Notes under the pieces: model-generated
Told to the model about the DNA's origin: nothing
Seen by the model: the letters and a program-made list of their open reading frames with translations, nothing else
Databases searched by the model: none
In this document: positions 1 to 64,000 of the stretch, one piece after another
Layout of the letters: each line of letters starts with the position of its first letter
How positions within the stretch are numbered: the stretch's first letter is position 1
NCBI GenBank assembly: GCA_026390835.1
Contig: JAPLFD010000006.1
Coordinates: forward strand, 1-64,000
DNA: 64,000 bases
Reading direction: 5' to 3'
Source of the DNA: Sphingobacteriales bacterium
Lineage (GTDB): Bacteria; Bacteroidota; Bacteroidia; Sphingobacteriales; Sphingobacteriaceae
Program-made: the position numbers and the translations under genes

Positions 1-48
1 AACTTGGGTAAAGTTACTTTTGATTTTATTATCTTTATTGTAAGACAT
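1..48 (-). CDS. rpoC: DNA-directed RNA polymerase subunit beta' (N-terminus only, runs off left edge)
   Basis: Reverse complement of 1-48 reads ATG TCT TAC AAT AAA GAT AAT AAA ATC AAA AGT AAC TTT ACC CAA GTT = MSYNKDNKIKSNFTQV, typical Bacteroidota RpoC N-terminus, directly downstream of rpoB; absent from ORF track because partial. Confidence 0.88.
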   Translation of the reverse strand, partial: MSYNKDNKIKSNFTQV

Positions 49-123
49 AGCTCTTTTTTGAGTTGAATGTTGTGGGTTATGAGTTGTAGGATGGCATACA
101 CAATACAACCCTAAACCTGCAAC

Positions 124-3100
124 TTAATCTAATGTTATATCTAAACCTAAACCTCTTAATTCGTGAACCAATACGTTGAATGATTCCGGAACCGATGGAG
201 TTGGCAAAGGTTCACCTTTAACAATCGCTTCGTATGTTTTGGCACGGCCAATTACATCATCAGATTTCACGGTTAAGATCTCCTGTAAGATGTTTGCAGC
301 ACCAAATGCTTCTAAGGCCCAAACCTCCATCTCACCAAAACGCTGACCACCAAACTGGGCTTTACCACCCAATGGTTGTTGTGTAATTAATGAGTATGGT
401 CCGATTGAACGGGCGTGCATCTTATCGTCAACCATGTGGCCAAGTTTCAACATATAGATGATACCTACCGTAGTTGGCTGATCGAAACGATCGCCTGTTA
501 AACCATTGTATAAATAGGTTCTACCCGAAGTTGGTACGCCCGCTTTGGCTACCCATTCTTCTACTTCTTCGTGGGTGGCACCATCAAAAATTGGCGTAGA
601 GAATTTCATACCCAATTCTTTTCCGGCCCAACCTAATACGGTTTCGTAGATTTGGCCCAAGTTCATACGTGAAGGTACACCCAATGGGTTTAACACAATA
701 TCAACTGGAGTTCCGTCTTCTAGGAATGGCATATCTTCATCGCGAACGATGCGGGCAACAATACCTTTGTTACCGTGACGACCTGCCATTTTATCCCCTA
801 CTTTCAACTTACGTTTCTTAGCTACATACACTTTGGCCATTTGAACAATACCTGAAGGCAATTCATCGCCCACGGTAATGGCAAATTTCTCACGTTTGTA
901 TGCACCTAAGCCTTCGTTTAAACGAATGTTGTAGTTGTGCAAGGTTTGTTTAATTAACTCATTTTTATCCTCATCAGTAGTCCACTTCGTAGGATTGATA
1001 TTGGCAACATCTAAATCGGTCAATACTTTTTGAGTGAACTTAACGCCTTTAGCAATTAACAACTCTTTGTATACGTTGTAAATACCTTGTGAGGTTTTAC
1101 CGTTTACAATGGTGAATAGTTTTTCAACTAGTTTATCTCTTAAGTCTTTATTAGATTTTGCAAAATTTGCATCTAACTTTTCTACCAATGCTTTTTCTTC
1201 TGCTTTGGTAGTTTTCTTAGCTCTAGAGAATAATTTAGTATCAATTACTACTCCGTGTATAGAAGGAGGTGTTTTTAAAGACGCATCTTTTACATCACCT
1301 GCTTTATCACCAAAAATAGCTCTCAGTAATTTTTCTTCCGGCGACGGATCTGACTCTCCTTTTGGTGTAATTTTACCAATTAAGATATCACCCTCTTTCA
1401 CCTCAGCACCAACACGAATTACGCCGTTTTCATCCAAGTCTTTAGTAGCCTCTTCAGAAACGTTCGGAATGTCTGGTGTTAATTCTTCTTCACCACGTTT
1501 CGTATCGCGAACTTCTAATTCAAATTCTTCGATATGCAATGAAGTAAAGATATCTTGAGATACCACACGCTCAGAAATTACAATCGCATCCTCGAAATTG
1601 TAACCTTGCCATGGCATGAAAGCCACTTTTAAGTTACGACCCAAGGCCAATTCGCCATTCTGAGTGGCATATCCTTCGCAAAGCACTTGTCCTTTTTCTA
1701 CTTTTTGGCCTTTTTTAACAATTGGCTTTAAGTTGATACAGGTACTTTGATTTGTTTTTTGGAATTTAATTAATGGATAGGATTTTACTTCACCTTCGAA
1801 AGAAACCAATACGTCATCTGCATTACGCTCGTAACGAATTTTAATTTCATTGGCATCTACGTATTCTACTACCCCATTGCCTTCGGCATTAATTAGAGTA
1901 CGTGAATCGCGGGCTACACGACCTTCCAAGCCTGTTCCAACAATTGGAGCTTCTGGACGCAACAAAGGCACAGCCTGGCGTTGCATGTTCGATCCCATCA
2001 AGGCTCTATTTGCATCATCATGCTCTAAGAACGGAATTAGGGAAGCTGCAATAGAAGTAATTTGGTTTGGCGCTACGTCCATCAAATCTAATTTTTCTGG
2101 CGCAATTACCGGAAAATCGCCTTCGAAACGTGCTTTTACACGTGGTGTTGCAAAGTTTCCCTTATCATCGTATTGCGCATTTGCTTGTGCGATGGTTTTT
2201 CCATCTTCGTCTTCGGCAGATAAATACGTTACCGGCTCTTCAACAACTACGCGGCCTTTATCTACCTTACGATAAGGAGTTTCGATAAAACCTAGGTTGT
2301 TAATTTTTGCGTGAACGCAAAGTGAAGAAATCAAACCAATGTTTGGTCCCTCTGGAGTTTCGATAGTACATAAACGACCGTAGTGGGTATAGTGAACGTC
2401 ACGAACCTCAAAACCTGCACGCTCTCTAGATAAACCACCTGGCCCTAAGGCTGACAGACGACGCTTGTGCGTAATCTCTGCCAGAGGATTGGTTTGATCC
2501 ATAAACTGTGACAATTGATTGGTTCCGAAGAACGAGTTAATCACAGAAGATAGGGTACGTGCATTAATTAGGTCGGTTGGTGTAAATACCTCGTTATCAC
2601 GAATGTTCATACGCTCACGGATGGTACGAGCCATACGGGCTAAACCAACACCAAATTGAGCGTACAATTGCTCACCTACGGTGCGCACACGACGGTTTGA
2701 TAAGTGATCAATATCATCCACCTCGGCTTTTGAGTTGATCAACTGAATTAAGTACTTAACAATGGCAATAATATCTTGCTTGGTTAATACTTTAGTAGTT
2801 TCTGGGGTATTTAATTTCAATTTACGGTTAATGCGGTATCTACCTACATCACCCAAATCGTATCTTTTATCAGAGAAGAATAAACGATCGATGATACCAC
2901 GAGCAGTTTCCTCATCAGGTGGTTCAGCGTTACGTAATTGTCTGTAGATATGTTCTACAGCTTCTTTTTCTGAGTTTGAAGTATCTTTTTGTAAGGTATT
3001 ATAAATGATGGTATAGTCACCTGCGTGGCTAGCATCTTCTTTAGATAAGATGATAGATTTTACACCAGCATCAATAATCATATCAATATGATTTTCTTCT

Positions 3101-3933
3101 AGAATAGTTTCACGCTCTAAAATGACTTCATTTCTATCGATAGAAACTACCTCACCGGTTGATTCATCAACAAAATCTTCTACCCATTTTTTCAATACTC
3201 TTGCGGCAAGCTTACGGCCTACAAATTTCTTGAGTGCAGCTTTACTCACTTTTACCTCATCGGCTAGTTCGAATAATTCTAAAATGTCTTTATCAGAATC
3301 GTAACCAATGGCACGCAATAAGGTAGTAACCGGGAATTTCTTCTTACGGTCAATATATGCATACATCACGTTGTTTACGTCTGTAGCAAATTCTATCCAC
3401 GATCCTTTGAAAGGAATTACACGGGCAGAATATAATTTAGTTCCGTTGGTGTGGCGGCTTTGGCCAAAAAACACACCTGGTGAACGGTGTAGTTGAGAAA
3501 CAATTACACGCTCGGCACCGTTGATAACAAAAGTTCCCTTAGGAGTCATGTAGGGAATTGTTCCCAAATAAACATCCTGAACGATGGTTTCGAAATCCTC
3601 GTGTTCCTCGTCATTACAAGATAAACGGAGTTTAGCTTTAAGAGGAACACTATAAGTTAAGCCACGTTCTATACATTCCTGAATGTCGTATCGTGGCGGG
3701 TCTACGAAATAATCTAAAAACTCTAAAACGAAGATGTTTCTAGAATCAGAAATGGGGAAATTTTCAGAGAATACTTTAAATAAACCTTCTTGATGACGGT
3801 TATCTGAAGTGGTTTCTAACTGAAAGAATTCCCTGAATGATTGCAATTGTACATCCAGAAAGTCGGGATAGTCCAACACATGCTTGCTGGTTGCAAAATT
3901 GATTCTTTCGGTATGTTTAGTAGTGTTTGCCAA
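124..3933 (-). CDS. rpoB: DNA-directed RNA polymerase subunit beta
   Basis: 1269 aa; RpoB motifs ([53 protein letters not shown]). Confidence 0.99.
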
Positions 3934-4005
3934 GGGATTTAGTTTTTAGTTTAAAAATAAACTGTGCGACTTGTTTTGCTCTTTTTTCGGAGAGCGCTGT
4001 AGGTC

Positions 4006-4060
4006 AAACAGCAATAGAAACCGATAGAAACAGCAATAGACCCCGGTGAAAACCGGAGTC
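4006..4060 (-). promoter_or_regulatory. Candidate attenuator/processing hairpin and 13-bp direct repeats between rplL and rpoB
   Basis: Minus-strand RNA GACUCCGGU-UUUC-ACCGGGGUC (4039-4060; 9 bp with one U.G) followed by two TCTATTGCTGTTT repeats (4028-4040, 4006-4018). Confidence 0.55.
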
Positions 4061-4084
4061 TAAGGCCATTTTTAGCGTGTCAGA

Positions 4085-4462
4085 TTATTGAATTTCAACA
4101 ACTGCGCCGGCTTCTTCTAATTGTTTTTTCAAAGCATCAGCTTCGTCTTTAGCAACACCTGCTTTTATTTCAGATGGGGCCGCATCAACTAAGTCTTTAG
4201 CTTCTTTCAAACCTAAACCGGTTAAATCTTTCACTAATTTTACTACTGCTAGTTTCTGACCACCAGCTTCTTTCAATAATACATTAAAGCTGGTTTTTTC
4301 TTCTGCAGCAGCAGCGGCGCCGCCAGCAGCAGGAGCAGCAACTGCAACAGCTGCAGCAGCAGGCTCGATACCATACTCATCTTTAAGAATTTGAGCTAAC
4401 TCATTAACTTCTTTTACTGTTAAGTTTACTAATTGCTCAGCAAACGATTTTAAATCTGCCAT
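4085..4462 (-). CDS. rplL: 50S ribosomal protein L7/L12
   Basis: 125 aa, Ala-rich hinge, [44 protein letters not shown]. Confidence 0.98.
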
Positions 4463-4518
4463 TTTATTTGAATTTTAACGTTAAATACTTTGTTTTTTAA
4501 TCAAGCTTTAGGTGCTTG

Positions 4519-5037
4519 TTAACCTCTTTGTTCTAATGCTTTAACAATACCTGCTAATTTGCTTTTACCAGACTGTAAGCCTGAAATAACATTTTTAGCT
4601 GGTGATTGTAACAATCCGATGATTTCTCCGATTAATTCCTCTTTAGATTTTAAGTTCACTAAAGCGTTCAACTGGTTATCGCCAATGAAGATAGCACTGT
4701 CTATATACGCTGCTTTTAAAAGGGGCTTATCACCGCTAGCTCTCAACGCTTTAATCAGTTTTGCCGGAGCATTGGCTGAGTTTGAGAATAATAGAGTTGA
4801 TGACCCTTTAAGTACATCGTACAATTCAGCATATTCACCTGATGCGGCTTCTAAAGCCTTTTTAATTAAGGTGTTTTTTGCTACCTGCATTTTGATATCA
4901 CTATCGAAACATTTGCGGCGAATATCATTCACGGCTGCTACAGTCAGGTTAGAAGTATCAGTAATGTAAACATTGCTGAAGCTATTAATCTGCTCTTTTA
5001 AAGCAAGAACAACATCGTGTTTTTCTTCTTTTCTCAT
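4519..5037 (-). CDS. rplJ: 50S ribosomal protein L10
   Basis: 172 aa, position between L1 and L7/L12, L10 family N-terminus. Confidence 0.97.
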   Translation of the reverse strand: MRKEEKHDVVLALKEQINSFSNVYITDTSNLTVAAVNDIRRKCFDSDIKMQVAKNTLIKKALEAASGEYAELYDVLKGSSTLLFSNSANAPAKLIKALRASGDKPLLKAAYIDSAIFIGDNQLNALVNLKSKEELIGEIIGLLQSPAKNVISGLQSGKSKLAGIVKALEQRG

Positions 5038-5039
5038 GA

Positions 5040-5738
5040 TTAGATTCCTGCTATAGTTTTAGTTTCAATTTCGATTCCAGAACTCATTGTAGAAGACATG
5101 TAAATGCTTTTAAAATAAGTTCCTTTTGCAGCTGATGGTTTTAATTTAGAGATCACTTGAATTACTTCTAATGCATTCTCATAAATTTTCTCGGCAGAGA
5201 AAGATACTTTCCCTACAGAAGCATGAATGATTCCGGTTTTATCAACCTTGAAATCGATTTTACCGCCTTTAACATCGGTTACCGCTTTACCTACTTCGGT
5301 AGTTACGGTTCCTGATTTAGGATTTGGCATCAGGTTTCTTGGGCCTAAAACACGGCCTAATTTACCCACTTTTGCCATCACACTAGGCATGGTAATAATG
5401 ATATCAATATCAGTCCATCCTGCTTCAATTTTGGCAATATAATCATCCAAACCTACGTAATCTGCACCTGCTGCTTTAGCTTCCTCTTCTTTATCGGGGG
5501 TTACTAAGGCCAATACACGTACATTTTTACCGGTACCATGAGGAAGTGTTGCAATACCACGTACCATTTGATTCGCTTTACGAGGATCTACGCCTAAACG
5601 TACATTCAAGTCAACCGATGCATCAAATTTGGTAGTAGTAATATCTTTAACTAAAGCCGAAGCTTGTTGCAAAGTATATGCTTTACCATCCTCAATTTTG
5701 GAAATTGCCGTTTTTTGATTTTTTGTTAATCTAGCCAC
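5040..5738 (-). CDS. rplA: 50S ribosomal protein L1
   Basis: 232 aa, motif [30 protein letters not shown]. Confidence 0.99.
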
Positions 5739-5760
5739 TTCTTAAACTGATTTGTGTTAA

Positions 5761-6204
5761 TTAATTATTCCAGGGTGCGTTACCATTTACGGTAATTCCC
5801 ATACTGCGTGCAGTACCTGCAACCATTTTCATGGCCGACTCCATGGTAAATGCGTTTAAATCGGTCATTTTATCTTTTGCAATTGCTTCAACCTGCTCCC
5901 AGCTTACGCTAGCAACTTTTTTACGGTTTGGCTCTGCTGAACCACTTTTTTGACCAGAAACTTCCAATAATTGGATAGCTACTGGAGGGGTTTTAATGAT
6001 AAATTCGAACGATTTGTCAGCATATACAGAAATTACTACCGGTAATACTTTACCTGGCTTGTCTTGGGTACGAGCGTTAAATTGCTTGCAAAAATCCATA
6101 ATGTTTACCCCTTTAGCACCTAATGCAGGTCCTACCGGTGGCGATGGGTTTGCAGCTCCTCCCTTGATCTGTAATTTTACTAACGCTTCGACTTCTTTTG
6201 CCAT
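5761..6204 (-). CDS. rplK: 50S ribosomal protein L11
   Basis: 147 aa, [35 protein letters not shown]. Confidence 0.99.
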
Positions 6205-6369
6205 TTTTTTGTTGTTTATTTAATACTCAATGTTAGTAAGTTGGAAGCTATGTAACATTTGATTTATCTAGACTTTAGAGTTTGGACAAGAGTGTTTATA
6301 TTCTTATCCTATTCTGCCATCTAAATGCTTTTAATATGTATTTATCGAGGGGTTAAACCTCCCTCAACA

Positions 6370-6912
6370 CTATTCTTTTTCTACTTGCATGTAATTCAAT
6401 TCAAGTGGGGTACGACGGCCGAAGATTTTAACCATTACTTTTAGTTTTTTCTTCTCGTCGTTTACCTCTTCAATTACACCAGAGAAGCCTTGGAATGGAC
6501 CATCCATTACCTTCACTTGCTCTCCTACCATATAGTTGATGTTAATTACCTCACTTTGAGAGGCCATCTCATCTACTTTACCCAAGATGCGGTTTACTTC
6601 TGCTTGGCGCATAGGCACCGGAGTACCCGATTTATCACCTAAAAATCCAATTACACTATTAATATTTTTAATGATATGCTGTAATTCAGCATCCATAATG
6701 GCTTCAATTAATACATATCCTGGGTAAAAATTACGCTCTTTGGCAATTTTTTTACCGTCTTTCATCTGCAAGTATTTTTCCATCGGAATTAATACTTGAG
6801 GTAATAAATGAGCTATACCCAAACGATTAATTTCGGCTTCTAGATATTGTTTTACCTTTTTCTCTTTGCCACTAACCGCACGTACTACGTACCATTTCAG
6901 TTGATCACTCAT
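6370..6912 (-). CDS. nusG: Transcription termination/antitermination protein NusG
   Basis: 180 aa, WYVVRAVSGKEKKVKQYLE N-terminus and KOW motif near C-terminus. Confidence 0.97.
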   Translation of the reverse strand: MSDQLKWYVVRAVSGKEKKVKQYLEAEINRLGIAHLLPQVLIPMEKYLQMKDGKKIAKERNFYPGYVLIEAIMDAELQHIIKNINSVIGFLGDKSGTPVPMRQAEVNRILGKVDEMASQSEVININYMVGEQVKVMDGPFQGFSGVIEEVNDEKKKLKVMVKIFGRRTPLELNYMQVEKE

Positions 6913-6931
6913 CGTTTCGTTCTAAAAAATG

Positions 6932-7126
6932 TTAAGCAAGAGATTTATAGAAAAGTTTCAACGCAGTACCTGCCGATTCATCCATTGCCAAAACCAAAAA
7001 GGCAATAACAATAGAGGCTACCAATACCAATACTGCAGAGTTTTGTAACTCAGACCACGTAGGCCAAGATACTTTCTGCGTCATTTCGTTATACGATTCT
7101 TTAAAAAATTCAATAACTTTTGCCAT
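6932..7126 (-). CDS. secE: Preprotein translocase subunit SecE
   Basis: 64 aa, single TM, EMTQKVSWPTWSELQNS, upstream of nusG. Confidence 0.95.
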   Translation of the reverse strand: MAKVIEFFKESYNEMTQKVSWPTWSELQNSAVLVLVASIVIAFLVLAMDESAGTALKLFYKSLA

Positions 7127-7146
7127 CTGTTCTATTATATCTTAAG

Positions 7147-7217
7147 CACGGGAACAAGGATTCGAACCCTGATCAAAGGTTTTGGAGACCTCTATTCTAC
7201 CGTTGAACTATTCCCGT
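7147..7217 (-). tRNA. trnW: tRNA-Trp (CCA)
   Basis: Reverse complement folds as cloverleaf: ACGGGAA...TCTCCAAAACC...GGTTCGAATCC...TTCCCGT; anticodon CCA. Confidence 0.93.
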
Positions 7218-7233
7218 AGTTAATTAACAAGAA

Positions 7234-7265
7234 AACATAAGCCCGCAATAAAGCGGACTTATGTT
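7234..7265 (-). terminator. Terminator-like hairpin downstream of tuf
   Basis: AACAUAAGUCCGC/GCGGGCUUAUGUU 13-bp stem in minus RNA (one G.U), 6-nt loop. Confidence 0.65.
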
Positions 7266-7296
7266 ATCCAATTAACCTTATTTATGTGAAATCTTG

Positions 7297-8484
7297 TTAT
7301 TTCAAAATTTCGGTTACCTGTCCGGCACCTACAGTTCTACCACCCTCACGGATAGCGAAACGTAAACCTTTCTCCATAGCAATCGCGTTGATCAATTTAA
7401 CACTGATCGTAACGTTATCACCTGGCATAACCATTTCTACTCCAGCTGCTAATGAAATTTCACCAGTAACATCTGTAGTACGGAAATAGAATTGAGGACG
7501 GTATTTGTTAAAGAATGGAGTATGACGTCCACCTTCAGCTTTTGATAATACGTAAATCTCAGCTTTGAAATCAGTGTGAGGAGTTACAGAACCTGGTTTA
7601 CAGATTACCATACCACGACGGATATCTGTTTTCTCAATACCACGTAATAATAAACCTACGTTATCACCAGCTTCACCGTAATCTAAAATTTTACGGAACA
7701 TTTCTACACCAGTAACGGTTGATTTCAAGTTCTCAGCACCCATACCTAAGATATCAACAGAATCACCTGAGTTGATTACACCACGCTCGATACGACCAGT
7801 TGCAACTGTACCACGACCTGTGATAGAGAATACATCCTCAATCGGCATCAAGAAAGGTAATTCTGTTAAACGTGGAGGAATTGGAATGTAGGTATCTACT
7901 GCATCCATTAACTCCATAATTTTACCTACCCATTTAGGATCTCCGTTCAAGCCACCAAGAGCTGAACATTGAATAACTTGAATATCATCACCTGGAAAAT
8001 CGTAGAATGATAATAATTCACGAACTTCCATTTCTACTAATTCTAATAATTCAGGATCGTCAACCATATCCACTTTGTTCATGAATACTACCAATGAAGG
8101 TACACCTACCTGACGAGCAAGAAGGATGTGCTCACGAGTTTGAGGCATTGGACCATCAGTTGCAGCAACAACGATAATAGCACCATCCATTTGGGCAGCA
8201 CCAGTAACCATGTTTTTTACATAATCGGCGTGACCTGGACAATCTACGTGTGCGTAGTGACGGTTTGCGGTTGAATACTCAACGTGAGCAGTATTAATAG
8301 TAATACCTCTTTCTTTTTCCTCAGGAGCTGAGTCAATTGAATCGAATGAACGTGCCTCAGATAAACCAGCATCAGCCAAAACTTTAGTAATCGCTGCTGT
8401 TAAAGTTGTTTTACCGTGATCGACGTGACCAATAGTACCGATGTTTAAATGCGGCTTACTACGGTCAAATTTTTCTTTTGCCAT
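7297..8484 (-). CDS. tuf: Elongation factor Tu
   Basis: 395 aa; [26 protein letters not shown] GTPase motifs. Confidence 0.99.
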
Positions 8485-8540
8485 TTTAAAATCTAATTAA
8501 AGGTTAATTGTTGTTTGTTATTGTTTTTATAAAATTTTTG

Positions 8541-8612
<72 letters not shown>

Positions 8613-8677
8613 TGTTATCTTTCGCTAAGCTTAAAATTAACATCCCTGCTAACCGTAGCCCATTTATTCTTTTTCTG

Positions 8678-8750
8678 AGCGGAAGACGAGGTTCGAACTC
8701 GCGACCTATAGCTTGGAAGGCTATCGCTCTACCAACTGAGCTACTTCCGC
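8678..8750 (-). tRNA. trnG: tRNA-Gly (TCC)
   Basis: Cloverleaf GCGGAAGTAGCTCAG...ATAGCCTTCCAAGCTAT...GTTCGAACC...; anticodon TCC. Confidence 0.93.
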
Positions 8751-8758
8751 TTATATTA

Positions 8759-8842
8759 TGGTGGGGGGGGAAGGATTCGAACCTTCGAAACCGAAGTAAC
8801 GGATTTACAGTCCGTCCCATTTGACCGCTCTGGAACCCCCCC
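8759..8842 (-). tRNA. trnY: tRNA-Tyr (GTA), long variable arm, encoded CCA
   Basis: Acceptor GGGGGGG/CCCCCCC, anticodon loop CTGTAAA, T arm GAAGGTTCGAATCCTTC, then A-CCA. Confidence 0.92.
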
Positions 8843-8849
8843 TATACAG

Positions 8850-8922
<73 letters not shown>

Positions 8923-9063
8923 TTTTTGCATATAAAAAGCTTTTTAATACATGAATGAACATCCCCTTATACTATTCGAAAGCGCATAACATGGCCTTGC
9001 GAAAGGGACTGCAAATCTACACAATTAAAGAGTGGAACAAAATTTTTTCTGAAAAAAATTTAA

Positions 9064-9080
9064 GCGGCCTTTTTTGCCGC
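9064..9080 (-). terminator. Possible terminator downstream of hpf
   Basis: Minus RNA GCGGC-AAAAAAG-GCCGC then UUAAAUUUUUUUC. Confidence 0.5.
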
Positions 9081-9123
9081 CAAAACTCTTAAAAAAAATA
9101 GCCTTATTTTATATCTAAAAGAC

Positions 9124-9465
9124 CTATAAAGTATCCTCGGGATTAAGCAATTGCTTGTGGTTACTGGTGTGTTCTTTTACGCGTTCTTTATGCTTATGTA
9201 GCTGCACTTTTATACAATCCATAGCCAAGTCAGTAGCGGCTTCAAAACTTAGTGCTATTTCACTACAAAACAAATCTTTACCAGGTAAGGCTAACTTAAT
9301 TTCTACTTGCTTATTTTCATCAGTTTCTGAGGGTACTACTTTAAGATAAATATCACCCTGAATAATTTGGTCGAAATAGTGATCGAGCTTCGCTATTTTA
9401 GTTTCAATATAATCTAATAAGTTACGGTCTGCATCAAAATGAATAGATTGTACGTTGATTTTCAT
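9124..9465 (-). CDS. hpf: Ribosome hibernation-promoting factor / sigma-54 modulation (HPF/RaiA) family
   Basis: 113 aa, MKINVQSIHFDADRNLLDYIETKIAKLDHYFD; preceded by AAAGGAGG-N5-ATG. Confidence 0.92.
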   Translation of the reverse strand: MKINVQSIHFDADRNLLDYIETKIAKLDHYFDQIIQGDIYLKVVPSETDENKQVEIKLALPGKDLFCSEIALSFEAATDLAMDCIKVQLHKHKERVKEHTSNHKQLLNPEDTL

Positions 9466-9470
9466 TTTTT

Positions 9471-9478
9471 CCTCCTTT
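9471..9478 (-). promoter_or_regulatory. Strong Shine-Dalgarno of hpf
   Basis: AAAGGAGG-AAAAA-ATG on the minus strand. Confidence 0.85.
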
Positions 9479-9482
9479 GTTT

Positions 9483-10361
9483 TTAAGCCTTTGGGTGAGC
9501 TTGTTTATAGATAGATTTTAGTTTTTCGATGGAATTATGGGTATATATCTGCGTAGCTGATAAATTAGCATGACCTAAAAGCTCTTTAATGGCTGTTAAC
9601 TCTGCTCCTTTATTTAATAAAGCGGTAGCAAAACTGTGGCGTAAAATATGTGGGCTCTTTTTATCTTGAGTTGAAACCTCACCTAAGGCATGCTTTACCA
9701 AGCGATAAATGAGTTTCGGATAGGCCGCTGTACCCTTATCTGTAACTATTAACTTTTCGGTGCTAGTAAAACCCAATTCATTTTTTTGGTCGATATATAC
9801 TTTTAACAAAGCGTAAAGAGGTTTAGCCAAAGGGATAATCCGTTCTTTATTACGTTTACCAAGTACTTTAATTTGTTGATTATAGTCGTCTATATCGCTA
9901 TTCTTAAGGCCAAGCAATTCGGACAATCGAATGCCGGTTCCATAAAGCAGCTCTAACACTACGCGATCTCTCAATCCCTCAAAACCCGAGGGAAACAAAG
10001 CTTCGTCATCCAATAAGGCATTTAGCTTTGCTTCTTCAACAATTACAGGCAAGCGTTTGGGGATTTTGGGTGCTTGTACTTGCTCCATAGGGCTTTTTAC
10101 GACCAAGCCTTCTCGTTGTAAAAATTTATAAAATGAGCGCAACGAAGATATTTTACGATTAATGGATTTAGCACCCGTGCTAGCCTCCATACACTCCAAC
10201 ACCCAAGAACGCACTAAAGTATGCGTGGCTTCTGCTAGCGTAGTTTCGTAGGTGGTAAGAAAGGTTTGGAATTGTAGAAGATCGGTTTCATACGCTTTTA
10301 TAGTATGCGGAGAGAATCTTTTCTCGTACCGCACATACCGTATAAAACGCTCTATAAACAT
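9483..10361 (-). CDS. xerC: Tyrosine recombinase XerC-like (start revised from 10400)
   Basis: Tyrosine recombinase; HILRHSFATALLNKGAELTAIKELLGHANLSATQIYTH; conserved start more likely MFIERFIRYVRYEKRFSPHT at 10361 than upstream TTG at 10400. Confidence 0.92.
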   Translation of the reverse strand: MFIERFIRYVRYEKRFSPHTIKAYETDLLQFQTFLTTYETTLAEATHTLVRSWVLECMEASTGAKSINRKISSLRSFYKFLQREGLVVKSPMEQVQAPKIPKRLPVIVEEAKLNALLDDEALFPSGFEGLRDRVVLELLYGTGIRLSELLGLKNSDIDDYNQQIKVLGKRNKERIIPLAKPLYALLKVYIDQKNELGFTSTEKLIVTDKGTAAYPKLIYRLVKHALGEVSTQDKKSPHILRHSFATALLNKGAELTAIKELLGHANLSATQIYTHNSIEKLKSIYKQAHPKA

Positions 10362-10363
10362 GA

Positions 10364-10409
10364 AAAAACTAGTTGAATATTCGAATACTTGAATATACAA
10401 CTAGTTTTT
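10364..10409 (-). terminator. 46-bp near-perfect inverted repeat between rpsU and xerC (terminator/attenuator candidate)
   Basis: AAAAACTAGTTG-A-ATATTC-[GAATACTT]-GAATAT-A-CAACTAGTTTTT; 18 of 19 positions pair. Confidence 0.75.
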
Positions 10410-10432
10410 AATATATGCGATACAAATGAAAA

Positions 10433-10624
10433 TTAAATCGTTTCGCGATTTAACCCAACTTTGTAAATTGCTTTTTTGATTTCGGTACGACGAGTGATTG
10501 ATTTTTTCTCGTAGGCCTGACGGCTACGTAACTCACGCATCACGCCCGTTTTCTCGAATTTCTTCTTGAAACGTTTCAAGGCTTTATCTAATGATTCGCC
10601 GTCTTTAATGTTAATAATAATCAT
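10433..10624 (-). CDS. rpsU: 30S ribosomal protein bS21
   Basis: 63 aa MIIINIKDGESLDKALKRFKKKFEKTGVMRELRSRQAYEKKSI. Confidence 0.97.
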   Translation of the reverse strand: MIIINIKDGESLDKALKRFKKKFEKTGVMRELRSRQAYEKKSITRRTEIKKAIYKVGLNRETI

Positions 10625-10634
10625 AAAGTGAAAT

Positions 10635-10641
10635 ACCCCCT
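10635..10641 (-). promoter_or_regulatory. Shine-Dalgarno of rpsU
   Basis: AGGGGGT-N10-ATG on minus strand; pairs with anti-SD UCCUCCA with one G.U. Confidence 0.7.
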
Positions 10642-10660
10642 CTCGTTTAATTTAGGACTA

Positions 10661-10689
10661 CAAAGCTAAGTAAAATCTTGAGAATCAAA
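10661..10689 (-). promoter_or_regulatory. Bacteroidota-type promoter of rpsU
   Basis: Minus strand TTTG (10686-10689)-N17-TAGCTTTG (10661-10668), match to TTTG/TAnnTTTG. Confidence 0.72.
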
Positions 10690-10744
10690 AATTAATACAT
10701 GAATTTAAGAAGCTTCAGCCTCAAATAATTAACTTAGTAGGGCT

Positions 10745-11116
10745 ATGAGAGATATTGAAAAAAGAGAAGACATTGTATTAATGGTGGATACTTTCTACCA
10801 AAAAGTGCAGCAAGATGAGCTCATTGGGCCTATTTTTAATAGCCGCATTGCACCCGAAGCCTGGCCAGTACATTTAGATATAATGTATACTTTTTGGACC
10901 ACCATATTGCTAAATCAACCCGGCTATAGTGGCCAGCCTTTTGAAAAACACCGCGACATGCCTATTCATAAAGCACATTTCGAGCGTTGGGTAAACCTAT
11001 TTAAAACTTTGGTTGATAGTTTATTTGAAGGCCCAATTGCCAACGATGCCAAATACCGAGCCGAATTAATGGGACATTTGTTTTTATCGAAACTAGAAAA
11101 AGGGCGTTTGGCTTAG
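10745..11116 (+). CDS. Group III truncated hemoglobin
   Basis: 123 aa, FYQKVQQDELIGPIFN...WPVHLDIMYTFWTTILL...HKAHFERWVNLF. Confidence 0.92.
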   Translation: MRDIEKREDIVLMVDTFYQKVQQDELIGPIFNSRIAPEAWPVHLDIMYTFWTTILLNQPGYSGQPFEKHRDMPIHKAHFERWVNLFKTLVDSLFEGPIANDAKYRAELMGHLFLSKLEKGRLA

Positions 11117-11640
11117 TAATTAACTAAGCTAATACAGGTATTTGAATAAGTGACTAGTTTGCTTTTGCCATCCAAAAAATCTAAACTCACCACAAACGCA
11201 AAGGCACTCGTACTAGCGCCTAACTGTTCTACCAAATTGGCGGCTGCAGCAACGGTACCGCCGGTGGCTAATAAATCATCGTGAATTAACACTTTTTGGC
11301 CAGGCTGTAAGGCATCGGCATGAATTTCTAAGGTGGCAGAGCCATACTCCAAGTCGTACGATTGGCTGAGTGTTTTATAAGGTAATTTCCCTTGCTTACG
11401 AATGGGCACAAAAGGCACATCTAAGGCATTGGCCAATAACATTCCGAATAAAAAGCCTCGGCTTTCAATACCCACCACTACATCAATATCAAGGGTTTGT
11501 ACTTCTGCTACAAAGGCGGCTAACACCTCACGGCACAATTCGGCATCTTTTAAAATGGGGGTAATGTCTTTAAATACAATACCGGGCTTAGGGAAATCCA
11601 CAATATCGCGGATGGCATGTTTTAGTGCTGTTTCAATCAT
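11113..11640 (-). CDS. apt: Adenine phosphoribosyltransferase
   Basis: 175 aa, DFPKPGIVFKDITPIL, GIESRGFLFG, VLIHDDLLATGGT. Confidence 0.97.
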   Translation of the reverse strand: MIETALKHAIRDIVDFPKPGIVFKDITPILKDAELCREVLAAFVAEVQTLDIDVVVGIESRGFLFGMLLANALDVPFVPIRKQGKLPYKTLSQSYDLEYGSATLEIHADALQPGQKVLIHDDLLATGGTVAAAANLVEQLGASTSAFAFVVSLDFLDGKSKLVTYSNTCISLVNY

Positions 11641-12509
11641 TTAAAAATAAAATATGGAGCTAGTTTACGCAAAATTTCGTCAGTAAAAAGCGGAATATTT
11701 TTTAAATCTGACAAGCTTGCATAAGCCCCATGTTGTTTTCTGTATTGAATGAGTGCATTTATTTGTTTGTAACTTAGGTAAGGATGGCGTTTAAGCTCCT
11801 CAAAGGAAGCGGTATTGATGTCAATTTTTCTAATTGCAGCTGTATTTAAGGCTAGCTGGGGCAACCATTGAGCAAAATGTGCGGAATCTACCCCATATAC
11901 TTCTTTAAGTTGTTCAAGCGCATAAAAACCACCCAAACGCTCACGGTACTTGAGTATGCGGCTAGCAAAAGCCGGGCCAATGCCACTCACTTGATCTAAG
12001 GCCAAGGAATCGGCCGTATTTAATTCGATACGCACTTTGGAGGTTTTAGTGGGCGTATTTTTTTGTTCAAATTGCTGGGGCGGAATTTGTATATAGGGTT
12101 CTAATTTGGCATAAGTTTCGGGCGATATGACGTACATTTTTTGCACATCTTCTTTCTTATAAAAATGCCCTCCCTTAGCCTCAAAGCGTTTAATTACCGC
12201 AATTTGTTTCTCACTCAAACCCAGTTGTTTCCAACGCTCCGCCGGAAGTCCATTGGGATCGAAATGGGCATAGGTGGCACGCCCTTGCTTAAGTTCAATC
12301 TCCCGATAGCTATAAACCTTATCGGGAGCCAAATTGCGCTCAAATTCGGCTATTTCTTTCTTGGCTTTTTCTACGTCGAAAAGTTCGGGTCTATCGTTTA
12401 AAAAAATAGGAATTAGCCATACCATAACCAGCAATAAAAGCAATACCAATACGCCATTGAGCTCTTTTTGGCTGAAATTAAAATACTGCTGCACGTGCTT
12501 AAAAAACAT
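11637..12509 (-). CDS. ComEA-like helix-hairpin-helix protein with N-terminal TM segment
   Basis: ELNTADSLALDQVSGIGPAFASRILKYRERLGGF and DINTASFEELKRHPYLSYKQINALIQYRKQHG. Confidence 0.85.
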   Translation of the reverse strand: MFFKHVQQYFNFSQKELNGVLVLLLLLVMVWLIPIFLNDRPELFDVEKAKKEIAEFERNLAPDKVYSYREIELKQGRATYAHFDPNGLPAERWKQLGLSEKQIAVIKRFEAKGGHFYKKEDVQKMYVISPETYAKLEPYIQIPPQQFEQKNTPTKTSKVRIELNTADSLALDQVSGIGPAFASRILKYRERLGGFYALEQLKEVYGVDSAHFAQWLPQLALNTAAIRKIDINTASFEELKRHPYLSYKQINALIQYRKQHGAYASLSDLKNIPLFTDEILRKLAPYFIFK

Positions 12510-12523
12510 TAATTAACTTTTTA

Positions 12524-14326
12524 GTGAATAAACCTGAAAATTTTGTGAAATTTGATTACCCTAGAAAACGAATGGACGAAACTAAAATTATAAGCACTGA
12601 AGAATTTGCCAAGGCAACCAAACTAGATAAACTGGGCATGCCTGGCTTGGCTTCGCTATTCATGGAGGTGATGAAGATTAACGAGGTAAACGATACGTTT
12701 AACAAAGTGAGGCACCTAAAAGGTATAGCTTTTATTGATAAACTATTAGAAATTTTAGGAGTTACGGTTGAGTTTGACGAAGAGGATTTGAAAAACTTGC
12801 CCAAAGAAGGAGGCTTTTTAGCCATTGCCAACCACCCGTACGGAGGTATTGAAGGCTTAGTACTTATTAAACTTACCTTATTGGTAAACCCCGATAGCAA
12901 GCAATTATCCAATTTCATATTAACTAAAGTACCTACACTACGCGATTTTTTAATTGCCGTAAACCCCTTTGAAACGATAGATAACCCGGCCAGCATTAGC
13001 GGCATAAAAACAGCCTTGGGCTTATTAAAAAACGGAGTCCCTATTAGCGTTTTTCCGGCGGGTGAAGTATCTACCTATAAATTAAGTAGCCAAAGCATTA
13101 CAGACCGCCAATGGCACCCCGTAGTTGCCAAGTTGGCTATTAAGGCAAAAGTACCCGTAGTACCCATATACTTCCATGGAAATAACAGCTTACTATTCAA
13201 TTTGCTGAGCTTTATACACCCCATGTTACGTACGGCTAAATTACCCTCAGAAATGTTTAACAAGCAGGGACACGTACTAAAACTACGCATAGGCAAACCT
13301 ATAAAAATAGAAGACACCCCGTACGCCAACAACCCCACTAAGCTGCTCGATTATTTACGGGCACGCACCTATGCCTTAGGAGCTGGTTTAGAAGAACACA
13401 AAAAACTATTTTCGGCCAAAAGCTTATTTAAAATTGAGAAAAAACCACAGGATATTGTGGAGGAAATGTCTAGCAAAGTTTTAATGAAAGAAATTGCAGG
13501 CATACAAGATTTAAAAACCTGGACCGAGAAAAACTACGAGGTGTACATTGCACCGAGTACTAAAATTCCGAATATTTTAAAAGAAATAGGGCGTTTACGT
13601 GAAATTACCTTCCGCGAAATAGGCGAAGGCACCAACAAATACACCGATTTAGATGCCTATGATATTTATTACCACCACTTATTTATTTGGGATAATGACG
13701 CTAAAAAATTAGTGGGTGCTTACCGTATTGGCAAAGGAAACGATATTTATTACAGCTACGGCAAAAAAGGCTTCTATACGGCCGAAATATTTAAAATAGA
13801 CGATGGTTTTGCGCCCATCTTAAAAAAGAGCTTAGAATTAGGCCGCTCTTGGATACGCAAAGAATACCAACAAAAGCCCCTACCCCTATTTTTGCTTTGG
13901 AAAGGTATTTTAAAGTTTATTGCCGACAATTCGGAGCACGTAAAATACCTCATTGGGCCGGTGAGTATTAGCAATAGCTTTTCTAAAATCTCTAAAACCT
14001 TAATGGTAGATTATATATTAAAAAACCATTTCGATAAAAATTTGGCCCAATACATTAAGCCACGCAAGAAGTTTAAGTTTGAATTGGATAAAGACGAGAT
14101 GGCACTCTTAGTAGATTCGAGAGAGAGCTTAAAGGATTTAGATCAATTGATTTCAGACATTGAACAATCGAACATGAAAATTCCGGTGCTCCTGCGCCAA
14201 TACTTGGGCTTAAACGGTAAAATTATTTGTTTCAATATCGATCCTAAATTCTCCGACAGTTTAGACGGTTTTCTCATTGTAGATATGGAAAACATCCCGC
14301 TCGATAAAATCGAAAAACTCCAGTAA
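12524..14326 (+). CDS. Bifunctional acyltransferase: N-terminal PlsC/LPLAT domain plus C-terminal GNAT/hemolysin-like (OlsB-type) domain; OlsF-like
   Basis: 600 aa; ANHPYGGIEG and FPAGEVS PlsC motifs, then REITFREIGEGTNKYTDLDAYDIYYHHLFIWDNDAKKLVGAYRIG OlsB-like motif; ATG at 12571 is an alternative start. Confidence 0.85.
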   Translation: MNKPENFVKFDYPRKRMDETKIISTEEFAKATKLDKLGMPGLASLFMEVMKINEVNDTFNKVRHLKGIAFIDKLLEILGVTVEFDEEDLKNLPKEGGFLAIANHPYGGIEGLVLIKLTLLVNPDSKQLSNFILTKVPTLRDFLIAVNPFETIDNPASISGIKTALGLLKNGVPISVFPAGEVSTYKLSSQSITDRQWHPVVAKLAIKAKVPVVPIYFHGNNSLLFNLLSFIHPMLRTAKLPSEMFNKQGHVLKLRIGKPIKIEDTPYANNPTKLLDYLRARTYALGAGLEEHKKLFSAKSLFKIEKKPQDIVEEMSSKVLMKEIAGIQDLKTWTEKNYEVYIAPSTKIPNILKEIGRLREITFREIGEGTNKYTDLDAYDIYYHHLFIWDNDAKKLVGAYRIGKGNDIYYSYGKKGFYTAEIFKIDDGFAPILKKSLELGRSWIRKEYQQKPLPLFLLWKGILKFIADNSEHVKYLIGPVSISNSFSKISKTLMVDYILKNHFDKNLAQYIKPRKKFKFELDKDEMALLVDSRESLKDLDQLISDIEQSNMKIPVLLRQYLGLNGKIICFNIDPKFSDSLDGFLIVDMENIPLDKIEKLQ

Positions 14327-14330
14327 TAAA

Positions 14331-14357
14331 AAAGCCTCCCGAAATTCGGGAGGCTTT
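14331..14357. terminator. Bidirectional intrinsic terminator
   Basis: AAAGCCTCCCGAA-A-TTCGGGAGGCTTT perfect inverted repeat between convergent genes. Confidence 0.92.
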
Positions 14358-14384
14358 ACATTTATAAATAACCAATCAATCGTA

Positions 14385-15857
14385 TTAGTTTGCCATTACT
14401 TTACCAGGAGTGGTATAGTTTAAAGTGCTTGGATCGTACATGGCCCAACCTGCAGACCAATCTGTAGTTCCGAAAGCACCTCTGAAAGTAACCGTTTTAT
14501 CAAAAAACGTATCGCCTGTAAATTTAGCATCGCTAAATAATGCACCGCTAGCGGCTGCACCAGCAGCTACTGCAGTAAAGTTTGGTGTAGCTGCACCTGT
14601 TGCTACAAACTCTGCTCCTAAAGCAAAACCTGAAGTTAATAAGGCACTAACAGTAGTAGCTACAAAGCTGTTATCAGCAAGTAAACCTGCTTCAAATACT
14701 AATTTGCTAGTAGCATCTTTACCTTTAATTTGACCGTTGTTTGGTGCAGTAGTTGCATTGAATTTGGTATTGCAACCGTAAATTAAGTTGTTTTTTATAA
14801 CCATTGTACCTGCAGTATAGTTTGCTGATGCACTTCCGTTACTATCGTCAATGTAAATACCTTCAGTATAGTTTCCTAAGATAGAGTTGAATAAACTCTG
14901 AGCTGAGTTACGACGGATTTGCGCAGCATGTTGGAAATTGGCATTGTTATTACTGGCAGATAAAGATGATGATAATGGACCAATAATGGTTACGTTAGAA
15001 AAAATTGCACTGGTTTTAGGACTATTAGATGATCCTGTTGCATCGTTATCTGATTCAAAACCGTTAGAACCAGAAACATCAGCAATTTCTTTTACACGTT
15101 GTGCCAAGGCAAATTGTACTTTACCTGAGTAGCCAAAATCAGTATCAAAATCATCGTCCCAAGTACCAATAGCTAGTAAGTATTTTGCATTTACAGTACC
15201 ACCAAACCATTCGAAGGCATCATCGCCAGCACGGTAAACTTGGATATATTCTAAAGTAGTACCAGAACCAACACCACCCAATGTTAAAGAGTTAATTTCG
15301 TTGTTAGTTACAAAAGGTACACCAGCATACTCTATACGTACATATTTCATAGTACCTGAGTTATCGGCAGCATCTGTACCACCATAGGTAGTATATGTTG
15401 CAGCAGAACCACCAGCAGTTGGCAATAAACCACCTTCAATAACTACTGTTCCACCTGTTGGGTTAACTGGAGCTTTACCTAAAATGATAATGCCACCCCA
15501 ATCACCTTGAGTACGAGAACCAGCAGGAAAGTTAGAAGTAAATACAATTGGATTAGTGGCTGTACCAATTGCACTAATTTTAGCACCACGAGTAATAATT
15601 AAAGAACCTTTAGAGATTTTGTCGCCTTTAATGATAGTACCTGGCTGAATGGTTAAGGTTGCGTTGTTGGTAACATACACAAAGCCTTTTAATAAATAAA
15701 TTTTGTCTGCAGACCACGTGGTATTTGCAGAGATATCTCCACTAACTTCAACAACATTACTTGTTGGAGTAACAATGGGATCATCAGTTTTACTTTTTTT
15801 ACAAGCCGCGACAAAAGTAATCGCTAGGATTGAAAACAGGATAATGGTTTTTTTCAT
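14385..15857 (-). CDS. Lipoprotein with right-handed beta-helix-like repeats, partner of TonB receptor
   Basis: 490 aa, signal ending FVAACKKS (lipobox), repetitive beta-helix-like sequence (LTIQPGTIIKGDKISKGSLIITRGAKISAIGTATNPIVFTSN). Confidence 0.75.
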   Translation of the reverse strand: MKKTIILFSILAITFVAACKKSKTDDPIVTPTSNVVEVSGDISANTTWSADKIYLLKGFVYVTNNATLTIQPGTIIKGDKISKGSLIITRGAKISAIGTATNPIVFTSNFPAGSRTQGDWGGIIILGKAPVNPTGGTVVIEGGLLPTAGGSAATYTTYGGTDAADNSGTMKYVRIEYAGVPFVTNNEINSLTLGGVGSGTTLEYIQVYRAGDDAFEWFGGTVNAKYLLAIGTWDDDFDTDFGYSGKVQFALAQRVKEIADVSGSNGFESDNDATGSSNSPKTSAIFSNVTIIGPLSSSLSASNNNANFQHAAQIRRNSAQSLFNSILGNYTEGIYIDDSNGSASANYTAGTMVIKNNLIYGCNTKFNATTAPNNGQIKGKDATSKLVFEAGLLADNSFVATTVSALLTSGFALGAEFVATGAATPNFTAVAAGAAASGALFSDAKFTGDTFFDKTVTFRGAFGTTDWSAGWAMYDPSTLNYTTPGKVMAN

Positions 15858-15947
15858 GGTTTTTTTGATTATTTTTTTTTGTAAAAATGGACGTTTAATG
15901 TAAGGTGTATTTAAATGAATTGTTATGAAATTGTTAAGTATGTAAAT

Positions 15948-18743
15948 TTAAAATGAATAATTAAAGGATAAAGACACATTGGTTCCGAATTTGGTTTTAG
16001 AAATTTCATCGTCAACAAATTGGGTGTATTTTTTATTGTTATTGCGGTCGAAATAAAATACATTCTGCTGGTTGAATATATCGCCTACATTCAATTTAAA
16101 CTCTCCTTTGGTTTTAAAGGTTTTTACCCCAATCTGAAAATCTAACACATCGCGGGGGTGTTCCCAAACGTTTGGAAATGTAGTGCCACCTACGCGGAAA
16201 ATACGACGACCCACTCGGTTGTATAAGAGATTGAAATTGAGCTTATTGTTTAAGGTACTGTGTTGCAAGCCGGCATTAACTACATAAGGCGATTGTCCAA
16301 TTAATGGGCGCCCTGCACTATTTGGATTTTGGTCGCCTGCAAAATTTACCTCGGAGTGAATGATAGAAACATTGGTGTAAAATGTAGTACGTTCAAAAAA
16401 TGCTCTATCGGATAAGAATTTTAAATTTTTTCTGAATTCAAGTTCAAATCCATAAGTAGTTGCTTTTTCGGCATTGCTGTACGAAATATCTGGTGTAGAG
16501 TTTACATCGTAAAAAGTAGCTTCGATAGCGTTGGTAAATTTTTTATAAAATGCCGATATCGAAAATATTTGTCCTGCAGCTGGATAGGTTTCGAAGCGTA
16601 AATCGGCATTTAAAATTTGGGTGCGTTTTAAATTTGGATTTCCTTTTTGCACCGCTGATTGTTCGTAATCGAAATAGGCAAATGGTGCTAATTCTCTAAA
16701 CTCGGGGCGGGCAACAGTTTGATAAACCGAAGCTCTTAAATTGCTTTTTTCGGTTAAGCCCAAAGTAAGGTTAAGCGATGGAAGAAGATCCAATTGATTG
16801 CGTTTCACCGTTGGTTCAAGGGGATCAAATGTTTCGAGTGCTAGGTTAAATTGCTCGGCACGTAGGCCCCAAACTACACGCAGTTTTTCAGCCAATTGAT
16901 TATCGAGCATAAAATACCCTGCATTAACCATCGAATTTGAGGTATAACGATCGGCACTGTTACCAATTTCGTCTAATTGGTATATGCCTTGATTGATTAA
17001 ATCGTTTCCAAAAACGGTACCCAATGAACGCTGACGTATGGCATTGGCGTTGGGGTCAAATGGATTCAATATTAAACCAATGAAACGTACATCAAAATTA
17101 CGGTTTCGGTAAATGGAACTGAAACCCGTTTTAAAACTTCCCTTATTGGCTTTTGTAGATAATGGGAAACTTAAGTTTACTTCGCCGTTAAAAATATCTT
17201 CGGTTAAATTGGAGAATAAACGACTATTAGTTCTATCTAAAGAGGTAATGTTAGCTGAATAATTTACATTCGGGTTGTTAATATCTGCTTGGTTTTTGAT
17301 ATAACTAATTTTACGTTGATCGGGTTGATTATTTATTACGTTGCTATAACCCAGTGCCCATTTTAATTTGGTTTTAGATTCGCCAAATTTATGCTCCCCT
17401 TCTAAAGATGATTTAAGTAAGGTTTTTTGTATTAAATCGAATGCAAAAAACTTGGTTGCATTGGATTGGCCGAAATTTAAACCCGAACGGCTCAAATATT
17501 GATCGTCTTGGATGCGGTTGTAGATGTTTTTTAAAGTGATTTTATTGTTGCCAAATAAATAGGAGAAATTGGCTAAACCGCCCACCGTAGTAGAAAATTT
17601 ATAGGTTTCATCTTTAAAATCAAATTCACCAGCTAAATTTCTAGAAATTTCTGGGTTTACATTTTGTGCATTTCGGTACGAAAGGGAAATAATAGCACCT
17701 AAACGGTTGCCGCTTTTTTCATAATCTTTAACTCTACCTACCGTAAATTGGTAATTTTGGCCTAAAAAAGCAGTAGAATTAAAAACAGCATAGTCGGTAT
17801 TAAGCGAACGTATGGCGGCTATTTCTTGGGTAGGGCTTAACGTATTGTTGTAAATACTACTAGTACTCGGAAAATTTACCGGTAAATTTCTGGTAGTGTT
17901 GAAACCAAAATAGTCGGCAGCTGTTTTTTCATTACCCTTAAAATCTTTAAAAGTAGATTGTGAATTGTAGCTGTATCCCACTCCGTAGTTTAAGAAGTTT
18001 TGATCAGGAATATCTTTAGTTAAGATCTGAACGGCTCCACCGGCAAAATCTCCAGACATATCTGGCGTAGCGGTTTTGCTAATTACAATATTATCAATCA
18101 TGTTCGATGGAACAATATCGAAAGAGAAAGCTTTACGGTTTGGCTCAGAACTTGGCAAGGCGCCATTATCTAATGTAGCAGAGTTATAGCGATCGCTCAA
18201 ACCACGTACAATTACAAACTTATTATCTTGAATAGTAGCACCGCTCACACGTTTTAACACATCGGCTGTGTTTTTGTCGGGCGATTTTTTAATAGATTCG
18301 GCAGAAACACCATCGGAAATACGAGAACTATTTTTTTGCTGTGCATACAAGGTATTGGTACTTTCTTGTTTAGCAGAAGCAGTAATAACTACCTCTTTTA
18401 AGTTTTGTGTAAGGGCTTCATCCATCACAATATCTAAGGTGGTTGTTTTACCAGTTAGTACCTCAATATCTGTAATTTGTTTGGTTTGATAACCTATATA
18501 AGAAAAAAGCAAGGTGTATTTTCCTGGCTTAAGTCCGGCTAATACGTATTGGCCATTTACATTGGTAGAAACTCCAGAAGTGGTTCCAGAAATTTTAACC
18601 GATAAACCGATTAGCGTCTCACCTGTTTTTTTGTCGGTAATTTTTCCGAAAATTTTACCAGATTCTTGCGCTTTAACTTGAATTGCACTTGCTACCATCA
18701 CGATAGCTAGCATACATACACTTTTAAATAATTTTAATTTCAC
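15948..18743 (-). CDS. TonB-dependent receptor with N-terminal carboxypeptidase-like regulatory domain
   Basis: 931 aa, GKIFGKITDKKTGETLIGLSVKI, plug domain NTADVLKRVSGATIQDNKFVIVRGLSDRYNSATLDNG, barrel to C-terminal F; GTG start. Confidence 0.95.
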   Translation of the reverse strand: MKLKLFKSVCMLAIVMVASAIQVKAQESGKIFGKITDKKTGETLIGLSVKISGTTSGVSTNVNGQYVLAGLKPGKYTLLFSYIGYQTKQITDIEVLTGKTTTLDIVMDEALTQNLKEVVITASAKQESTNTLYAQQKNSSRISDGVSAESIKKSPDKNTADVLKRVSGATIQDNKFVIVRGLSDRYNSATLDNGALPSSEPNRKAFSFDIVPSNMIDNIVISKTATPDMSGDFAGGAVQILTKDIPDQNFLNYGVGYSYNSQSTFKDFKGNEKTAADYFGFNTTRNLPVNFPSTSSIYNNTLSPTQEIAAIRSLNTDYAVFNSTAFLGQNYQFTVGRVKDYEKSGNRLGAIISLSYRNAQNVNPEISRNLAGEFDFKDETYKFSTTVGGLANFSYLFGNNKITLKNIYNRIQDDQYLSRSGLNFGQSNATKFFAFDLIQKTLLKSSLEGEHKFGESKTKLKWALGYSNVINNQPDQRKISYIKNQADINNPNVNYSANITSLDRTNSRLFSNLTEDIFNGEVNLSFPLSTKANKGSFKTGFSSIYRNRNFDVRFIGLILNPFDPNANAIRQRSLGTVFGNDLINQGIYQLDEIGNSADRYTSNSMVNAGYFMLDNQLAEKLRVVWGLRAEQFNLALETFDPLEPTVKRNQLDLLPSLNLTLGLTEKSNLRASVYQTVARPEFRELAPFAYFDYEQSAVQKGNPNLKRTQILNADLRFETYPAAGQIFSISAFYKKFTNAIEATFYDVNSTPDISYSNAEKATTYGFELEFRKNLKFLSDRAFFERTTFYTNVSIIHSEVNFAGDQNPNSAGRPLIGQSPYVVNAGLQHSTLNNKLNFNLLYNRVGRRIFRVGGTTFPNVWEHPRDVLDFQIGVKTFKTKGEFKLNVGDIFNQQNVFYFDRNNNKKYTQFVDDEISKTKFGTNVSLSFNYSF

Positions 18744-18764
18744 TTTGCTTTAATTTAGTTGATG

Positions 18765-18772
18765 CAAACCTA
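18765..18772 (-). promoter_or_regulatory. -7 promoter element of TonB receptor gene
   Basis: Minus strand TAGGTTTG matches TAnnTTTG, 22 nt upstream of the GTG start. Confidence 0.65.
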
Positions 18773-18782
18773 CCTGCATAGT

Positions 18783-18820
18783 GTTAGCCCCGAGTTAGTT
18801 TAATGTTAAGGAAAAGTTAA
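18783..18820 (-). promoter_or_regulatory. Candidate PhoB/OmpR-family operator: four direct repeats with 11-bp period
   Basis: GTTAG 18783, GTTAG 18794, GTTAA 18805, GTTAA 18816 (minus strand TTAAC/CTAAC), 10 bp upstream of the -7 element. Confidence 0.65.
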
Positions 18821-18882
18821 GTGCGGCAAAACTTATCCACATTTTTACTTAGCGGGAGTACCTAAACATGGAAATAAAGCGT

Positions 18883-18890
18883 TATATTTG
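18883..18890 (+). promoter_or_regulatory. -7 promoter element upstream of histone H1-like gene
   Basis: TATATTTG, 26 nt before ATG at 18917. Confidence 0.55.
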
Positions 18891-18916
18891 GCTATATCAC
18901 CTAAAAAATAGTAACA

Positions 18917-19285
18917 ATGAAAAAACCAGAGACAAAAAATACCAAGAAAACACCCAAGCAAGATTTATTCGAAAAACTATCCACTAAATTACATCAGGCC
19001 ATAAAAAGTTTAGGTGTAGATTCTGTTTTACTGAGCAAAAAAATCGAAAAATCAGCTAAAAAATTAGCTAAGAGTGTTTTGAAGAAAAAAACAGTAACTG
19101 TCAAAAAAGTAAACAAGCCACTTGTTTCTAGCGTAACCATTAAAAAAACCATTCAAACAAAACCATTAAAAACCGCTACAACTGCTAGTCCAGCAAAACC
19201 AAAGGTTAGCGCATCGAAGCCTAAGGTTAGTGCATCAAAGCCTAAAACAAGCCCCAAAACAACAACTACGAAGAAAACTTCTTAA
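18917..19285 (+). CDS. Lysine-rich histone H1-like protein
   Basis: 122 aa with 34 Lys; C-terminal KPKVSAS-KPKVSAS-KPKTSPK tail. Confidence 0.75.
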   Translation: MKKPETKNTKKTPKQDLFEKLSTKLHQAIKSLGVDSVLLSKKIEKSAKKLAKSVLKKKTVTVKKVNKPLVSSVTIKKTIQTKPLKTATTASPAKPKVSASKPKVSASKPKTSPKTTTTKKTS

Positions 19286-19381
19286 TTCATTTTACCTCCA
19301 ATTCAATAAACTTCATATTCAGTTAACATAGTTTTTTTTAGAATTGTAGGTCTCCTTAATAATTTAGGAGCTTGATGCTGT

Positions 19382-21433
19382 ATGAACTCTAAAAAAATAC
19401 CATTCTTAAATAGAGAAATAAGCTGGCTATATTTTAACGATAGGGTGCTGCAAGAAGCGGCGGATAAAAGCGTGCCTTTACTTGAGCGGCTACGTTTTTT
19501 AGCCATTTTTTCCTCCAACCTAGACGAATTTTATAGAGTACGTATCGCTATACTTAATAGGCTAGCACGCACCAATAATAAATTTAACGATGTTTTGGGC
19601 TACAACCCCAAAAAACTACTAAACCAAATTCGGTCTATTGTAGTAACGCAAGAAAAAAAGTTTAATGCACTGTTTGAAACACAGTTGGTAAAACAACTAG
19701 CCGAAAACAAAATCTTTATCCTAAACGAACATCAATTAAATGTAAGCCGGGGAGAATTTGTTCGAAACCACTTTAACGAGCAAATACTCTCTACACTTGT
19801 ACCCATCATTTTAACAGACGAATTACCCTTCCCCGAATTAAAAGATCGGTACGAATATTTTTTCATTAAGCTCACGAAAAAATCACGTAAAACGCACGTA
19901 AAATATGCATTAATAGAGCTCCCAAAGAATCTGAAGCGTTTTTTAGTGTTGCCACAAACCAACCAATTGCAATTTGTAATTCTTGTTGACGATATTATTC
20001 GGTACTGCTTAAAAGACATCTTTTATACCCTCGATTACGATACCATTGAGGCCTATACCATACAATTAACCCGTGATGCCGAACTCGACTTATCGCACGA
20101 TGTGAGTGATAAGTTTATAGATGTATTAACCAAAAGTTTGCAGAAACGCCGCTATGGCAAACCCATGCGTTTATTATATGACCGTGAAATGCCCGCAGAA
20201 ATGCGTGCTTTCTTGGTATCAAAACTGCATGTAAGCAACGATAGTTTAATACCTGGCAATCGGTATCATAATTTTAAAGACTTTATAAACTTCCCTAATG
20301 TGGGTAACCCAGCTTTAGAATATGAAAAACAACTGCCCTTAAAAATTTCGGAATTAGATTTAGGAACCAGTATTTTAAACCAAATTGCCGAAAAAGACTA
20401 TTTGGTAAACCTGCCCTATCAATCTTTCGATTACATCATACACTTTTTAAGAGAGGCCGCAATAGACCCTAAAGTAAAAGAAATAAAAATTACGCTCTAC
20501 CGCTTGGCAGAAAACTCAAGCATTATAAATGCACTCATAAATGCCGCAAAAAATGGCAAAAAAGTGCACTGCTTTTTAGAGTTAAAGGCCCGTTTTGATG
20601 AAGAAGCTAATATTTATTGGACCGATAAGCTTAGAGACGGAGGTGTAAACGTAGATTTTGGCATTTGGGATTTTAAAGTACACTCTAAAATTTGCTTAGT
20701 TACCCGTTTAGAAAAACGAAAAAAAGTATACTACGCAAACCTCTCTACCGGTAACTTTAACGAAAAAACGGCAAAATTATATTGCGATCATAGCTTATTT
20801 ACTGCAAACCAACTTATAACCAACGAAGTTCAACGTGTATTTAGTGGCTTGCTGAAAAAAACATTTTATAAAGACTACAAACAGCTTATTGTATCCCCGC
20901 TAGAAAGTAGAAAAAAACTCTTTCATTTAATTGATTCGGAAATAACACATGCCAAAAAAGGTAAAATGGCTTATATTATTCTTAAAATGAATAGCCTTAC
21001 CGACCACAAAATAATTGAAAAACTATACCAAGCCAGCCAAGCAGGCGTTAAAATTGAATTGATTATTAGAGGCATGTGCTCTTTACTACCAAGCATAAAA
21101 GGTTATAGCGAAAATATCAACATCGTAAGTATAATAGATAGATACCTAGAACACGCTCGAGTGTGGATTTTTGGTAACAAAGGAGACGAAAAAATATACC
21201 TCAGTTCTGCCGATTTAATGACCCGAAATTTAGATCATAGACTAGAAGTAGGTTTCCCGATTCTAGATCCATACATCAAACTACAAATACGTGATATCAT
21301 TGATTTGCAATTGAGAGACAATACCAAAGCAAGAATCATTCAACCAAATGGCTTATCGCCACGCAAAAAACCGAAGAAAAATAATACCTTTCGGGCACAA
21401 ACCGATACCTATACCTATTTAAAAAATCTATAA
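19382..21433 (+). CDS. ppk1: Polyphosphate kinase 1
   Basis: 683 aa, FLNREISWLYFNDRVLQEA, IKITLYRLAENSSIINALINAAKNGKKVHCFLELKARFDEEANIYW. Confidence 0.97.
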   Translation: MNSKKIPFLNREISWLYFNDRVLQEAADKSVPLLERLRFLAIFSSNLDEFYRVRIAILNRLARTNNKFNDVLGYNPKKLLNQIRSIVVTQEKKFNALFETQLVKQLAENKIFILNEHQLNVSRGEFVRNHFNEQILSTLVPIILTDELPFPELKDRYEYFFIKLTKKSRKTHVKYALIELPKNLKRFLVLPQTNQLQFVILVDDIIRYCLKDIFYTLDYDTIEAYTIQLTRDAELDLSHDVSDKFIDVLTKSLQKRRYGKPMRLLYDREMPAEMRAFLVSKLHVSNDSLIPGNRYHNFKDFINFPNVGNPALEYEKQLPLKISELDLGTSILNQIAEKDYLVNLPYQSFDYIIHFLREAAIDPKVKEIKITLYRLAENSSIINALINAAKNGKKVHCFLELKARFDEEANIYWTDKLRDGGVNVDFGIWDFKVHSKICLVTRLEKRKKVYYANLSTGNFNEKTAKLYCDHSLFTANQLITNEVQRVFSGLLKKTFYKDYKQLIVSPLESRKKLFHLIDSEITHAKKGKMAYIILKMNSLTDHKIIEKLYQASQAGVKIELIIRGMCSLLPSIKGYSENINIVSIIDRYLEHARVWIFGNKGDEKIYLSSADLMTRNLDHRLEVGFPILDPYIKLQIRDIIDLQLRDNTKARIIQPNGLSPRKKPKKNNTFRAQTDTYTYLKNL

Positions 21434-22315
21434 TTGAGATACGCCGCCATAGATATTGGCTCAAACGCCATACGATTATTAATTGCAGACATATTTACTA
21501 AAGGAAAAACCCACACCTTTAAAAAAAATACGCTTCTACGCATTCCCCTACGCTTAGGCGAAGATGCCTTTATGCATCAACGCATTTCTGAAGAAAAAGC
21601 AGAGCAACTCATTAAAACCATTTTTTCCTTCGCTCTGCTTATGGATGTATATCAGGTAGATGATTACATGGCTTGTGCAACATCGGCCATGCGTGAGGCT
21701 AAAAATGGACCAGAATTGGTTAAAAAAATCTTCAAAACCTGTAATATTAAAATTAACATTGTTGAAGGACAAGAAGAGGCAAATATAATTTATGCTAGCC
21801 ATATAGAGCAGTTACTAGATCAAGATAAAAACTACTTATATATAGATGTTGGTGGAGGTAGTACGGAATTATCGGTTTTTTCTGCCAATAATTTAGTAGC
21901 ATCCAAATCATTTGATATTGGCACCATTAGAATTCTGGATAAAAAAGTAAAACCCGAAAATTGGATTCATGCAAAAGAGTGGTTGAAGAAAATGGGTGCA
22001 AGCCATCCGAATTTAACAGCAATAGGTACCGGTGGAAACATCAACAAAATATACCGTTTGGCTAATTTAAAAGAGGGTGAAAGCCTATCTACCAAAAAAT
22101 TTAACCAAGTAGCCAAACAATTGCAAGCCTTAACCTTAGAGCAGCGCATTGTAGAACTAGGTTTAAAGCCCGACCGAGCAGATGTAATTATTCCGGCTTG
22201 TGAAATTTATGCCAATTTATTTAAATGGGGCAATGTAAAAGAAACCATTGTGCCAAGTGTAGGCTTGGTTGATGGAATTATTCAATTACTTATCGATAAA
22301 AATTTAGGTAACTAA
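21434..22315 (+). CDS. ppx: Exopolyphosphatase / Ppx-GppA family
   Basis: 293 aa, YAAIDIGSNAIRLLIAD, YIDVGGGSTELSVF; TTG start immediately after ppk1 stop. Confidence 0.93.
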   Translation: MRYAAIDIGSNAIRLLIADIFTKGKTHTFKKNTLLRIPLRLGEDAFMHQRISEEKAEQLIKTIFSFALLMDVYQVDDYMACATSAMREAKNGPELVKKIFKTCNIKINIVEGQEEANIIYASHIEQLLDQDKNYLYIDVGGGSTELSVFSANNLVASKSFDIGTIRILDKKVKPENWIHAKEWLKKMGASHPNLTAIGTGGNINKIYRLANLKEGESLSTKKFNQVAKQLQALTLEQRIVELGLKPDRADVIIPACEIYANLFKWGNVKETIVPSVGLVDGIIQLLIDKNLGN

Positions 22316-22815
22316 TACCTAATACCCGCTTTTTTAAACAGAAAGTGTATGAGCCAAATAGGGCCAATTAATAAAAATTTCAAATCATCAAAAAATGAAG
22401 GTTTTTTACCTTCAATTTTATGACCGATAAATTGGCCAGCCCAAGCCAAAACAAAAATACCTAAACAGCTTTGCCACATGGCGGGGCCTCCTATTTGCTC
22501 CCATTTTTCTAGGGCAATAATTCCTCCAGAAAAAACAAACATCAGTAAAAGCATTACATACGATAATACCGGGGATAAGCGGTAGTAGTAATAAATAGAG
22601 AAGGCAATAAAAAAAGAAGCCCAATTGATATAACCTTGGTATTCGCCTAAAAAACCCAATGTTGGGAACGGAATTGACCAAATGAGTCCAAAAAGACTGA
22701 ACACAATAGCGGGCACACAAATCCAATGAATGGTTTTATTGGTGTGGTTTTGGTGGCTTTCTGCATATTTTTCAAAATACACATCTACCGGGCGAAGGGT
22801 TTGTTTTGTAGCCAT
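22312..22815 (-). CDS. DUF962/Mpo1-like membrane protein
   Basis: 167 aa, YFEKYAESHQNHTNKTIHWICVPAIVFSLFGLIW. Confidence 0.85.
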   Translation of the reverse strand: MATKQTLRPVDVYFEKYAESHQNHTNKTIHWICVPAIVFSLFGLIWSIPFPTLGFLGEYQGYINWASFFIAFSIYYYYRLSPVLSYVMLLLMFVFSGGIIALEKWEQIGGPAMWQSCLGIFVLAWAGQFIGHKIEGKKPSFFDDLKFLLIGPIWLIHFLFKKAGIRY

Positions 22816-22821
22816 ATTTAC

Positions 22822-24375
22822 TTATTTAGCAAAAGCAACCGAACGAGTTTCACGAATAACGGTTACTTTAATTTGTCCAGGATAAGTCATTTCAGTTTGA
22901 ATACGGTTCGAAATATCGGCGGCCAACACTTCTGCCTCGGCATCGGTAACGCGTTCGCTTTCTACCACTACCCGTAATTCTCTACCAGCTTGTATCGCAA
23001 AGGTTTTTTCTACACCAGGATACGATAAAGCCAAAGATTCTAGTTCTTTCAAACGCTTAATATAGCTTTCTACTACCTCACGGCGGGCACCCGGGCGGGC
23101 ACCAGAAATGGCATCACAAGCTTGAATAATGGGCGAAATCATCGAAGTCATTTCTACCTCGTCGTGGTGAGCACCAATGGCGTTACACACTTCCGGATGT
23201 TCTTTATACTTCTCGGCCAATTGCATGCCCAAAAGAGCGTGTGGCAATTCGGGGTTATCGTCAGGCACTTTACCAATATCGTGGAGCAAGCCCGCACGTT
23301 TAGCTAATTTTACGTTTAAGCCCAATTCTGCCGCCATGGTGGCACAAAAATTAGCTACCTCTCGTGAGTGTTGCAGCAAATTTTGTCCGTACGACGAACG
23401 GTAACGCATACGGCCCACCATACGAATTAACTCGGGGTGTAAACCATGGATACCCAAATCGATAACGGTACGTTCTCCAATTTCTACAATTTCATCTTCA
23501 ATTTGTTTTTTTGTTTTGGCCACCACTTCCTCAATACGGGCCGGATGAATACGACCATCGGTTACCAAACGGTGTAAGGCCAAACGGGCAATTTCTCTAC
23601 GCACCGGATCGAAACCCGATAAGATGATTGCTTCTGGAGTATCGTCTACAATAATTTCGATACCCGTTGCGGCTTCTAAGGCTCTAATATTACGTCCCTC
23701 ACGACCGATAACACGACCTTTCACCTCATCACTTTCGATATTGAAGATGGATACCGTATTTTCGATGGCGCTTTCGGTAGCGGTACGCTGAATGGTTTGA
23801 ATAACCACCTTTTTAGCTTCTTTAGAGGCTGTTAGCTTGGCTTCGTCCACAATGTCTTTAATTTGCATCATGGCTTGCGTACGAGCTTCTTCTTTAAGCG
23901 CTTCTACCATTTGATTTTTAGCTTCCTCGGCCGATAAATTGGCTAAGGTTTCCAATTGGCTTACCTGCTGGGCTTTCACCAAATCTAGCTCTTCTTGCTT
24001 TTTACGAGTCAAATCCGTTTGCTTTTCAAAATTCTGACGGCTTTGATCTAAATCTTGCTCCTTACGGCTTAAATGCTCTAGCTTTTGGTTTAGCGATTGC
24101 TCTTTCTGGCGCAAGCTATTTTCCCGTTGGTTGGCTTGGTTGTTTTTTTCATTAATTTCTTGCTCGTGTTCCGATTTCATTTGCAAGAACTTCTCTTTAG
24201 CCTCTAATAATTTATTTTTTCGTAAGATTTCCGCATTTTCTTCGGCATCTCTCAAAATTTTCTTGGCTTTTGCCTGAGCGGCAACTTCTTCACTTTGGTA
24301 AAAACGTTTCAACATAAACCTGCCGGTACCAAGGCCCAACAGTAAACTTCCTACCACATATGCTATTATTTCCAT
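22822..24375 (-). CDS. rny: Ribonuclease Y
   Basis: 517 aa, N-terminal TM and coiled coil, KH domain ([46 protein letters not shown]), HD domain. Confidence 0.98.
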
Positions 24376-24394
24376 TTTGTTTATAAATAAAAAA

Positions 24395-24484
24395 CCGTTA
24401 ACAATTCTTAAGTGCAGGCATGTCTAGTTGTTGCTTGCTCGAAGCAACAAAAAGCTAGCTAGTGAAACCTAAAAACCCTAACGG
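24395..24484 (-). ncRNA. ssrS: Candidate 6S-like RNA between zapA and rny
   Basis: Closing stem CCGTTA/TAACGG (24395-24400/24479-24484), open centre, apical 9-bp hairpin TTGTTGCTT-GCTCG-AAGCAACAA (24428-24450); zapA-linked position. Confidence 0.5.
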
Positions 24485-24515
24485 CTTATATAAAACTCAA
24501 TGTTTAAAAAACGTA

Positions 24516-24809
24516 TTACTTCGTTGCGAAGAATTCCGTAAGCAATTGATCAAGCTGAAAAACCTTTTCAGCCACTTCATTATCGGTAGTTCCTGCTTTG
24601 CTCTCGGCCTTTATCGTAGCCGTAGCAAAATGCAGTACACTCATCGATAACAGATCTTGTTTATCACGAACCGAATAGGCATCCTGATATTCTTTGATCC
24701 TGTCGTTGATCAATTTTGCTGCCCTACGTATCACTTCCTCCTCTTCCTGATTCACCTTTAAGGGGTAAATCCGGTCAGCAATATTTATTTTTATGGAGAT
24801 TTCTCCCAT
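24516..24809 (-). CDS. zapA: Cell division protein ZapA
   Basis: 97 aa, ISIKINIADRIYPLKVNQEEEEVIRRAAKLINDRIKEYQ. Confidence 0.92.
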   Translation of the reverse strand: MGEISIKINIADRIYPLKVNQEEEEVIRRAAKLINDRIKEYQDAYSVRDKQDLLSMSVLHFATATIKAESKAGTTDNEVAEKVFQLDQLLTEFFATK

Positions 24810-24831
24810 TTTGAGCTTGTTTCACTTTGTA

Positions 24832-25122
24832 TTACTTCTTCAGCAATACAATACACTTATCTATTTCGCGTACAAATTCGCTAATTTTTTGCTTGATGTC
24901 AAGACTTTTTTCACTATCGCCTTCTAATGAGCGTGCTAACTTTAAAGCTCGTACCCGTTCCTCTAGTTCTAAAGTAAGTTTTTTGCTTGTTTCAACAGCT
25001 ACCTGAAGGCTCTGATTATCTAATTTTAAGTTATCATTTTCTTCTTGCAAGGCAGCGCACAACTCCACTAATCGAGCTGTTTTATCTAAAACTTGTGTTA
25101 ATTGATTGGCTACCCTTGACAT
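24832..25122 (-). CDS. Small coiled-coil protein, ZapB-like in character
   Basis: 96 aa; LCAALQEENDNLKLDNQSLQVAVETSKKLTLELEERVRALKLA heptads; between pheT and zapA. Confidence 0.65.
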   Translation of the reverse strand: MSRVANQLTQVLDKTARLVELCAALQEENDNLKLDNQSLQVAVETSKKLTLELEERVRALKLARSLEGDSEKSLDIKQKISEFVREIDKCIVLLKK

Positions 25123-25139
25123 AAATTTGCTAAAATCGA

Positions 25140-27542
25140 TTAGGTGCGAATTGTTGCACCGGCTTCTTTCTCTAAATTTAGTATTAATTTTTGCATAATC
25201 GAATCAATCTGCTTATCGTTCAGCGTTTTCTCCTCGTCATGTAACACAAAACTCAACGCGTACGATTTTTTATCGGCTGGCAATTTATCGCCTTGGTATA
25301 CATCAAAAACACTAACCTCTTTTAATAAGCTGCGTTCTGTTTTTAGGCTGATGTTTTTCAAGGTCTCAAAACTCACATTCCGATCAATTAACATTGATAA
25401 ATCTCGTTTAACCGCCGGAAACTTAGCCACCTCTTGATAGGTAATTTTATGATTTTTAAGCGATTTTAAAACCGCATCCCAATCTATTTCGGCATAAAAC
25501 ACCTCCGAATTTACATCCAATTGTTTTAAAATTTTAGTAGATACGGCACCAAAATCGACCAATGATTTTTCGCCACGACCATAGGACAAGCCATAAGCCA
25601 AGGTATTTAATTCGCTCTCTTTAGTTTGTAAATTCTGAATACCCAATTTTGCAAATAAAGTATCTACTACCGATTTGATATGATAAAAAGACGATTCTTT
25701 AGCGGCTTGGTTCCAACCAGCCAACTGACTTTTTCCAGTAATAAATATAGCTAAACGTTGCTGTTCTTGATAACCTCCCTCTTTTTTCAAGAAATAGGTT
25801 TTGCCAAATTCGTAACATTTTAAATCGGCATTTTTATGATTTTGGTTATATACAATGGCTTCTAAGCCAGAAAACAAGAGCGTTTGACGCATGGTATCTA
25901 AATCGCTGCTCAGCGGATTCAAAAGCGTTACGGCTCTATCTGCATCCAAAGTATACTTTCCGCTCGTTAGGGAGTTCGATAAGCACTCGAAATAGCCATT
26001 GGCACTTAACCAATCGGCTACTTGGTGTTGCACCGCTTCTCTATCGGGTTTAGCCGAGTAATTTAGCGAAGCCCGTACTTGGTTCGGAATTTCTACTTGG
26101 TTATAGCCAACCATGCGTAAAATTTCTTCAATAATATCTACCTCACGGGTTACATCTACACGGTAAGCCGGCACCCGAAGGTTTAAACCCTCGGCCGTTT
26201 CGGCTACAATTTCTATTTGCAAGCCACTAATAATGGCTTTTACTGTTGCTGGCTCAATTTCCTTACCAATTAATCGGTTTACATGTTGATAGCTAACGCC
26301 TACATCGAATGGTTTAATGGGGTTTGGATAAAAATCGGCAATAGACGATGAGATTTGCCCGCCGGCTACTTCTTGAATCAATAGCGCAGCTCTTTTTAAG
26401 GCAAAAACGGTCATTTCTGGGTCGGTGCCACGCTCAAAACGGAAAGAAGCATCTGTTTTTAAACCAAAACGCTTGCTACTTTTACGCACACTCACCGAGT
26501 TAAAATAGGCACTCTCTAAGAAAATAGTAGTGGTTTCGGCACTCACGCTCGAGCCCAATCCGCCAAATACACCAGCCAAACACAAAGGCCCTTTGGTATC
26601 GCAAATCATTAAATCTTGCGCCGAAAGCTTGCGTTCTACACCATCAAGAGTAACAAAAGGCGTATTTTCAGCACAGGTTTTTACCACTATTTTGCCGCCA
26701 GCAATCTTAGCCGCATCGAAAGCGTGCAAAGGCTGACCCAATTCGTGTAAAACGTAATTGGTTACATCTACCACATTATTTATGGGGCGCACCCCAATGG
26801 TATTCAATTTATTTTTTAACCAACTAGGCGATTCTTGCACACGTATTCCACTAATGGTTAGCGATGAATAACGTGGGCAAGCTTCGGTAGCTTGTACTTC
26901 TACCGGAATCACCAACGATTCGTTATCAACTTTAAAAGCCAATACATCTGGCAAAATCACTTTTGTATTGAAAAAAGCAGCTAAATCTCTAGCTACACCT
27001 AGATGCGAAGCCGCATCTGCTCGGTTGGGTGTTAGCCCAATTTCGAACAAATAATCGTCTTCTAAGTTGAAGTATGTTTTTGCTAAGGTGCCTACTTTTA
27101 CGTCTTCTGGCAGCACCAAAATACCTTCGTGAGAAGTACCTAAACCTATTTCGTCTTCGGCACAAATCATGCCTTGCGATACTTCGCCACGAATTTTAGA
27201 ATCTTTAATTTTAAAAGGTTCACCCGATGTTGGATACACCGTAGTACCTTCTACCGCCACAACCACCTTTTGCCCTACGGCTACATTTGCCGCTCCGCAC
27301 ACAATTTGTAGTGCTTCACCTTTGCCCACATCTACCGTGGTTATTTTCAACCGATCGGCATTGGGGTGTTGCACACAGGTAAGCACCTGGCCAATAAACA
27401 AACCTTCTAAACCACCAGGAACAAATTGAACTTTTTCAACATGCTCTACTTCTAAACCAATATCGGTTAAAATAAGCGACAGTTCATCGGGTGTTTTATC
27501 GGTAGCTATATGGTGTTTAAGCCAAGAATACGAAATCTTCAT
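25140..27542 (-). CDS. pheT: Phenylalanine--tRNA ligase beta subunit
   Basis: 800 aa, MKISYSWLKHHI, tRNA-binding domain, B3/B4 and FDX-ACB domains. Confidence 0.98.
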   Translation of the reverse strand: MKISYSWLKHHIATDKTPDELSLILTDIGLEVEHVEKVQFVPGGLEGLFIGQVLTCVQHPNADRLKITTVDVGKGEALQIVCGAANVAVGQKVVVAVEGTTVYPTSGEPFKIKDSKIRGEVSQGMICAEDEIGLGTSHEGILVLPEDVKVGTLAKTYFNLEDDYLFEIGLTPNRADAASHLGVARDLAAFFNTKVILPDVLAFKVDNESLVIPVEVQATEACPRYSSLTISGIRVQESPSWLKNKLNTIGVRPINNVVDVTNYVLHELGQPLHAFDAAKIAGGKIVVKTCAENTPFVTLDGVERKLSAQDLMICDTKGPLCLAGVFGGLGSSVSAETTTIFLESAYFNSVSVRKSSKRFGLKTDASFRFERGTDPEMTVFALKRAALLIQEVAGGQISSSIADFYPNPIKPFDVGVSYQHVNRLIGKEIEPATVKAIISGLQIEIVAETAEGLNLRVPAYRVDVTREVDIIEEILRMVGYNQVEIPNQVRASLNYSAKPDREAVQHQVADWLSANGYFECLSNSLTSGKYTLDADRAVTLLNPLSSDLDTMRQTLLFSGLEAIVYNQNHKNADLKCYEFGKTYFLKKEGGYQEQQRLAIFITGKSQLAGWNQAAKESSFYHIKSVVDTLFAKLGIQNLQTKESELNTLAYGLSYGRGEKSLVDFGAVSTKILKQLDVNSEVFYAEIDWDAVLKSLKNHKITYQEVAKFPAVKRDLSMLIDRNVSFETLKNISLKTERSLLKEVSVFDVYQGDKLPADKKSYALSFVLHDEEKTLNDKQIDSIMQKLILNLEKEAGATIRT

Positions 27543-27601
27543 AGGTGTACAAGCGGGTAAAAAGCAAAGATATAAAAATTGCGCTGCAGCAGGATAGCAA
27601 A

Positions 27602-28315
27602 TTAAAGCAAACCTTCGTCGGCAAAGCTAAAATATGCCCGATTGGCAAAAATAAGGTGATCTAAAATGCTCAAATCGAGCAAACGAGCTGCCGAAATGAG
27701 CTTCTGAGTGAGATCTTTATCGGCTTGGCTGGGCGCTGCATTACCGGAGGGATGGTTGTGCGCCAAAATAAGTGACGCCGCATGGTGCGAAATGGCCGTT
27801 TGAAAAATAATTTTTGGATCGGCAATGGTACCGGCCTGGCCACCTTTGCTAATAAGGTGTTTAGAAAGCACCGTATTGGCTCTATTGAGTAAAATAATCC
27901 AAAATTCCTCGTGATTTAAATCGGCAAAATAGGGTCCCAATATGGAGAAAGCATCTTTACTATGACCAATTTTCGACTTTTGTTCTTCCGCTTCCTCTTT
28001 TCGTCTACGCCCCAATTCTAAAGCAGCTATGATGCTTATGGCTTTGGCTTCGCCGATGCCTTTAAATGCCGATAATTCTTGTACCGATAATTTTGCTAAG
28101 TGATTGAGGTTGTTAGATTGGGCACTCAATATACGTTTGCTTAACTCTACAGCGGTTTCGTTTTTATTACCCGAACCAATTAAAATGGCTATTAACTCGG
28201 CATCGGTAAGGCTTCTTCGCCCCTGCAGCATTAACTTTTCTCGAGGCCTATCTTCCTCATTCCACTGCTTAATAGAAATATTTTGCGATTCGTAAGGCAA
28301 ACTCATGCCAACCAA
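27602..28315 (-). CDS. radC: RadC family JAB-domain protein (likely start MSLPYES at 28306)
   Basis: RPREKLMLQGRRSLTDAELIAILIGSG; AHNHPSGNAAPSQAD. Confidence 0.95.
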   Translation of the reverse strand: MVGMSLPYESQNISIKQWNEEDRPREKLMLQGRRSLTDAELIAILIGSGNKNETAVELSKRILSAQSNNLNHLAKLSVQELSAFKGIGEAKAISIIAALELGRRRKEEAEEQKSKIGHSKDAFSILGPYFADLNHEEFWIILLNRANTVLSKHLISKGGQAGTIADPKIIFQTAISHHAASLILAHNHPSGNAAPSQADKDLTQKLISAARLLDLSILDHLIFANRAYFSFADEGLL

Positions 28316-28329
28316 AACGCCTTAAAACA

Positions 28330-28363
28330 AAAAAGAGTATTGACTTAGGCCAATACTCTTTTT
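28330..28363 (-). terminator. rpsT intrinsic terminator
   Basis: AAAAAGAGTATTG-acttaggc-CAATACTCTTTTT perfect inverted repeat. Confidence 0.9.
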
Positions 28364-28382
28364 AAATGCGGTATAAGAAAAC

Positions 28383-28637
28383 TTATTTAAGTCCGTTAAC
28401 GTATTTAGTCAATTTAGACTTGTTGTTAGCAGCTTTGTTTTTGTGGATTACACTTTTCTTAGCTAAACGATCAATCATAGAAATTACTTTAGTCAACAGT
28501 GGGCTAGCCTCTTTTTTTGACTTGGTTTCACGTAGTTTTTTAATCGCATTTCTAGTGGTTTTAGCTTGATAGCGATTGCGCAAACGCTTTGCTGCGTTAG
28601 CTCTGATTCTTTTGATGGACGATTTATGATTTGCCAT
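28383..28637 (-). CDS. rpsT: 30S ribosomal protein S20
   Basis: 84 aa [36 protein letters not shown]. Confidence 0.98.
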
Positions 28638-28734
28638 TTATATACGTTTAGCTGTTCTTTTTTAAGGACTGCAAATATAGCGTGATACTTTCAAAAATAC
28701 AAACCGATTGAAAAAATATTCAAATTTAATTAAT

Positions 28735-29703
28735 ATGAAACCCCTAAAAACCATTTTAATAACCTTCATTTTATTCATTTTAGTAGAAATTTGCAGTTCT
28801 TGGGGCTTTTTTGCGCATCAAAAAATAAATCGATTGGCCGTATTTACACTGCCGAAAGGAATGATTGGTTTTTATAAAAGACAAATAGATTACCTCACCG
28901 ACCATGCCGTTGACCCCGACAAACGCCGCTATGCCGATTCATTAGAGGCGCCACGACATTATTTAGATGCCGATCATTATGGTCTCCACCCATTTGATTC
29001 TATACCTAAAAAGTGGACTGATGCCGTTGCCAAATTTGGCAAAGATAGCTTGGAAGCCTATGGCATGGTGCCTTGGGTTATTGAACGCAATTATTACGCC
29101 TTGGTAAAGGCTTTTAAAGAACGTGATTCCTTGAAAATTTTGCATTATTCTGCCGATTTGGGCCATTACGTGGGCGATGCACACGTACCCCTACACACCA
29201 CCGAAAATTACAATGGGCAGCAAAGTGGTCAGGTTGGTATTCATGGTTTTTGGGAAAGCAGGTTACCGGAATTATTCTCTACCGAATATGACTTTATTGT
29301 AGGCAAGGCCCAATACATTGAACATCCGCTGAACAAAGCTTGGGAAATTGTACAAACCGCCAATAGTTATAAAGATTCGGTATTGCTTGTTGAAGCTCGA
29401 TTAAATCGAGAATTCCCAAAAGACCGTAAGTACGGCTTCAGCCAACGCAATGGTAAAGTAGAACGTAACTACTCGGAAGCATACGCCCGAGCCTACCACG
29501 AGGCTTTAAAAGGTATGGTAGAGCGGCAAATGCGCTCCTCCATTTTTGATATTGGAAGTTATTGGTATTCGGCTTGGATAGATGCTGGCCAACCAACACT
29601 TAAAAATTTAGTTAAGATAGAACCTACAGAAGTAGAGAAAAAACGTATACAAAAAGAAGAACTAGAGTTTAAGAAAGGTAATATGAAAGGGCGTGGGGAA
29701 TAA
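28735..29703 (+). CDS. S1/P1 nuclease / zinc-dependent phospholipase C-like secreted protein (start revised from 28708)
   Basis: Signal peptide MKPLKTILITFILFILVEICSS then WGFFAHQKINRLAVFTLP, HYSADLGHYVGDAHVPLHTTENYNG. Confidence 0.8.
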   Translation: MKPLKTILITFILFILVEICSSWGFFAHQKINRLAVFTLPKGMIGFYKRQIDYLTDHAVDPDKRRYADSLEAPRHYLDADHYGLHPFDSIPKKWTDAVAKFGKDSLEAYGMVPWVIERNYYALVKAFKERDSLKILHYSADLGHYVGDAHVPLHTTENYNGQQSGQVGIHGFWESRLPELFSTEYDFIVGKAQYIEHPLNKAWEIVQTANSYKDSVLLVEARLNREFPKDRKYGFSQRNGKVERNYSEAYARAYHEALKGMVERQMRSSIFDIGSYWYSAWIDAGQPTLKNLVKIEPTEVEKKRIQKEELEFKKGNMKGRGE

Positions 29704-29706
29704 AAT

Positions 29707-30345
29707 TTACTTTTTAGCAGATTTAAAAGCAGCAAAAATAGCGGGTAATACCGATACTACGATAATTGACAATACAACCAAACTAAAATTTTGTTTCACA
29801 AAGGGTAAATTGCCAAAGAAATAACCTAGGGCTAAAAAGCTTACAATCCAACTTAAACCACCTACTACATTGTAAAGCATATACTTTCCAATAGGCATAT
29901 GTCCCACCCCGGCAACAAAAGGTGCCACCGTTCTAAAAATGGGTAAAAACCGACTAAATATTACGGCTTTAGCACCATGCTTACTAAAAAAATCTTGGGT
30001 TTTCTGGTAGTACTCCAATTTCAAAATTTTATTCTCAGGCTTAAATACTTTTTTACCAAAATAACTGCCCAAATAATAATTTAGCGTGTTGCCAGAAATG
30101 GCTGCTAAAGTCAATAAGATGCCCATTAAGCCTAAGTTTAAACCTGTATCGCCTTTGGCTAAGAGTGCGCCGGCGGCGAAAAGCAAGGAATCGCCAGGCA
30201 AAAATGGCGTAACCACAAAACCGGTTTCAGAAAAAATAATAAGGAACAGCACCAAATAAGTCCACGTTTGATAGGTTTGTACAATAGACACCAAATGCTG
30301 GTCTATGTGCAAAATAAAATCAAGCAATTGCTGTATAAGTTCCAA
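29707..30345 (-). CDS. DedA family membrane protein
   Basis: 212 aa, FSETGFVVTPFLPGDSLLFAAG, FGKKVFKPENKIL, FSRFLPIFRTVAPFVAGVGHM. Confidence 0.95.
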   Translation of the reverse strand: MELIQQLLDFILHIDQHLVSIVQTYQTWTYLVLFLIIFSETGFVVTPFLPGDSLLFAAGALLAKGDTGLNLGLMGILLTLAAISGNTLNYYLGSYFGKKVFKPENKILKLEYYQKTQDFFSKHGAKAVIFSRFLPIFRTVAPFVAGVGHMPIGKYMLYNVVGGLSWIVSFLALGYFFGNLPFVKQNFSLVVLSIIVVSVLPAIFAAFKSAKK

Positions 30346-30365
30346 GGAAAAGCTAAAGGAAACGC

Positions 30366-31490
30366 TTAAGCGTAATTGTTTAACATAACCGGCATTACCA
30401 ACATCAACACGTTTTCATTATCGTTGTTGGTTTGCGGAATTAATAAACCTGCACGGTTCGGGGTACTCATTTCCAGGGTTACTTCATCACCTTCTAAATT
30501 ACCCAACATTTCTATTAAGAATTTGGCATTAAAGCCAATTTCCATGTCTTCCCCTTCGTATTGGCAACCCAAACGCTCGTGTGCTTCATTAGAGAAGTCT
30601 ACATCTTCTGAAGAAATGTTTAACTCACTGCCGTTTATTTTTAAACGAACTTGGTGAGTAGTTTTATTGGCAAAAATAACCACTCGGCGTAAGCTGTTTA
30701 AAAATTGGCTTCGGTCTAGGGTTAATTTATTTGGGTTGCTTTGAGGAATTACAGCTTCGTAATCTGGGTAGCGCTCGTCAATTAAACGACAAATTAAGTT
30801 GATGTTTCCAAAACGGAAAAATGCGCTTGTGCTGTTGTATTCTAAACTTACGGCAGAATCATCGGAACCTAAAGATGCTTTCAATAAGGTTAAAGCCTTT
30901 TTTGGTAAAATGAAAGATGCAGCAGCATCCGATTTGGTATCGTTTCGGCGGTAACGTACTAATTTATGCGCATCTGTTGCTACAAAGGTTATATTTTGAG
31001 GGCTCAGTTGGCAAAATACACCCGTCATTGCCGGACGTAAATCGTCGTTACTAACCGCAAAAATAGTTTTATTGATAGCTTCGGCTAATACCGATGCCGG
31101 CATACTTACCGAAGAGGCATTTTCTACAGTAGGGATTTTAGGGAAATCTTCCCCATTTTCGCCACTCAATTTATATTTACCATCGCCGGCACTAATTTCA
31201 ATGGCAAAGGTTTGGGCATCTACGCTAAAAGCTACCGGCTGATCGGGAAGCGTTTTCAAGGTTTCTAATAAAATTTTAGACGGTACGGCCACTTTTCCAT
31301 CTTCTTTTGACTCTACAGGCAAAGAAGTAGTCATGCTGGTTTGCAAATCGGTAGCCGATATGGTTAAAGAACCGTCTTTAATTTCGAATAAAAAGTTCTC
31401 TAAAATAGGCAATACTGTACTGCTGCTAGATGCACCATTTACAGCTTGCAATTGTTTTAAGAGAGTGGATGTAGAAACAATAAATCTCAT
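30366..31490 (-). CDS. dnaN: DNA polymerase III beta subunit
   Basis: 374 aa, MRFIVSTSTLLKQLQAVNGASSSSTVLPILENFLFEI; C-terminal LVMPVMLNNYA. Confidence 0.98.
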   Translation of the reverse strand: MRFIVSTSTLLKQLQAVNGASSSSTVLPILENFLFEIKDGSLTISATDLQTSMTTSLPVESKEDGKVAVPSKILLETLKTLPDQPVAFSVDAQTFAIEISAGDGKYKLSGENGEDFPKIPTVENASSVSMPASVLAEAINKTIFAVSNDDLRPAMTGVFCQLSPQNITFVATDAHKLVRYRRNDTKSDAAASFILPKKALTLLKASLGSDDSAVSLEYNSTSAFFRFGNINLICRLIDERYPDYEAVIPQSNPNKLTLDRSQFLNSLRRVVIFANKTTHQVRLKINGSELNISSEDVDFSNEAHERLGCQYEGEDMEIGFNAKFLIEMLGNLEGDEVTLEMSTPNRAGLLIPQTNNDNENVLMLVMPVMLNNYA

Positions 31491-31524
31491 ACGTTTTAGC
31501 TAATTGAATTCAAAAATAGAAAAT

Positions 31525-33900
31525 TTAAACGGTATACTTTCGTTTGCGGTACCAATGTTGAAAAAATCCGAATATTGCTAACATCAGTAGAGGCAAAAGT
31601 ACATTAATTATCTGCCAAAACGATTTGTCGGCTTTTACCAATGCCTTATCTAATAACCTCATTTTAAGTTCTTTTGAACGGAGATTAAGTAAATCACCAT
31701 CGCCACTCATAAAATCTACAGCATTTAACAAGAGCGCTTTGTTACCATATTGTTGTTGGGTATACCTGTCGTAACCCAGTGGATATGGTGAACCATCGGC
31801 CCCTACTTGATTTTTAAATAAATCTCCATCAGATAGCACCAGCATTTGTGTGGGCTGAGATTGATCTAAACGATTACTAAAGTTTTCCTGTTGAGCAGGT
31901 ATAGGTCTGTTTTTAAATGTCGATTTAAAACGACCCTCTAACAATACGGCTATGGGCTGCGGATCTGACTGAAACGTGGCCGGATCGGGCTCTTGCTCTA
32001 CCATTTGCAGGGAAATAAGGTTTGGTACCACCATCAATTTGCTATAAGGTGATGAACTCAATAAAACGGTTTTACGAAGGCCTGCTACGGCTAATGTATC
32101 TATGGTGCTGGCGAATTCAGATCGAATGCCCTCTAAATTTTTTACTAAGGGATGCGTACTTAGCGGCATAAATACTGGGAAAAACAACCAAGGAACTAGC
32201 TCAATTTGACCCTGATTACCCATATTACCCACGTTTAGAGGAATTTGGGCGCAATTCATATCGGCAATAAGCTGATAATTGATGCGTACGCCATAGGTGA
32301 ATAACATATCGTCTAGGTTGAGTTTTTTGGCAAAAGCCAATTGCTCTCCAGCACCTTTTAAACTATCTAAATCGGCATTTACCTGATCAATGGCCCAAAT
32401 TACTTTTCCGCCGTGCATCACGTATTGATCGAGTTTAAATTTTTCGGCTTCCGTAAAGCTTGTATTAGGCTTGGGCACCACTAAAACAGCTAATTTTTGC
32501 AAATTGGCAGAAGAAATACTGGCTAAATCTACCCTCCCTAACTCATAAACAGATTGCAAAGAAATCATGGCATCAGTCAATTGCACATCGCTCAACTCCT
32601 GATGCCCCTCAGTAAAGCCTACCCGAGGTTTATCGCCCCTACTAATTTTACTTATGGCGCTAACAAAGGCATATTCTAAATTTTGTATAGAATTATTAAG
32701 CACATCTTCCAGTGATTTACCTTGTTGTGTTTGCAGGAATTTTACTGCTAATTTACGGCCTTCATACTCTATCACTGCTCCCGGAAAGATTGTTTTTTGA
32801 CTCAAGCCCTCTTCCGTTTTTACACTCAAATTGGTGGGCTCTAAACCCATTGCATACAATTCATTAAGCAAAGCCGTACTCGTATCCGCACCGGGATTTC
32901 TTACCTGTACCCGAATACCAGCAGATGAATATGCCGACAGGTCGTTCGTTAAATCGAGAGCGGCCGTTTTCAGCTGATCAAAACCCGAAGGCAGGTCGCC
33001 ATCTAAATATATAGTAATACGTAGTGGTTTTGGCAAAGTATACACTAAATCCCTGCTTTTTTCGGATAGGGTAAAGCGTTTATCAGCAGTAAAATCGAAA
33101 CGAGTGAATATGAAATTAGACAGTGTAAGAATACCGGTAAGAACGATTAAAAAAAATGACTTTCGAACGCTAGAAATGGGTTTGATGCTTACAGCTAAAT
33201 AAGCTAAAAAAAGGAAAGCAGCAATTAATACCAAAAAATACAACGCATCTCGGGTATCTAAAACGCCCCTACTTATGGCCTCATAATGCGCCTGAATGCC
33301 AAGCGTTTGCACCAAAGAATGGAAGGTTTGTAAAAGTGCTAACCCACTCAGCAAATCGAAACCGATAAAAAAGAATAGTGAACCCAACACTGCCAATACC
33401 AAGGCAGTAACTTGACTTTTAGTGATACTAGAAGCGAATACGCCTATAGCGGCAAAACTAGCACTTAAAAATACCAAGCCGATGTAAGAACCCATGATGG
33501 CGCCTCCATCTAAATTTCCCTTAGGCGCTCCTAAAACGTAAACCGAGTACACATATAGTAAGGTGGGTACTAAACTTAAACACACAATAGCCTGTATGGC
33601 TAAATACTTAGCAAGTACTATTTTTAATGTCGAAATTGGCCTACTCAACAACAAATCGAGGGTGCCTTCTTTGCGTTCCTCTGCAAGTGTGCGCATACAA
33701 ACCGCAGGTATTAGAAGCAAAAATACATAGGGGGCTAAGGCGAAGAAATTGGCTAAGCTTGCATATCCGGAGTTTAAAATGCTGTATTCAGGAAATACCC
33801 ATAGTACCGAACTAGTGCAAAGCAAAAACACACCGATAATAAGGTAGGCAATTGGGGAGCTGAAAAAACCAGCTAATTCTTTTCTAAAGAGTGCAAACAC
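31525..33900 (-). CDS. gldFG: Fused gliding-motility ABC transporter permease/substrate-domain protein GldF-GldG
   Basis: 791 aa: N-terminal about 240 aa ABC-2 permease (GldF-like), then GldG/ABC_transp_aux-like domain with C-terminal TM; GTG start. Confidence 0.88.
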   Translation of the reverse strand: MFALFRKELAGFFSSPIAYLIIGVFLLCTSSVLWVFPEYSILNSGYASLANFFALAPYVFLLLIPAVCMRTLAEERKEGTLDLLLSRPISTLKIVLAKYLAIQAIVCLSLVPTLLYVYSVYVLGAPKGNLDGGAIMGSYIGLVFLSASFAAIGVFASSITKSQVTALVLAVLGSLFFFIGFDLLSGLALLQTFHSLVQTLGIQAHYEAISRGVLDTRDALYFLVLIAAFLFLAYLAVSIKPISSVRKSFFLIVLTGILTLSNFIFTRFDFTADKRFTLSEKSRDLVYTLPKPLRITIYLDGDLPSGFDQLKTAALDLTNDLSAYSSAGIRVQVRNPGADTSTALLNELYAMGLEPTNLSVKTEEGLSQKTIFPGAVIEYEGRKLAVKFLQTQQGKSLEDVLNNSIQNLEYAFVSAISKISRGDKPRVGFTEGHQELSDVQLTDAMISLQSVYELGRVDLASISSANLQKLAVLVVPKPNTSFTEAEKFKLDQYVMHGGKVIWAIDQVNADLDSLKGAGEQLAFAKKLNLDDMLFTYGVRINYQLIADMNCAQIPLNVGNMGNQGQIELVPWLFFPVFMPLSTHPLVKNLEGIRSEFASTIDTLAVAGLRKTVLLSSSPYSKLMVVPNLISLQMVEQEPDPATFQSDPQPIAVLLEGRFKSTFKNRPIPAQQENFSNRLDQSQPTQMLVLSDGDLFKNQVGADGSPYPLGYDRYTQQQYGNKALLLNAVDFMSGDGDLLNLRSKELKMRLLDKALVKADKSFWQIINVLLPLLMLAIFGFFQHWYRKRKYTV

Positions 33901-33944
33901 AGCGATTTTATTTTTTTCGAAATTAAGATTTATAACGGCATAAA

Positions 33945-33972
33945 AAAAGCCCCCGAAATTTCGGGGGCTTTT
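33945..33972. terminator. Intrinsic terminator, perfect 28-bp palindrome
   Basis: AAAAGCCCCCGAAA/TTTCGGGGGCTTTT downstream of the 33993-34700 gene. Confidence 0.92.
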
Positions 33973-33992
33973 AAACCTAAAACTAAAAAACT

Positions 33993-34700
33993 TTATTTAC
34001 CTAAATGAAACTTGATACCGATGGTAGCTGGGTTATAATTATTGAAATTGTCACTCTTAGAATAAATATCTTCGCCCAACATATTAATTCCCATATTAGT
34101 AAGTTTTTCATCACCGGTTTTAGCACTCTGAAAGTAAATGGAACCCAGGTTTAGCTCTATACTTATTTTTTGAGAAGGAAAAAAGGCAAAGCCTGGAATA
34201 AGGTTTACCCCCATGGTTTGCGTTTTTACATCTACAGCTACACCCGCATCAAGCGTAACTTTCTCGGAGCCAATGGGTACCAACAATTGCCCATAAAATT
34301 TAACCCGATTGCCAATGGGCATGTAATAGCGTACAGAAGGGGCAACACTTAAACTCGATATTTTCTGATCATCAACTCCTGCCAATTGTCGATTTCTTGA
34401 ACCAACACCCAGCACCAAGCCAACCGCTAAATCGTCCTTAATAAAATAACTTACAGCAGGCTGAACCAGTAAATTGTTTGATTTTTGTTCTTCTACCCCT
34501 GCCACTTCTCCCTTAAAAGAGTTAAATCCAATATTAGCCCCAACTAGCCATTTACCCTTTTGAGTTGGGCTATTCATGGTCATCATTTCCGATTTAACCA
34601 TGGGGCCTTTTGGAGGCATGGGTGCTGTTTTTTTTGTTTGTGCAAAAGCCATTGCCGTAAACGAAAGTGTGCATACACTTAATAGGAATAATTTTTTCAT
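33993..34700 (-). CDS. Outer-membrane beta-barrel protein
   Basis: Signal peptide MKKLFLLSVCTLSFTAMAFAQ, alternating beta-strand pattern. Confidence 0.75.
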   Translation of the reverse strand: MKKLFLLSVCTLSFTAMAFAQTKKTAPMPPKGPMVKSEMMTMNSPTQKGKWLVGANIGFNSFKGEVAGVEEQKSNNLLVQPAVSYFIKDDLAVGLVLGVGSRNRQLAGVDDQKISSLSVAPSVRYYMPIGNRVKFYGQLLVPIGSEKVTLDAGVAVDVKTQTMGVNLIPGFAFFPSQKISIELNLGSIYFQSAKTGDEKLTNMGINMLGEDIYSKSDNFNNYNPATIGIKFHLGK

Positions 34701-34793
34701 AGTATGTGTTTTATGTTAAATATTTCAACAAAAACGCACACGACTAGTAAATTATTGTGCAAAGAAACTCTCCCAGCAATGAAAATATATTTT

Positions 34794-35501
34794 TTAAGTG
34801 GTGAGCTCCTGAAAAATTTGCTCTATGGTTTTAGTGGGATGGGCAGCAAGTAAATCGGGCAGTGGGCTGTTGGCAACCAAACTACCTTTAGAAAGAATGA
34901 TAACATCGTCGCAAATAGCGGCAACCTCTTGTAAAATATGGGTAGAAATAAGTACGGTTGTGCTTTTGCCAATTGCCTTAATTAAATCGCGGATACCCAG
35001 CACTTGGTTGGGGTCTAAACCTGAGGTGGGTTCATCTAAAATAAGTACGGCAGGTTTATGCAAAATGGCTTGCGCCAATCCCACCCGTTGCTGGTAGCCT
35101 TTAGAAAGCTGGCCAATACGTTTATGTTGTTCGGGGCCAAGGCCGGTAAGGGAAATTACTTCGGCTATACGAGCTTCTTTGTTATCAATTTGGTATACAT
35201 CGGCCATAAAGGCCAAAGCCTCTTTTACATACAAATCGGGGTAAAGCGGATTTTGTTCGGGCAAATAACCCAAGCAGCGTTTTACTGCTAAACTTTGCGT
35301 AGCTACATCAAAGCCATTTACCTGCAGGCTACCGCTATCTGGTACCAATAAACCTGCCAAACATTTCATGGTGGTTGATTTTCCTGCGCCATTGGGACCT
35401 AAAAAACCGGTTACACGGCCCGATTTAGCTTTGAAACTAATGCCTTTTAGAACCTCTTGGGCCCCATAGGCTTTGCTTAATTGGTTTACCTCAATACCCA
35501 T
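34794..35501 (-). CDS. gldA: ABC transporter ATP-binding protein, GldA-like
   Basis: 235 aa, GFLGPNGAGKSTTMKCLAGLL, QLSKGYQQRVGLAQAILHKPAVLILDEPTSGLDPNQ. Confidence 0.88.
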   Translation of the reverse strand: MGIEVNQLSKAYGAQEVLKGISFKAKSGRVTGFLGPNGAGKSTTMKCLAGLLVPDSGSLQVNGFDVATQSLAVKRCLGYLPEQNPLYPDLYVKEALAFMADVYQIDNKEARIAEVISLTGLGPEQHKRIGQLSKGYQQRVGLAQAILHKPAVLILDEPTSGLDPNQVLGIRDLIKAIGKSTTVLISTHILQEVAAICDDVIILSKGSLVANSPLPDLLAAHPTKTIEQIFQELTT

Positions 35502-35585
35502 AAGCCACTAAAATACGGCTTTGAAAGCAATTTGAAGCATTTTTAAAATATTTCACTCAAAATTAGATAAAAAAGTAAGCAAGCG

Positions 35586-35593
35586 TATCTTTG
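35586..35593 (+). promoter_or_regulatory. -7 element immediately upstream of glyS start (near-leaderless)
   Basis: TATCTTTG, 7 nt before ATG at 35601. Confidence 0.6.
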
Positions 35594-35600
35594 CAGTACC

Positions 35601-37061
35601 ATGAGCAAAAGTAACGACGAACTTTTTAAACAAGTAACCTCCCATGCCAAAGAGTATGGCTTTGTATTTCAATCGAGTGAAATTTACGACGGTTTAAGTG
35701 CCGTATATGATTACGGACAGTTAGGAGCCGAGCTCAAAAATAACCTGAAAACCTATTGGTGGAAAAGCATGGTGCAACTCCATGAAAACATTGTAGGCAT
35801 TGATTCGGCCATTTTTATGCACCCTAAAGTATGGAAAGCATCAGGCCACGTAGATGGGTTTAACGATCCCATGATTGACAATAAAGATTCAAAAAAGCGT
35901 TACCGTGCCGACCAATTAATTGAAGATAAAATTACCCGATACCAAAAAGATGGTAAAACGGCTAAAGCCGAAGAATTACAAAACGAATTGGATGCTGCCT
36001 TATCGTCTGATAATTTAGCGGCATTAAAAGATATTATTGAAAAGCATGAGATTGTATGCCCGGTTTCGGGCACTCGAAATTGGACCGATGTACGCCAATT
36101 TAATTTGATGTTTTCTACCCGTATGGGTGCCATGGCCGAAGGTTCTGATGAAGTGTACTTACGCCCCGAAACCGCTCAAGGTATTTTTGTAAACTTTTTA
36201 AATGTCCAAAAATCGGGGCGTATGAAAATTCCGTTTGGCATTGCCCAAATTGGTAAAGCCTTTAGAAACGAGGTAATTGCCCGCCAGTTTATCATGCGTA
36301 TGCGTGAGTTTGAACAAATGGAGATGCAATTTTTCGTAAAACCTGGCACCGAAATGCAGTGGTATACCTACTGGAAAGAAGCCCGTTTAAAATGGCACAT
36401 CGCCATGGGCATTCCGGCAGCAAAGTACCGCTACCATGATCATGCTAAATTGGCCCATTATGCCAATGCAGCTGTAGATATTGAGTTCGAATTTCCATTT
36501 GGATTTAAAGAAGTAGAGGGTATACATAGCCGTACCGATTTTGATTTAACTCAGCATCAAGAATTATCTGGCAAAAAGTTGCAGTATTTCGATACCGAAA
36601 CGAACCAAAGTTATGTGCCTTATGTAATTGAAACCTCTATTGGTTTAGATCGTTTGTTTTTATTAACCCTTTGTACTGCCTACGAAGAGCAAGATTTAAG
36701 CAACGATGAAAAACAAGACAGCCGTACTGTATTGCACCTGCACCCTGCCTTAGCGCCTGTTAAAGCCGCAATTTTCCCGCTAACCAAAAAAGATGGCTTA
36801 CCCGAGAAAGCACGTGAAATTATGAATCGCTTAAAATTCGATTTCTCATTGCAATATGACGAGAAAGATTCTATCGGAAAGCGTTACCGCCGACAAGATG
36901 CCATTGGAACACCTTGCTGTATTACCGTTGATCATCAAACTTTAGAAGACAATACCGTAACCATCCGCCACCGCGATAGCATGGAGCAAGAGCGTGTAGC
37001 CATTGCCGATCTTGAAAAATTGGTGGGCGATATGGTTAGTTGGAAAAACCTACTACTCTAA
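35601..37061 (+). CDS. glyS: Glycine--tRNA ligase
   Basis: 486 aa, class II motifs, LRPETAQGIFVNFLNV, FRNEVIARQFIMRMREFEQMEMQFFV. Confidence 0.98.
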   Translation: MSKSNDELFKQVTSHAKEYGFVFQSSEIYDGLSAVYDYGQLGAELKNNLKTYWWKSMVQLHENIVGIDSAIFMHPKVWKASGHVDGFNDPMIDNKDSKKRYRADQLIEDKITRYQKDGKTAKAEELQNELDAALSSDNLAALKDIIEKHEIVCPVSGTRNWTDVRQFNLMFSTRMGAMAEGSDEVYLRPETAQGIFVNFLNVQKSGRMKIPFGIAQIGKAFRNEVIARQFIMRMREFEQMEMQFFVKPGTEMQWYTYWKEARLKWHIAMGIPAAKYRYHDHAKLAHYANAAVDIEFEFPFGFKEVEGIHSRTDFDLTQHQELSGKKLQYFDTETNQSYVPYVIETSIGLDRLFLLTLCTAYEEQDLSNDEKQDSRTVLHLHPALAPVKAAIFPLTKKDGLPEKAREIMNRLKFDFSLQYDEKDSIGKRYRRQDAIGTPCCITVDHQTLEDNTVTIRHRDSMEQERVAIADLEKLVGDMVSWKNLLL

Positions 37062-37067
37062 AAAAAG

Positions 37068-37802
37068 ATGGGAGCTGCCCTATTTTTTCTCTTCGCACTA
37101 GTCTGCGAAATTATAGGGACTCTAGGCGGATTTGGCTCTTCGGTGCTATTTGTACCCTTGGCAAATTTCTTTTTTGCGGCTAGCTTGGTACTTTCGCTCA
37201 CCTCTATTTTACACGTGTTTAGCAATACCGCCAAACTTTGGCTTTTTAGAAAAACGATAAGCAAACACTTGTTTATTCTTTACGGAATTCCCAGCCTATT
37301 ATTTACGCTTTTGGGGGCTTACCTAACAAAAGTGTATTCCTTTAGCTATTTGGAATGGGCCTTGGCCATATTTCTGTTACTTTTTAGTGGTTTATTCTTG
37401 CTCTTCCCAAAAATTCAGCTAAAAGCTAATAATTCAACAGCCCTGGTGAGTGGGAGTTTGGCCGGCTTTATGGCAGGTTTTACCGGTACGGGTGGCGCCA
37501 TTAGGGGGATTAGTTTGGTAGCGTTTAACTTGGAGAAAAACTTGTTTGTAGGCACCTCGGCAGCCATAGATTTTGGGGTAGATTTTAGCCGCATGTTTAT
37601 CTACTATTACAATGGATTTTTTGAGATAGATTATATGTATTATATTCCTCTATTAGTTATTGCATCGTTTTTAGGCTCGTATATTGGTAAGCAATTACTT
37701 AACAAAATCTCTCAAGAAGTTTTTAAAAAAATTGTATTGGGTCTTATTTTGCTCATCAGTATCAGTATGCTCATTAAATTGAGCATCATAACTCCGTTAT
37801 AG
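37068..37802 (+). CDS. TauE/SafE family permease
   Basis: 244 aa, 7-8 TM, GFMAGFTGTGGAIRGISL. Confidence 0.85.
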   Translation: MGAALFFLFALVCEIIGTLGGFGSSVLFVPLANFFFAASLVLSLTSILHVFSNTAKLWLFRKTISKHLFILYGIPSLLFTLLGAYLTKVYSFSYLEWALAIFLLLFSGLFLLFPKIQLKANNSTALVSGSLAGFMAGFTGTGGAIRGISLVAFNLEKNLFVGTSAAIDFGVDFSRMFIYYYNGFFEIDYMYYIPLLVIASFLGSYIGKQLLNKISQEVFKKIVLGLILLISISMLIKLSIITPL

Positions 37803-37806
37803 TTTT

Positions 37807-37814
37807 TATATTTG
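37807..37814 (+). promoter_or_regulatory. -7 element upstream of sulfatase gene
   Basis: TATATTTG, 11 nt before ATG at 37826. Confidence 0.5.
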
Positions 37815-37825
37815 AAGAAGGGCCT

Positions 37826-39748
37826 ATGAGCATAAACAGAACCTTTAAAACCCACCCAATACTAGTATTAACCTTCCGCATTGGAAGTGTTTTGCTACTT
37901 TATTCCGTGTGTCGAATTCTGTTTTACTTACTTAATAAAGATTTATTTGGGCCCATTGATTGGGCCAATTTTAGCACCATACTTTTTGGCGGCACCCGGT
38001 TCGATATATCGGCCATACTCTATTTAAACAGCCTGTATATTTTACTTTTCATGCTACCCATTCCCTATTCATTTAGAAAAATGGGAGATGCGGCAGGTAA
38101 ATGGTGGTTTATTGGCACCAACAGCTTGGCTTTGCTAAGCAATATTGTCGATATTGGCTACTACCGCTTTTCATTAAAAAGAACAACATTTTCTGTTTTT
38201 AATCAGTTTAGCAACGAGCGTAATAAATTTAAATTAAGTATCGAATTTTTATTAGAATACTGGTATTTTATTATCCTATTCAGCTTTTTCGTGTGGTTAT
38301 TATTAAAATTATATCGGCTTTTTGAAGTAAAAGAGGAGCGTGTTTCCTGGCTTGGCTTTACCAAAAACAGCATAAGCCTTGTACTTGCTCTGGGGCTAAG
38401 CGTTATTGGCATGCGGGGTGGCTGGCGCCACAGCACACGCCCTATTGCTATGAGTAATGCCGGCGATTACATTAGCAAGCCCGAAGAAAGTAGCATCGTC
38501 TTAAACACGCCTTTCTGCATCATTAAAACAATATTGGTAAAGCCTTTGCCAGAAGTGCATTATTTTGAACAAACCAAACTTGATAGCATTTACACGCCCA
38601 TTCATCAGCCTAAAACTACGCAAGATTTAAAGAAACTGAATGTGGTAGTACTTATTGTAGAAAGTTTAGGGAAAGAGCATATTGGAAGTTTAAATACCGA
38701 CTTGGACAACGGCACTTATAAAGGCTATACCCCCTTTATCGATTCCTTGGTGGGGCAGAGTTTAACTTTCCGTTACTCTTTTGCCAACGGGCGCAAGTCT
38801 ATTGATGGCTTACCATCTATTTTAGCCAGTATTCCGTCTATTAATGAGCCTTATATTTTAACCACTTATGGCAATAATACCACCCAAAGTTTACCTGCAC
38901 TCCTTAAAAAAGAAGGATACCAAACCTCCTTTTTTCACGGGGCGGCAAATGGATCGATGGGTTTTAGTGCTTTTACCAAACAAGCGGGCATAGACTCCTA
39001 CTTTGGAAGAACCGAATACAACAACGATGCCGACTTTGATGGCATGTGGGGCATTTGGGACGAGCCTTTTTTACAATTTATGGCTCAAAAACTCAATACA
39101 TTCAAAGAGCCGTTCTTTAGTACCGTATTTACTACCTCTTCGCACCATCCCTTTAAAGTCCCCGAACAATACAGTGGAAAATTCAAAAAAGGCCCACTCC
39201 CGGTACAAGAATGCATTGGCTATACCGACATGGCTTTAAAACGTTTTTTTAGCAAGGCCTCAAAAATGCCATGGTTTAAAAATACGCTCTTTGTGCTTAC
39301 TGCCGACCATGCTACCGTTTCTCATTTTCCCGAATACCAAACTACCATAGGCTACTACTCGGTGCCCATTGTATTCTATCATCCCGCGGGAAATTTAAAA
39401 GGAATGCAAGAACAATCGATACAACAGATTGACATTATGCCAACCGTATTGGGTATTTTAAATTACAATAAACCCTACTTTGCTTTTGGCTTTGATGCGC
39501 TTGCAGCTAGCGAAGAACGCTTTGAAGTGAATAACAACGAGGGTTCTTACAGTTTATTCTGGAAGAATTATGTATTGATGAATGAAGGCACAAAAACAAC
39601 CGCTATTTATGCCTATAAAACAGATCGCTTGCTGAAGCAAAATTTAGTAGGTAAACTTGCCGAACAAAGTTTTATGGAGAATAAATTAAAAGCATTTATT
39701 CAGCAATACAATAACCGTATGATTCAGAACCAATTAACAGTAAATTAA
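37826..39748 (+). CDS. LTA synthase-family membrane sulfatase/phosphoglycerol or phosphoethanolamine transferase
   Basis: 640 aa, N-terminal TMs, NVVVLIVESLGKEHIGSLN, FANGRKSIDGLPSILASIPS, LFVLTADHATVSH. Confidence 0.9.
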   Translation: MSINRTFKTHPILVLTFRIGSVLLLYSVCRILFYLLNKDLFGPIDWANFSTILFGGTRFDISAILYLNSLYILLFMLPIPYSFRKMGDAAGKWWFIGTNSLALLSNIVDIGYYRFSLKRTTFSVFNQFSNERNKFKLSIEFLLEYWYFIILFSFFVWLLLKLYRLFEVKEERVSWLGFTKNSISLVLALGLSVIGMRGGWRHSTRPIAMSNAGDYISKPEESSIVLNTPFCIIKTILVKPLPEVHYFEQTKLDSIYTPIHQPKTTQDLKKLNVVVLIVESLGKEHIGSLNTDLDNGTYKGYTPFIDSLVGQSLTFRYSFANGRKSIDGLPSILASIPSINEPYILTTYGNNTTQSLPALLKKEGYQTSFFHGAANGSMGFSAFTKQAGIDSYFGRTEYNNDADFDGMWGIWDEPFLQFMAQKLNTFKEPFFSTVFTTSSHHPFKVPEQYSGKFKKGPLPVQECIGYTDMALKRFFSKASKMPWFKNTLFVLTADHATVSHFPEYQTTIGYYSVPIVFYHPAGNLKGMQEQSIQQIDIMPTVLGILNYNKPYFAFGFDALAASEERFEVNNNEGSYSLFWKNYVLMNEGTKTTAIYAYKTDRLLKQNLVGKLAEQSFMENKLKAFIQQYNNRMIQNQLTVN

Positions 39749-39752
39749 ACCT

Positions 39753-40244
39753 ATGCGGGCATTTCTACTTCGTATTATTGATTTTTTTCACAAGCCGGTA
39801 GCCAAATGGATTCCAATAGCAACCTTTCGCTATGTAGTAACAGGTGGAGGAACGGCCGCCATGGGTATTTTAGTTTACTTTATCACTTATAACTTCGTTC
39901 TAAAACAGCAGGGAATTAACCTGCCTTTCATATTTATAAGCGGGCATATAAGTGCCCTGCTTATCGAATTGAGTATAACTTTTCCTATTGGGTTTTTACT
40001 TAACAAATATCTGGTTTTTACCCAATCTGATTTAAGAGGAAGAGTGCAATTAATGCGGTATGGAAGCATTGTAGGTTTAAATATTTTTCTGAACTACGTA
40101 CTCCTGAAACTCATGGTAGAAGTTTTGGCCTTTTACCCCACCATTGCCAAAACCATTACCACTATTTTGTTAGCTATTTTTAGCTATTTCTCTCAAAAAA
40201 ACTACACTTTTAAAGTCTCTAAAAGCGCTAAAGACACTAAGTAA
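39753..40244 (+). CDS. GtrA family membrane protein
   Basis: 163 aa, FRYVVTGGGTAAMGILVYF, IGFLLNKYLVF, YFSQKNYTF. Confidence 0.85.
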   Translation: MRAFLLRIIDFFHKPVAKWIPIATFRYVVTGGGTAAMGILVYFITYNFVLKQQGINLPFIFISGHISALLIELSITFPIGFLLNKYLVFTQSDLRGRVQLMRYGSIVGLNIFLNYVLLKLMVEVLAFYPTIAKTITTILLAIFSYFSQKNYTFKVSKSAKDTK

Positions 40245-40316
40245 AAAAATCGTGAAAGCAGCTTGCTTTACACCGCCAATCGCCGTAATTTAGTGAGCAA
40301 CTAACAGCCTAGCTAC

Positions 40317-42089
40317 ATGAGCGATTTTAACGATTTCAATAATCCGCAAGTTGCCAGTCTACCTAAACATTTAAAGCAGTTTATTGTAGCGCAACATTAC
40401 GAGCATTACACCCCGGTTGATCATGCGGTGTGGCGTTACGTGATGCGCCAGAATTATAGCTATCTTAAAAATGTAGCCTATTACCCCTACATTCCGGGTT
40501 TAGAACAAGCCGGCTTAAGTATCGAAAAAGTACCGAATTTGCAGGAAATGAACGATGCCCTCGGAAAAATCGGTTGGGGTGCCGTAACCGTTGATGGATT
40601 TATTCCGCCGGTGGCTTTTATGGAGTATCAAGCGTATAAAGTATTGGTTATTGCAGCCGATATTCGTCAGTTGAATCACATTGAATACACGCCCGCTCCC
40701 GATATTATACACGAATCGGCCGGGCACGCCCCCATTATTGGAGATACTGCTTACAACCAATACTTAAGTTATTTCGGATCTATTGGCGCCAAAGCTATTT
40801 TTTCGTCTAAAGATTTCGAATTATACGAAGCTATTAGACGCTTATCTATTTTAAAAGAGATGCCCGATGCCGATGTAGCCGCCATAGCCAAAGCCGAAAA
40901 AGAAGTCGCTTTTTGCCAAAAAAACTTGGGAGAGCCTTCGGAAATGGCTTTATTGAGCCGTTTGCATTGGTGGACGGTAGAGTATGGTTTAATTGGCAGT
41001 CTCGAGAATCCAAAAATTTACGGAGCAGGTTTATTATCATCCATTGGTGAAAGTGCCAACTGCATGAAACCCGAGGTTAAAAAAATAACCTACACGCTAG
41101 ATGCGGTAAATTATCCTTTCGATATTACGAAAGAACAACCGCAGCTATTTGTAACCCCTACGTTCCAAAACTTAATTGAGGTTTTAGAAGCTTTTGCCGA
41201 CACCATGGCTTTTAGAAAAGGAGGCACCGAAAGTGTACTCAAAGCTATTGAATGTAAAAATCCCTGTACGGCCGTATTTAGTTCGGGGCTGCAGCTAAGC
41301 GGTATATTTACCGATGTGGGTATGGATTTAGAAAATCAAACTACCTTTATTAAAACTACCGGACCAAGTGCCTTGGCTTTTAATAACAAAGAATTGGAAG
41401 GGCATGGAAAAAGCTATCATGCCGAGGGCTACTCATCGCCGGTGGGCAAACTAAAAGGTAGCGTAAAGGCTTTAGAAGACTATAGTGATGAAGATCTGGT
41501 TGATGCCGGTATTTTAAAGAATAATACCTGTGCATTACTTTTCGAAAATGGATTCCATTTACAAGGTACCGCAGAAAATTGGCTTCGAAAAGAAGGTAAA
41601 TTACTAGTCATTCGTTTCAGCAATTGTACGCTAAGTGATAGCAAGGGAAATCTATATTATAAACCCGAGTGGGGAACTTTTGATATGGCTGTAGGCGAAA
41701 AAATTGTATCGGTATACAATGGCGCTGCCGATAAAGATGCCTTTGAGGAACATGCCTTGGTATCTGACACCAATACCCATCACCCCAACTACAACGAACT
41801 TACCTTGGCTTATCACGGTTTATTTAAGCAGGTGAGAACCTGCAGAGAAAATAACAGTGGTTACGAGACTTTACCAGAAATTTGGGCAAGCTTGCAAATA
41901 AAACACCGAGAAGATTGGCTTTGTTCACTTGAAATTCTAGAACTTTTAGAAGTAAATGGGTTAAATGCTACCTTGGCCAGAGAGATTAGAACGTACTTAG
42001 AAAATAAGGCCTCTACCGAACCCGAGTACAGCAAATTAATACACGACGGCTTATACATTATTAAACATCCGGTAAGCCAATTAAACTAA
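40317..42089 (+). CDS. Aromatic amino acid hydroxylase (phenylalanine 4-monooxygenase) with long C-terminal extension
   Basis: 590 aa, PAPDIIHESAGHAPIIGDTAYNQYLSYFGSIGAKA, iron-binding HExxGH region. Confidence 0.9.
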   Translation: MSDFNDFNNPQVASLPKHLKQFIVAQHYEHYTPVDHAVWRYVMRQNYSYLKNVAYYPYIPGLEQAGLSIEKVPNLQEMNDALGKIGWGAVTVDGFIPPVAFMEYQAYKVLVIAADIRQLNHIEYTPAPDIIHESAGHAPIIGDTAYNQYLSYFGSIGAKAIFSSKDFELYEAIRRLSILKEMPDADVAAIAKAEKEVAFCQKNLGEPSEMALLSRLHWWTVEYGLIGSLENPKIYGAGLLSSIGESANCMKPEVKKITYTLDAVNYPFDITKEQPQLFVTPTFQNLIEVLEAFADTMAFRKGGTESVLKAIECKNPCTAVFSSGLQLSGIFTDVGMDLENQTTFIKTTGPSALAFNNKELEGHGKSYHAEGYSSPVGKLKGSVKALEDYSDEDLVDAGILKNNTCALLFENGFHLQGTAENWLRKEGKLLVIRFSNCTLSDSKGNLYYKPEWGTFDMAVGEKIVSVYNGAADKDAFEEHALVSDTNTHHPNYNELTLAYHGLFKQVRTCRENNSGYETLPEIWASLQIKHREDWLCSLEILELLEVNGLNATLAREIRTYLENKASTEPEYSKLIHDGLYIIKHPVSQLN

Positions 42090-42090
42090 T

Positions 42091-42795
42091 ATGAACATAC
42101 TACTAACCGGAGCCAGCAGTGGCGTAGGCTTTGAAGCCGTTTTAGAACTCATTTTAAACTCAGAAAATAAGGTCATAGCTTTGGCTCGGTCGGCCGATAA
42201 ATTGAATCGATTGTTGGAAATTGCTAAGGGCTTAAACCCGGAATGTACTTTATTTCCGGTGCAGTTTGATTTAGTAAACGACGATATTGAACAAGGCCTA
42301 AAACCCTTTATTGCCCAGCAATTTGGCCAAATAGATGTCTTGATAAATAATGCAGGAAACTTAGAAGTGAAACCTTTTGAACAAAGCAGCGAAGTAGATT
42401 TTGTAGAGATGCTACAGAGCAATTTCTTAAATCACGTTCGCCTCATTCAAGGGCTTTTACCGCTTATGCAATCGCCTAGCCATATTGTAAATATTGGCAG
42501 CATGGGTGGCTTTCAAGGGAGTGCTAAATTTGCTGGTTTAAGTGCTTACTCGGCTAGTAAAGCAGCCCTACACAACTTTACCGAATGCTTGGCCGAAGAG
42601 TTAAAAGAGAGAAAAATTCGTGTAAACTGCTTAGCCTTGGGCTCGGCTCAAACAGAAATGTTGGAGAAAGCATTTCCGGGCTACGAATCGCCAGTAATGG
42701 CTTTTGAAATGGGCAAATACATTGCCGATTTTGCCTTAACGGGACATACATTCTTTAATGGAAAAGTACTTCCTGTAGCGGTAACTACGCCTTAA
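42091..42795 (+). CDS. SDR family oxidoreductase
   Basis: 234 aa, LLTGASSGVGFEAV, INNAGNLEV, YSASKAAL. Confidence 0.95.
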   Translation: MNILLTGASSGVGFEAVLELILNSENKVIALARSADKLNRLLEIAKGLNPECTLFPVQFDLVNDDIEQGLKPFIAQQFGQIDVLINNAGNLEVKPFEQSSEVDFVEMLQSNFLNHVRLIQGLLPLMQSPSHIVNIGSMGGFQGSAKFAGLSAYSASKAALHNFTECLAEELKERKIRVNCLALGSAQTEMLEKAFPGYESPVMAFEMGKYIADFALTGHTFFNGKVLPVAVTTP

Positions 42796-43679
42796 ACCAA
42801 GAGGATTTTCCAGGCTAATTCCACATCGCCCTCTTCTAGAAATACCTTTGCTTGGCTGTGTAAATGCATTACTCTAGTACTGTGATCGCCCATGGTAGCG
42901 TCTAAAATATCTTTAACTATCGGATGCTTTTTTATGGCTTCAATAGACTCCTCTGAGGGCAAATGCTCCACATTAGCCAATTGTCCCAAATTATTAGCAG
43001 TTAAAATATGTGATTGACGTACAGCACCAGGCAAAGCATCTATGCCAATACCCAACTTGGCTAAGGGTTTGGCTACTTTAAACAATACATCGGGAGTAGT
43101 ACGACAATACCAATCGCCACCCAAACGGGCTACCAAATCAATTTTGGTTTGATCTATTTTACCCGATTCGTCTAAAATAGCTTCATCAATATGAATTAAT
43201 TTCACTTCGGCTACTACTAAATTGCCGGCACCAGCCTGGTCGCCCAATGGAATGACTTGGGTAACCACACACTCCAATTGAACCGGGGCTTCGGCTACCC
43301 GTGGGGGACGTACCACTTCGGATTTCAGCTCGGTAAAGCCCGCTTTTACAAATTCGTTTACACCCTTTGGGTAATCGGTGCTGGCCAAAGAGGTTTGCTG
43401 CACCATGGCATAATTCACCACATTAATTACACATTCGGGTACCTCCAACACATTATCTAGCGTGTGTTTGGTGCTATTATCACGCACCCTGCGGGCAGGA
43501 GAAAACACACATATAGGTGGATTTGAACTGAATAAATTGAAAAAACTAAATGGACTTAAATTCACATTTCCAGCCTTATCTATGGTTGAGGCAAAACAAA
43601 TGGGCCTAGGCGCAATGGCATATTGCAAATAGTTTTGCAGTTCCATTGGCGATAAATCGGCGGTTTTTAAGGTGAGCAT
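42792..43679 (-). CDS. Flavin reductase family protein
   Basis: 295 aa, YAIAPRPICFASTIDKAGNVNLSPFSFFNLFSSNPP. Confidence 0.9.
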   Translation of the reverse strand: MLTLKTADLSPMELQNYLQYAIAPRPICFASTIDKAGNVNLSPFSFFNLFSSNPPICVFSPARRVRDNSTKHTLDNVLEVPECVINVVNYAMVQQTSLASTDYPKGVNEFVKAGFTELKSEVVRPPRVAEAPVQLECVVTQVIPLGDQAGAGNLVVAEVKLIHIDEAILDESGKIDQTKIDLVARLGGDWYCRTTPDVLFKVAKPLAKLGIGIDALPGAVRQSHILTANNLGQLANVEHLPSEESIEAIKKHPIVKDILDATMGDHSTRVMHLHSQAKVFLEEGDVELAWKILLV

Positions 43680-43683
43680 GTCT

Positions 43684-44679
43684 TTATTTTTTCAATTTTA
43701 AGATAGACCAATCGGTGGTCTCTTTACGAATAGTATTACTCAAACGGCCCAAGCCCGTAATTTCCATTTCTACCACATCGCCTTCTTGCAACCATTGTGG
43801 TTCAAAGCTAGGGTCGTTGAACAATCCGGTACCGTTTAATTCTAAGAAACAACCCGTACCCACCGTTCCAGAGCCAATTACATCGCCTGGTAAAATATCT
43901 ACGCCATAGGCACATCGCTCTATAATTTCGGCAAAGGTCCAGTCCATATCTGCAACCGATCCACTGGATACCTGAACGCCATTTACCCAGCATTTCATAC
44001 TTAAATTATAGGCATTGCCTACATGACCGGGCTTTGCGGACACTTTATAAGGTGCTAATTCATCGGGTGTAACCAACCAAGGGCCAATAACCGTTGAAAA
44101 ATCTTTTCCTTTAGCAGGGCCTAAATTCAAGAGCATTTCCTCCATTTGCAGGGTTCGTGCACTCATATCGTTCATAATCATGTAACCGGCTATGTAGTCA
44201 TCAGCCTCGGCAGCCGAAATATTTCTTCCTTTTTTACCTATTACAACGGCTGCTTCCAATTCAAAATCAAGTTTTTCGAAATGATCGGGCATACAGGTAA
44301 CTTCACCAGGTCCTTGAATGGCATTGTGGTTGGTGAAATAAAATATAGGATAAGAATCAAATTCGGGAATCATAGCTAACTTTCGGTTACGACGAGCAGA
44401 TGCCACGTGTTGGCGAAAAGCATAGCCATCTCTACAAGAACTGGGATGCGGCACTGGTGCCAATAATTCAAAGAAAATTTCTTCCTTGGCAGCAAGCGTA
44501 CCGTTTATAATGGCTGTGTTTATTTTTTTGGCCCGCTCCATCAACTCTTCACCTCCGGCTAAAAAGGCGTTCATATTATCCGGAATGAGCTTATCGCAAG
44601 AATTTAAATTATAAATATGACCGTTCACAAATACACCTAAATGTTCGCTTTCTTCTGTTTTATAGGAAACTAATTTCAT
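43684..44679 (-). CDS. Fumarylacetoacetate hydrolase family protein
   Basis: 331 aa, KLDFELEAAVVIGKKGRNISAAEADDYIAGYMIMNDMSAR, GDVIGSGTVGTGCFLELNGTG. Confidence 0.93.
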   Translation of the reverse strand: MKLVSYKTEESEHLGVFVNGHIYNLNSCDKLIPDNMNAFLAGGEELMERAKKINTAIINGTLAAKEEIFFELLAPVPHPSSCRDGYAFRQHVASARRNRKLAMIPEFDSYPIFYFTNHNAIQGPGEVTCMPDHFEKLDFELEAAVVIGKKGRNISAAEADDYIAGYMIMNDMSARTLQMEEMLLNLGPAKGKDFSTVIGPWLVTPDELAPYKVSAKPGHVGNAYNLSMKCWVNGVQVSSGSVADMDWTFAEIIERCAYGVDILPGDVIGSGTVGTGCFLELNGTGLFNDPSFEPQWLQEGDVVEMEITGLGRLSNTIRKETTDWSILKLKK

Positions 44680-44701
44680 AGGTTTTTCTTTTAGCTTGTT
44701 T

Positions 44702-44709
44702 CAAAACTA
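44702..44709 (-). promoter_or_regulatory. -7 element upstream of FAH gene
   Basis: Minus strand TAGTTTTG matches TAnnTTTG. Confidence 0.5.
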
Positions 44710-44821
44710 AAAAAAAATAAGCGCTTTTAGGTCTAATATTTTTTTGTTTAGATCAGCCGTGAAATCTTTTAAATTATGTGTAATTTTAAGGCAGATTTTC
44801 TAACCAATTATCGATCAAAAT

Positions 44822-45988
44822 ATGCCTATTTATCATAGTTTAGGACAAGTTCCTGCAAAAAGACATACCGTATTTCGCAAACCGAACGGAGAGTTGTATG
44901 CCGAAGAATTGGTATCAACCGAAGGCTTTTCGAGTTTATATTCTTTAGTATACCATACCCACCCCCCCACCATTGTAAAAGAATTAGGTGAACCTTATTC
45001 TGTGGAGCCTAAAATAGCTCGAGAGAAACATTTGCGCCATACCAGCCTCATTGGGTTTAACATAAAACCAGAAGATGATTTTTTGAAAAGCCGAAAACCG
45101 GTATTGGTTAACAGCGATTTACATATTTCGTTGGCGGCTCCTCGTAAATCGATGACCGACTATTTTTACAAAAATAGCCAAGCCGATGAAGTGATTTTTA
45201 TACACGAAGGTACTGGAACACTAAAAACAGGTTTCGGCAAAATAAAATTCGAATACGGCGACTATTTAGTCATTCCACGAGGCACCATTTACCAAATGGA
45301 GTTTGATACTGAGAATAATAGGCTTTTTATAACCGAAAGTTTTAGCCCTATTCGCACTCCAAAACGTTACCGTAACGAGTGGGGGCAATTAATGGAACAT
45401 TCTCCATTTTGCGAACGCGATATTAAACGTCCAACAGACTTAGAAACTATTGATCAAGAGGGTGATTTTAAAGTATTGATTAAAAAACAAGGGCTCATTT
45501 ATCCATACACCTACGGCACTCATCCATTCGATTTTATTGGCTGGGACGGATTTCATTACCCATGGGCATTTTCTATCCATAATTTTGAACCCATTACCGG
45601 CCGGGTACACCAACCGCCACCGGTACACCAAACCTTCGAAGGGCATAATTTTGTGATTTGCTCTTTTGTTCCTCGTAAATACGATTATCACCCACAAGCC
45701 ATTCCGGCACCATACAACCACAGTAATGTAGATAGCGACGAGGTATTGTATTATGTAGATGGCGATTTTATGAGCCGAAAAAGTGTAGTAAAAGGACAAA
45801 TTACGCTACACCCTGGTGGCATTCCTCATGGGCCACACCCAGGTACCGTAGAAAAATCTATCGGGAAAGAACGTACCGAAGAATTGGCGGTAATGATTGA
45901 CCCCTTTAAACCGCTCATGCTCACCGAAGAAGCCCTACAAATTGAAGACGAAAGCTACCACAAAAGTTGGCAGCACACTATTGAATAA
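44822..45988 (+). CDS. hmgA: Homogentisate 1,2-dioxygenase
   Basis: 388 aa, YDYHPQAIPAPYNHSNVDSDEVLYYVDGDF, LHPGGIPHGPHPGTVEKSIG. Confidence 0.96.
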   Translation: MPIYHSLGQVPAKRHTVFRKPNGELYAEELVSTEGFSSLYSLVYHTHPPTIVKELGEPYSVEPKIAREKHLRHTSLIGFNIKPEDDFLKSRKPVLVNSDLHISLAAPRKSMTDYFYKNSQADEVIFIHEGTGTLKTGFGKIKFEYGDYLVIPRGTIYQMEFDTENNRLFITESFSPIRTPKRYRNEWGQLMEHSPFCERDIKRPTDLETIDQEGDFKVLIKKQGLIYPYTYGTHPFDFIGWDGFHYPWAFSIHNFEPITGRVHQPPPVHQTFEGHNFVICSFVPRKYDYHPQAIPAPYNHSNVDSDEVLYYVDGDFMSRKSVVKGQITLHPGGIPHGPHPGTVEKSIGKERTEELAVMIDPFKPLMLTEEALQIEDESYHKSWQHTIE

Positions 45989-45993
45989 AACCT

Positions 45994-47091
45994 ATGCAAA
46001 CAACTGATTTTTTGCCGCTAAACGGCACCGATTATGTAGAATTATATGTCGGTAATGCCAAACAAGCAGCCCACTACTATAAAACAGCCTTTGGTTTTCA
46101 GAGCTTGGCTTATGCTGGCCCCGAAACTGGCGTAAAAGACCGATCGTCTTACGTTTTGGTTCAAAATAAAATGCGCTTGGTTTTAACTACTGCCTTACAA
46201 CCCGAGCACCCTATTTCGGAACACGTTAAGAAGCATGGCGATGGCGTTAAAATACTAGCCTTATGGGTGGACGATGCTTACAAAGCTTTTGAAGAAACCA
46301 CCAAACGTGGTGCCAAAGCCTATTTGCAACCCGAAACCTTAACAGACGAATTTGGCGAAGTACGCCGTAGCGGTATTTATACTTATGGCGAAACAGTCCA
46401 CTTATTTATTGAGCGTAAAAATTACAGCGGACCTTTTATGCCAGGCTATAAAAAATGGGAAAGTGACTATCAACCCGCTTCTACAGGATTATTATATGTA
46501 GATCATTGTGTGGGAAATGTAGGCTGGAACCAGATGAATAAGTGGGTGAAGTTTTATGAAGATGTGATGGGTTTCCGAAATATTCTCACTTTTGACGATA
46601 AACAAATTTCTACCGAATACTCGGCTTTAATGAGCAAAGTTATGAGCAATGGAAATGGCTATGTTAAATTCCCAATAAACGAGCCAGCCAAAGCCAAAAA
46701 GAAATCGCAGGTAGAAGAATATTTAGATTTTTATGGCGATGAAGGTGTGCAGCACATAGCCATTGCCACCAATAATATTGTAGAAACCGTTACCGATTTA
46801 CAAAACCGTGGTGTAGAATTTTTAAAAATTCCGGCTACGTATTATGATGATTTAGAAGCTCGGGTGGGTAAAATTGAAGAAGATATGGAACCGCTAAAAC
46901 AACTAGGTATTTTAGTGGATAGAGATGATGAAGGTTATCTACTTCAAATTTTCACCAAACCTGTAGAAGACCGACCTACTTTATTCTACGAAATCATCCA
47001 ACGAAAAGGTGCTAAATCTTTTGGGGCAGGTAATTTTAAGGCCTTGTTTGAAGCACTTGAACGTGAACAAGCTGCTAGAGGTAATTTATAA
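45994..47091 (+). CDS. hppD: 4-hydroxyphenylpyruvate dioxygenase
   Basis: 365 aa, two VOC domains, GDEGVQHIAIATNNIVETV, DDEGYLLQIFTKPVEDRPTLFYEIIQRKGAKSFGAGNFKALFEA. Confidence 0.97.
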   Translation: MQTTDFLPLNGTDYVELYVGNAKQAAHYYKTAFGFQSLAYAGPETGVKDRSSYVLVQNKMRLVLTTALQPEHPISEHVKKHGDGVKILALWVDDAYKAFEETTKRGAKAYLQPETLTDEFGEVRRSGIYTYGETVHLFIERKNYSGPFMPGYKKWESDYQPASTGLLYVDHCVGNVGWNQMNKWVKFYEDVMGFRNILTFDDKQISTEYSALMSKVMSNGNGYVKFPINEPAKAKKKSQVEEYLDFYGDEGVQHIAIATNNIVETVTDLQNRGVEFLKIPATYYDDLEARVGKIEEDMEPLKQLGILVDRDDEGYLLQIFTKPVEDRPTLFYEIIQRKGAKSFGAGNFKALFEALEREQAARGNL

Positions 47092-47155
47092 AACAAGCTG
47101 TAAAAATTAGAGAATTCCCGGGTTGATTTGTATTGTGATAATTTGATTTAAACAA

Positions 47156-47163
47156 TATATTTG
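47156..47163 (+). promoter_or_regulatory. -7 promoter element of purN
   Basis: TATATTTG with TTG 20 nt upstream (47133-47135). Confidence 0.55.
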
Positions 47164-47186
47164 GGCCTCACACTAAAATAAGATTT

Positions 47187-47765
47187 TTGAAAAAACGCAT
47201 CGCTATATTTGCTTCCGGTTCGGGATCTAATGCTCAGAAAATTATGGAACACTTCAAAAAGCATACCGATGCTGAAGTGGCCATAGTGCTGACCAACAAT
47301 CCAGAGGCCTACGTATTGCAACGTGCCGATAATTTCGAAATTCCTACACATATTTTTGATAAACATGAGTTTTATCAAACAAACGAAGTACTCGACTTGC
47401 TCAAAAATCTAAACATAGATATTATAGTTTTAGCAGGCTTTTTATGGCTAATACCTGATACTATTTTAGCAAATTACCCCAAACGAATTATCAATATTCA
47501 TCCGGCTTTATTACCAAAATATGGTGGCAAAGGTATGTATGGAGATCGCGTACACAAAGAAGTTTTAGCCAATGGTGATGAAGAATCAGGTATCACCATT
47601 CACTACGTTAACGAAGATTTTGACACTGGCGAAATCATCTATCAAGCTCGATTTAAAATAGAAAAAAACGACGATTTAGAGATTATCAAATTTAAAGGGC
47701 AACAACTAGAACACCAGTATTTCCCAAAAATTATTGAGCAAGTACTTAAAAAAATAAAATCGTAA
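47187..47765 (+). CDS. purN: Phosphoribosylglycinamide formyltransferase
   Basis: 192 aa, IAIFASGSGSNAQKIMEHF, IINIHPALLPKYGGKGMYG; TTG start. Confidence 0.96.
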   Translation: MKKRIAIFASGSGSNAQKIMEHFKKHTDAEVAIVLTNNPEAYVLQRADNFEIPTHIFDKHEFYQTNEVLDLLKNLNIDIIVLAGFLWLIPDTILANYPKRIINIHPALLPKYGGKGMYGDRVHKEVLANGDEESGITIHYVNEDFDTGEIIYQARFKIEKNDDLEIIKFKGQQLEHQYFPKIIEQVLKKIKS

Positions 47766-47838
47766 GATTTTATCACCAAACTACCTTTAAAAACCGAGGC
47801 TAAAAACCTATCTTTACGGCCATTAAGCCCCCTATTTA

Positions 47839-49365
47839 ATGAGCCATCCCGTAAAAATTAAAAACGCCCTTGTTTCTGTTTATTATAAAGATAATTTAGA
47901 ACCCCTCATACATGCATTAGCCGCAAATGGCGTGCACTTTTATTCTACTGGAGGTACCGAAAAATTTATTGCAGATCTAGGTTATCCCGTAACAGCCGTG
48001 GAAGATCTAACCGGCTATCCTTCTATATTAGGGGGCCGAGTAAAAACATTGCATCCCAAAGTTTTTGGTGGCATATTGAGTCGTCGTGCATTAACCGAAG
48101 ACCAAGCCCAACTAAACGAATATCAAATCCCAGAATTCGACTTGGTAATTGTAGACTTATACCCTTTTGAAGAAACGTTGCAATCGGGCGCATCGGAAAA
48201 AGAAATTATTGAAAAAATTGATATTGGTGGTATCTCCCTAATACGGGCTGCTGCCAAAAACTTTAACGACGTAGTAATTATTGCATCAAAAGATGATTAT
48301 CCGGTATTAACCAATATGATTGAAGAGAATAGTGGCAGCACGGATTTAGCAGACCGAAAAAGCTTTGCACAAAAAGCTTTCCACGTTTCTTCGCATTACG
48401 ATAGTTCTATTTTCAATTACTTCAATCAAGATGAACCACTACCAGTTTTAAAAATTAGTGAAACACAAGCCCAAGCTTTACGTTACGGAGAAAATCCACA
48501 CCAAGATGGTACATTTTACGGCAATTTAGATGCGCTGTTTACCAAACTGAACGGCAAAGAACTATCTTATAATAATTTGGTAGATGTAGATGCCGCATTG
48601 GCCTTAATAGATGAATTCAATACACCAACTTTTGCCATTTTAAAACATACCAATGCCTGCGGTATAGCCAGTCGCAACACACTTCATGAAGCCTGGCATG
48701 CAGCATTAGCCTGCGATCCTATATCGGCATTTGGAGGCGTACTCATTTGCAACGGAGAGCTAAATGCGGAAACCGCAACAGCCATTAACGACTTATTTTT
48801 CGAAGTGCTTATTGCCCCATCTTTTTCAGCAGATGCATCAACTATTTTACAAGCCAAAAAGAACCGAATATTATTGCAACGCAACAAGGTTGAACTGCCT
48901 CAAAAACAAGTAAAAACATTGTTGAATGGCTATATTGAGCAAGATAAAGACTTGCAGATAGAAGGCCCAGAGCACATGACTTGTGTAACCAACAAACAAG
49001 CCACCACAGCAGAATTAGCAGATTTATATTTTGCCAACAAGGTGGTAAAACACACCAAATCTAACACCATTGTATTTGCTAAAAACCAAACCTTATTGGC
49101 TAGCGGCGTAGGACAAACCTCTCGGGTAGATTCATTAAAACAAGCCATTGTAAAAGCCGAAGCCTTTGATTTTAGCCTACAAGGATCTGTAATGGCCTCC
49201 GATGCCTTCTTCCCTTTTCCAGATTGTGTAGAGCTAGCTGCCGATGCCGGAATTACTGCCGTATTGCAGCCCGGAGGCTCTATTAAAGACCAAGATTCGA
49301 TAGAAATGGCAAACCAAAAAGGCATCTGCATGGTTACCACAGGAATTCGTCATTTTAAACATTAA
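47839..49365 (+). CDS. purH: Bifunctional AICAR transformylase/IMP cyclohydrolase
   Basis: 508 aa, FYSTGGTEKFIADLG, GGRVKTLHPKVFGGIL, LRYGENPHQDG. Confidence 0.98.
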   Translation: MSHPVKIKNALVSVYYKDNLEPLIHALAANGVHFYSTGGTEKFIADLGYPVTAVEDLTGYPSILGGRVKTLHPKVFGGILSRRALTEDQAQLNEYQIPEFDLVIVDLYPFEETLQSGASEKEIIEKIDIGGISLIRAAAKNFNDVVIIASKDDYPVLTNMIEENSGSTDLADRKSFAQKAFHVSSHYDSSIFNYFNQDEPLPVLKISETQAQALRYGENPHQDGTFYGNLDALFTKLNGKELSYNNLVDVDAALALIDEFNTPTFAILKHTNACGIASRNTLHEAWHAALACDPISAFGGVLICNGELNAETATAINDLFFEVLIAPSFSADASTILQAKKNRILLQRNKVELPQKQVKTLLNGYIEQDKDLQIEGPEHMTCVTNKQATTAELADLYFANKVVKHTKSNTIVFAKNQTLLASGVGQTSRVDSLKQAIVKAEAFDFSLQGSVMASDAFFPFPDCVELAADAGITAVLQPGGSIKDQDSIEMANQKGICMVTTGIRHFKH

Positions 49366-49412
49366 AAAAATCGATAAAAAATTTAACTTTACATCTTATA
49401 GCATAAAAACGC

Positions 49413-50435
49413 ATGGGAATATTTAACTGGTTTACACAAGAAATTGCCATTGATTTGGGTACTGCAAACACCCTTATCATTCACAACGATAAAGTGGTGG
49501 TAGATGAACCATCTATTGTAGCTTTCGATAGAGCAACTAACAAACTGATTGCCATTGGTAAGCAGGCCATGCAAATGGAAGGCAAAACGCACGAAAACAT
49601 TGTTACTGTTCGCCCTTTAAAAGACGGAGTAATTGCAGATTTTAATGCTGCCGAACACATGATTCGCGGCATGATTAAAATGCTCAACAACGGTAAAGGT
49701 TGGTTTTTCCCATCGTTACGTATGGTTATTTGCATTCCATCGGGCATTACCGAGGTAGAAAAAAGAGCCGTTCGAGATTCTGCAGAAATTGCAGGTGCCA
49801 AAGAAGTTTACTTAATTCACGAGCCCATGGCTGCAGCTGTTGGTATTGGTATCGACGTTGAAGAGCCCATGGGAAATATGATTATCGATATCGGTGGAGG
49901 TACCACCGAAATTGCGGTAATTGCCCTTTCGGGTATTGTGTGCGACCAGTCTATCCGTGTTGCGGGCGATAACTTCGATAGCGATATCGTACAATACATT
50001 CGTCGCCAGCACAACATTATGATTGGTGATCGTACAGCCGAGAAGATTAAAATCGAGGTAGGTTCTGCCCTTCCAGAATTACAAGATCCACCACCAGATT
50101 TAGCTGTTCAAGGTCGTGATTTAATGACCGGTGTGCCGATGCAAATCATGGTATCGTATACTGAAATTGCCCATTGCTTAGATAAATCAATTTCAAAAAT
50201 TGAAGAAGCGATTCTAAAAGCCTTAGAGATTACGCCACCAGAGCTTTCGGCAGATATCTACCAAACTGGTATTTATTTAACCGGTGGCGGTGCCTTATTA
50301 AGAGGCTTAGATAAGCGTATTTCATCTAAGACCAAACTGCCGGTACACGTGGCCGAAGATCCATTGAGAGCAGTTGTTAGAGGAACCGGGATTGCGCTTA
50401 AAAATATCGAGAATTTTAAATTTTTAATGCAATAA
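49413..50435 (+). CDS. mreB: Rod shape-determining protein MreB
   Basis: 340 aa, IAIDLGTANTLI, GNMIIDIGGGTTEIAVIALSGIV. Confidence 0.99.
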   Translation: MGIFNWFTQEIAIDLGTANTLIIHNDKVVVDEPSIVAFDRATNKLIAIGKQAMQMEGKTHENIVTVRPLKDGVIADFNAAEHMIRGMIKMLNNGKGWFFPSLRMVICIPSGITEVEKRAVRDSAEIAGAKEVYLIHEPMAAAVGIGIDVEEPMGNMIIDIGGGTTEIAVIALSGIVCDQSIRVAGDNFDSDIVQYIRRQHNIMIGDRTAEKIKIEVGSALPELQDPPPDLAVQGRDLMTGVPMQIMVSYTEIAHCLDKSISKIEEAILKALEITPPELSADIYQTGIYLTGGGALLRGLDKRISSKTKLPVHVAEDPLRAVVRGTGIALKNIENFKFLMQ

Positions 50436-50444
50436 GCACTTATT

Positions 50445-50477
50445 TGGTCGTTTGGTAGTTTTTTAACTAAACGACCA
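50445..50477 (+). promoter_or_regulatory. Hairpin between mreB and mreC
   Basis: TGGTCGTTT-[GGT bulge]-AGTT-tttt-AACT-AAACGACCA. Confidence 0.6.
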
Positions 50478-50501
50478 TTTATACACCCCCTAAACTGTAC
50501 A

Positions 50502-51335
50502 ATGCGCAACCTTTGGATTTACATCAGCAAGCACAATGCAGTTATTCTATTTTTTATTTTCTTCGCCAGCTCATTTATTCTACTCATCAACAACAATTCC
50601 TTTCAACGAGCCAGCACTTGGAATTCTTCAAACGAATGGGTGGCTTCTCAGTACCAAAAAGTTCAAAACTTAAAAGATTATCTTCGTTTAAGAGCCATTA
50701 ACGATAGTTTAGCCTCAGAAAATGGACGCCTATTAAATTTAATACCACAAAGAGACAGTAGCGAAACCAATGGGCTAACTAAGGTTCTAGATACTGTATC
50801 ACATCAGCAATACAGCTATTATACCGCCAAAGTAGTTAACAATTCTGTGCGCCAAAAAAACAATTATATTACCATAGATAAGGGTTCTTTGCAAGGCATT
50901 AAAAAAGGTATGGGTGTACTAGGCCCCAATGGCGTGGTTGGTATTGTGTTAAACGTATCCCCTAAATTTGCCACCATCCAATCGTTGCTACATAGCGAAA
51001 CCCGTATCAGTGCCAGTCTAGCCAGCAACCAAGCTTTTGGTTCATTAGTCTGGGGGGCAGGTAATTTCAATTCGTCGTATGCAATTTTACAAGATATACC
51101 AAACCATATTAAGACAAAAGTGGGCGAAAAAGTAATTACTTCGGGTTATTCCTTATTTCCCGCAGGTATTCCTATTGGTACAGTAAGCGAAACCGGGATG
51201 AAAGGCGGTGATAATTTTTTAAATATTAAAGTAAAGTTAGCTACAAATTTTGCCACTTTAAGCTATGTACACGTGGTAAACAATGCTTCTGGTAAAGAGC
51301 AGGAAACAATAGAGTTGAGCAATAAAACTGAATAA
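50502..51335 (+). CDS. mreC: Rod shape-determining protein MreC
   Basis: 277 aa, N-terminal TM, coiled coil, GSLQGIKKGMGVLGPNGVVGIVLNVSP. Confidence 0.95.
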   Translation: MRNLWIYISKHNAVILFFIFFASSFILLINNNSFQRASTWNSSNEWVASQYQKVQNLKDYLRLRAINDSLASENGRLLNLIPQRDSSETNGLTKVLDTVSHQQYSYYTAKVVNNSVRQKNNYITIDKGSLQGIKKGMGVLGPNGVVGIVLNVSPKFATIQSLLHSETRISASLASNQAFGSLVWGAGNFNSSYAILQDIPNHIKTKVGEKVITSGYSLFPAGIPIGTVSETGMKGGDNFLNIKVKLATNFATLSYVHVVNNASGKEQETIELSNKTE

Positions 51336-51848
51336 ATGGAACGCATACCTTTACATATTGCACGCTTTATTGGCTTGGTCTTTATTCAGCTATTCTTGTT
51401 AAAGAATATTGGTTTTTACAACTTATCTACCCCCTATATTTACATTTTATTCATCTTATTACTGCCCTTTAAAATACCTAATTTTTTCCTTTATGCTTTG
51501 GCCTTTGGATGTGGTATAACCATTGATGTTTTTCACGATACCCTAGGTTTACACGCCTTAGCCTGCACGGTATTGGCTTTAGGTCGTATTTTATTTTTAA
51601 ACCTTACCATTTCCAACGATTCTTTGGAAACAGAGCCGGAACCCAGCTTAAGCAGTATGGGGGCTCGATGGTTTTTGTTATATGGATTACTAATGGCTTT
51701 TTTACACCACCTCACACTTTTCATTTTTGAGCTGTTTAGCCTTTCTAACTTTGGTGGAACACTATTACGGACTATTTTGAGTGCATTTTTTACGTTATTT
51801 TTGATGCTGGTTATTTCATTGGTATTTTACCGTAAAAAAGCACGTTAA
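51336..51848 (+). CDS. mreD: Rod shape-determining protein MreD
   Basis: 170 aa multi-TM, between mreC and mrdA. Confidence 0.9.
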   Translation: MERIPLHIARFIGLVFIQLFLLKNIGFYNLSTPYIYILFILLLPFKIPNFFLYALAFGCGITIDVFHDTLGLHALACTVLALGRILFLNLTISNDSLETEPEPSLSSMGARWFLLYGLLMAFLHHLTLFIFELFSLSNFGGTLLRTILSAFFTLFLMLVISLVFYRKKAR

Positions 51849-53731
51849 TGAATCCGTATTTCGCTCGAAAATTTGTTATTCAAGGAATTTTTATTGCAAC
51901 AGCTGTCATTTTATTGGTTCGCTTATTCTACCTACAAATTGTAAACGATAAATACCTACTTTCAGCCAATAACAACGTACTTCGGAAAATACTTATTTAC
52001 CCAGCACGTGGGGTAATTTTGGACCGAAAAGATCGGATTTTAGTTCAAAATGAACCCGTATACGATATAATGGTGATACCAATAGAGGTTAAACCATTTG
52101 ATACCTTGGCATTTTGTCGGCTCCTAGAAATTAGCAAAGAACGTTTCGACAGGCAATTTAAAAAGGCAGTTAACCAATCCATTTACAAGGCATCGGTGCT
52201 AGAAAAACAATTATCGGCTAAAGTATATGCTGCTTTTCAGGAGCGTTTGTATCAATTCCCCGGCTTTTATGTACAAAACCGAACGATACGCATGTATCCG
52301 GATAGTTTGGCTGCACAATTTTTGGGCTACATTGGAGAGGTAAATGAAAAAGCCATTGAAAAATCTAAGGGATTTTATGCCAAGGGAGATTATATTGGCA
52401 TAAGTGGGGTAGAAAAATCATATGAAGAATTATTAAGAGGCCAACGAGGCGTACAAAACTTAATGGTAGATGCCTTTAGCCGCCCAAAAGGGCATTTTGC
52501 AGAAGGGCGCTACGACACCTTGGCGGTTTCTGGAGAAGGTTTAAAATCATCGCTAGATAAAGAATTGCAAAAACTGGGCGAAAAGCTCATGAATCATAAA
52601 ATTGGTAGTATTGTGGCCATTGAACCTGCTACTGGAGAGATTTTAGCTTTTGTAAGTAGCCCCAGTTATAACCCCAACCAAATGGTGGGTAGGCAACGGG
52701 GAAACAATTACATGAAATTGCTTAACAACCCCTATAAACCCATGTTTATTCGCCCTATTCAGGCAGAATACCCTCCAGGTTCTATTTTTAAAATTGTAAA
52801 TGCCTTGGTAGCCCAGCAATTGGGACTTATTAACCCAAGTACCACTTTTGTATGCGGTGGTGGCTATCGGTATGGGAACCGAGTTATGGGCTGTACACAC
52901 GTTCACGGCCCCATGAATTTAAGTCAATCTATCCAATACTCTTGCAATACCTATTATGGGTATACCTTTAACCGTATGGTCGATCATGCCGGTATGCGCT
53001 CAGTGGAGGGCTATAAAAAGTGGCAGGCAGCCGTAGCTAAATTTGGCATTGGATCTAAACTAAACATCGATTTACCAAACGAACGTAAGGGCTTACTGCC
53101 TAGTGCCGATTATTATACTAAACGTTTTGGTAGTGATAAATGGACCTCTGGTTTCAATATTTCACTCTCAATTGGGCAAGGTGAATTGGGTATTACGCCG
53201 CTTCAAATGGCTAATATAATGGCTATTGTGGCCAATAGAGGTTATTTTTACAAACCCCACCTTATTAAAGCTATTGGTGCAAATAACGTAATTAAAAAAG
53301 AATTTACCGAGCGCATCAATGTAGGCATCAACAGTGCTTATTTTATTTCAGTTATTGATGGAATGAGCCGGGTGGTAAACCAAGGTGGTGGAACGGCATT
53401 TAATTCTAAAATTCAGGGTATTGAAATGTGCGGAAAAACAGGCACAGTGCAAAACCCTCACGGAGACGACCACTCGGTATTTGTGGCTTTTGCACCCCGT
53501 AATAATCCGAAAATTGCCATAGCTGTAATTGTAGAAAATTCGGGCTACGGGGCTACGTGGTCGGCACCAATTGCTAGTTTGATGGTAGAGAAATATTTGA
53601 GAGATTCTATTACACGGCCGAAGGCGTATATGGATCGCATTAGCAATGCCAACTTATTGCCGGCCGTAACCAAGCCCATTAGTAAACCCAAAATAGATAC
53701 GCTTAAAACAAAATTAAAAGCCAAATTATAG
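51848..53731 (+). CDS. mrdA: Penicillin-binding protein 2
   Basis: 627 aa, RGVILDRKDRILVQNEPVYDIMV, EYPPGSIFKIV, MCGKTGTVQNPHG; TAATG coupling with mreD. Confidence 0.96.
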   Translation: MNPYFARKFVIQGIFIATAVILLVRLFYLQIVNDKYLLSANNNVLRKILIYPARGVILDRKDRILVQNEPVYDIMVIPIEVKPFDTLAFCRLLEISKERFDRQFKKAVNQSIYKASVLEKQLSAKVYAAFQERLYQFPGFYVQNRTIRMYPDSLAAQFLGYIGEVNEKAIEKSKGFYAKGDYIGISGVEKSYEELLRGQRGVQNLMVDAFSRPKGHFAEGRYDTLAVSGEGLKSSLDKELQKLGEKLMNHKIGSIVAIEPATGEILAFVSSPSYNPNQMVGRQRGNNYMKLLNNPYKPMFIRPIQAEYPPGSIFKIVNALVAQQLGLINPSTTFVCGGGYRYGNRVMGCTHVHGPMNLSQSIQYSCNTYYGYTFNRMVDHAGMRSVEGYKKWQAAVAKFGIGSKLNIDLPNERKGLLPSADYYTKRFGSDKWTSGFNISLSIGQGELGITPLQMANIMAIVANRGYFYKPHLIKAIGANNVIKKEFTERINVGINSAYFISVIDGMSRVVNQGGGTAFNSKIQGIEMCGKTGTVQNPHGDDHSVFVAFAPRNNPKIAIAVIVENSGYGATWSAPIASLMVEKYLRDSITRPKAYMDRISNANLLPAVTKPISKPKIDTLKTKLKAKL

Positions 53732-53738
53732 CTGTAAT

Positions 53739-55001
53739 ATGGAGAGCAAACAACGCAACATATTTTTTAATGTAGACAAGGTTACCTTGGCTCTATTTGT
53801 TGCGCTATGCATTATTGGCTGGTTAAACATTTATGCGGCGGTGTATGATCCGGAGAAAGGCAACCTGTTTAATTTAGGTACCAATTACGGCAAACAATTT
53901 ATTTTTCTGGTCACGGCGGGCATATTGGGCATCCTTATTTTAGTGATGGATGTTAAGTTTTTTAGCACCTTTAGCCCGCTTTTTTATGGTATCAGTATCT
54001 TATTACTCTTGCTAGTATTGGTAGTGGGCCGTAACGTGGGCGGAAATCAGGCTTGGATTCCTTTGGGTAATTTTAGATTGCAACCCTCCGAGTTTGCAAA
54101 ATTTGCTACCTGCTTGGTGTTGGCACAATTCTTATCTACCGCCACTATTAAGACCAAAGCTTGGCAAACTACCTTACAAGCAGCCGCCATAATTGGCATA
54201 CCTGTTGCGCTAATTTTAGCACAACCCGATGTGGGTTCTGCTCTTACTTTTGCTTCCTTAATATTTGTATTATACCGAGAAGGATTATCTGGCTATTTCT
54301 TGGTATTCGGTTTGTTAGCTATTGTACTTTTTGTTCTTACGTTATTACTAAGCAAAATTGTACTTATTGTTGGCCTAGTAGTTATTGCCGGTTTTTTACT
54401 TACGCAAATACGCAATAAAAAACAATGGATGCGCCCAATTGTACTTGGGACTATAGGCTCTATCCTATTTATTTTTTCAGTAGATTTTACCTATAATAAC
54501 ATTTTAAAAGCACACCACCGCAACCGTATAGATGTATTATTAGGCAAGGTAGAAGATTTACGTGGCGAAGGCTACAATGTAAATCAATCTAAAATTGCCA
54601 TTGGATCGGGCAGATTTTGGGGCAAGGGTTTTTTACAAGGCACGCAAACTAAATACGATTTTGTGCCCGAGCAAAGTACCGATTTTATTTTTTGCACCGT
54701 GGGCGAAGAGTGGGGTTTTGTAGGTAGTTTGGTGGTAGTTGGTTTGTATTTATTCTTATTACTGCGAATTATATTTATTGCCGAGCGACAGCGTTCTTCC
54801 TTCTCTAGGATATATGGCTACGGCGTGGCTTCCATTCTATTTTGCCATTTCTTTTTAAACCTAGGCATGACCATGGGCTTAGTGCCCGTCATCGGAATTC
54901 CGCTGCCATTTATAAGCTATGGAGGTTCTTCGCTTTGGGGCTTTACCCTCTTGCTGTTTATCTTGTTGCGCTTAGATGCGAACCGTATGGGAATTATTTA
55001 G
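53739..55001 (+). CDS. rodA: Rod shape-determining protein RodA
   Basis: 420 aa, SEDS family, KFATCLVLAQFLS, GIPLPFISYGGSSLWGF. Confidence 0.96.
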   Translation: MESKQRNIFFNVDKVTLALFVALCIIGWLNIYAAVYDPEKGNLFNLGTNYGKQFIFLVTAGILGILILVMDVKFFSTFSPLFYGISILLLLLVLVVGRNVGGNQAWIPLGNFRLQPSEFAKFATCLVLAQFLSTATIKTKAWQTTLQAAAIIGIPVALILAQPDVGSALTFASLIFVLYREGLSGYFLVFGLLAIVLFVLTLLLSKIVLIVGLVVIAGFLLTQIRNKKQWMRPIVLGTIGSILFIFSVDFTYNNILKAHHRNRIDVLLGKVEDLRGEGYNVNQSKIAIGSGRFWGKGFLQGTQTKYDFVPEQSTDFIFCTVGEEWGFVGSLVVVGLYLFLLLRIIFIAERQRSSFSRIYGYGVASILFCHFFLNLGMTMGLVPVIGIPLPFISYGGSSLWGFTLLLFILLRLDANRMGII

Positions 55002-55602
55002 CGAAGCGTCTGCTCAATAGTTCGTAAAAACGAGCCGAAGTAGCTTCATGGGAAGCCCAATCGTTTGCTTGGGCATAATTTTCGTCTAAATAGCTTTTTG
55101 CTTCTTCTAAACTACCTAATTTATTGAGCATATCAATAGCCTCTTGGTAGGCCAAAGAATAGCCGTTAAACAAGTCTTTTACAAAAACTAATTTATCATT
55201 TAAATTGATGATTGCTTTTAAATCGGCAATAGGCTCTGACTCAAACTTGGTGGCTAAACTGGCCTCAGGTCTATCAGAAATTAAGTCATTAATAGTGGGC
55301 TTGGCCTCATGCAACGGCTCAATTGATGTCTCCACTTTCGGCGTTGAAATCGGTGTTTCTTCTGCAAGTGATGAGGGTACGGCTACCACTGGTTCTACAG
55401 CTGGCAGAGGAACTGCCGAAGAAACATCCTGCAAACGTTTCATGATGTGTGCATGGTCTACCAAAAATTTGGTATTGGCCAAAAAGAGATCTAATTCGAT
55501 ATCCGAAATTTGATAGTCGTGTTGCTCAAAAGCGCTTACCTGCTGCTGAATTTCAGCTAAAATCTCTTTAGTTTTTTGTAAAATCTCTTTTTTATCCATC
55601 AC
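54994..55602 (-). CDS. Hypothetical protein with C-terminal NDKLVFVKDLFNG domain
   Basis: 202 aa; TATTTTTG -7 element at 55631-55638 minus; codon-like ORF convergent with rodA. Confidence 0.8.
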   Translation of the reverse strand: MMDKKEILQKTKEILAEIQQQVSAFEQHDYQISDIELDLFLANTKFLVDHAHIMKRLQDVSSAVPLPAVEPVVAVPSSLAEETPISTPKVETSIEPLHEAKPTINDLISDRPEASLATKFESEPIADLKAIINLNDKLVFVKDLFNGYSLAYQEAIDMLNKLGSLEEAKSYLDENYAQANDWASHEATSARFYELLSRRFAK

Positions 55603-55692
55603 AAAACGAGTTAAACAGTAATTATATTTCCAAAAATAGCATTAAATTCTGATATTAGCCGAGCCTCAGACAGGCTACAAAATCTACCTTAC

Positions 55693-56274
55693 ATGCTTCA
55701 ATACGAACATAATTTTAAGCGTAAACATCAATTGAGTGGCAGTATCGAAGTCATCTGCGGCTCTATGTTTTCGGGTAAAACCGAAGAGCTTATTCGTAGA
55801 TTACGCCGAGCACAAATAGCAAAACTAAACGTAGAAATATTTAAACCCAAAACCGATACCCGTTACGACGAAACGGCAGTGGTTTCGCACGATTCGAATT
55901 CTATCTCATCAACTCCTGTAGAAAGTTCATCCGCTATTTTAATATTGGGGACCAACACGCAAGTGGTAGGCATAGATGAAGCCCAGTTTTTCGACGAAGA
56001 ATTACCCGATGTGTGCACCCAATTGGCCAATAAAGGAATTCGGGTTATTATTGCCGGTTTAGATATGGACTTTTCGGGCAAACCATTTGGTCCTATGCCT
56101 GCCCTTATGGCTATTGCCGACGACGTAAGTAAAGTACACGCCATTTGCTTGCAATGTGGCGGACCAGCTATGTATTCTTTCCGAACTGTAAAAGACAAAA
56201 GCCAATTATTACTTGGTGAAAAAGACAGTTACGAACCACGGTGCAGGGCTTGTTTTGAAGACGAAATGCTCTAA
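55693..56274 (+). CDS. tdk: Thymidine kinase
   Basis: 193 aa, [45 protein letters not shown], zinc Cys residues. Confidence 0.97.
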
Positions 56275-56351
56275 TTACATACTTACCTTATCATTTATAT
56301 TGTAGTAAATAAGTACTTAACAATAGTTTAAAATTGGGTTAAATTTTTAAA

Positions 56352-57380
56352 CTACTCTACCAAAATTTCGACCCTACGGGTTTTCGATTTAACTCCTTGA
56401 AGTCGCTTACGGTAATAAGCCACTGCTAACTTCTCTGATGGAATTCCTTGCTTTATGAGAAAGCGATAAATCACTTTCACTTTATACCGGGGATGAGGCT
56501 TAAATCCGACTAGCTTAGCCGTGCGGCTAGAATCTTGAGCCAAAAATTGCATTACGTCATCAAGTGATTGCATAGATTCCGTATTATTAACATTCACTTT
56601 TCCCTTTTTAAAATAAATAATTCTGCTCAGCTGCTTTTTATCCTGCATTACGATGTCAGGAATTTTTTCTACAAAGCTTTCCCTAATTGGTTTAGCAGGT
56701 ACTAACTTTGGATTTTTACCAATGGGATATACTAATGATTTTCTAGCTAAAAGCGCTGCATAAGTTGTAGATGAACGACCATTAGCGTCCTGTTCACGAA
56801 TAAAAAGTGGTAAGTGAAAACCAAGACTAGTTAACATGTTTTCTGCAATTAGACTTGATTGTCCGCGATCATAAGCAGTTTGGATAAACAATGAACCGCC
56901 TTCTTTTAATTTAAAACGCAAACCAGCACCTACAGGAATGGCGGTAGCATGGTTAGCTTGCAAATCATATCTAAAACCAGCCATTAAATATGGTCTTAAC
57001 TTAGTAGCCCCATCAAACAAATGATAAAATCCTTCAATAGCAACTGTAATAGCCGATTGACGGCTGTATTCCTTAAGGTCATTCATTCGCTTGCCAAAAG
57101 AAAAGCCAAAATCGGCACCTAAAGCTAAATTAGGGCTTAATGGCTCAAACATACTAACACTTAGACCCTGCATGGAGCGGTTATTTAAACTTAGACTCTC
57201 ATCACAATTACAAGCACTTGACGTCCGAAGATTTAATGTTTGAAACTCCTGGATGTTATATTTAACTCCTAAGCGTACAATCTGAAAAAGTTTAACACTA
57301 TCGGTCTTTTGAGCATGGCTTAAAAAAGGCCCAAATAATAATGCCAAAAAAAGCATAAGGGTATATTTCCAGTAGTTCAT
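56352..57380 (-). CDS. Outer-membrane beta-barrel protein with degenerate C-terminal OmpA-like domain
   Basis: Signal peptide, barrel-like strands, C-terminal IIYFKKGKVNVNN...QGIPSEKL...TRRVEILVE. Confidence 0.7.
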   Translation of the reverse strand: MNYWKYTLMLFLALLFGPFLSHAQKTDSVKLFQIVRLGVKYNIQEFQTLNLRTSSACNCDESLSLNNRSMQGLSVSMFEPLSPNLALGADFGFSFGKRMNDLKEYSRQSAITVAIEGFYHLFDGATKLRPYLMAGFRYDLQANHATAIPVGAGLRFKLKEGGSLFIQTAYDRGQSSLIAENMLTSLGFHLPLFIREQDANGRSSTTYAALLARKSLVYPIGKNPKLVPAKPIRESFVEKIPDIVMQDKKQLSRIIYFKKGKVNVNNTESMQSLDDVMQFLAQDSSRTAKLVGFKPHPRYKVKVIYRFLIKQGIPSEKLAVAYYRKRLQGVKSKTRRVEILVE

Positions 57381-57403
57381 TTTAAGCTGTGTTTATGGGT
57401 AAA

Positions 57404-58375
57404 TTAGTTGGTATTAAAGTTATGCATCAACGCTATTTCAAAAGCAGATCTCCTAAAGCCTGAAGCTTGAATACCTGAAATATTTAGTTCGTAATGTAGA
57501 GCCAACGTAGTTTGGCCAACAGTTACATCAAAATAGGGTATTATTGCATCCCGAACTCGATAGGCCAAACCACCCCCAATGGCTGCCAAGTTCTGCCTAG
57601 GGAACTGCCGTCTGGCACTAATACTTAGTAGCTGTTCATATGCTTGTGCTTTAAAATTTGCCACACCAGAAATTCCATAACGAGTATCTTGTCTAATAAA
57701 TTCATATGCACCCTGAATTCCGAAAGTCGGTTTTAATTGAAATGATGCACTATTATCACGATTAATTACTGGTTGAGAAATATCTCTTATAGATACGCCT
57801 AACTTCCACGATTCAGGCTCGGTATTTTGAAACATACTTATACCCAAGTGGGTACTAAACCAGTTTTGACTTTGCCCATTGCCCAATGGATCCCCTGTAA
57901 TTGCATTTGCAATCGGACCATTGCGATCAAATTGATCAGGGAAGTTAATACCTGACACGTCTAAGCGACTATTAAAATAACTAGCTTGTACACTACTTGC
58001 TAAATATAATTGATTGGCATTTAAGGGAATTGCATAAGATACGCCAAGAAGTGCTTGGGTTTGGTTTAGTATGTTCTGATTAGATTGATCTAGTGAAAAT
58101 CCGGCACTTAAATTCCAGTAACCTGATGATTCCTTATTTACTATTTGTGATATAACCGGTAAATCCACCATCATCGCACTGCTGCGATAACCTAACAAAC
58201 CCTGATAGCGAACATCACGGTAATTCATTCTCAAACTAGTACGTGTATCATTTTTGAGCGACGGATTGTACCACAATACCATATCTTGAACCCTGGAAAA
58301 ATGGAGGTCTTGCGCATGAAGACTATTAAGATATAGTACTATAAAAAGAGTAAAAATGTACTTTATTTTTTTCAT
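57404..58375 (-). CDS. PorP/SprF family type IX secretion system membrane protein
   Basis: 323 aa, LHAQDLHFSRVQDMVLWYNPSLKN, LALHYELNISGIQASGFRRSAFEIALMHNFN. Confidence 0.9.
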   Translation of the reverse strand: MKKIKYIFTLFIVLYLNSLHAQDLHFSRVQDMVLWYNPSLKNDTRTSLRMNYRDVRYQGLLGYRSSAMMVDLPVISQIVNKESSGYWNLSAGFSLDQSNQNILNQTQALLGVSYAIPLNANQLYLASSVQASYFNSRLDVSGINFPDQFDRNGPIANAITGDPLGNGQSQNWFSTHLGISMFQNTEPESWKLGVSIRDISQPVINRDNSASFQLKPTFGIQGAYEFIRQDTRYGISGVANFKAQAYEQLLSISARRQFPRQNLAAIGGGLAYRVRDAIIPYFDVTVGQTTLALHYELNISGIQASGFRRSAFEIALMHNFNTN

Positions 58376-58382
58376 ACAACTG

Positions 58383-61300
58383 CTATCTAATCAATGTAAT
58401 CATTCCTCTTCTACGAATCAAATTACCATCTTTATCGTAACCTTCGCACAACCACAAAAAGGTCTCAGTGCCTTGAGATCCATCTTTAAAGTCGCCATTC
58501 CAGGCTTTACCAGAATCCTTAGATTCAAAAACTAAATTCCCCCAACGGTTGTACACTTTAAAGCACACAAACTGTCTAATACCTATTAATATCGGTTTAA
58601 TGCCATCGTTAATACCATCGCCATTAGGTGTAAATACTTTAGGTACAATAATATCAATACTACATCCATCTGGATCTAAAAAGTTTAATACACCATCAGC
58701 ATCGCAATCTTCCACACCGTCTTCGCCGTTTGCAATGCCGTCACCATCACAATCACCAGCATCCCAAGTTGCACTTGGTGCACGAGTACGGCTGCTTAAT
58801 TTAAATTCACAAGCATCCAACAAATTGGTTCCATCTAATTTTTCTTGTGAATTTACTACTCCATCTCCATCACAATCAGAGGTATTCCAAGCAACAATGG
58901 GATTTAGTGTTTGACTGGCAAGAATAAACGAACATGGGTCATTTGGATTGGTACTATCACGAGATTCATGAGCATCATTTACTCCGTCTCCATCTGTATC
59001 TGGGTTACGAGGGTTGGTAATATTTCCGTTTGGATTGGCCGGTGTATTCAGATCGTTTATACCTGTTTTCTCTTCTGAATTAGTTAAGCCATCACCATCG
59101 CAATCGGCACTATTCCAAGCTGTAGTAGGTGGAAGTGTTTGACTAGAAGAAATAAATGAACAATTATCTAACGGATTGGTACCATCCATAAGTTCTTTTC
59201 CATCCTTTACACCATCACCATCTGTATCTGGATTACGAGGATCGGTATTTGCACTAATTTCAGCAGCATTATTCAACCCATCAGCATCGCAATCCTGAAT
59301 ATTCCAAAAAGTAGAAACAGGTATTGATTTGCTAGCCAATAGATAAGAACATGGGTCAATCCGATTAGTGCCGTCACGCAGTTCGTCTGCATCGCTTACT
59401 CCATCGCCATCACTATCTAAATCATAGGCATCTTTTTTACCATCACCATCTGTATCTGGCTGTAATAATCCTCCCTGAGCTGAAGCAGGCACTCCATTAG
59501 CGTCTACCACACCATCTGCTCGACCATCACCGTTTATATCTACTCCATTAGATTCAATTACATCAGAAACACCATCGCCATCGCTATCCAAATCCAATGC
59601 ATTCGGAATGCTGTCACCGTCTGTATCGCAAGAACTAGTAGCTGGGTTACAAGCTGCATTCTCATCTATATCTAAGGCTCCATCATTATCATCGTCCAAA
59701 TCCACTGAATTTAGTTTTCCATCTCCATCAGTATCTATATCCAAACCTACCACTAAACTTAGGGGTTGGCTAGCACAGCCACCAGCACTAATTGCAATCA
59801 CTTGGATAGTTCCGCCGGCAACTCCAACCGTAACCGAAATACTATTTCCCGTAGATGTACCAGACCATCCAGCAGGCAAGATCCAACTGTATTGTGCAGC
59901 ACCAGCAACTGGATTTATACTATATACTTGGATAGAATTAGCCAAAACTACATTTGGCCCTAAAATAGGTTGTGTACTAATAGGGGTAATAGGTGCTGCA
60001 TTAATCACTACAGTAGTGGCTGAGCTTACGCAACCAGAACTATTTTTGATTGTGAGGCCATACGTTCCAGGTGCTAGATTAGTAAATGTCGAATTCGATT
60101 GATAATTCAACCCATCAACACTATATAAATCTGTACTAGTAAGAGTGCCCGTTAGTAAAATACTGCCGGTATTAACCGAACAAGTAGGCTGCACAACACT
60201 AGCTGTTGGAGCAAATGGAGTAAATGGCTGGTCATTTACAGTAATCTGAGTAGTAGCACTTACACACCCAGCGGCATTTTTAGCTGTTATTGAATAAATA
60301 CCTGATGCCAGATTCATAAATATTGGATCAGATTGATAATCGATGCCATTTATACTATAGGTATAAGAAGGCAAGGCATTGGTTACTTGTAGTGTACCAG
60401 TAGCCATTGAGCATGTGGGATGAACTACCGTAGCGGTTGGTGCTAAAGGAGTGGCAGGCTGAGCATTTACTACTATAGTTGTTGGCGCACTAATACAAGC
60501 CGTTATATTTTTTACAGTCAACTGATAGGTTCCTGGTGGCACATTACTAAACGTAGTATTGGCTTGATAGGAAAGCCCATCTAAACTATAGGTATAGCTT
60601 GGATCAAATGAACCTGTTACACTAACTGTACCTGTGGAGGTGGTGCAATTTGGATGCAAAACTTGAACAGTAGCTGAAATTGGTGTAGGAGGTTGCTCAT
60701 TTACTTGTATTAGTGTGTTTGCACTTACACAACCGGCAGTATTCTTTACACTTACAACATAATTTCCAGGAGCTAGATTAGTGAAAGTAGAATTACCTTG
60801 ATACTGAACACCATCTATACTATACAAATCACTTGAATTAACTACTGCTATGTTGATAGTACCTTTTGCATTATTACAATTTGGGTGTATTACCGTAACA
60901 TTAGGTGCTAATGGAGTAATCGGCTGTTGATTAACTACTACTTGAGTAGCCCCACTTATACAACCGGTAGTATTTTTAAGAGTTAAGGAGTAGGTACCCG
61001 GCAATACATTGTTAAATAGTACCGAAGATTGATAGTTGATTCCATCAATACTATAGGTATTTGTTTGATTTGAAGTATTAATTACGGTAATACTTCCTTT
61101 ATCGTTGGTACATGTTGGCTGAACCACACTTGCACTTGGCAAATCTGGTAATACTGTTTTAGTGATAATTAAATCGGCACTGTACCCACTTTTACAACCA
61201 TTGGCATCTGTATTGGCTACGGAATAAGTACCGGCAACGGAAACAACATAAGTATCTGAAGTAGCACCACTGAGTATAGATCCATTAAAATACCATTGAT

Positions 61301-64000
61301 TGCCTTGCTGGATGCTGCTACTTAAAGTAACGCTTTGTCCTTCACAGAAACTAGCTACAGAAGGTACATTTATTATCGGAATGGCCGGATTTGAATATAC
61401 CGTTACATCTAATGGAACACTTGCTTCGCTCAAACATCCCGTTGATATATTTCTTGCATATAAATAGTAGGTATTAACCGAATTAGGGTCATTAAGGGTA
61501 ATTGGAGCAGTTATTTGACTTGCTGCACTCGGATTTGAACGAACGGTATACCATTCGTAACTAATACCAGATTGACCGGTGGGATTAAAACTAGTAAGAT
61601 CAACTACACTCTGCGGACACACATAATATCCCGTTTTAGTTGGTAATGGAGCTACGGGAGGCGTATTTATTTGAACCGTTGTTGCAGTTGAAATAGCTTC
61701 ACAACTATTTGTATCCGTTACCTTAAGTGTATACATACCCGATTGAAGTGGATTGTATACAGAACCTGTAGCTCCGGCAATTGGATTAGCTCCTAATTGC
61801 CATTGATAATTTACACCACCGGAACCAAACAATGTAATGAGCTCGTCTTTACAGGCAGTAATAAGTGTACTATTATTAATATTTGCGATAGGCAATGAAT
61901 GAACAGTGACCTCCACACCATTCGTATTACCCAAAGAAACTCCCGCACTTGTAAATACTTCTGCATAATACGTTCCACTTGTACTTGCAACATACAGAGG
62001 CGAATTCGCTCCCGGAATTGCCATACCATTCTTTTTCCATTGAATAGTTTGTCCTGCAGTTAAAGCATAAGAAATACTTACCGAACCACCTTCACAAAAC
62101 GCTGTACTTCCATTTAAATTAGCCTCTGGAATGGCGATAACTTGCGTATTAGTACTAGTTGCTGAACATCCGCTAGCGTTAGTTACCACCACATAGTAAT
62201 CACCAGTTTGTATTGCTGAATAGGATGCCTGAGTTGCACCCGGAAGAAGTACTCCATCCCTATACCATTGATAAGTAAGGCCTTGACCAGTATTCGCATT
62301 CAACGTAACTGCACCTGCAGCATTTATAGCTACTTGAGTACCTTGGGTTATACTAGCAGTTGGTATAGCATTTATACTAACTATAATAGGTGAATTTGTA
62401 GCATTTAATACTGAATTATTGATGCTGCACCCATTCGTTATACTAGCAGTAAGTGAGTAGCTACCTGGCTGATAAACGGTAAGATGATTAGAGGTTGCAC
62501 CGCCCAAAGCATTTCCATCTAAAAACCACTGATAACTTACCCCAGATACCGCAGTAGTACTCAGGTCTACTTTACCCCCAGGGCAGAAATTTAGTGGGCC
62601 ATCTGCCGAAATACTAGGCAAGGCTGGCGTAGGATTTAATACTCCGACTGCACTAAATACAGTAGCACAGGCATTACTAATTACGCATCTATATTGATAA
62701 TTTGTTGCACTGCTTGGTGCGGCGCTTAATTCTAAGGTAGCCGAGGCAAAGCCTGAATATGCAATTCCATTATCCAAATTAGATCCATTAATAGCAGCCC
62801 AATTCTGCCCACCGTCTGTACTTCGCTCCCAGCTATAACTCAAACCTTGTGCTTTGGAATTAATTTCTACACTAAAACTTGTAGCATTACTAGTACATTG
62901 AGCACTATTTTGCACTTGCTTAATAATGGTAGGTGAATTAAGAGGAGACGCTGCAATAATACTTACTGATGTTCCAATTGAAAAACAACCAGAACTAGAT
63001 TTTGCTGTGATGGTATATTCCCCAGGAAGTACATCTGTGAATACACCACTTGTATTTGTATAATCTAAACCATCAATTGAATAGGATTCACCAAAATTCG
63101 ATTCTATAGATAGAGTACCAAGCGCATTGGGACAACTCGGTTGTAAAAGGTTACTTACTATAGGCTTAAACGCTTTTACCGGTTCTGGCGAAATAGTAAT
63201 ATAGAAATCATCGGATTCACAACCATCGGTATTTTTAGCTCTTAGATTATAAATACCAGGTGTTAAATTGGCAAAGAGGCTAGTATTTTGGTAATTAGTA
63301 CCATCAATTGTATACCATTCTCCGGATTGCGGGGTAACAGAAATACTTCCAAATGCCACGTTACAATCGGGTTGTAAAACAGTAAACAATGGCCTTACTG
63401 GTTTTAATGGTTTTGGCGTAATGATAAATGTAGTATCTGCAGAAATACACCCATCTTCATTTTTAGCATTTAGGGTATAGATTCCTGGCGCCAAATTGGC
63501 GTAAAACGTTTGAGTAGTATAATCCGTTTGATTGATGCTATAGGTTAATCCGACTTGGGCTTGAATATTAATAGTACCAAAATCCAGATTACAAGTGGTT
63601 TGTTGAATAGTAAATTGAGGTATAGCAGGGGTAATTGGTTGTGGATAGATTGTTAATACAGTATCTGCCGAAATACAATTACTTGCATTTTTGGCAGTAA
63701 GATGGTATGTACCTGCTGCTAAATTATCAAATGTCGATTTGGCATAATAATTTGTTCCATCTAAACTGTATTCATGGCCCGAAACTACATCAATAGCTAT
63801 TATACCTTTAGTAATCACACAATCTGGCTGCACCAGAATAGTGGCACGTGGTTTTTCAGGTGTTGGATTAATAACGATTGTACTTGCATCACTTTCTTTC
63901 ACGCAACCATTGGCATCACTTACCTTAACATTATAAATGCCTGACTCGTTAATAAGCAATTCTCGGCGCTGTTCGTTGGGGATGAAGATCCCTCCAACTT
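58383..64000 (-). CDS. Giant cell-surface adhesin: SprB-like and Ig-like repeats, TSP3-type DxDxDG repeats, gliding-motility-associated (T9SS type B) C-terminal domain; 5' partial
   Basis: At least 1858 aa; same frame remains open from 63959 to window edge (VGGIFIPNEQRREL-LINESGIYNVKVSDANGC); C-terminal VPKVFTPNGDGINDGIKPILIGIRQFVCFKVYNRWGNLVFES. Confidence 0.93.
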   Translation of the reverse strand, partial: VGGIFIPNEQRRELLINESGIYNVKVSDANGCVKESDASTIVINPTPEKPRATILVQPDCVITKGIIAIDVVSGHEYSLDGTNYYAKSTFDNLAAGTYHLTAKNASNCISADTVLTIYPQPITPAIPQFTIQQTTCNLDFGTINIQAQVGLTYSINQTDYTTQTFYANLAPGIYTLNAKNEDGCISADTTFIITPKPLKPVRPLFTVLQPDCNVAFGSISVTPQSGEWYTIDGTNYQNTSLFANLTPGIYNLRAKNTDGCESDDFYITISPEPVKAFKPIVSNLLQPSCPNALGTLSIESNFGESYSIDGLDYTNTSGVFTDVLPGEYTITAKSSSGCFSIGTSVSIIAASPLNSPTIIKQVQNSAQCTSNATSFSVEINSKAQGLSYSWERSTDGGQNWAAINGSNLDNGIAYSGFASATLELSAAPSSATNYQYRCVISNACATVFSAVGVLNPTPALPSISADGPLNFCPGGKVDLSTTAVSGVSYQWFLDGNALGGATSNHLTVYQPGSYSLTASITNGCSINNSVLNATNSPIIVSINAIPTASITQGTQVAINAAGAVTLNANTGQGLTYQWYRDGVLLPGATQASYSAIQTGDYYVVVTNASGCSATSTNTQVIAIPEANLNGSTAFCEGGSVSISYALTAGQTIQWKKNGMAIPGANSPLYVASTSGTYYAEVFTSAGVSLGNTNGVEVTVHSLPIANINNSTLITACKDELITLFGSGGVNYQWQLGANPIAGATGSVYNPLQSGMYTLKVTDTNSCEAISTATTVQINTPPVAPLPTKTGYYVCPQSVVDLTSFNPTGQSGISYEWYTVRSNPSAASQITAPITLNDPNSVNTYYLYARNISTGCLSEASVPLDVTVYSNPAIPIINVPSVASFCEGQSVTLSSSIQQGNQWYFNGSILSGATSDTYVVSVAGTYSVANTDANGCKSGYSADLIITKTVLPDLPSASVVQPTCTNDKGSITVINTSNQTNTYSIDGINYQSSVLFNNVLPGTYSLTLKNTTGCISGATQVVVNQQPITPLAPNVTVIHPNCNNAKGTINIAVVNSSDLYSIDGVQYQGNSTFTNLAPGNYVVSVKNTAGCVSANTLIQVNEQPPTPISATVQVLHPNCTTSTGTVSVTGSFDPSYTYSLDGLSYQANTTFSNVPPGTYQLTVKNITACISAPTTIVVNAQPATPLAPTATVVHPTCSMATGTLQVTNALPSYTYSINGIDYQSDPIFMNLASGIYSITAKNAAGCVSATTQITVNDQPFTPFAPTASVVQPTCSVNTGSILLTGTLTSTDLYSVDGLNYQSNSTFTNLAPGTYGLTIKNSSGCVSSATTVVINAAPITPISTQPILGPNVVLANSIQVYSINPVAGAAQYSWILPAGWSGTSTGNSISVTVGVAGGTIQVIAISAGGCASQPLSLVVGLDIDTDGDGKLNSVDLDDDNDGALDIDENAACNPATSSCDTDGDSIPNALDLDSDGDGVSDVIESNGVDINGDGRADGVVDANGVPASAQGGLLQPDTDGDGKKDAYDLDSDGDGVSDADELRDGTNRIDPCSYLLASKSIPVSTFWNIQDCDADGLNNAAEISANTDPRNPDTDGDGVKDGKELMDGTNPLDNCSFISSSQTLPPTTAWNSADCDGDGLTNSEEKTGINDLNTPANPNGNITNPRNPDTDGDGVNDAHESRDSTNPNDPCSFILASQTLNPIVAWNTSDCDGDGVVNSQEKLDGTNLLDACEFKLSSRTRAPSATWDAGDCDGDGIANGEDGVEDCDADGVLNFLDPDGCSIDIIVPKVFTPNGDGINDGIKPILIGIRQFVCFKVYNRWGNLVFESKDSGKAWNGDFKDGSQGTETFLWLCEGYDKDGNLIRRRGMITLIR

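Follow-up and report, generated by a model that had tools for sequence, protein, structure and literature searches.

The 64,000-nucleotide stretch of Sphingobacteriaceae DNA analysed here (the window) carries, upstream of a TonB-dependent receptor gene, an array of short tandem repeats that is very probably a Pho box, in which four YTAAC half-sites form an operator for PhoB and PhoB would serve as activator of a Bacteroidota promoter devoid of a -33 element. An earlier note on this DNA had proposed a Pho box and a PhoB-type regulator from the repeats; that reading is supported by the conservation of the repeat register in related genomes, by the phosphate genes that stand behind similar boxes, and by the box in the promoter of the PhoB orthologue itself.

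The repeat array and its core promoter

On the plus strand the array consists of GTTAG (18783-18787), GTTAG (18794-18798), GTTAA (18805-18809) and GTTAA (18816-18820), whose starts lie 11 bp apart, exactly as first described. On the minus strand, from which the receptor is transcribed, the box (18783..18820) presents the half-sites TTAAC (18820-18816), TTAAC (18809-18805), CTAAC (18798-18794) and CTAAC (18787-18783), followed by a 10-nt spacer (18773..18782) and a predicted -7 element (18765..18772). The strand thus reads TTAACTTTTCCTTAACATTAAACTAACTCGGGGCTAAC, then ACTATGCAGG, then TAGGTTTG, or, unit by unit, TTAACTTTTCC TTAACATTAAA CTAACTCGGGG CTAAC, ACTATGCAGG (10 nt) and TAGGTTTG. The last of these matches TAnnTTTG, the -7 consensus of Bacteroidota (PMC9723704), and inspection of the sequence at the -33 position upstream of it revealed no TTTG, bearing out the promoter layout first proposed. 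Pho boxes are defined as 11-nt direct repeats (review PMC4415409), and tandem direct repeats of this period are what the array contains; a fixed distance from the core promoter, with the box in place of the distal element, is found as well, being 10 nt at the receptor and DUF47 promoters of the family, which share this spacer length, and 21 nt at phoB, with the -7 box predicted in each case.

The array is genuine and lies well outside what chance would produce. Even with three mismatches allowed, 0.18 occurrences of the four-unit YTAAC pattern are expected in a window, whose only exact match is this one; the exact three-unit pattern has a single occurrence in the organism's own genome (1.46 Mb, 87.6% complete). 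A matrix built solely from relatives gives the site a score of 21.4; no other independent site in the window exceeds 6.9, and the mean maximum of 30 simulated windows is 3.4. That the repeats arose by chance, or form an A/T-rich structural feature of the promoter that no dedicated regulator recognizes, might be argued from the shortness and A/T-richness of the units and from the one simulated window of the 30 that scored 18.2, but an ungapped register kept among diverged orthologues and an approximately tenfold enrichment over a reversed control (both described below) make this so improbable as to be almost negligible. A three-unit match with one mismatch elsewhere (G000:C10:79695, L141) was dropped for its low matrix score.

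Conservation before the receptor and its partner lipoprotein

The receptor (931 aa, GTG start; 15948..18743, minus strand) was recognized by Pfam and NCBIfam matches and by its orthologues, and is the predicted PhoB target. Each of the 60 genomes searched contains relatives of it, and orthologues of full length are spread over many genera of the family. When the receptor promoters are lined up by their -7 box, no gaps are needed. Over the 90 nt before that box, 91 of 105 BTAAY words in 21 non-redundant promoters (receptor protein identity down to about 39%) occupy a single 11-bp register ending 10 nt before the -7 box, as against a mean of 2.0 and a maximum of 7 after shuffling, a count to be read with the relatedness of the sequences and the anchoring of the alignment on the -7 match in mind. 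Five positions of the register are well filled (14, 14, 19, 20 and 20 of the 21 promoters); one more, which lies between the second and the third, is seldom occupied (4 of 21). Across these promoters the units are kept and the spacers between them diverge widely. The earlier note had made its reading depend on conservation of the repeats in related genomes, and both units and register are indeed kept in receptor orthologues across the family. In two receptor promoters from other families (L035 and L036) the units lie one or two turns further upstream.

Downstream of the receptor lies the gene of a partner lipoprotein (490 aa; 14385..15857, minus strand), a position conserved in most relatives examined, and the two genes, separated by a 90-bp gap, are probably co-transcribed from the receptor promoter. 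Two degenerate units, TTAAC and ATAAC, with a period of 11 (15922..15937, minus strand; GTTAT at 15922 and GTTAA at 15933 on the plus strand), precede the lipoprotein gene. Of the earlier suggestion that weaker units lie here, the units themselves stand, being present and conserved in the closest relative, but they are accompanied by no in-register -7 box in the window's own copy, which is therefore more likely transcribed from the receptor promoter. Several relatives have both in-register units and a -7 box before the lipoprotein (e.g. L019, L020, L024, L025, L027, L029, L030 and L033).

Two neighbouring genes deserve mention. Beside the lipoprotein lies an OlsF-like ornithine-lipid synthase gene (window 12524-14326), whose family match is below cut-off and before which no box was seen; when phosphate is scarce, lipids that contain no phosphorus are often produced. 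A 122-aa lysine-rich, histone-like protein is encoded on the other strand between the receptor and ppk1 (window 18917-19285), and its gene starts no more than about 100 bp from the Pho box.

The structural model of the lipoprotein shows a beta-rich fold with moderate confidence, and a fold search with it returned weak matches only, mostly to parallel beta-helix proteins; a search of PDB sequences with the lipoprotein profile gave no match. The weak beta-helix matches agree, at the level of fold only, with the pectin-lyase-like lipoproteins described for Flavobacterium johnsoniae (PMC8115612). Those lipoproteins are reported there to be induced by phosphate depletion and to be related to a phosphate-starvation lipoprotein of Caulobacter (PMC8115612; PMC2996285).

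Genes behind the box and the candidate regulator

Genome-wide statements rest on pattern searches, each with the reversed pattern as control, for exact matches to the composite YTAAY-N6-YTAAC-N10-TAnnTTTG. Fourteen genomes gave 22 matches against 2 for the control, and 101 Sphingobacteriaceae genomes gave 183 against 17, with at least one match in 90 of them, although these are related genomes and close sequences inflate some counts. The window's own genome contains only two exact matches, one before the receptor and the other before a DUF47-PiT operon. Searches allowing one mismatch yielded no excess over control within the genus, and only exact matches are therefore counted as evidence. In 142 genomes outside the family there were about 12 matches against about 8 reversed, without clear enrichment; the claim is accordingly confined to the family, of which the exact composite is a feature, and is not extended to the phylum.

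We examined 101 composite matches in detail: in 30 the gene behind the box is a DUF47 gene and in 14 it matches the receptor (weakly in three of the 14), proportions biased against these two main classes because non-typical matches were chosen on purpose. Other genes preceded by the composite in family genomes include pstS, glpT (TIGR00712, above cut-off), and those for PI-PLC, an alkaline-phosphatase/GDPD protein, GDPD, a DNA/RNA non-specific endonuclease, a type I phosphodiesterase and a metallophosphoesterase. Among the pst loci of relatives, L131 and L135 have boxes obeying the N10 rule upstream of pst, L230 has five consecutive units, and L130 and L132 have in-register units without a perfect TAnnTTTG; by the same criterion L133 and L134 have no box. 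The prediction that pst and phosphatase promoters should carry boxes thus holds for most pst operons examined and for alkaline phosphatase/GDPD genes, and extends to DUF47-PiT, glpT, phospholipase and nuclease genes, placing the box before genes of phosphate acquisition, as expected of a Pho box. The earlier note had also taken the adjacent ppk1 and ppx genes of the window as fitting PhoB control; no box precedes either gene, and the argument was set aside.

About 12 unclassified composite matches lie directly before ECF sigma-factor genes. In the six of these loci that were extended, all from relatives (L224, L225, L226, L227, L228 and L229), the ECF gene is followed by a FecR-like gene and then a SusC-like receptor gene, with a SusD-like gene following within the stretch in five of the six and a phosphoesterase-like gene in one, all of these names being a reading of the sequences and not the outcome of a family search. 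The arrangement suggests that PhoB may act through ECF sigma factors on phosphate-utilisation loci of the kind described in F. johnsoniae.

The best PhoB match of the window's own genome (L127:4263-4955, minus strand) scores 232.2 bits against TIGR02154 (cut-off 296.2) and 230.2 against NF053854 (cut-off 270); these are its two best matches, both below cut-off, and the gene is named as PhoB orthologue on best match together with its autoregulatory box. Its promoter carries CTAAT-TTAAC-TTAAT placed 21 nt (10 + 11) before TAGCTTAG. Three units followed by N21 and TAnnTTnG occur 19 times in 14 genomes, against 0 for the reversed pattern, and in 11 of the 14 genomes such a box stands before the PhoB orthologue (orthologues 77 to 100% identical), at the position from which a PhoB would regulate itself. 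It is this boxed promoter that narrows the regulator to the PhoB orthologue. A PDB search with the protein returned OmpR-family regulators without singling out PhoB.

An alternative is that the box serves a different member of the OmpR family, such as the RprY-type regulator encoded near DUF47-PiT, which would control envelope and phosphate genes together. Regulators of this family as a class use tandem direct repeats; in the window's own genome RprXY is encoded about 5 kb away from the DUF47-PiT operon, and three TTAAC units with an 11-bp period (L126:7473-7510, contig C9, plus strand) are found some 50 bp upstream of an rprX-like kinase gene of opposite direction. Neither RprXY nor a further OmpR-family regulator of this genome (on contig C12) has a box in gene orientation, however, whereas the fixed-spacing box recurs before the PhoB orthologue in 11 of the 14 genomes and its targets are phosphate genes, and we consider this alternative unlikely.

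Proposed mechanism, known systems and phosphate sensing

From these patterns we infer PhoB binding, activation and low-phosphate induction, as well as the kind of substrate that the receptor takes up. In phosphate shortage a PhoR-like kinase would phosphorylate PhoB, of which, in the simplest case, two dimers would bind head to tail on one face of the DNA; since a -33 element is missing, initiation by RNA polymerase should depend on PhoB being bound. Phosphorylated PhoB would then activate the genes of the TonB receptor and the partner lipoprotein, for uptake or binding of a phosphorus compound, together with the DUF47-PiT transporter operon and PhoB itself. Activation is preferred to repression because of the promoter geometry. 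PhoB might instead bind as a repressor, or the box might tune a promoter that is active without it: the DUF47-PiT spacing is identical to that of the receptor, and there are PiT genes elsewhere that phosphate starvation represses. Against this stand the missing -33 element, the 10-nt distance between the box and the -7 element, and the recurrence of this layout before pst and phosphatase genes, which are normally induced in low phosphate; we regard repression or tuning as very unlikely.

The Pho box of Escherichia coli takes the place of the -35 element, about 10 bp upstream of the -10 element. Similar core sequences with a period of about 11 bp are found in the Pho boxes of Bacillus subtilis (TTAACA-like) and cyanobacteria (CTTAAC-like), which differ in belonging to other phyla with other core promoters. 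The CTGTCAT repeats bound by E. coli PhoB are, as here, 11-nt tandem direct repeats (PMC4415409), whereas the box described here combines a YTAAC half-site with the TAnnTTTG core promoter of Bacteroidota, has up to six units in one register, and shows a second spacing, N21, at phoB. Within Bacteroidota, PhoB of Bacteroides fragilis controls and binds the pstC promoter, at a site that was not defined (PMC3547664); there PhoB acts at a phosphate transporter promoter, while the window's genus is without detectable PstB. For PhoP of Riemerella anatipestifer, the consulted text reports TTTAACA as the most conserved nucleotides by DAP-seq and a shift of a TonB-receptor promoter in EMSA (PMC9603813). 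The likeness thus comprises the same phylum, a nearly identical core, autoregulation and a bound TonB-receptor promoter, but that protein is presented as a global regulator linked to virulence that binds many genes unrelated to phosphate, its motif is likened by its authors to that of ArcA, and the same text gives no 11-bp register or spacing rule (PMC9603813). According to the main text on F. johnsoniae, phosphate depletion strongly induces TonB receptors and beta-helix-like lipoproteins there, and the set resembles ours in containing such receptors with such lipoproteins, FecR-like regulators, nucleases and PlcP-type enzymes; it differs in that phoBR adjoins the receptor there, which is not so here, and that main text describes no operator (PMC8115612).

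A search of the open-access literature found no Pho box with a spacing rule for Sphingobacteriaceae or Bacteroidota, the nearest being the Riemerella motif (PMC9603813). The rule proposed here, in which YTAAC units repeat every 11 bp and the last of them is separated by 10 or 21 nt from TAnnTTnG, is simple and searchable and allows the phosphate regulon of Sphingobacteriaceae genomes to be predicted; it would give a phosphorus role to an otherwise unlabelled pair of TonB receptor and lipoprotein, and would link PhoB to ECF-sigma/FecR/SusCD loci.

It also raises the question of how phosphate is sensed in lineages without Pst and PhoU. Genomes of the window's own genus (estimated 88 to 99% complete) contain no PstB above cut-off and no PhoU match. 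Of the 28 DUF47 loci of the family with enough flanking sequence, 27 have a PnpS/PhoR-like kinase gene immediately upstream of DUF47-PiT (the exception being L076), and this position, before a boxed operon of PhoU-like DUF47 and PiT, leads us to suggest, tentatively, that this small-genome lineage might run a Pho regulon without detectable PstB and PhoU, with DUF47-PiT perhaps replacing Pst-PhoU as the sensor that restrains PhoR. A lone PstS-like lipoprotein gene of the same genome as the window (L001:1393-2295, contig C17; 35 bits, far below cut-off), with no other pst genes in its stretch, adjoins a TonB-like gene.
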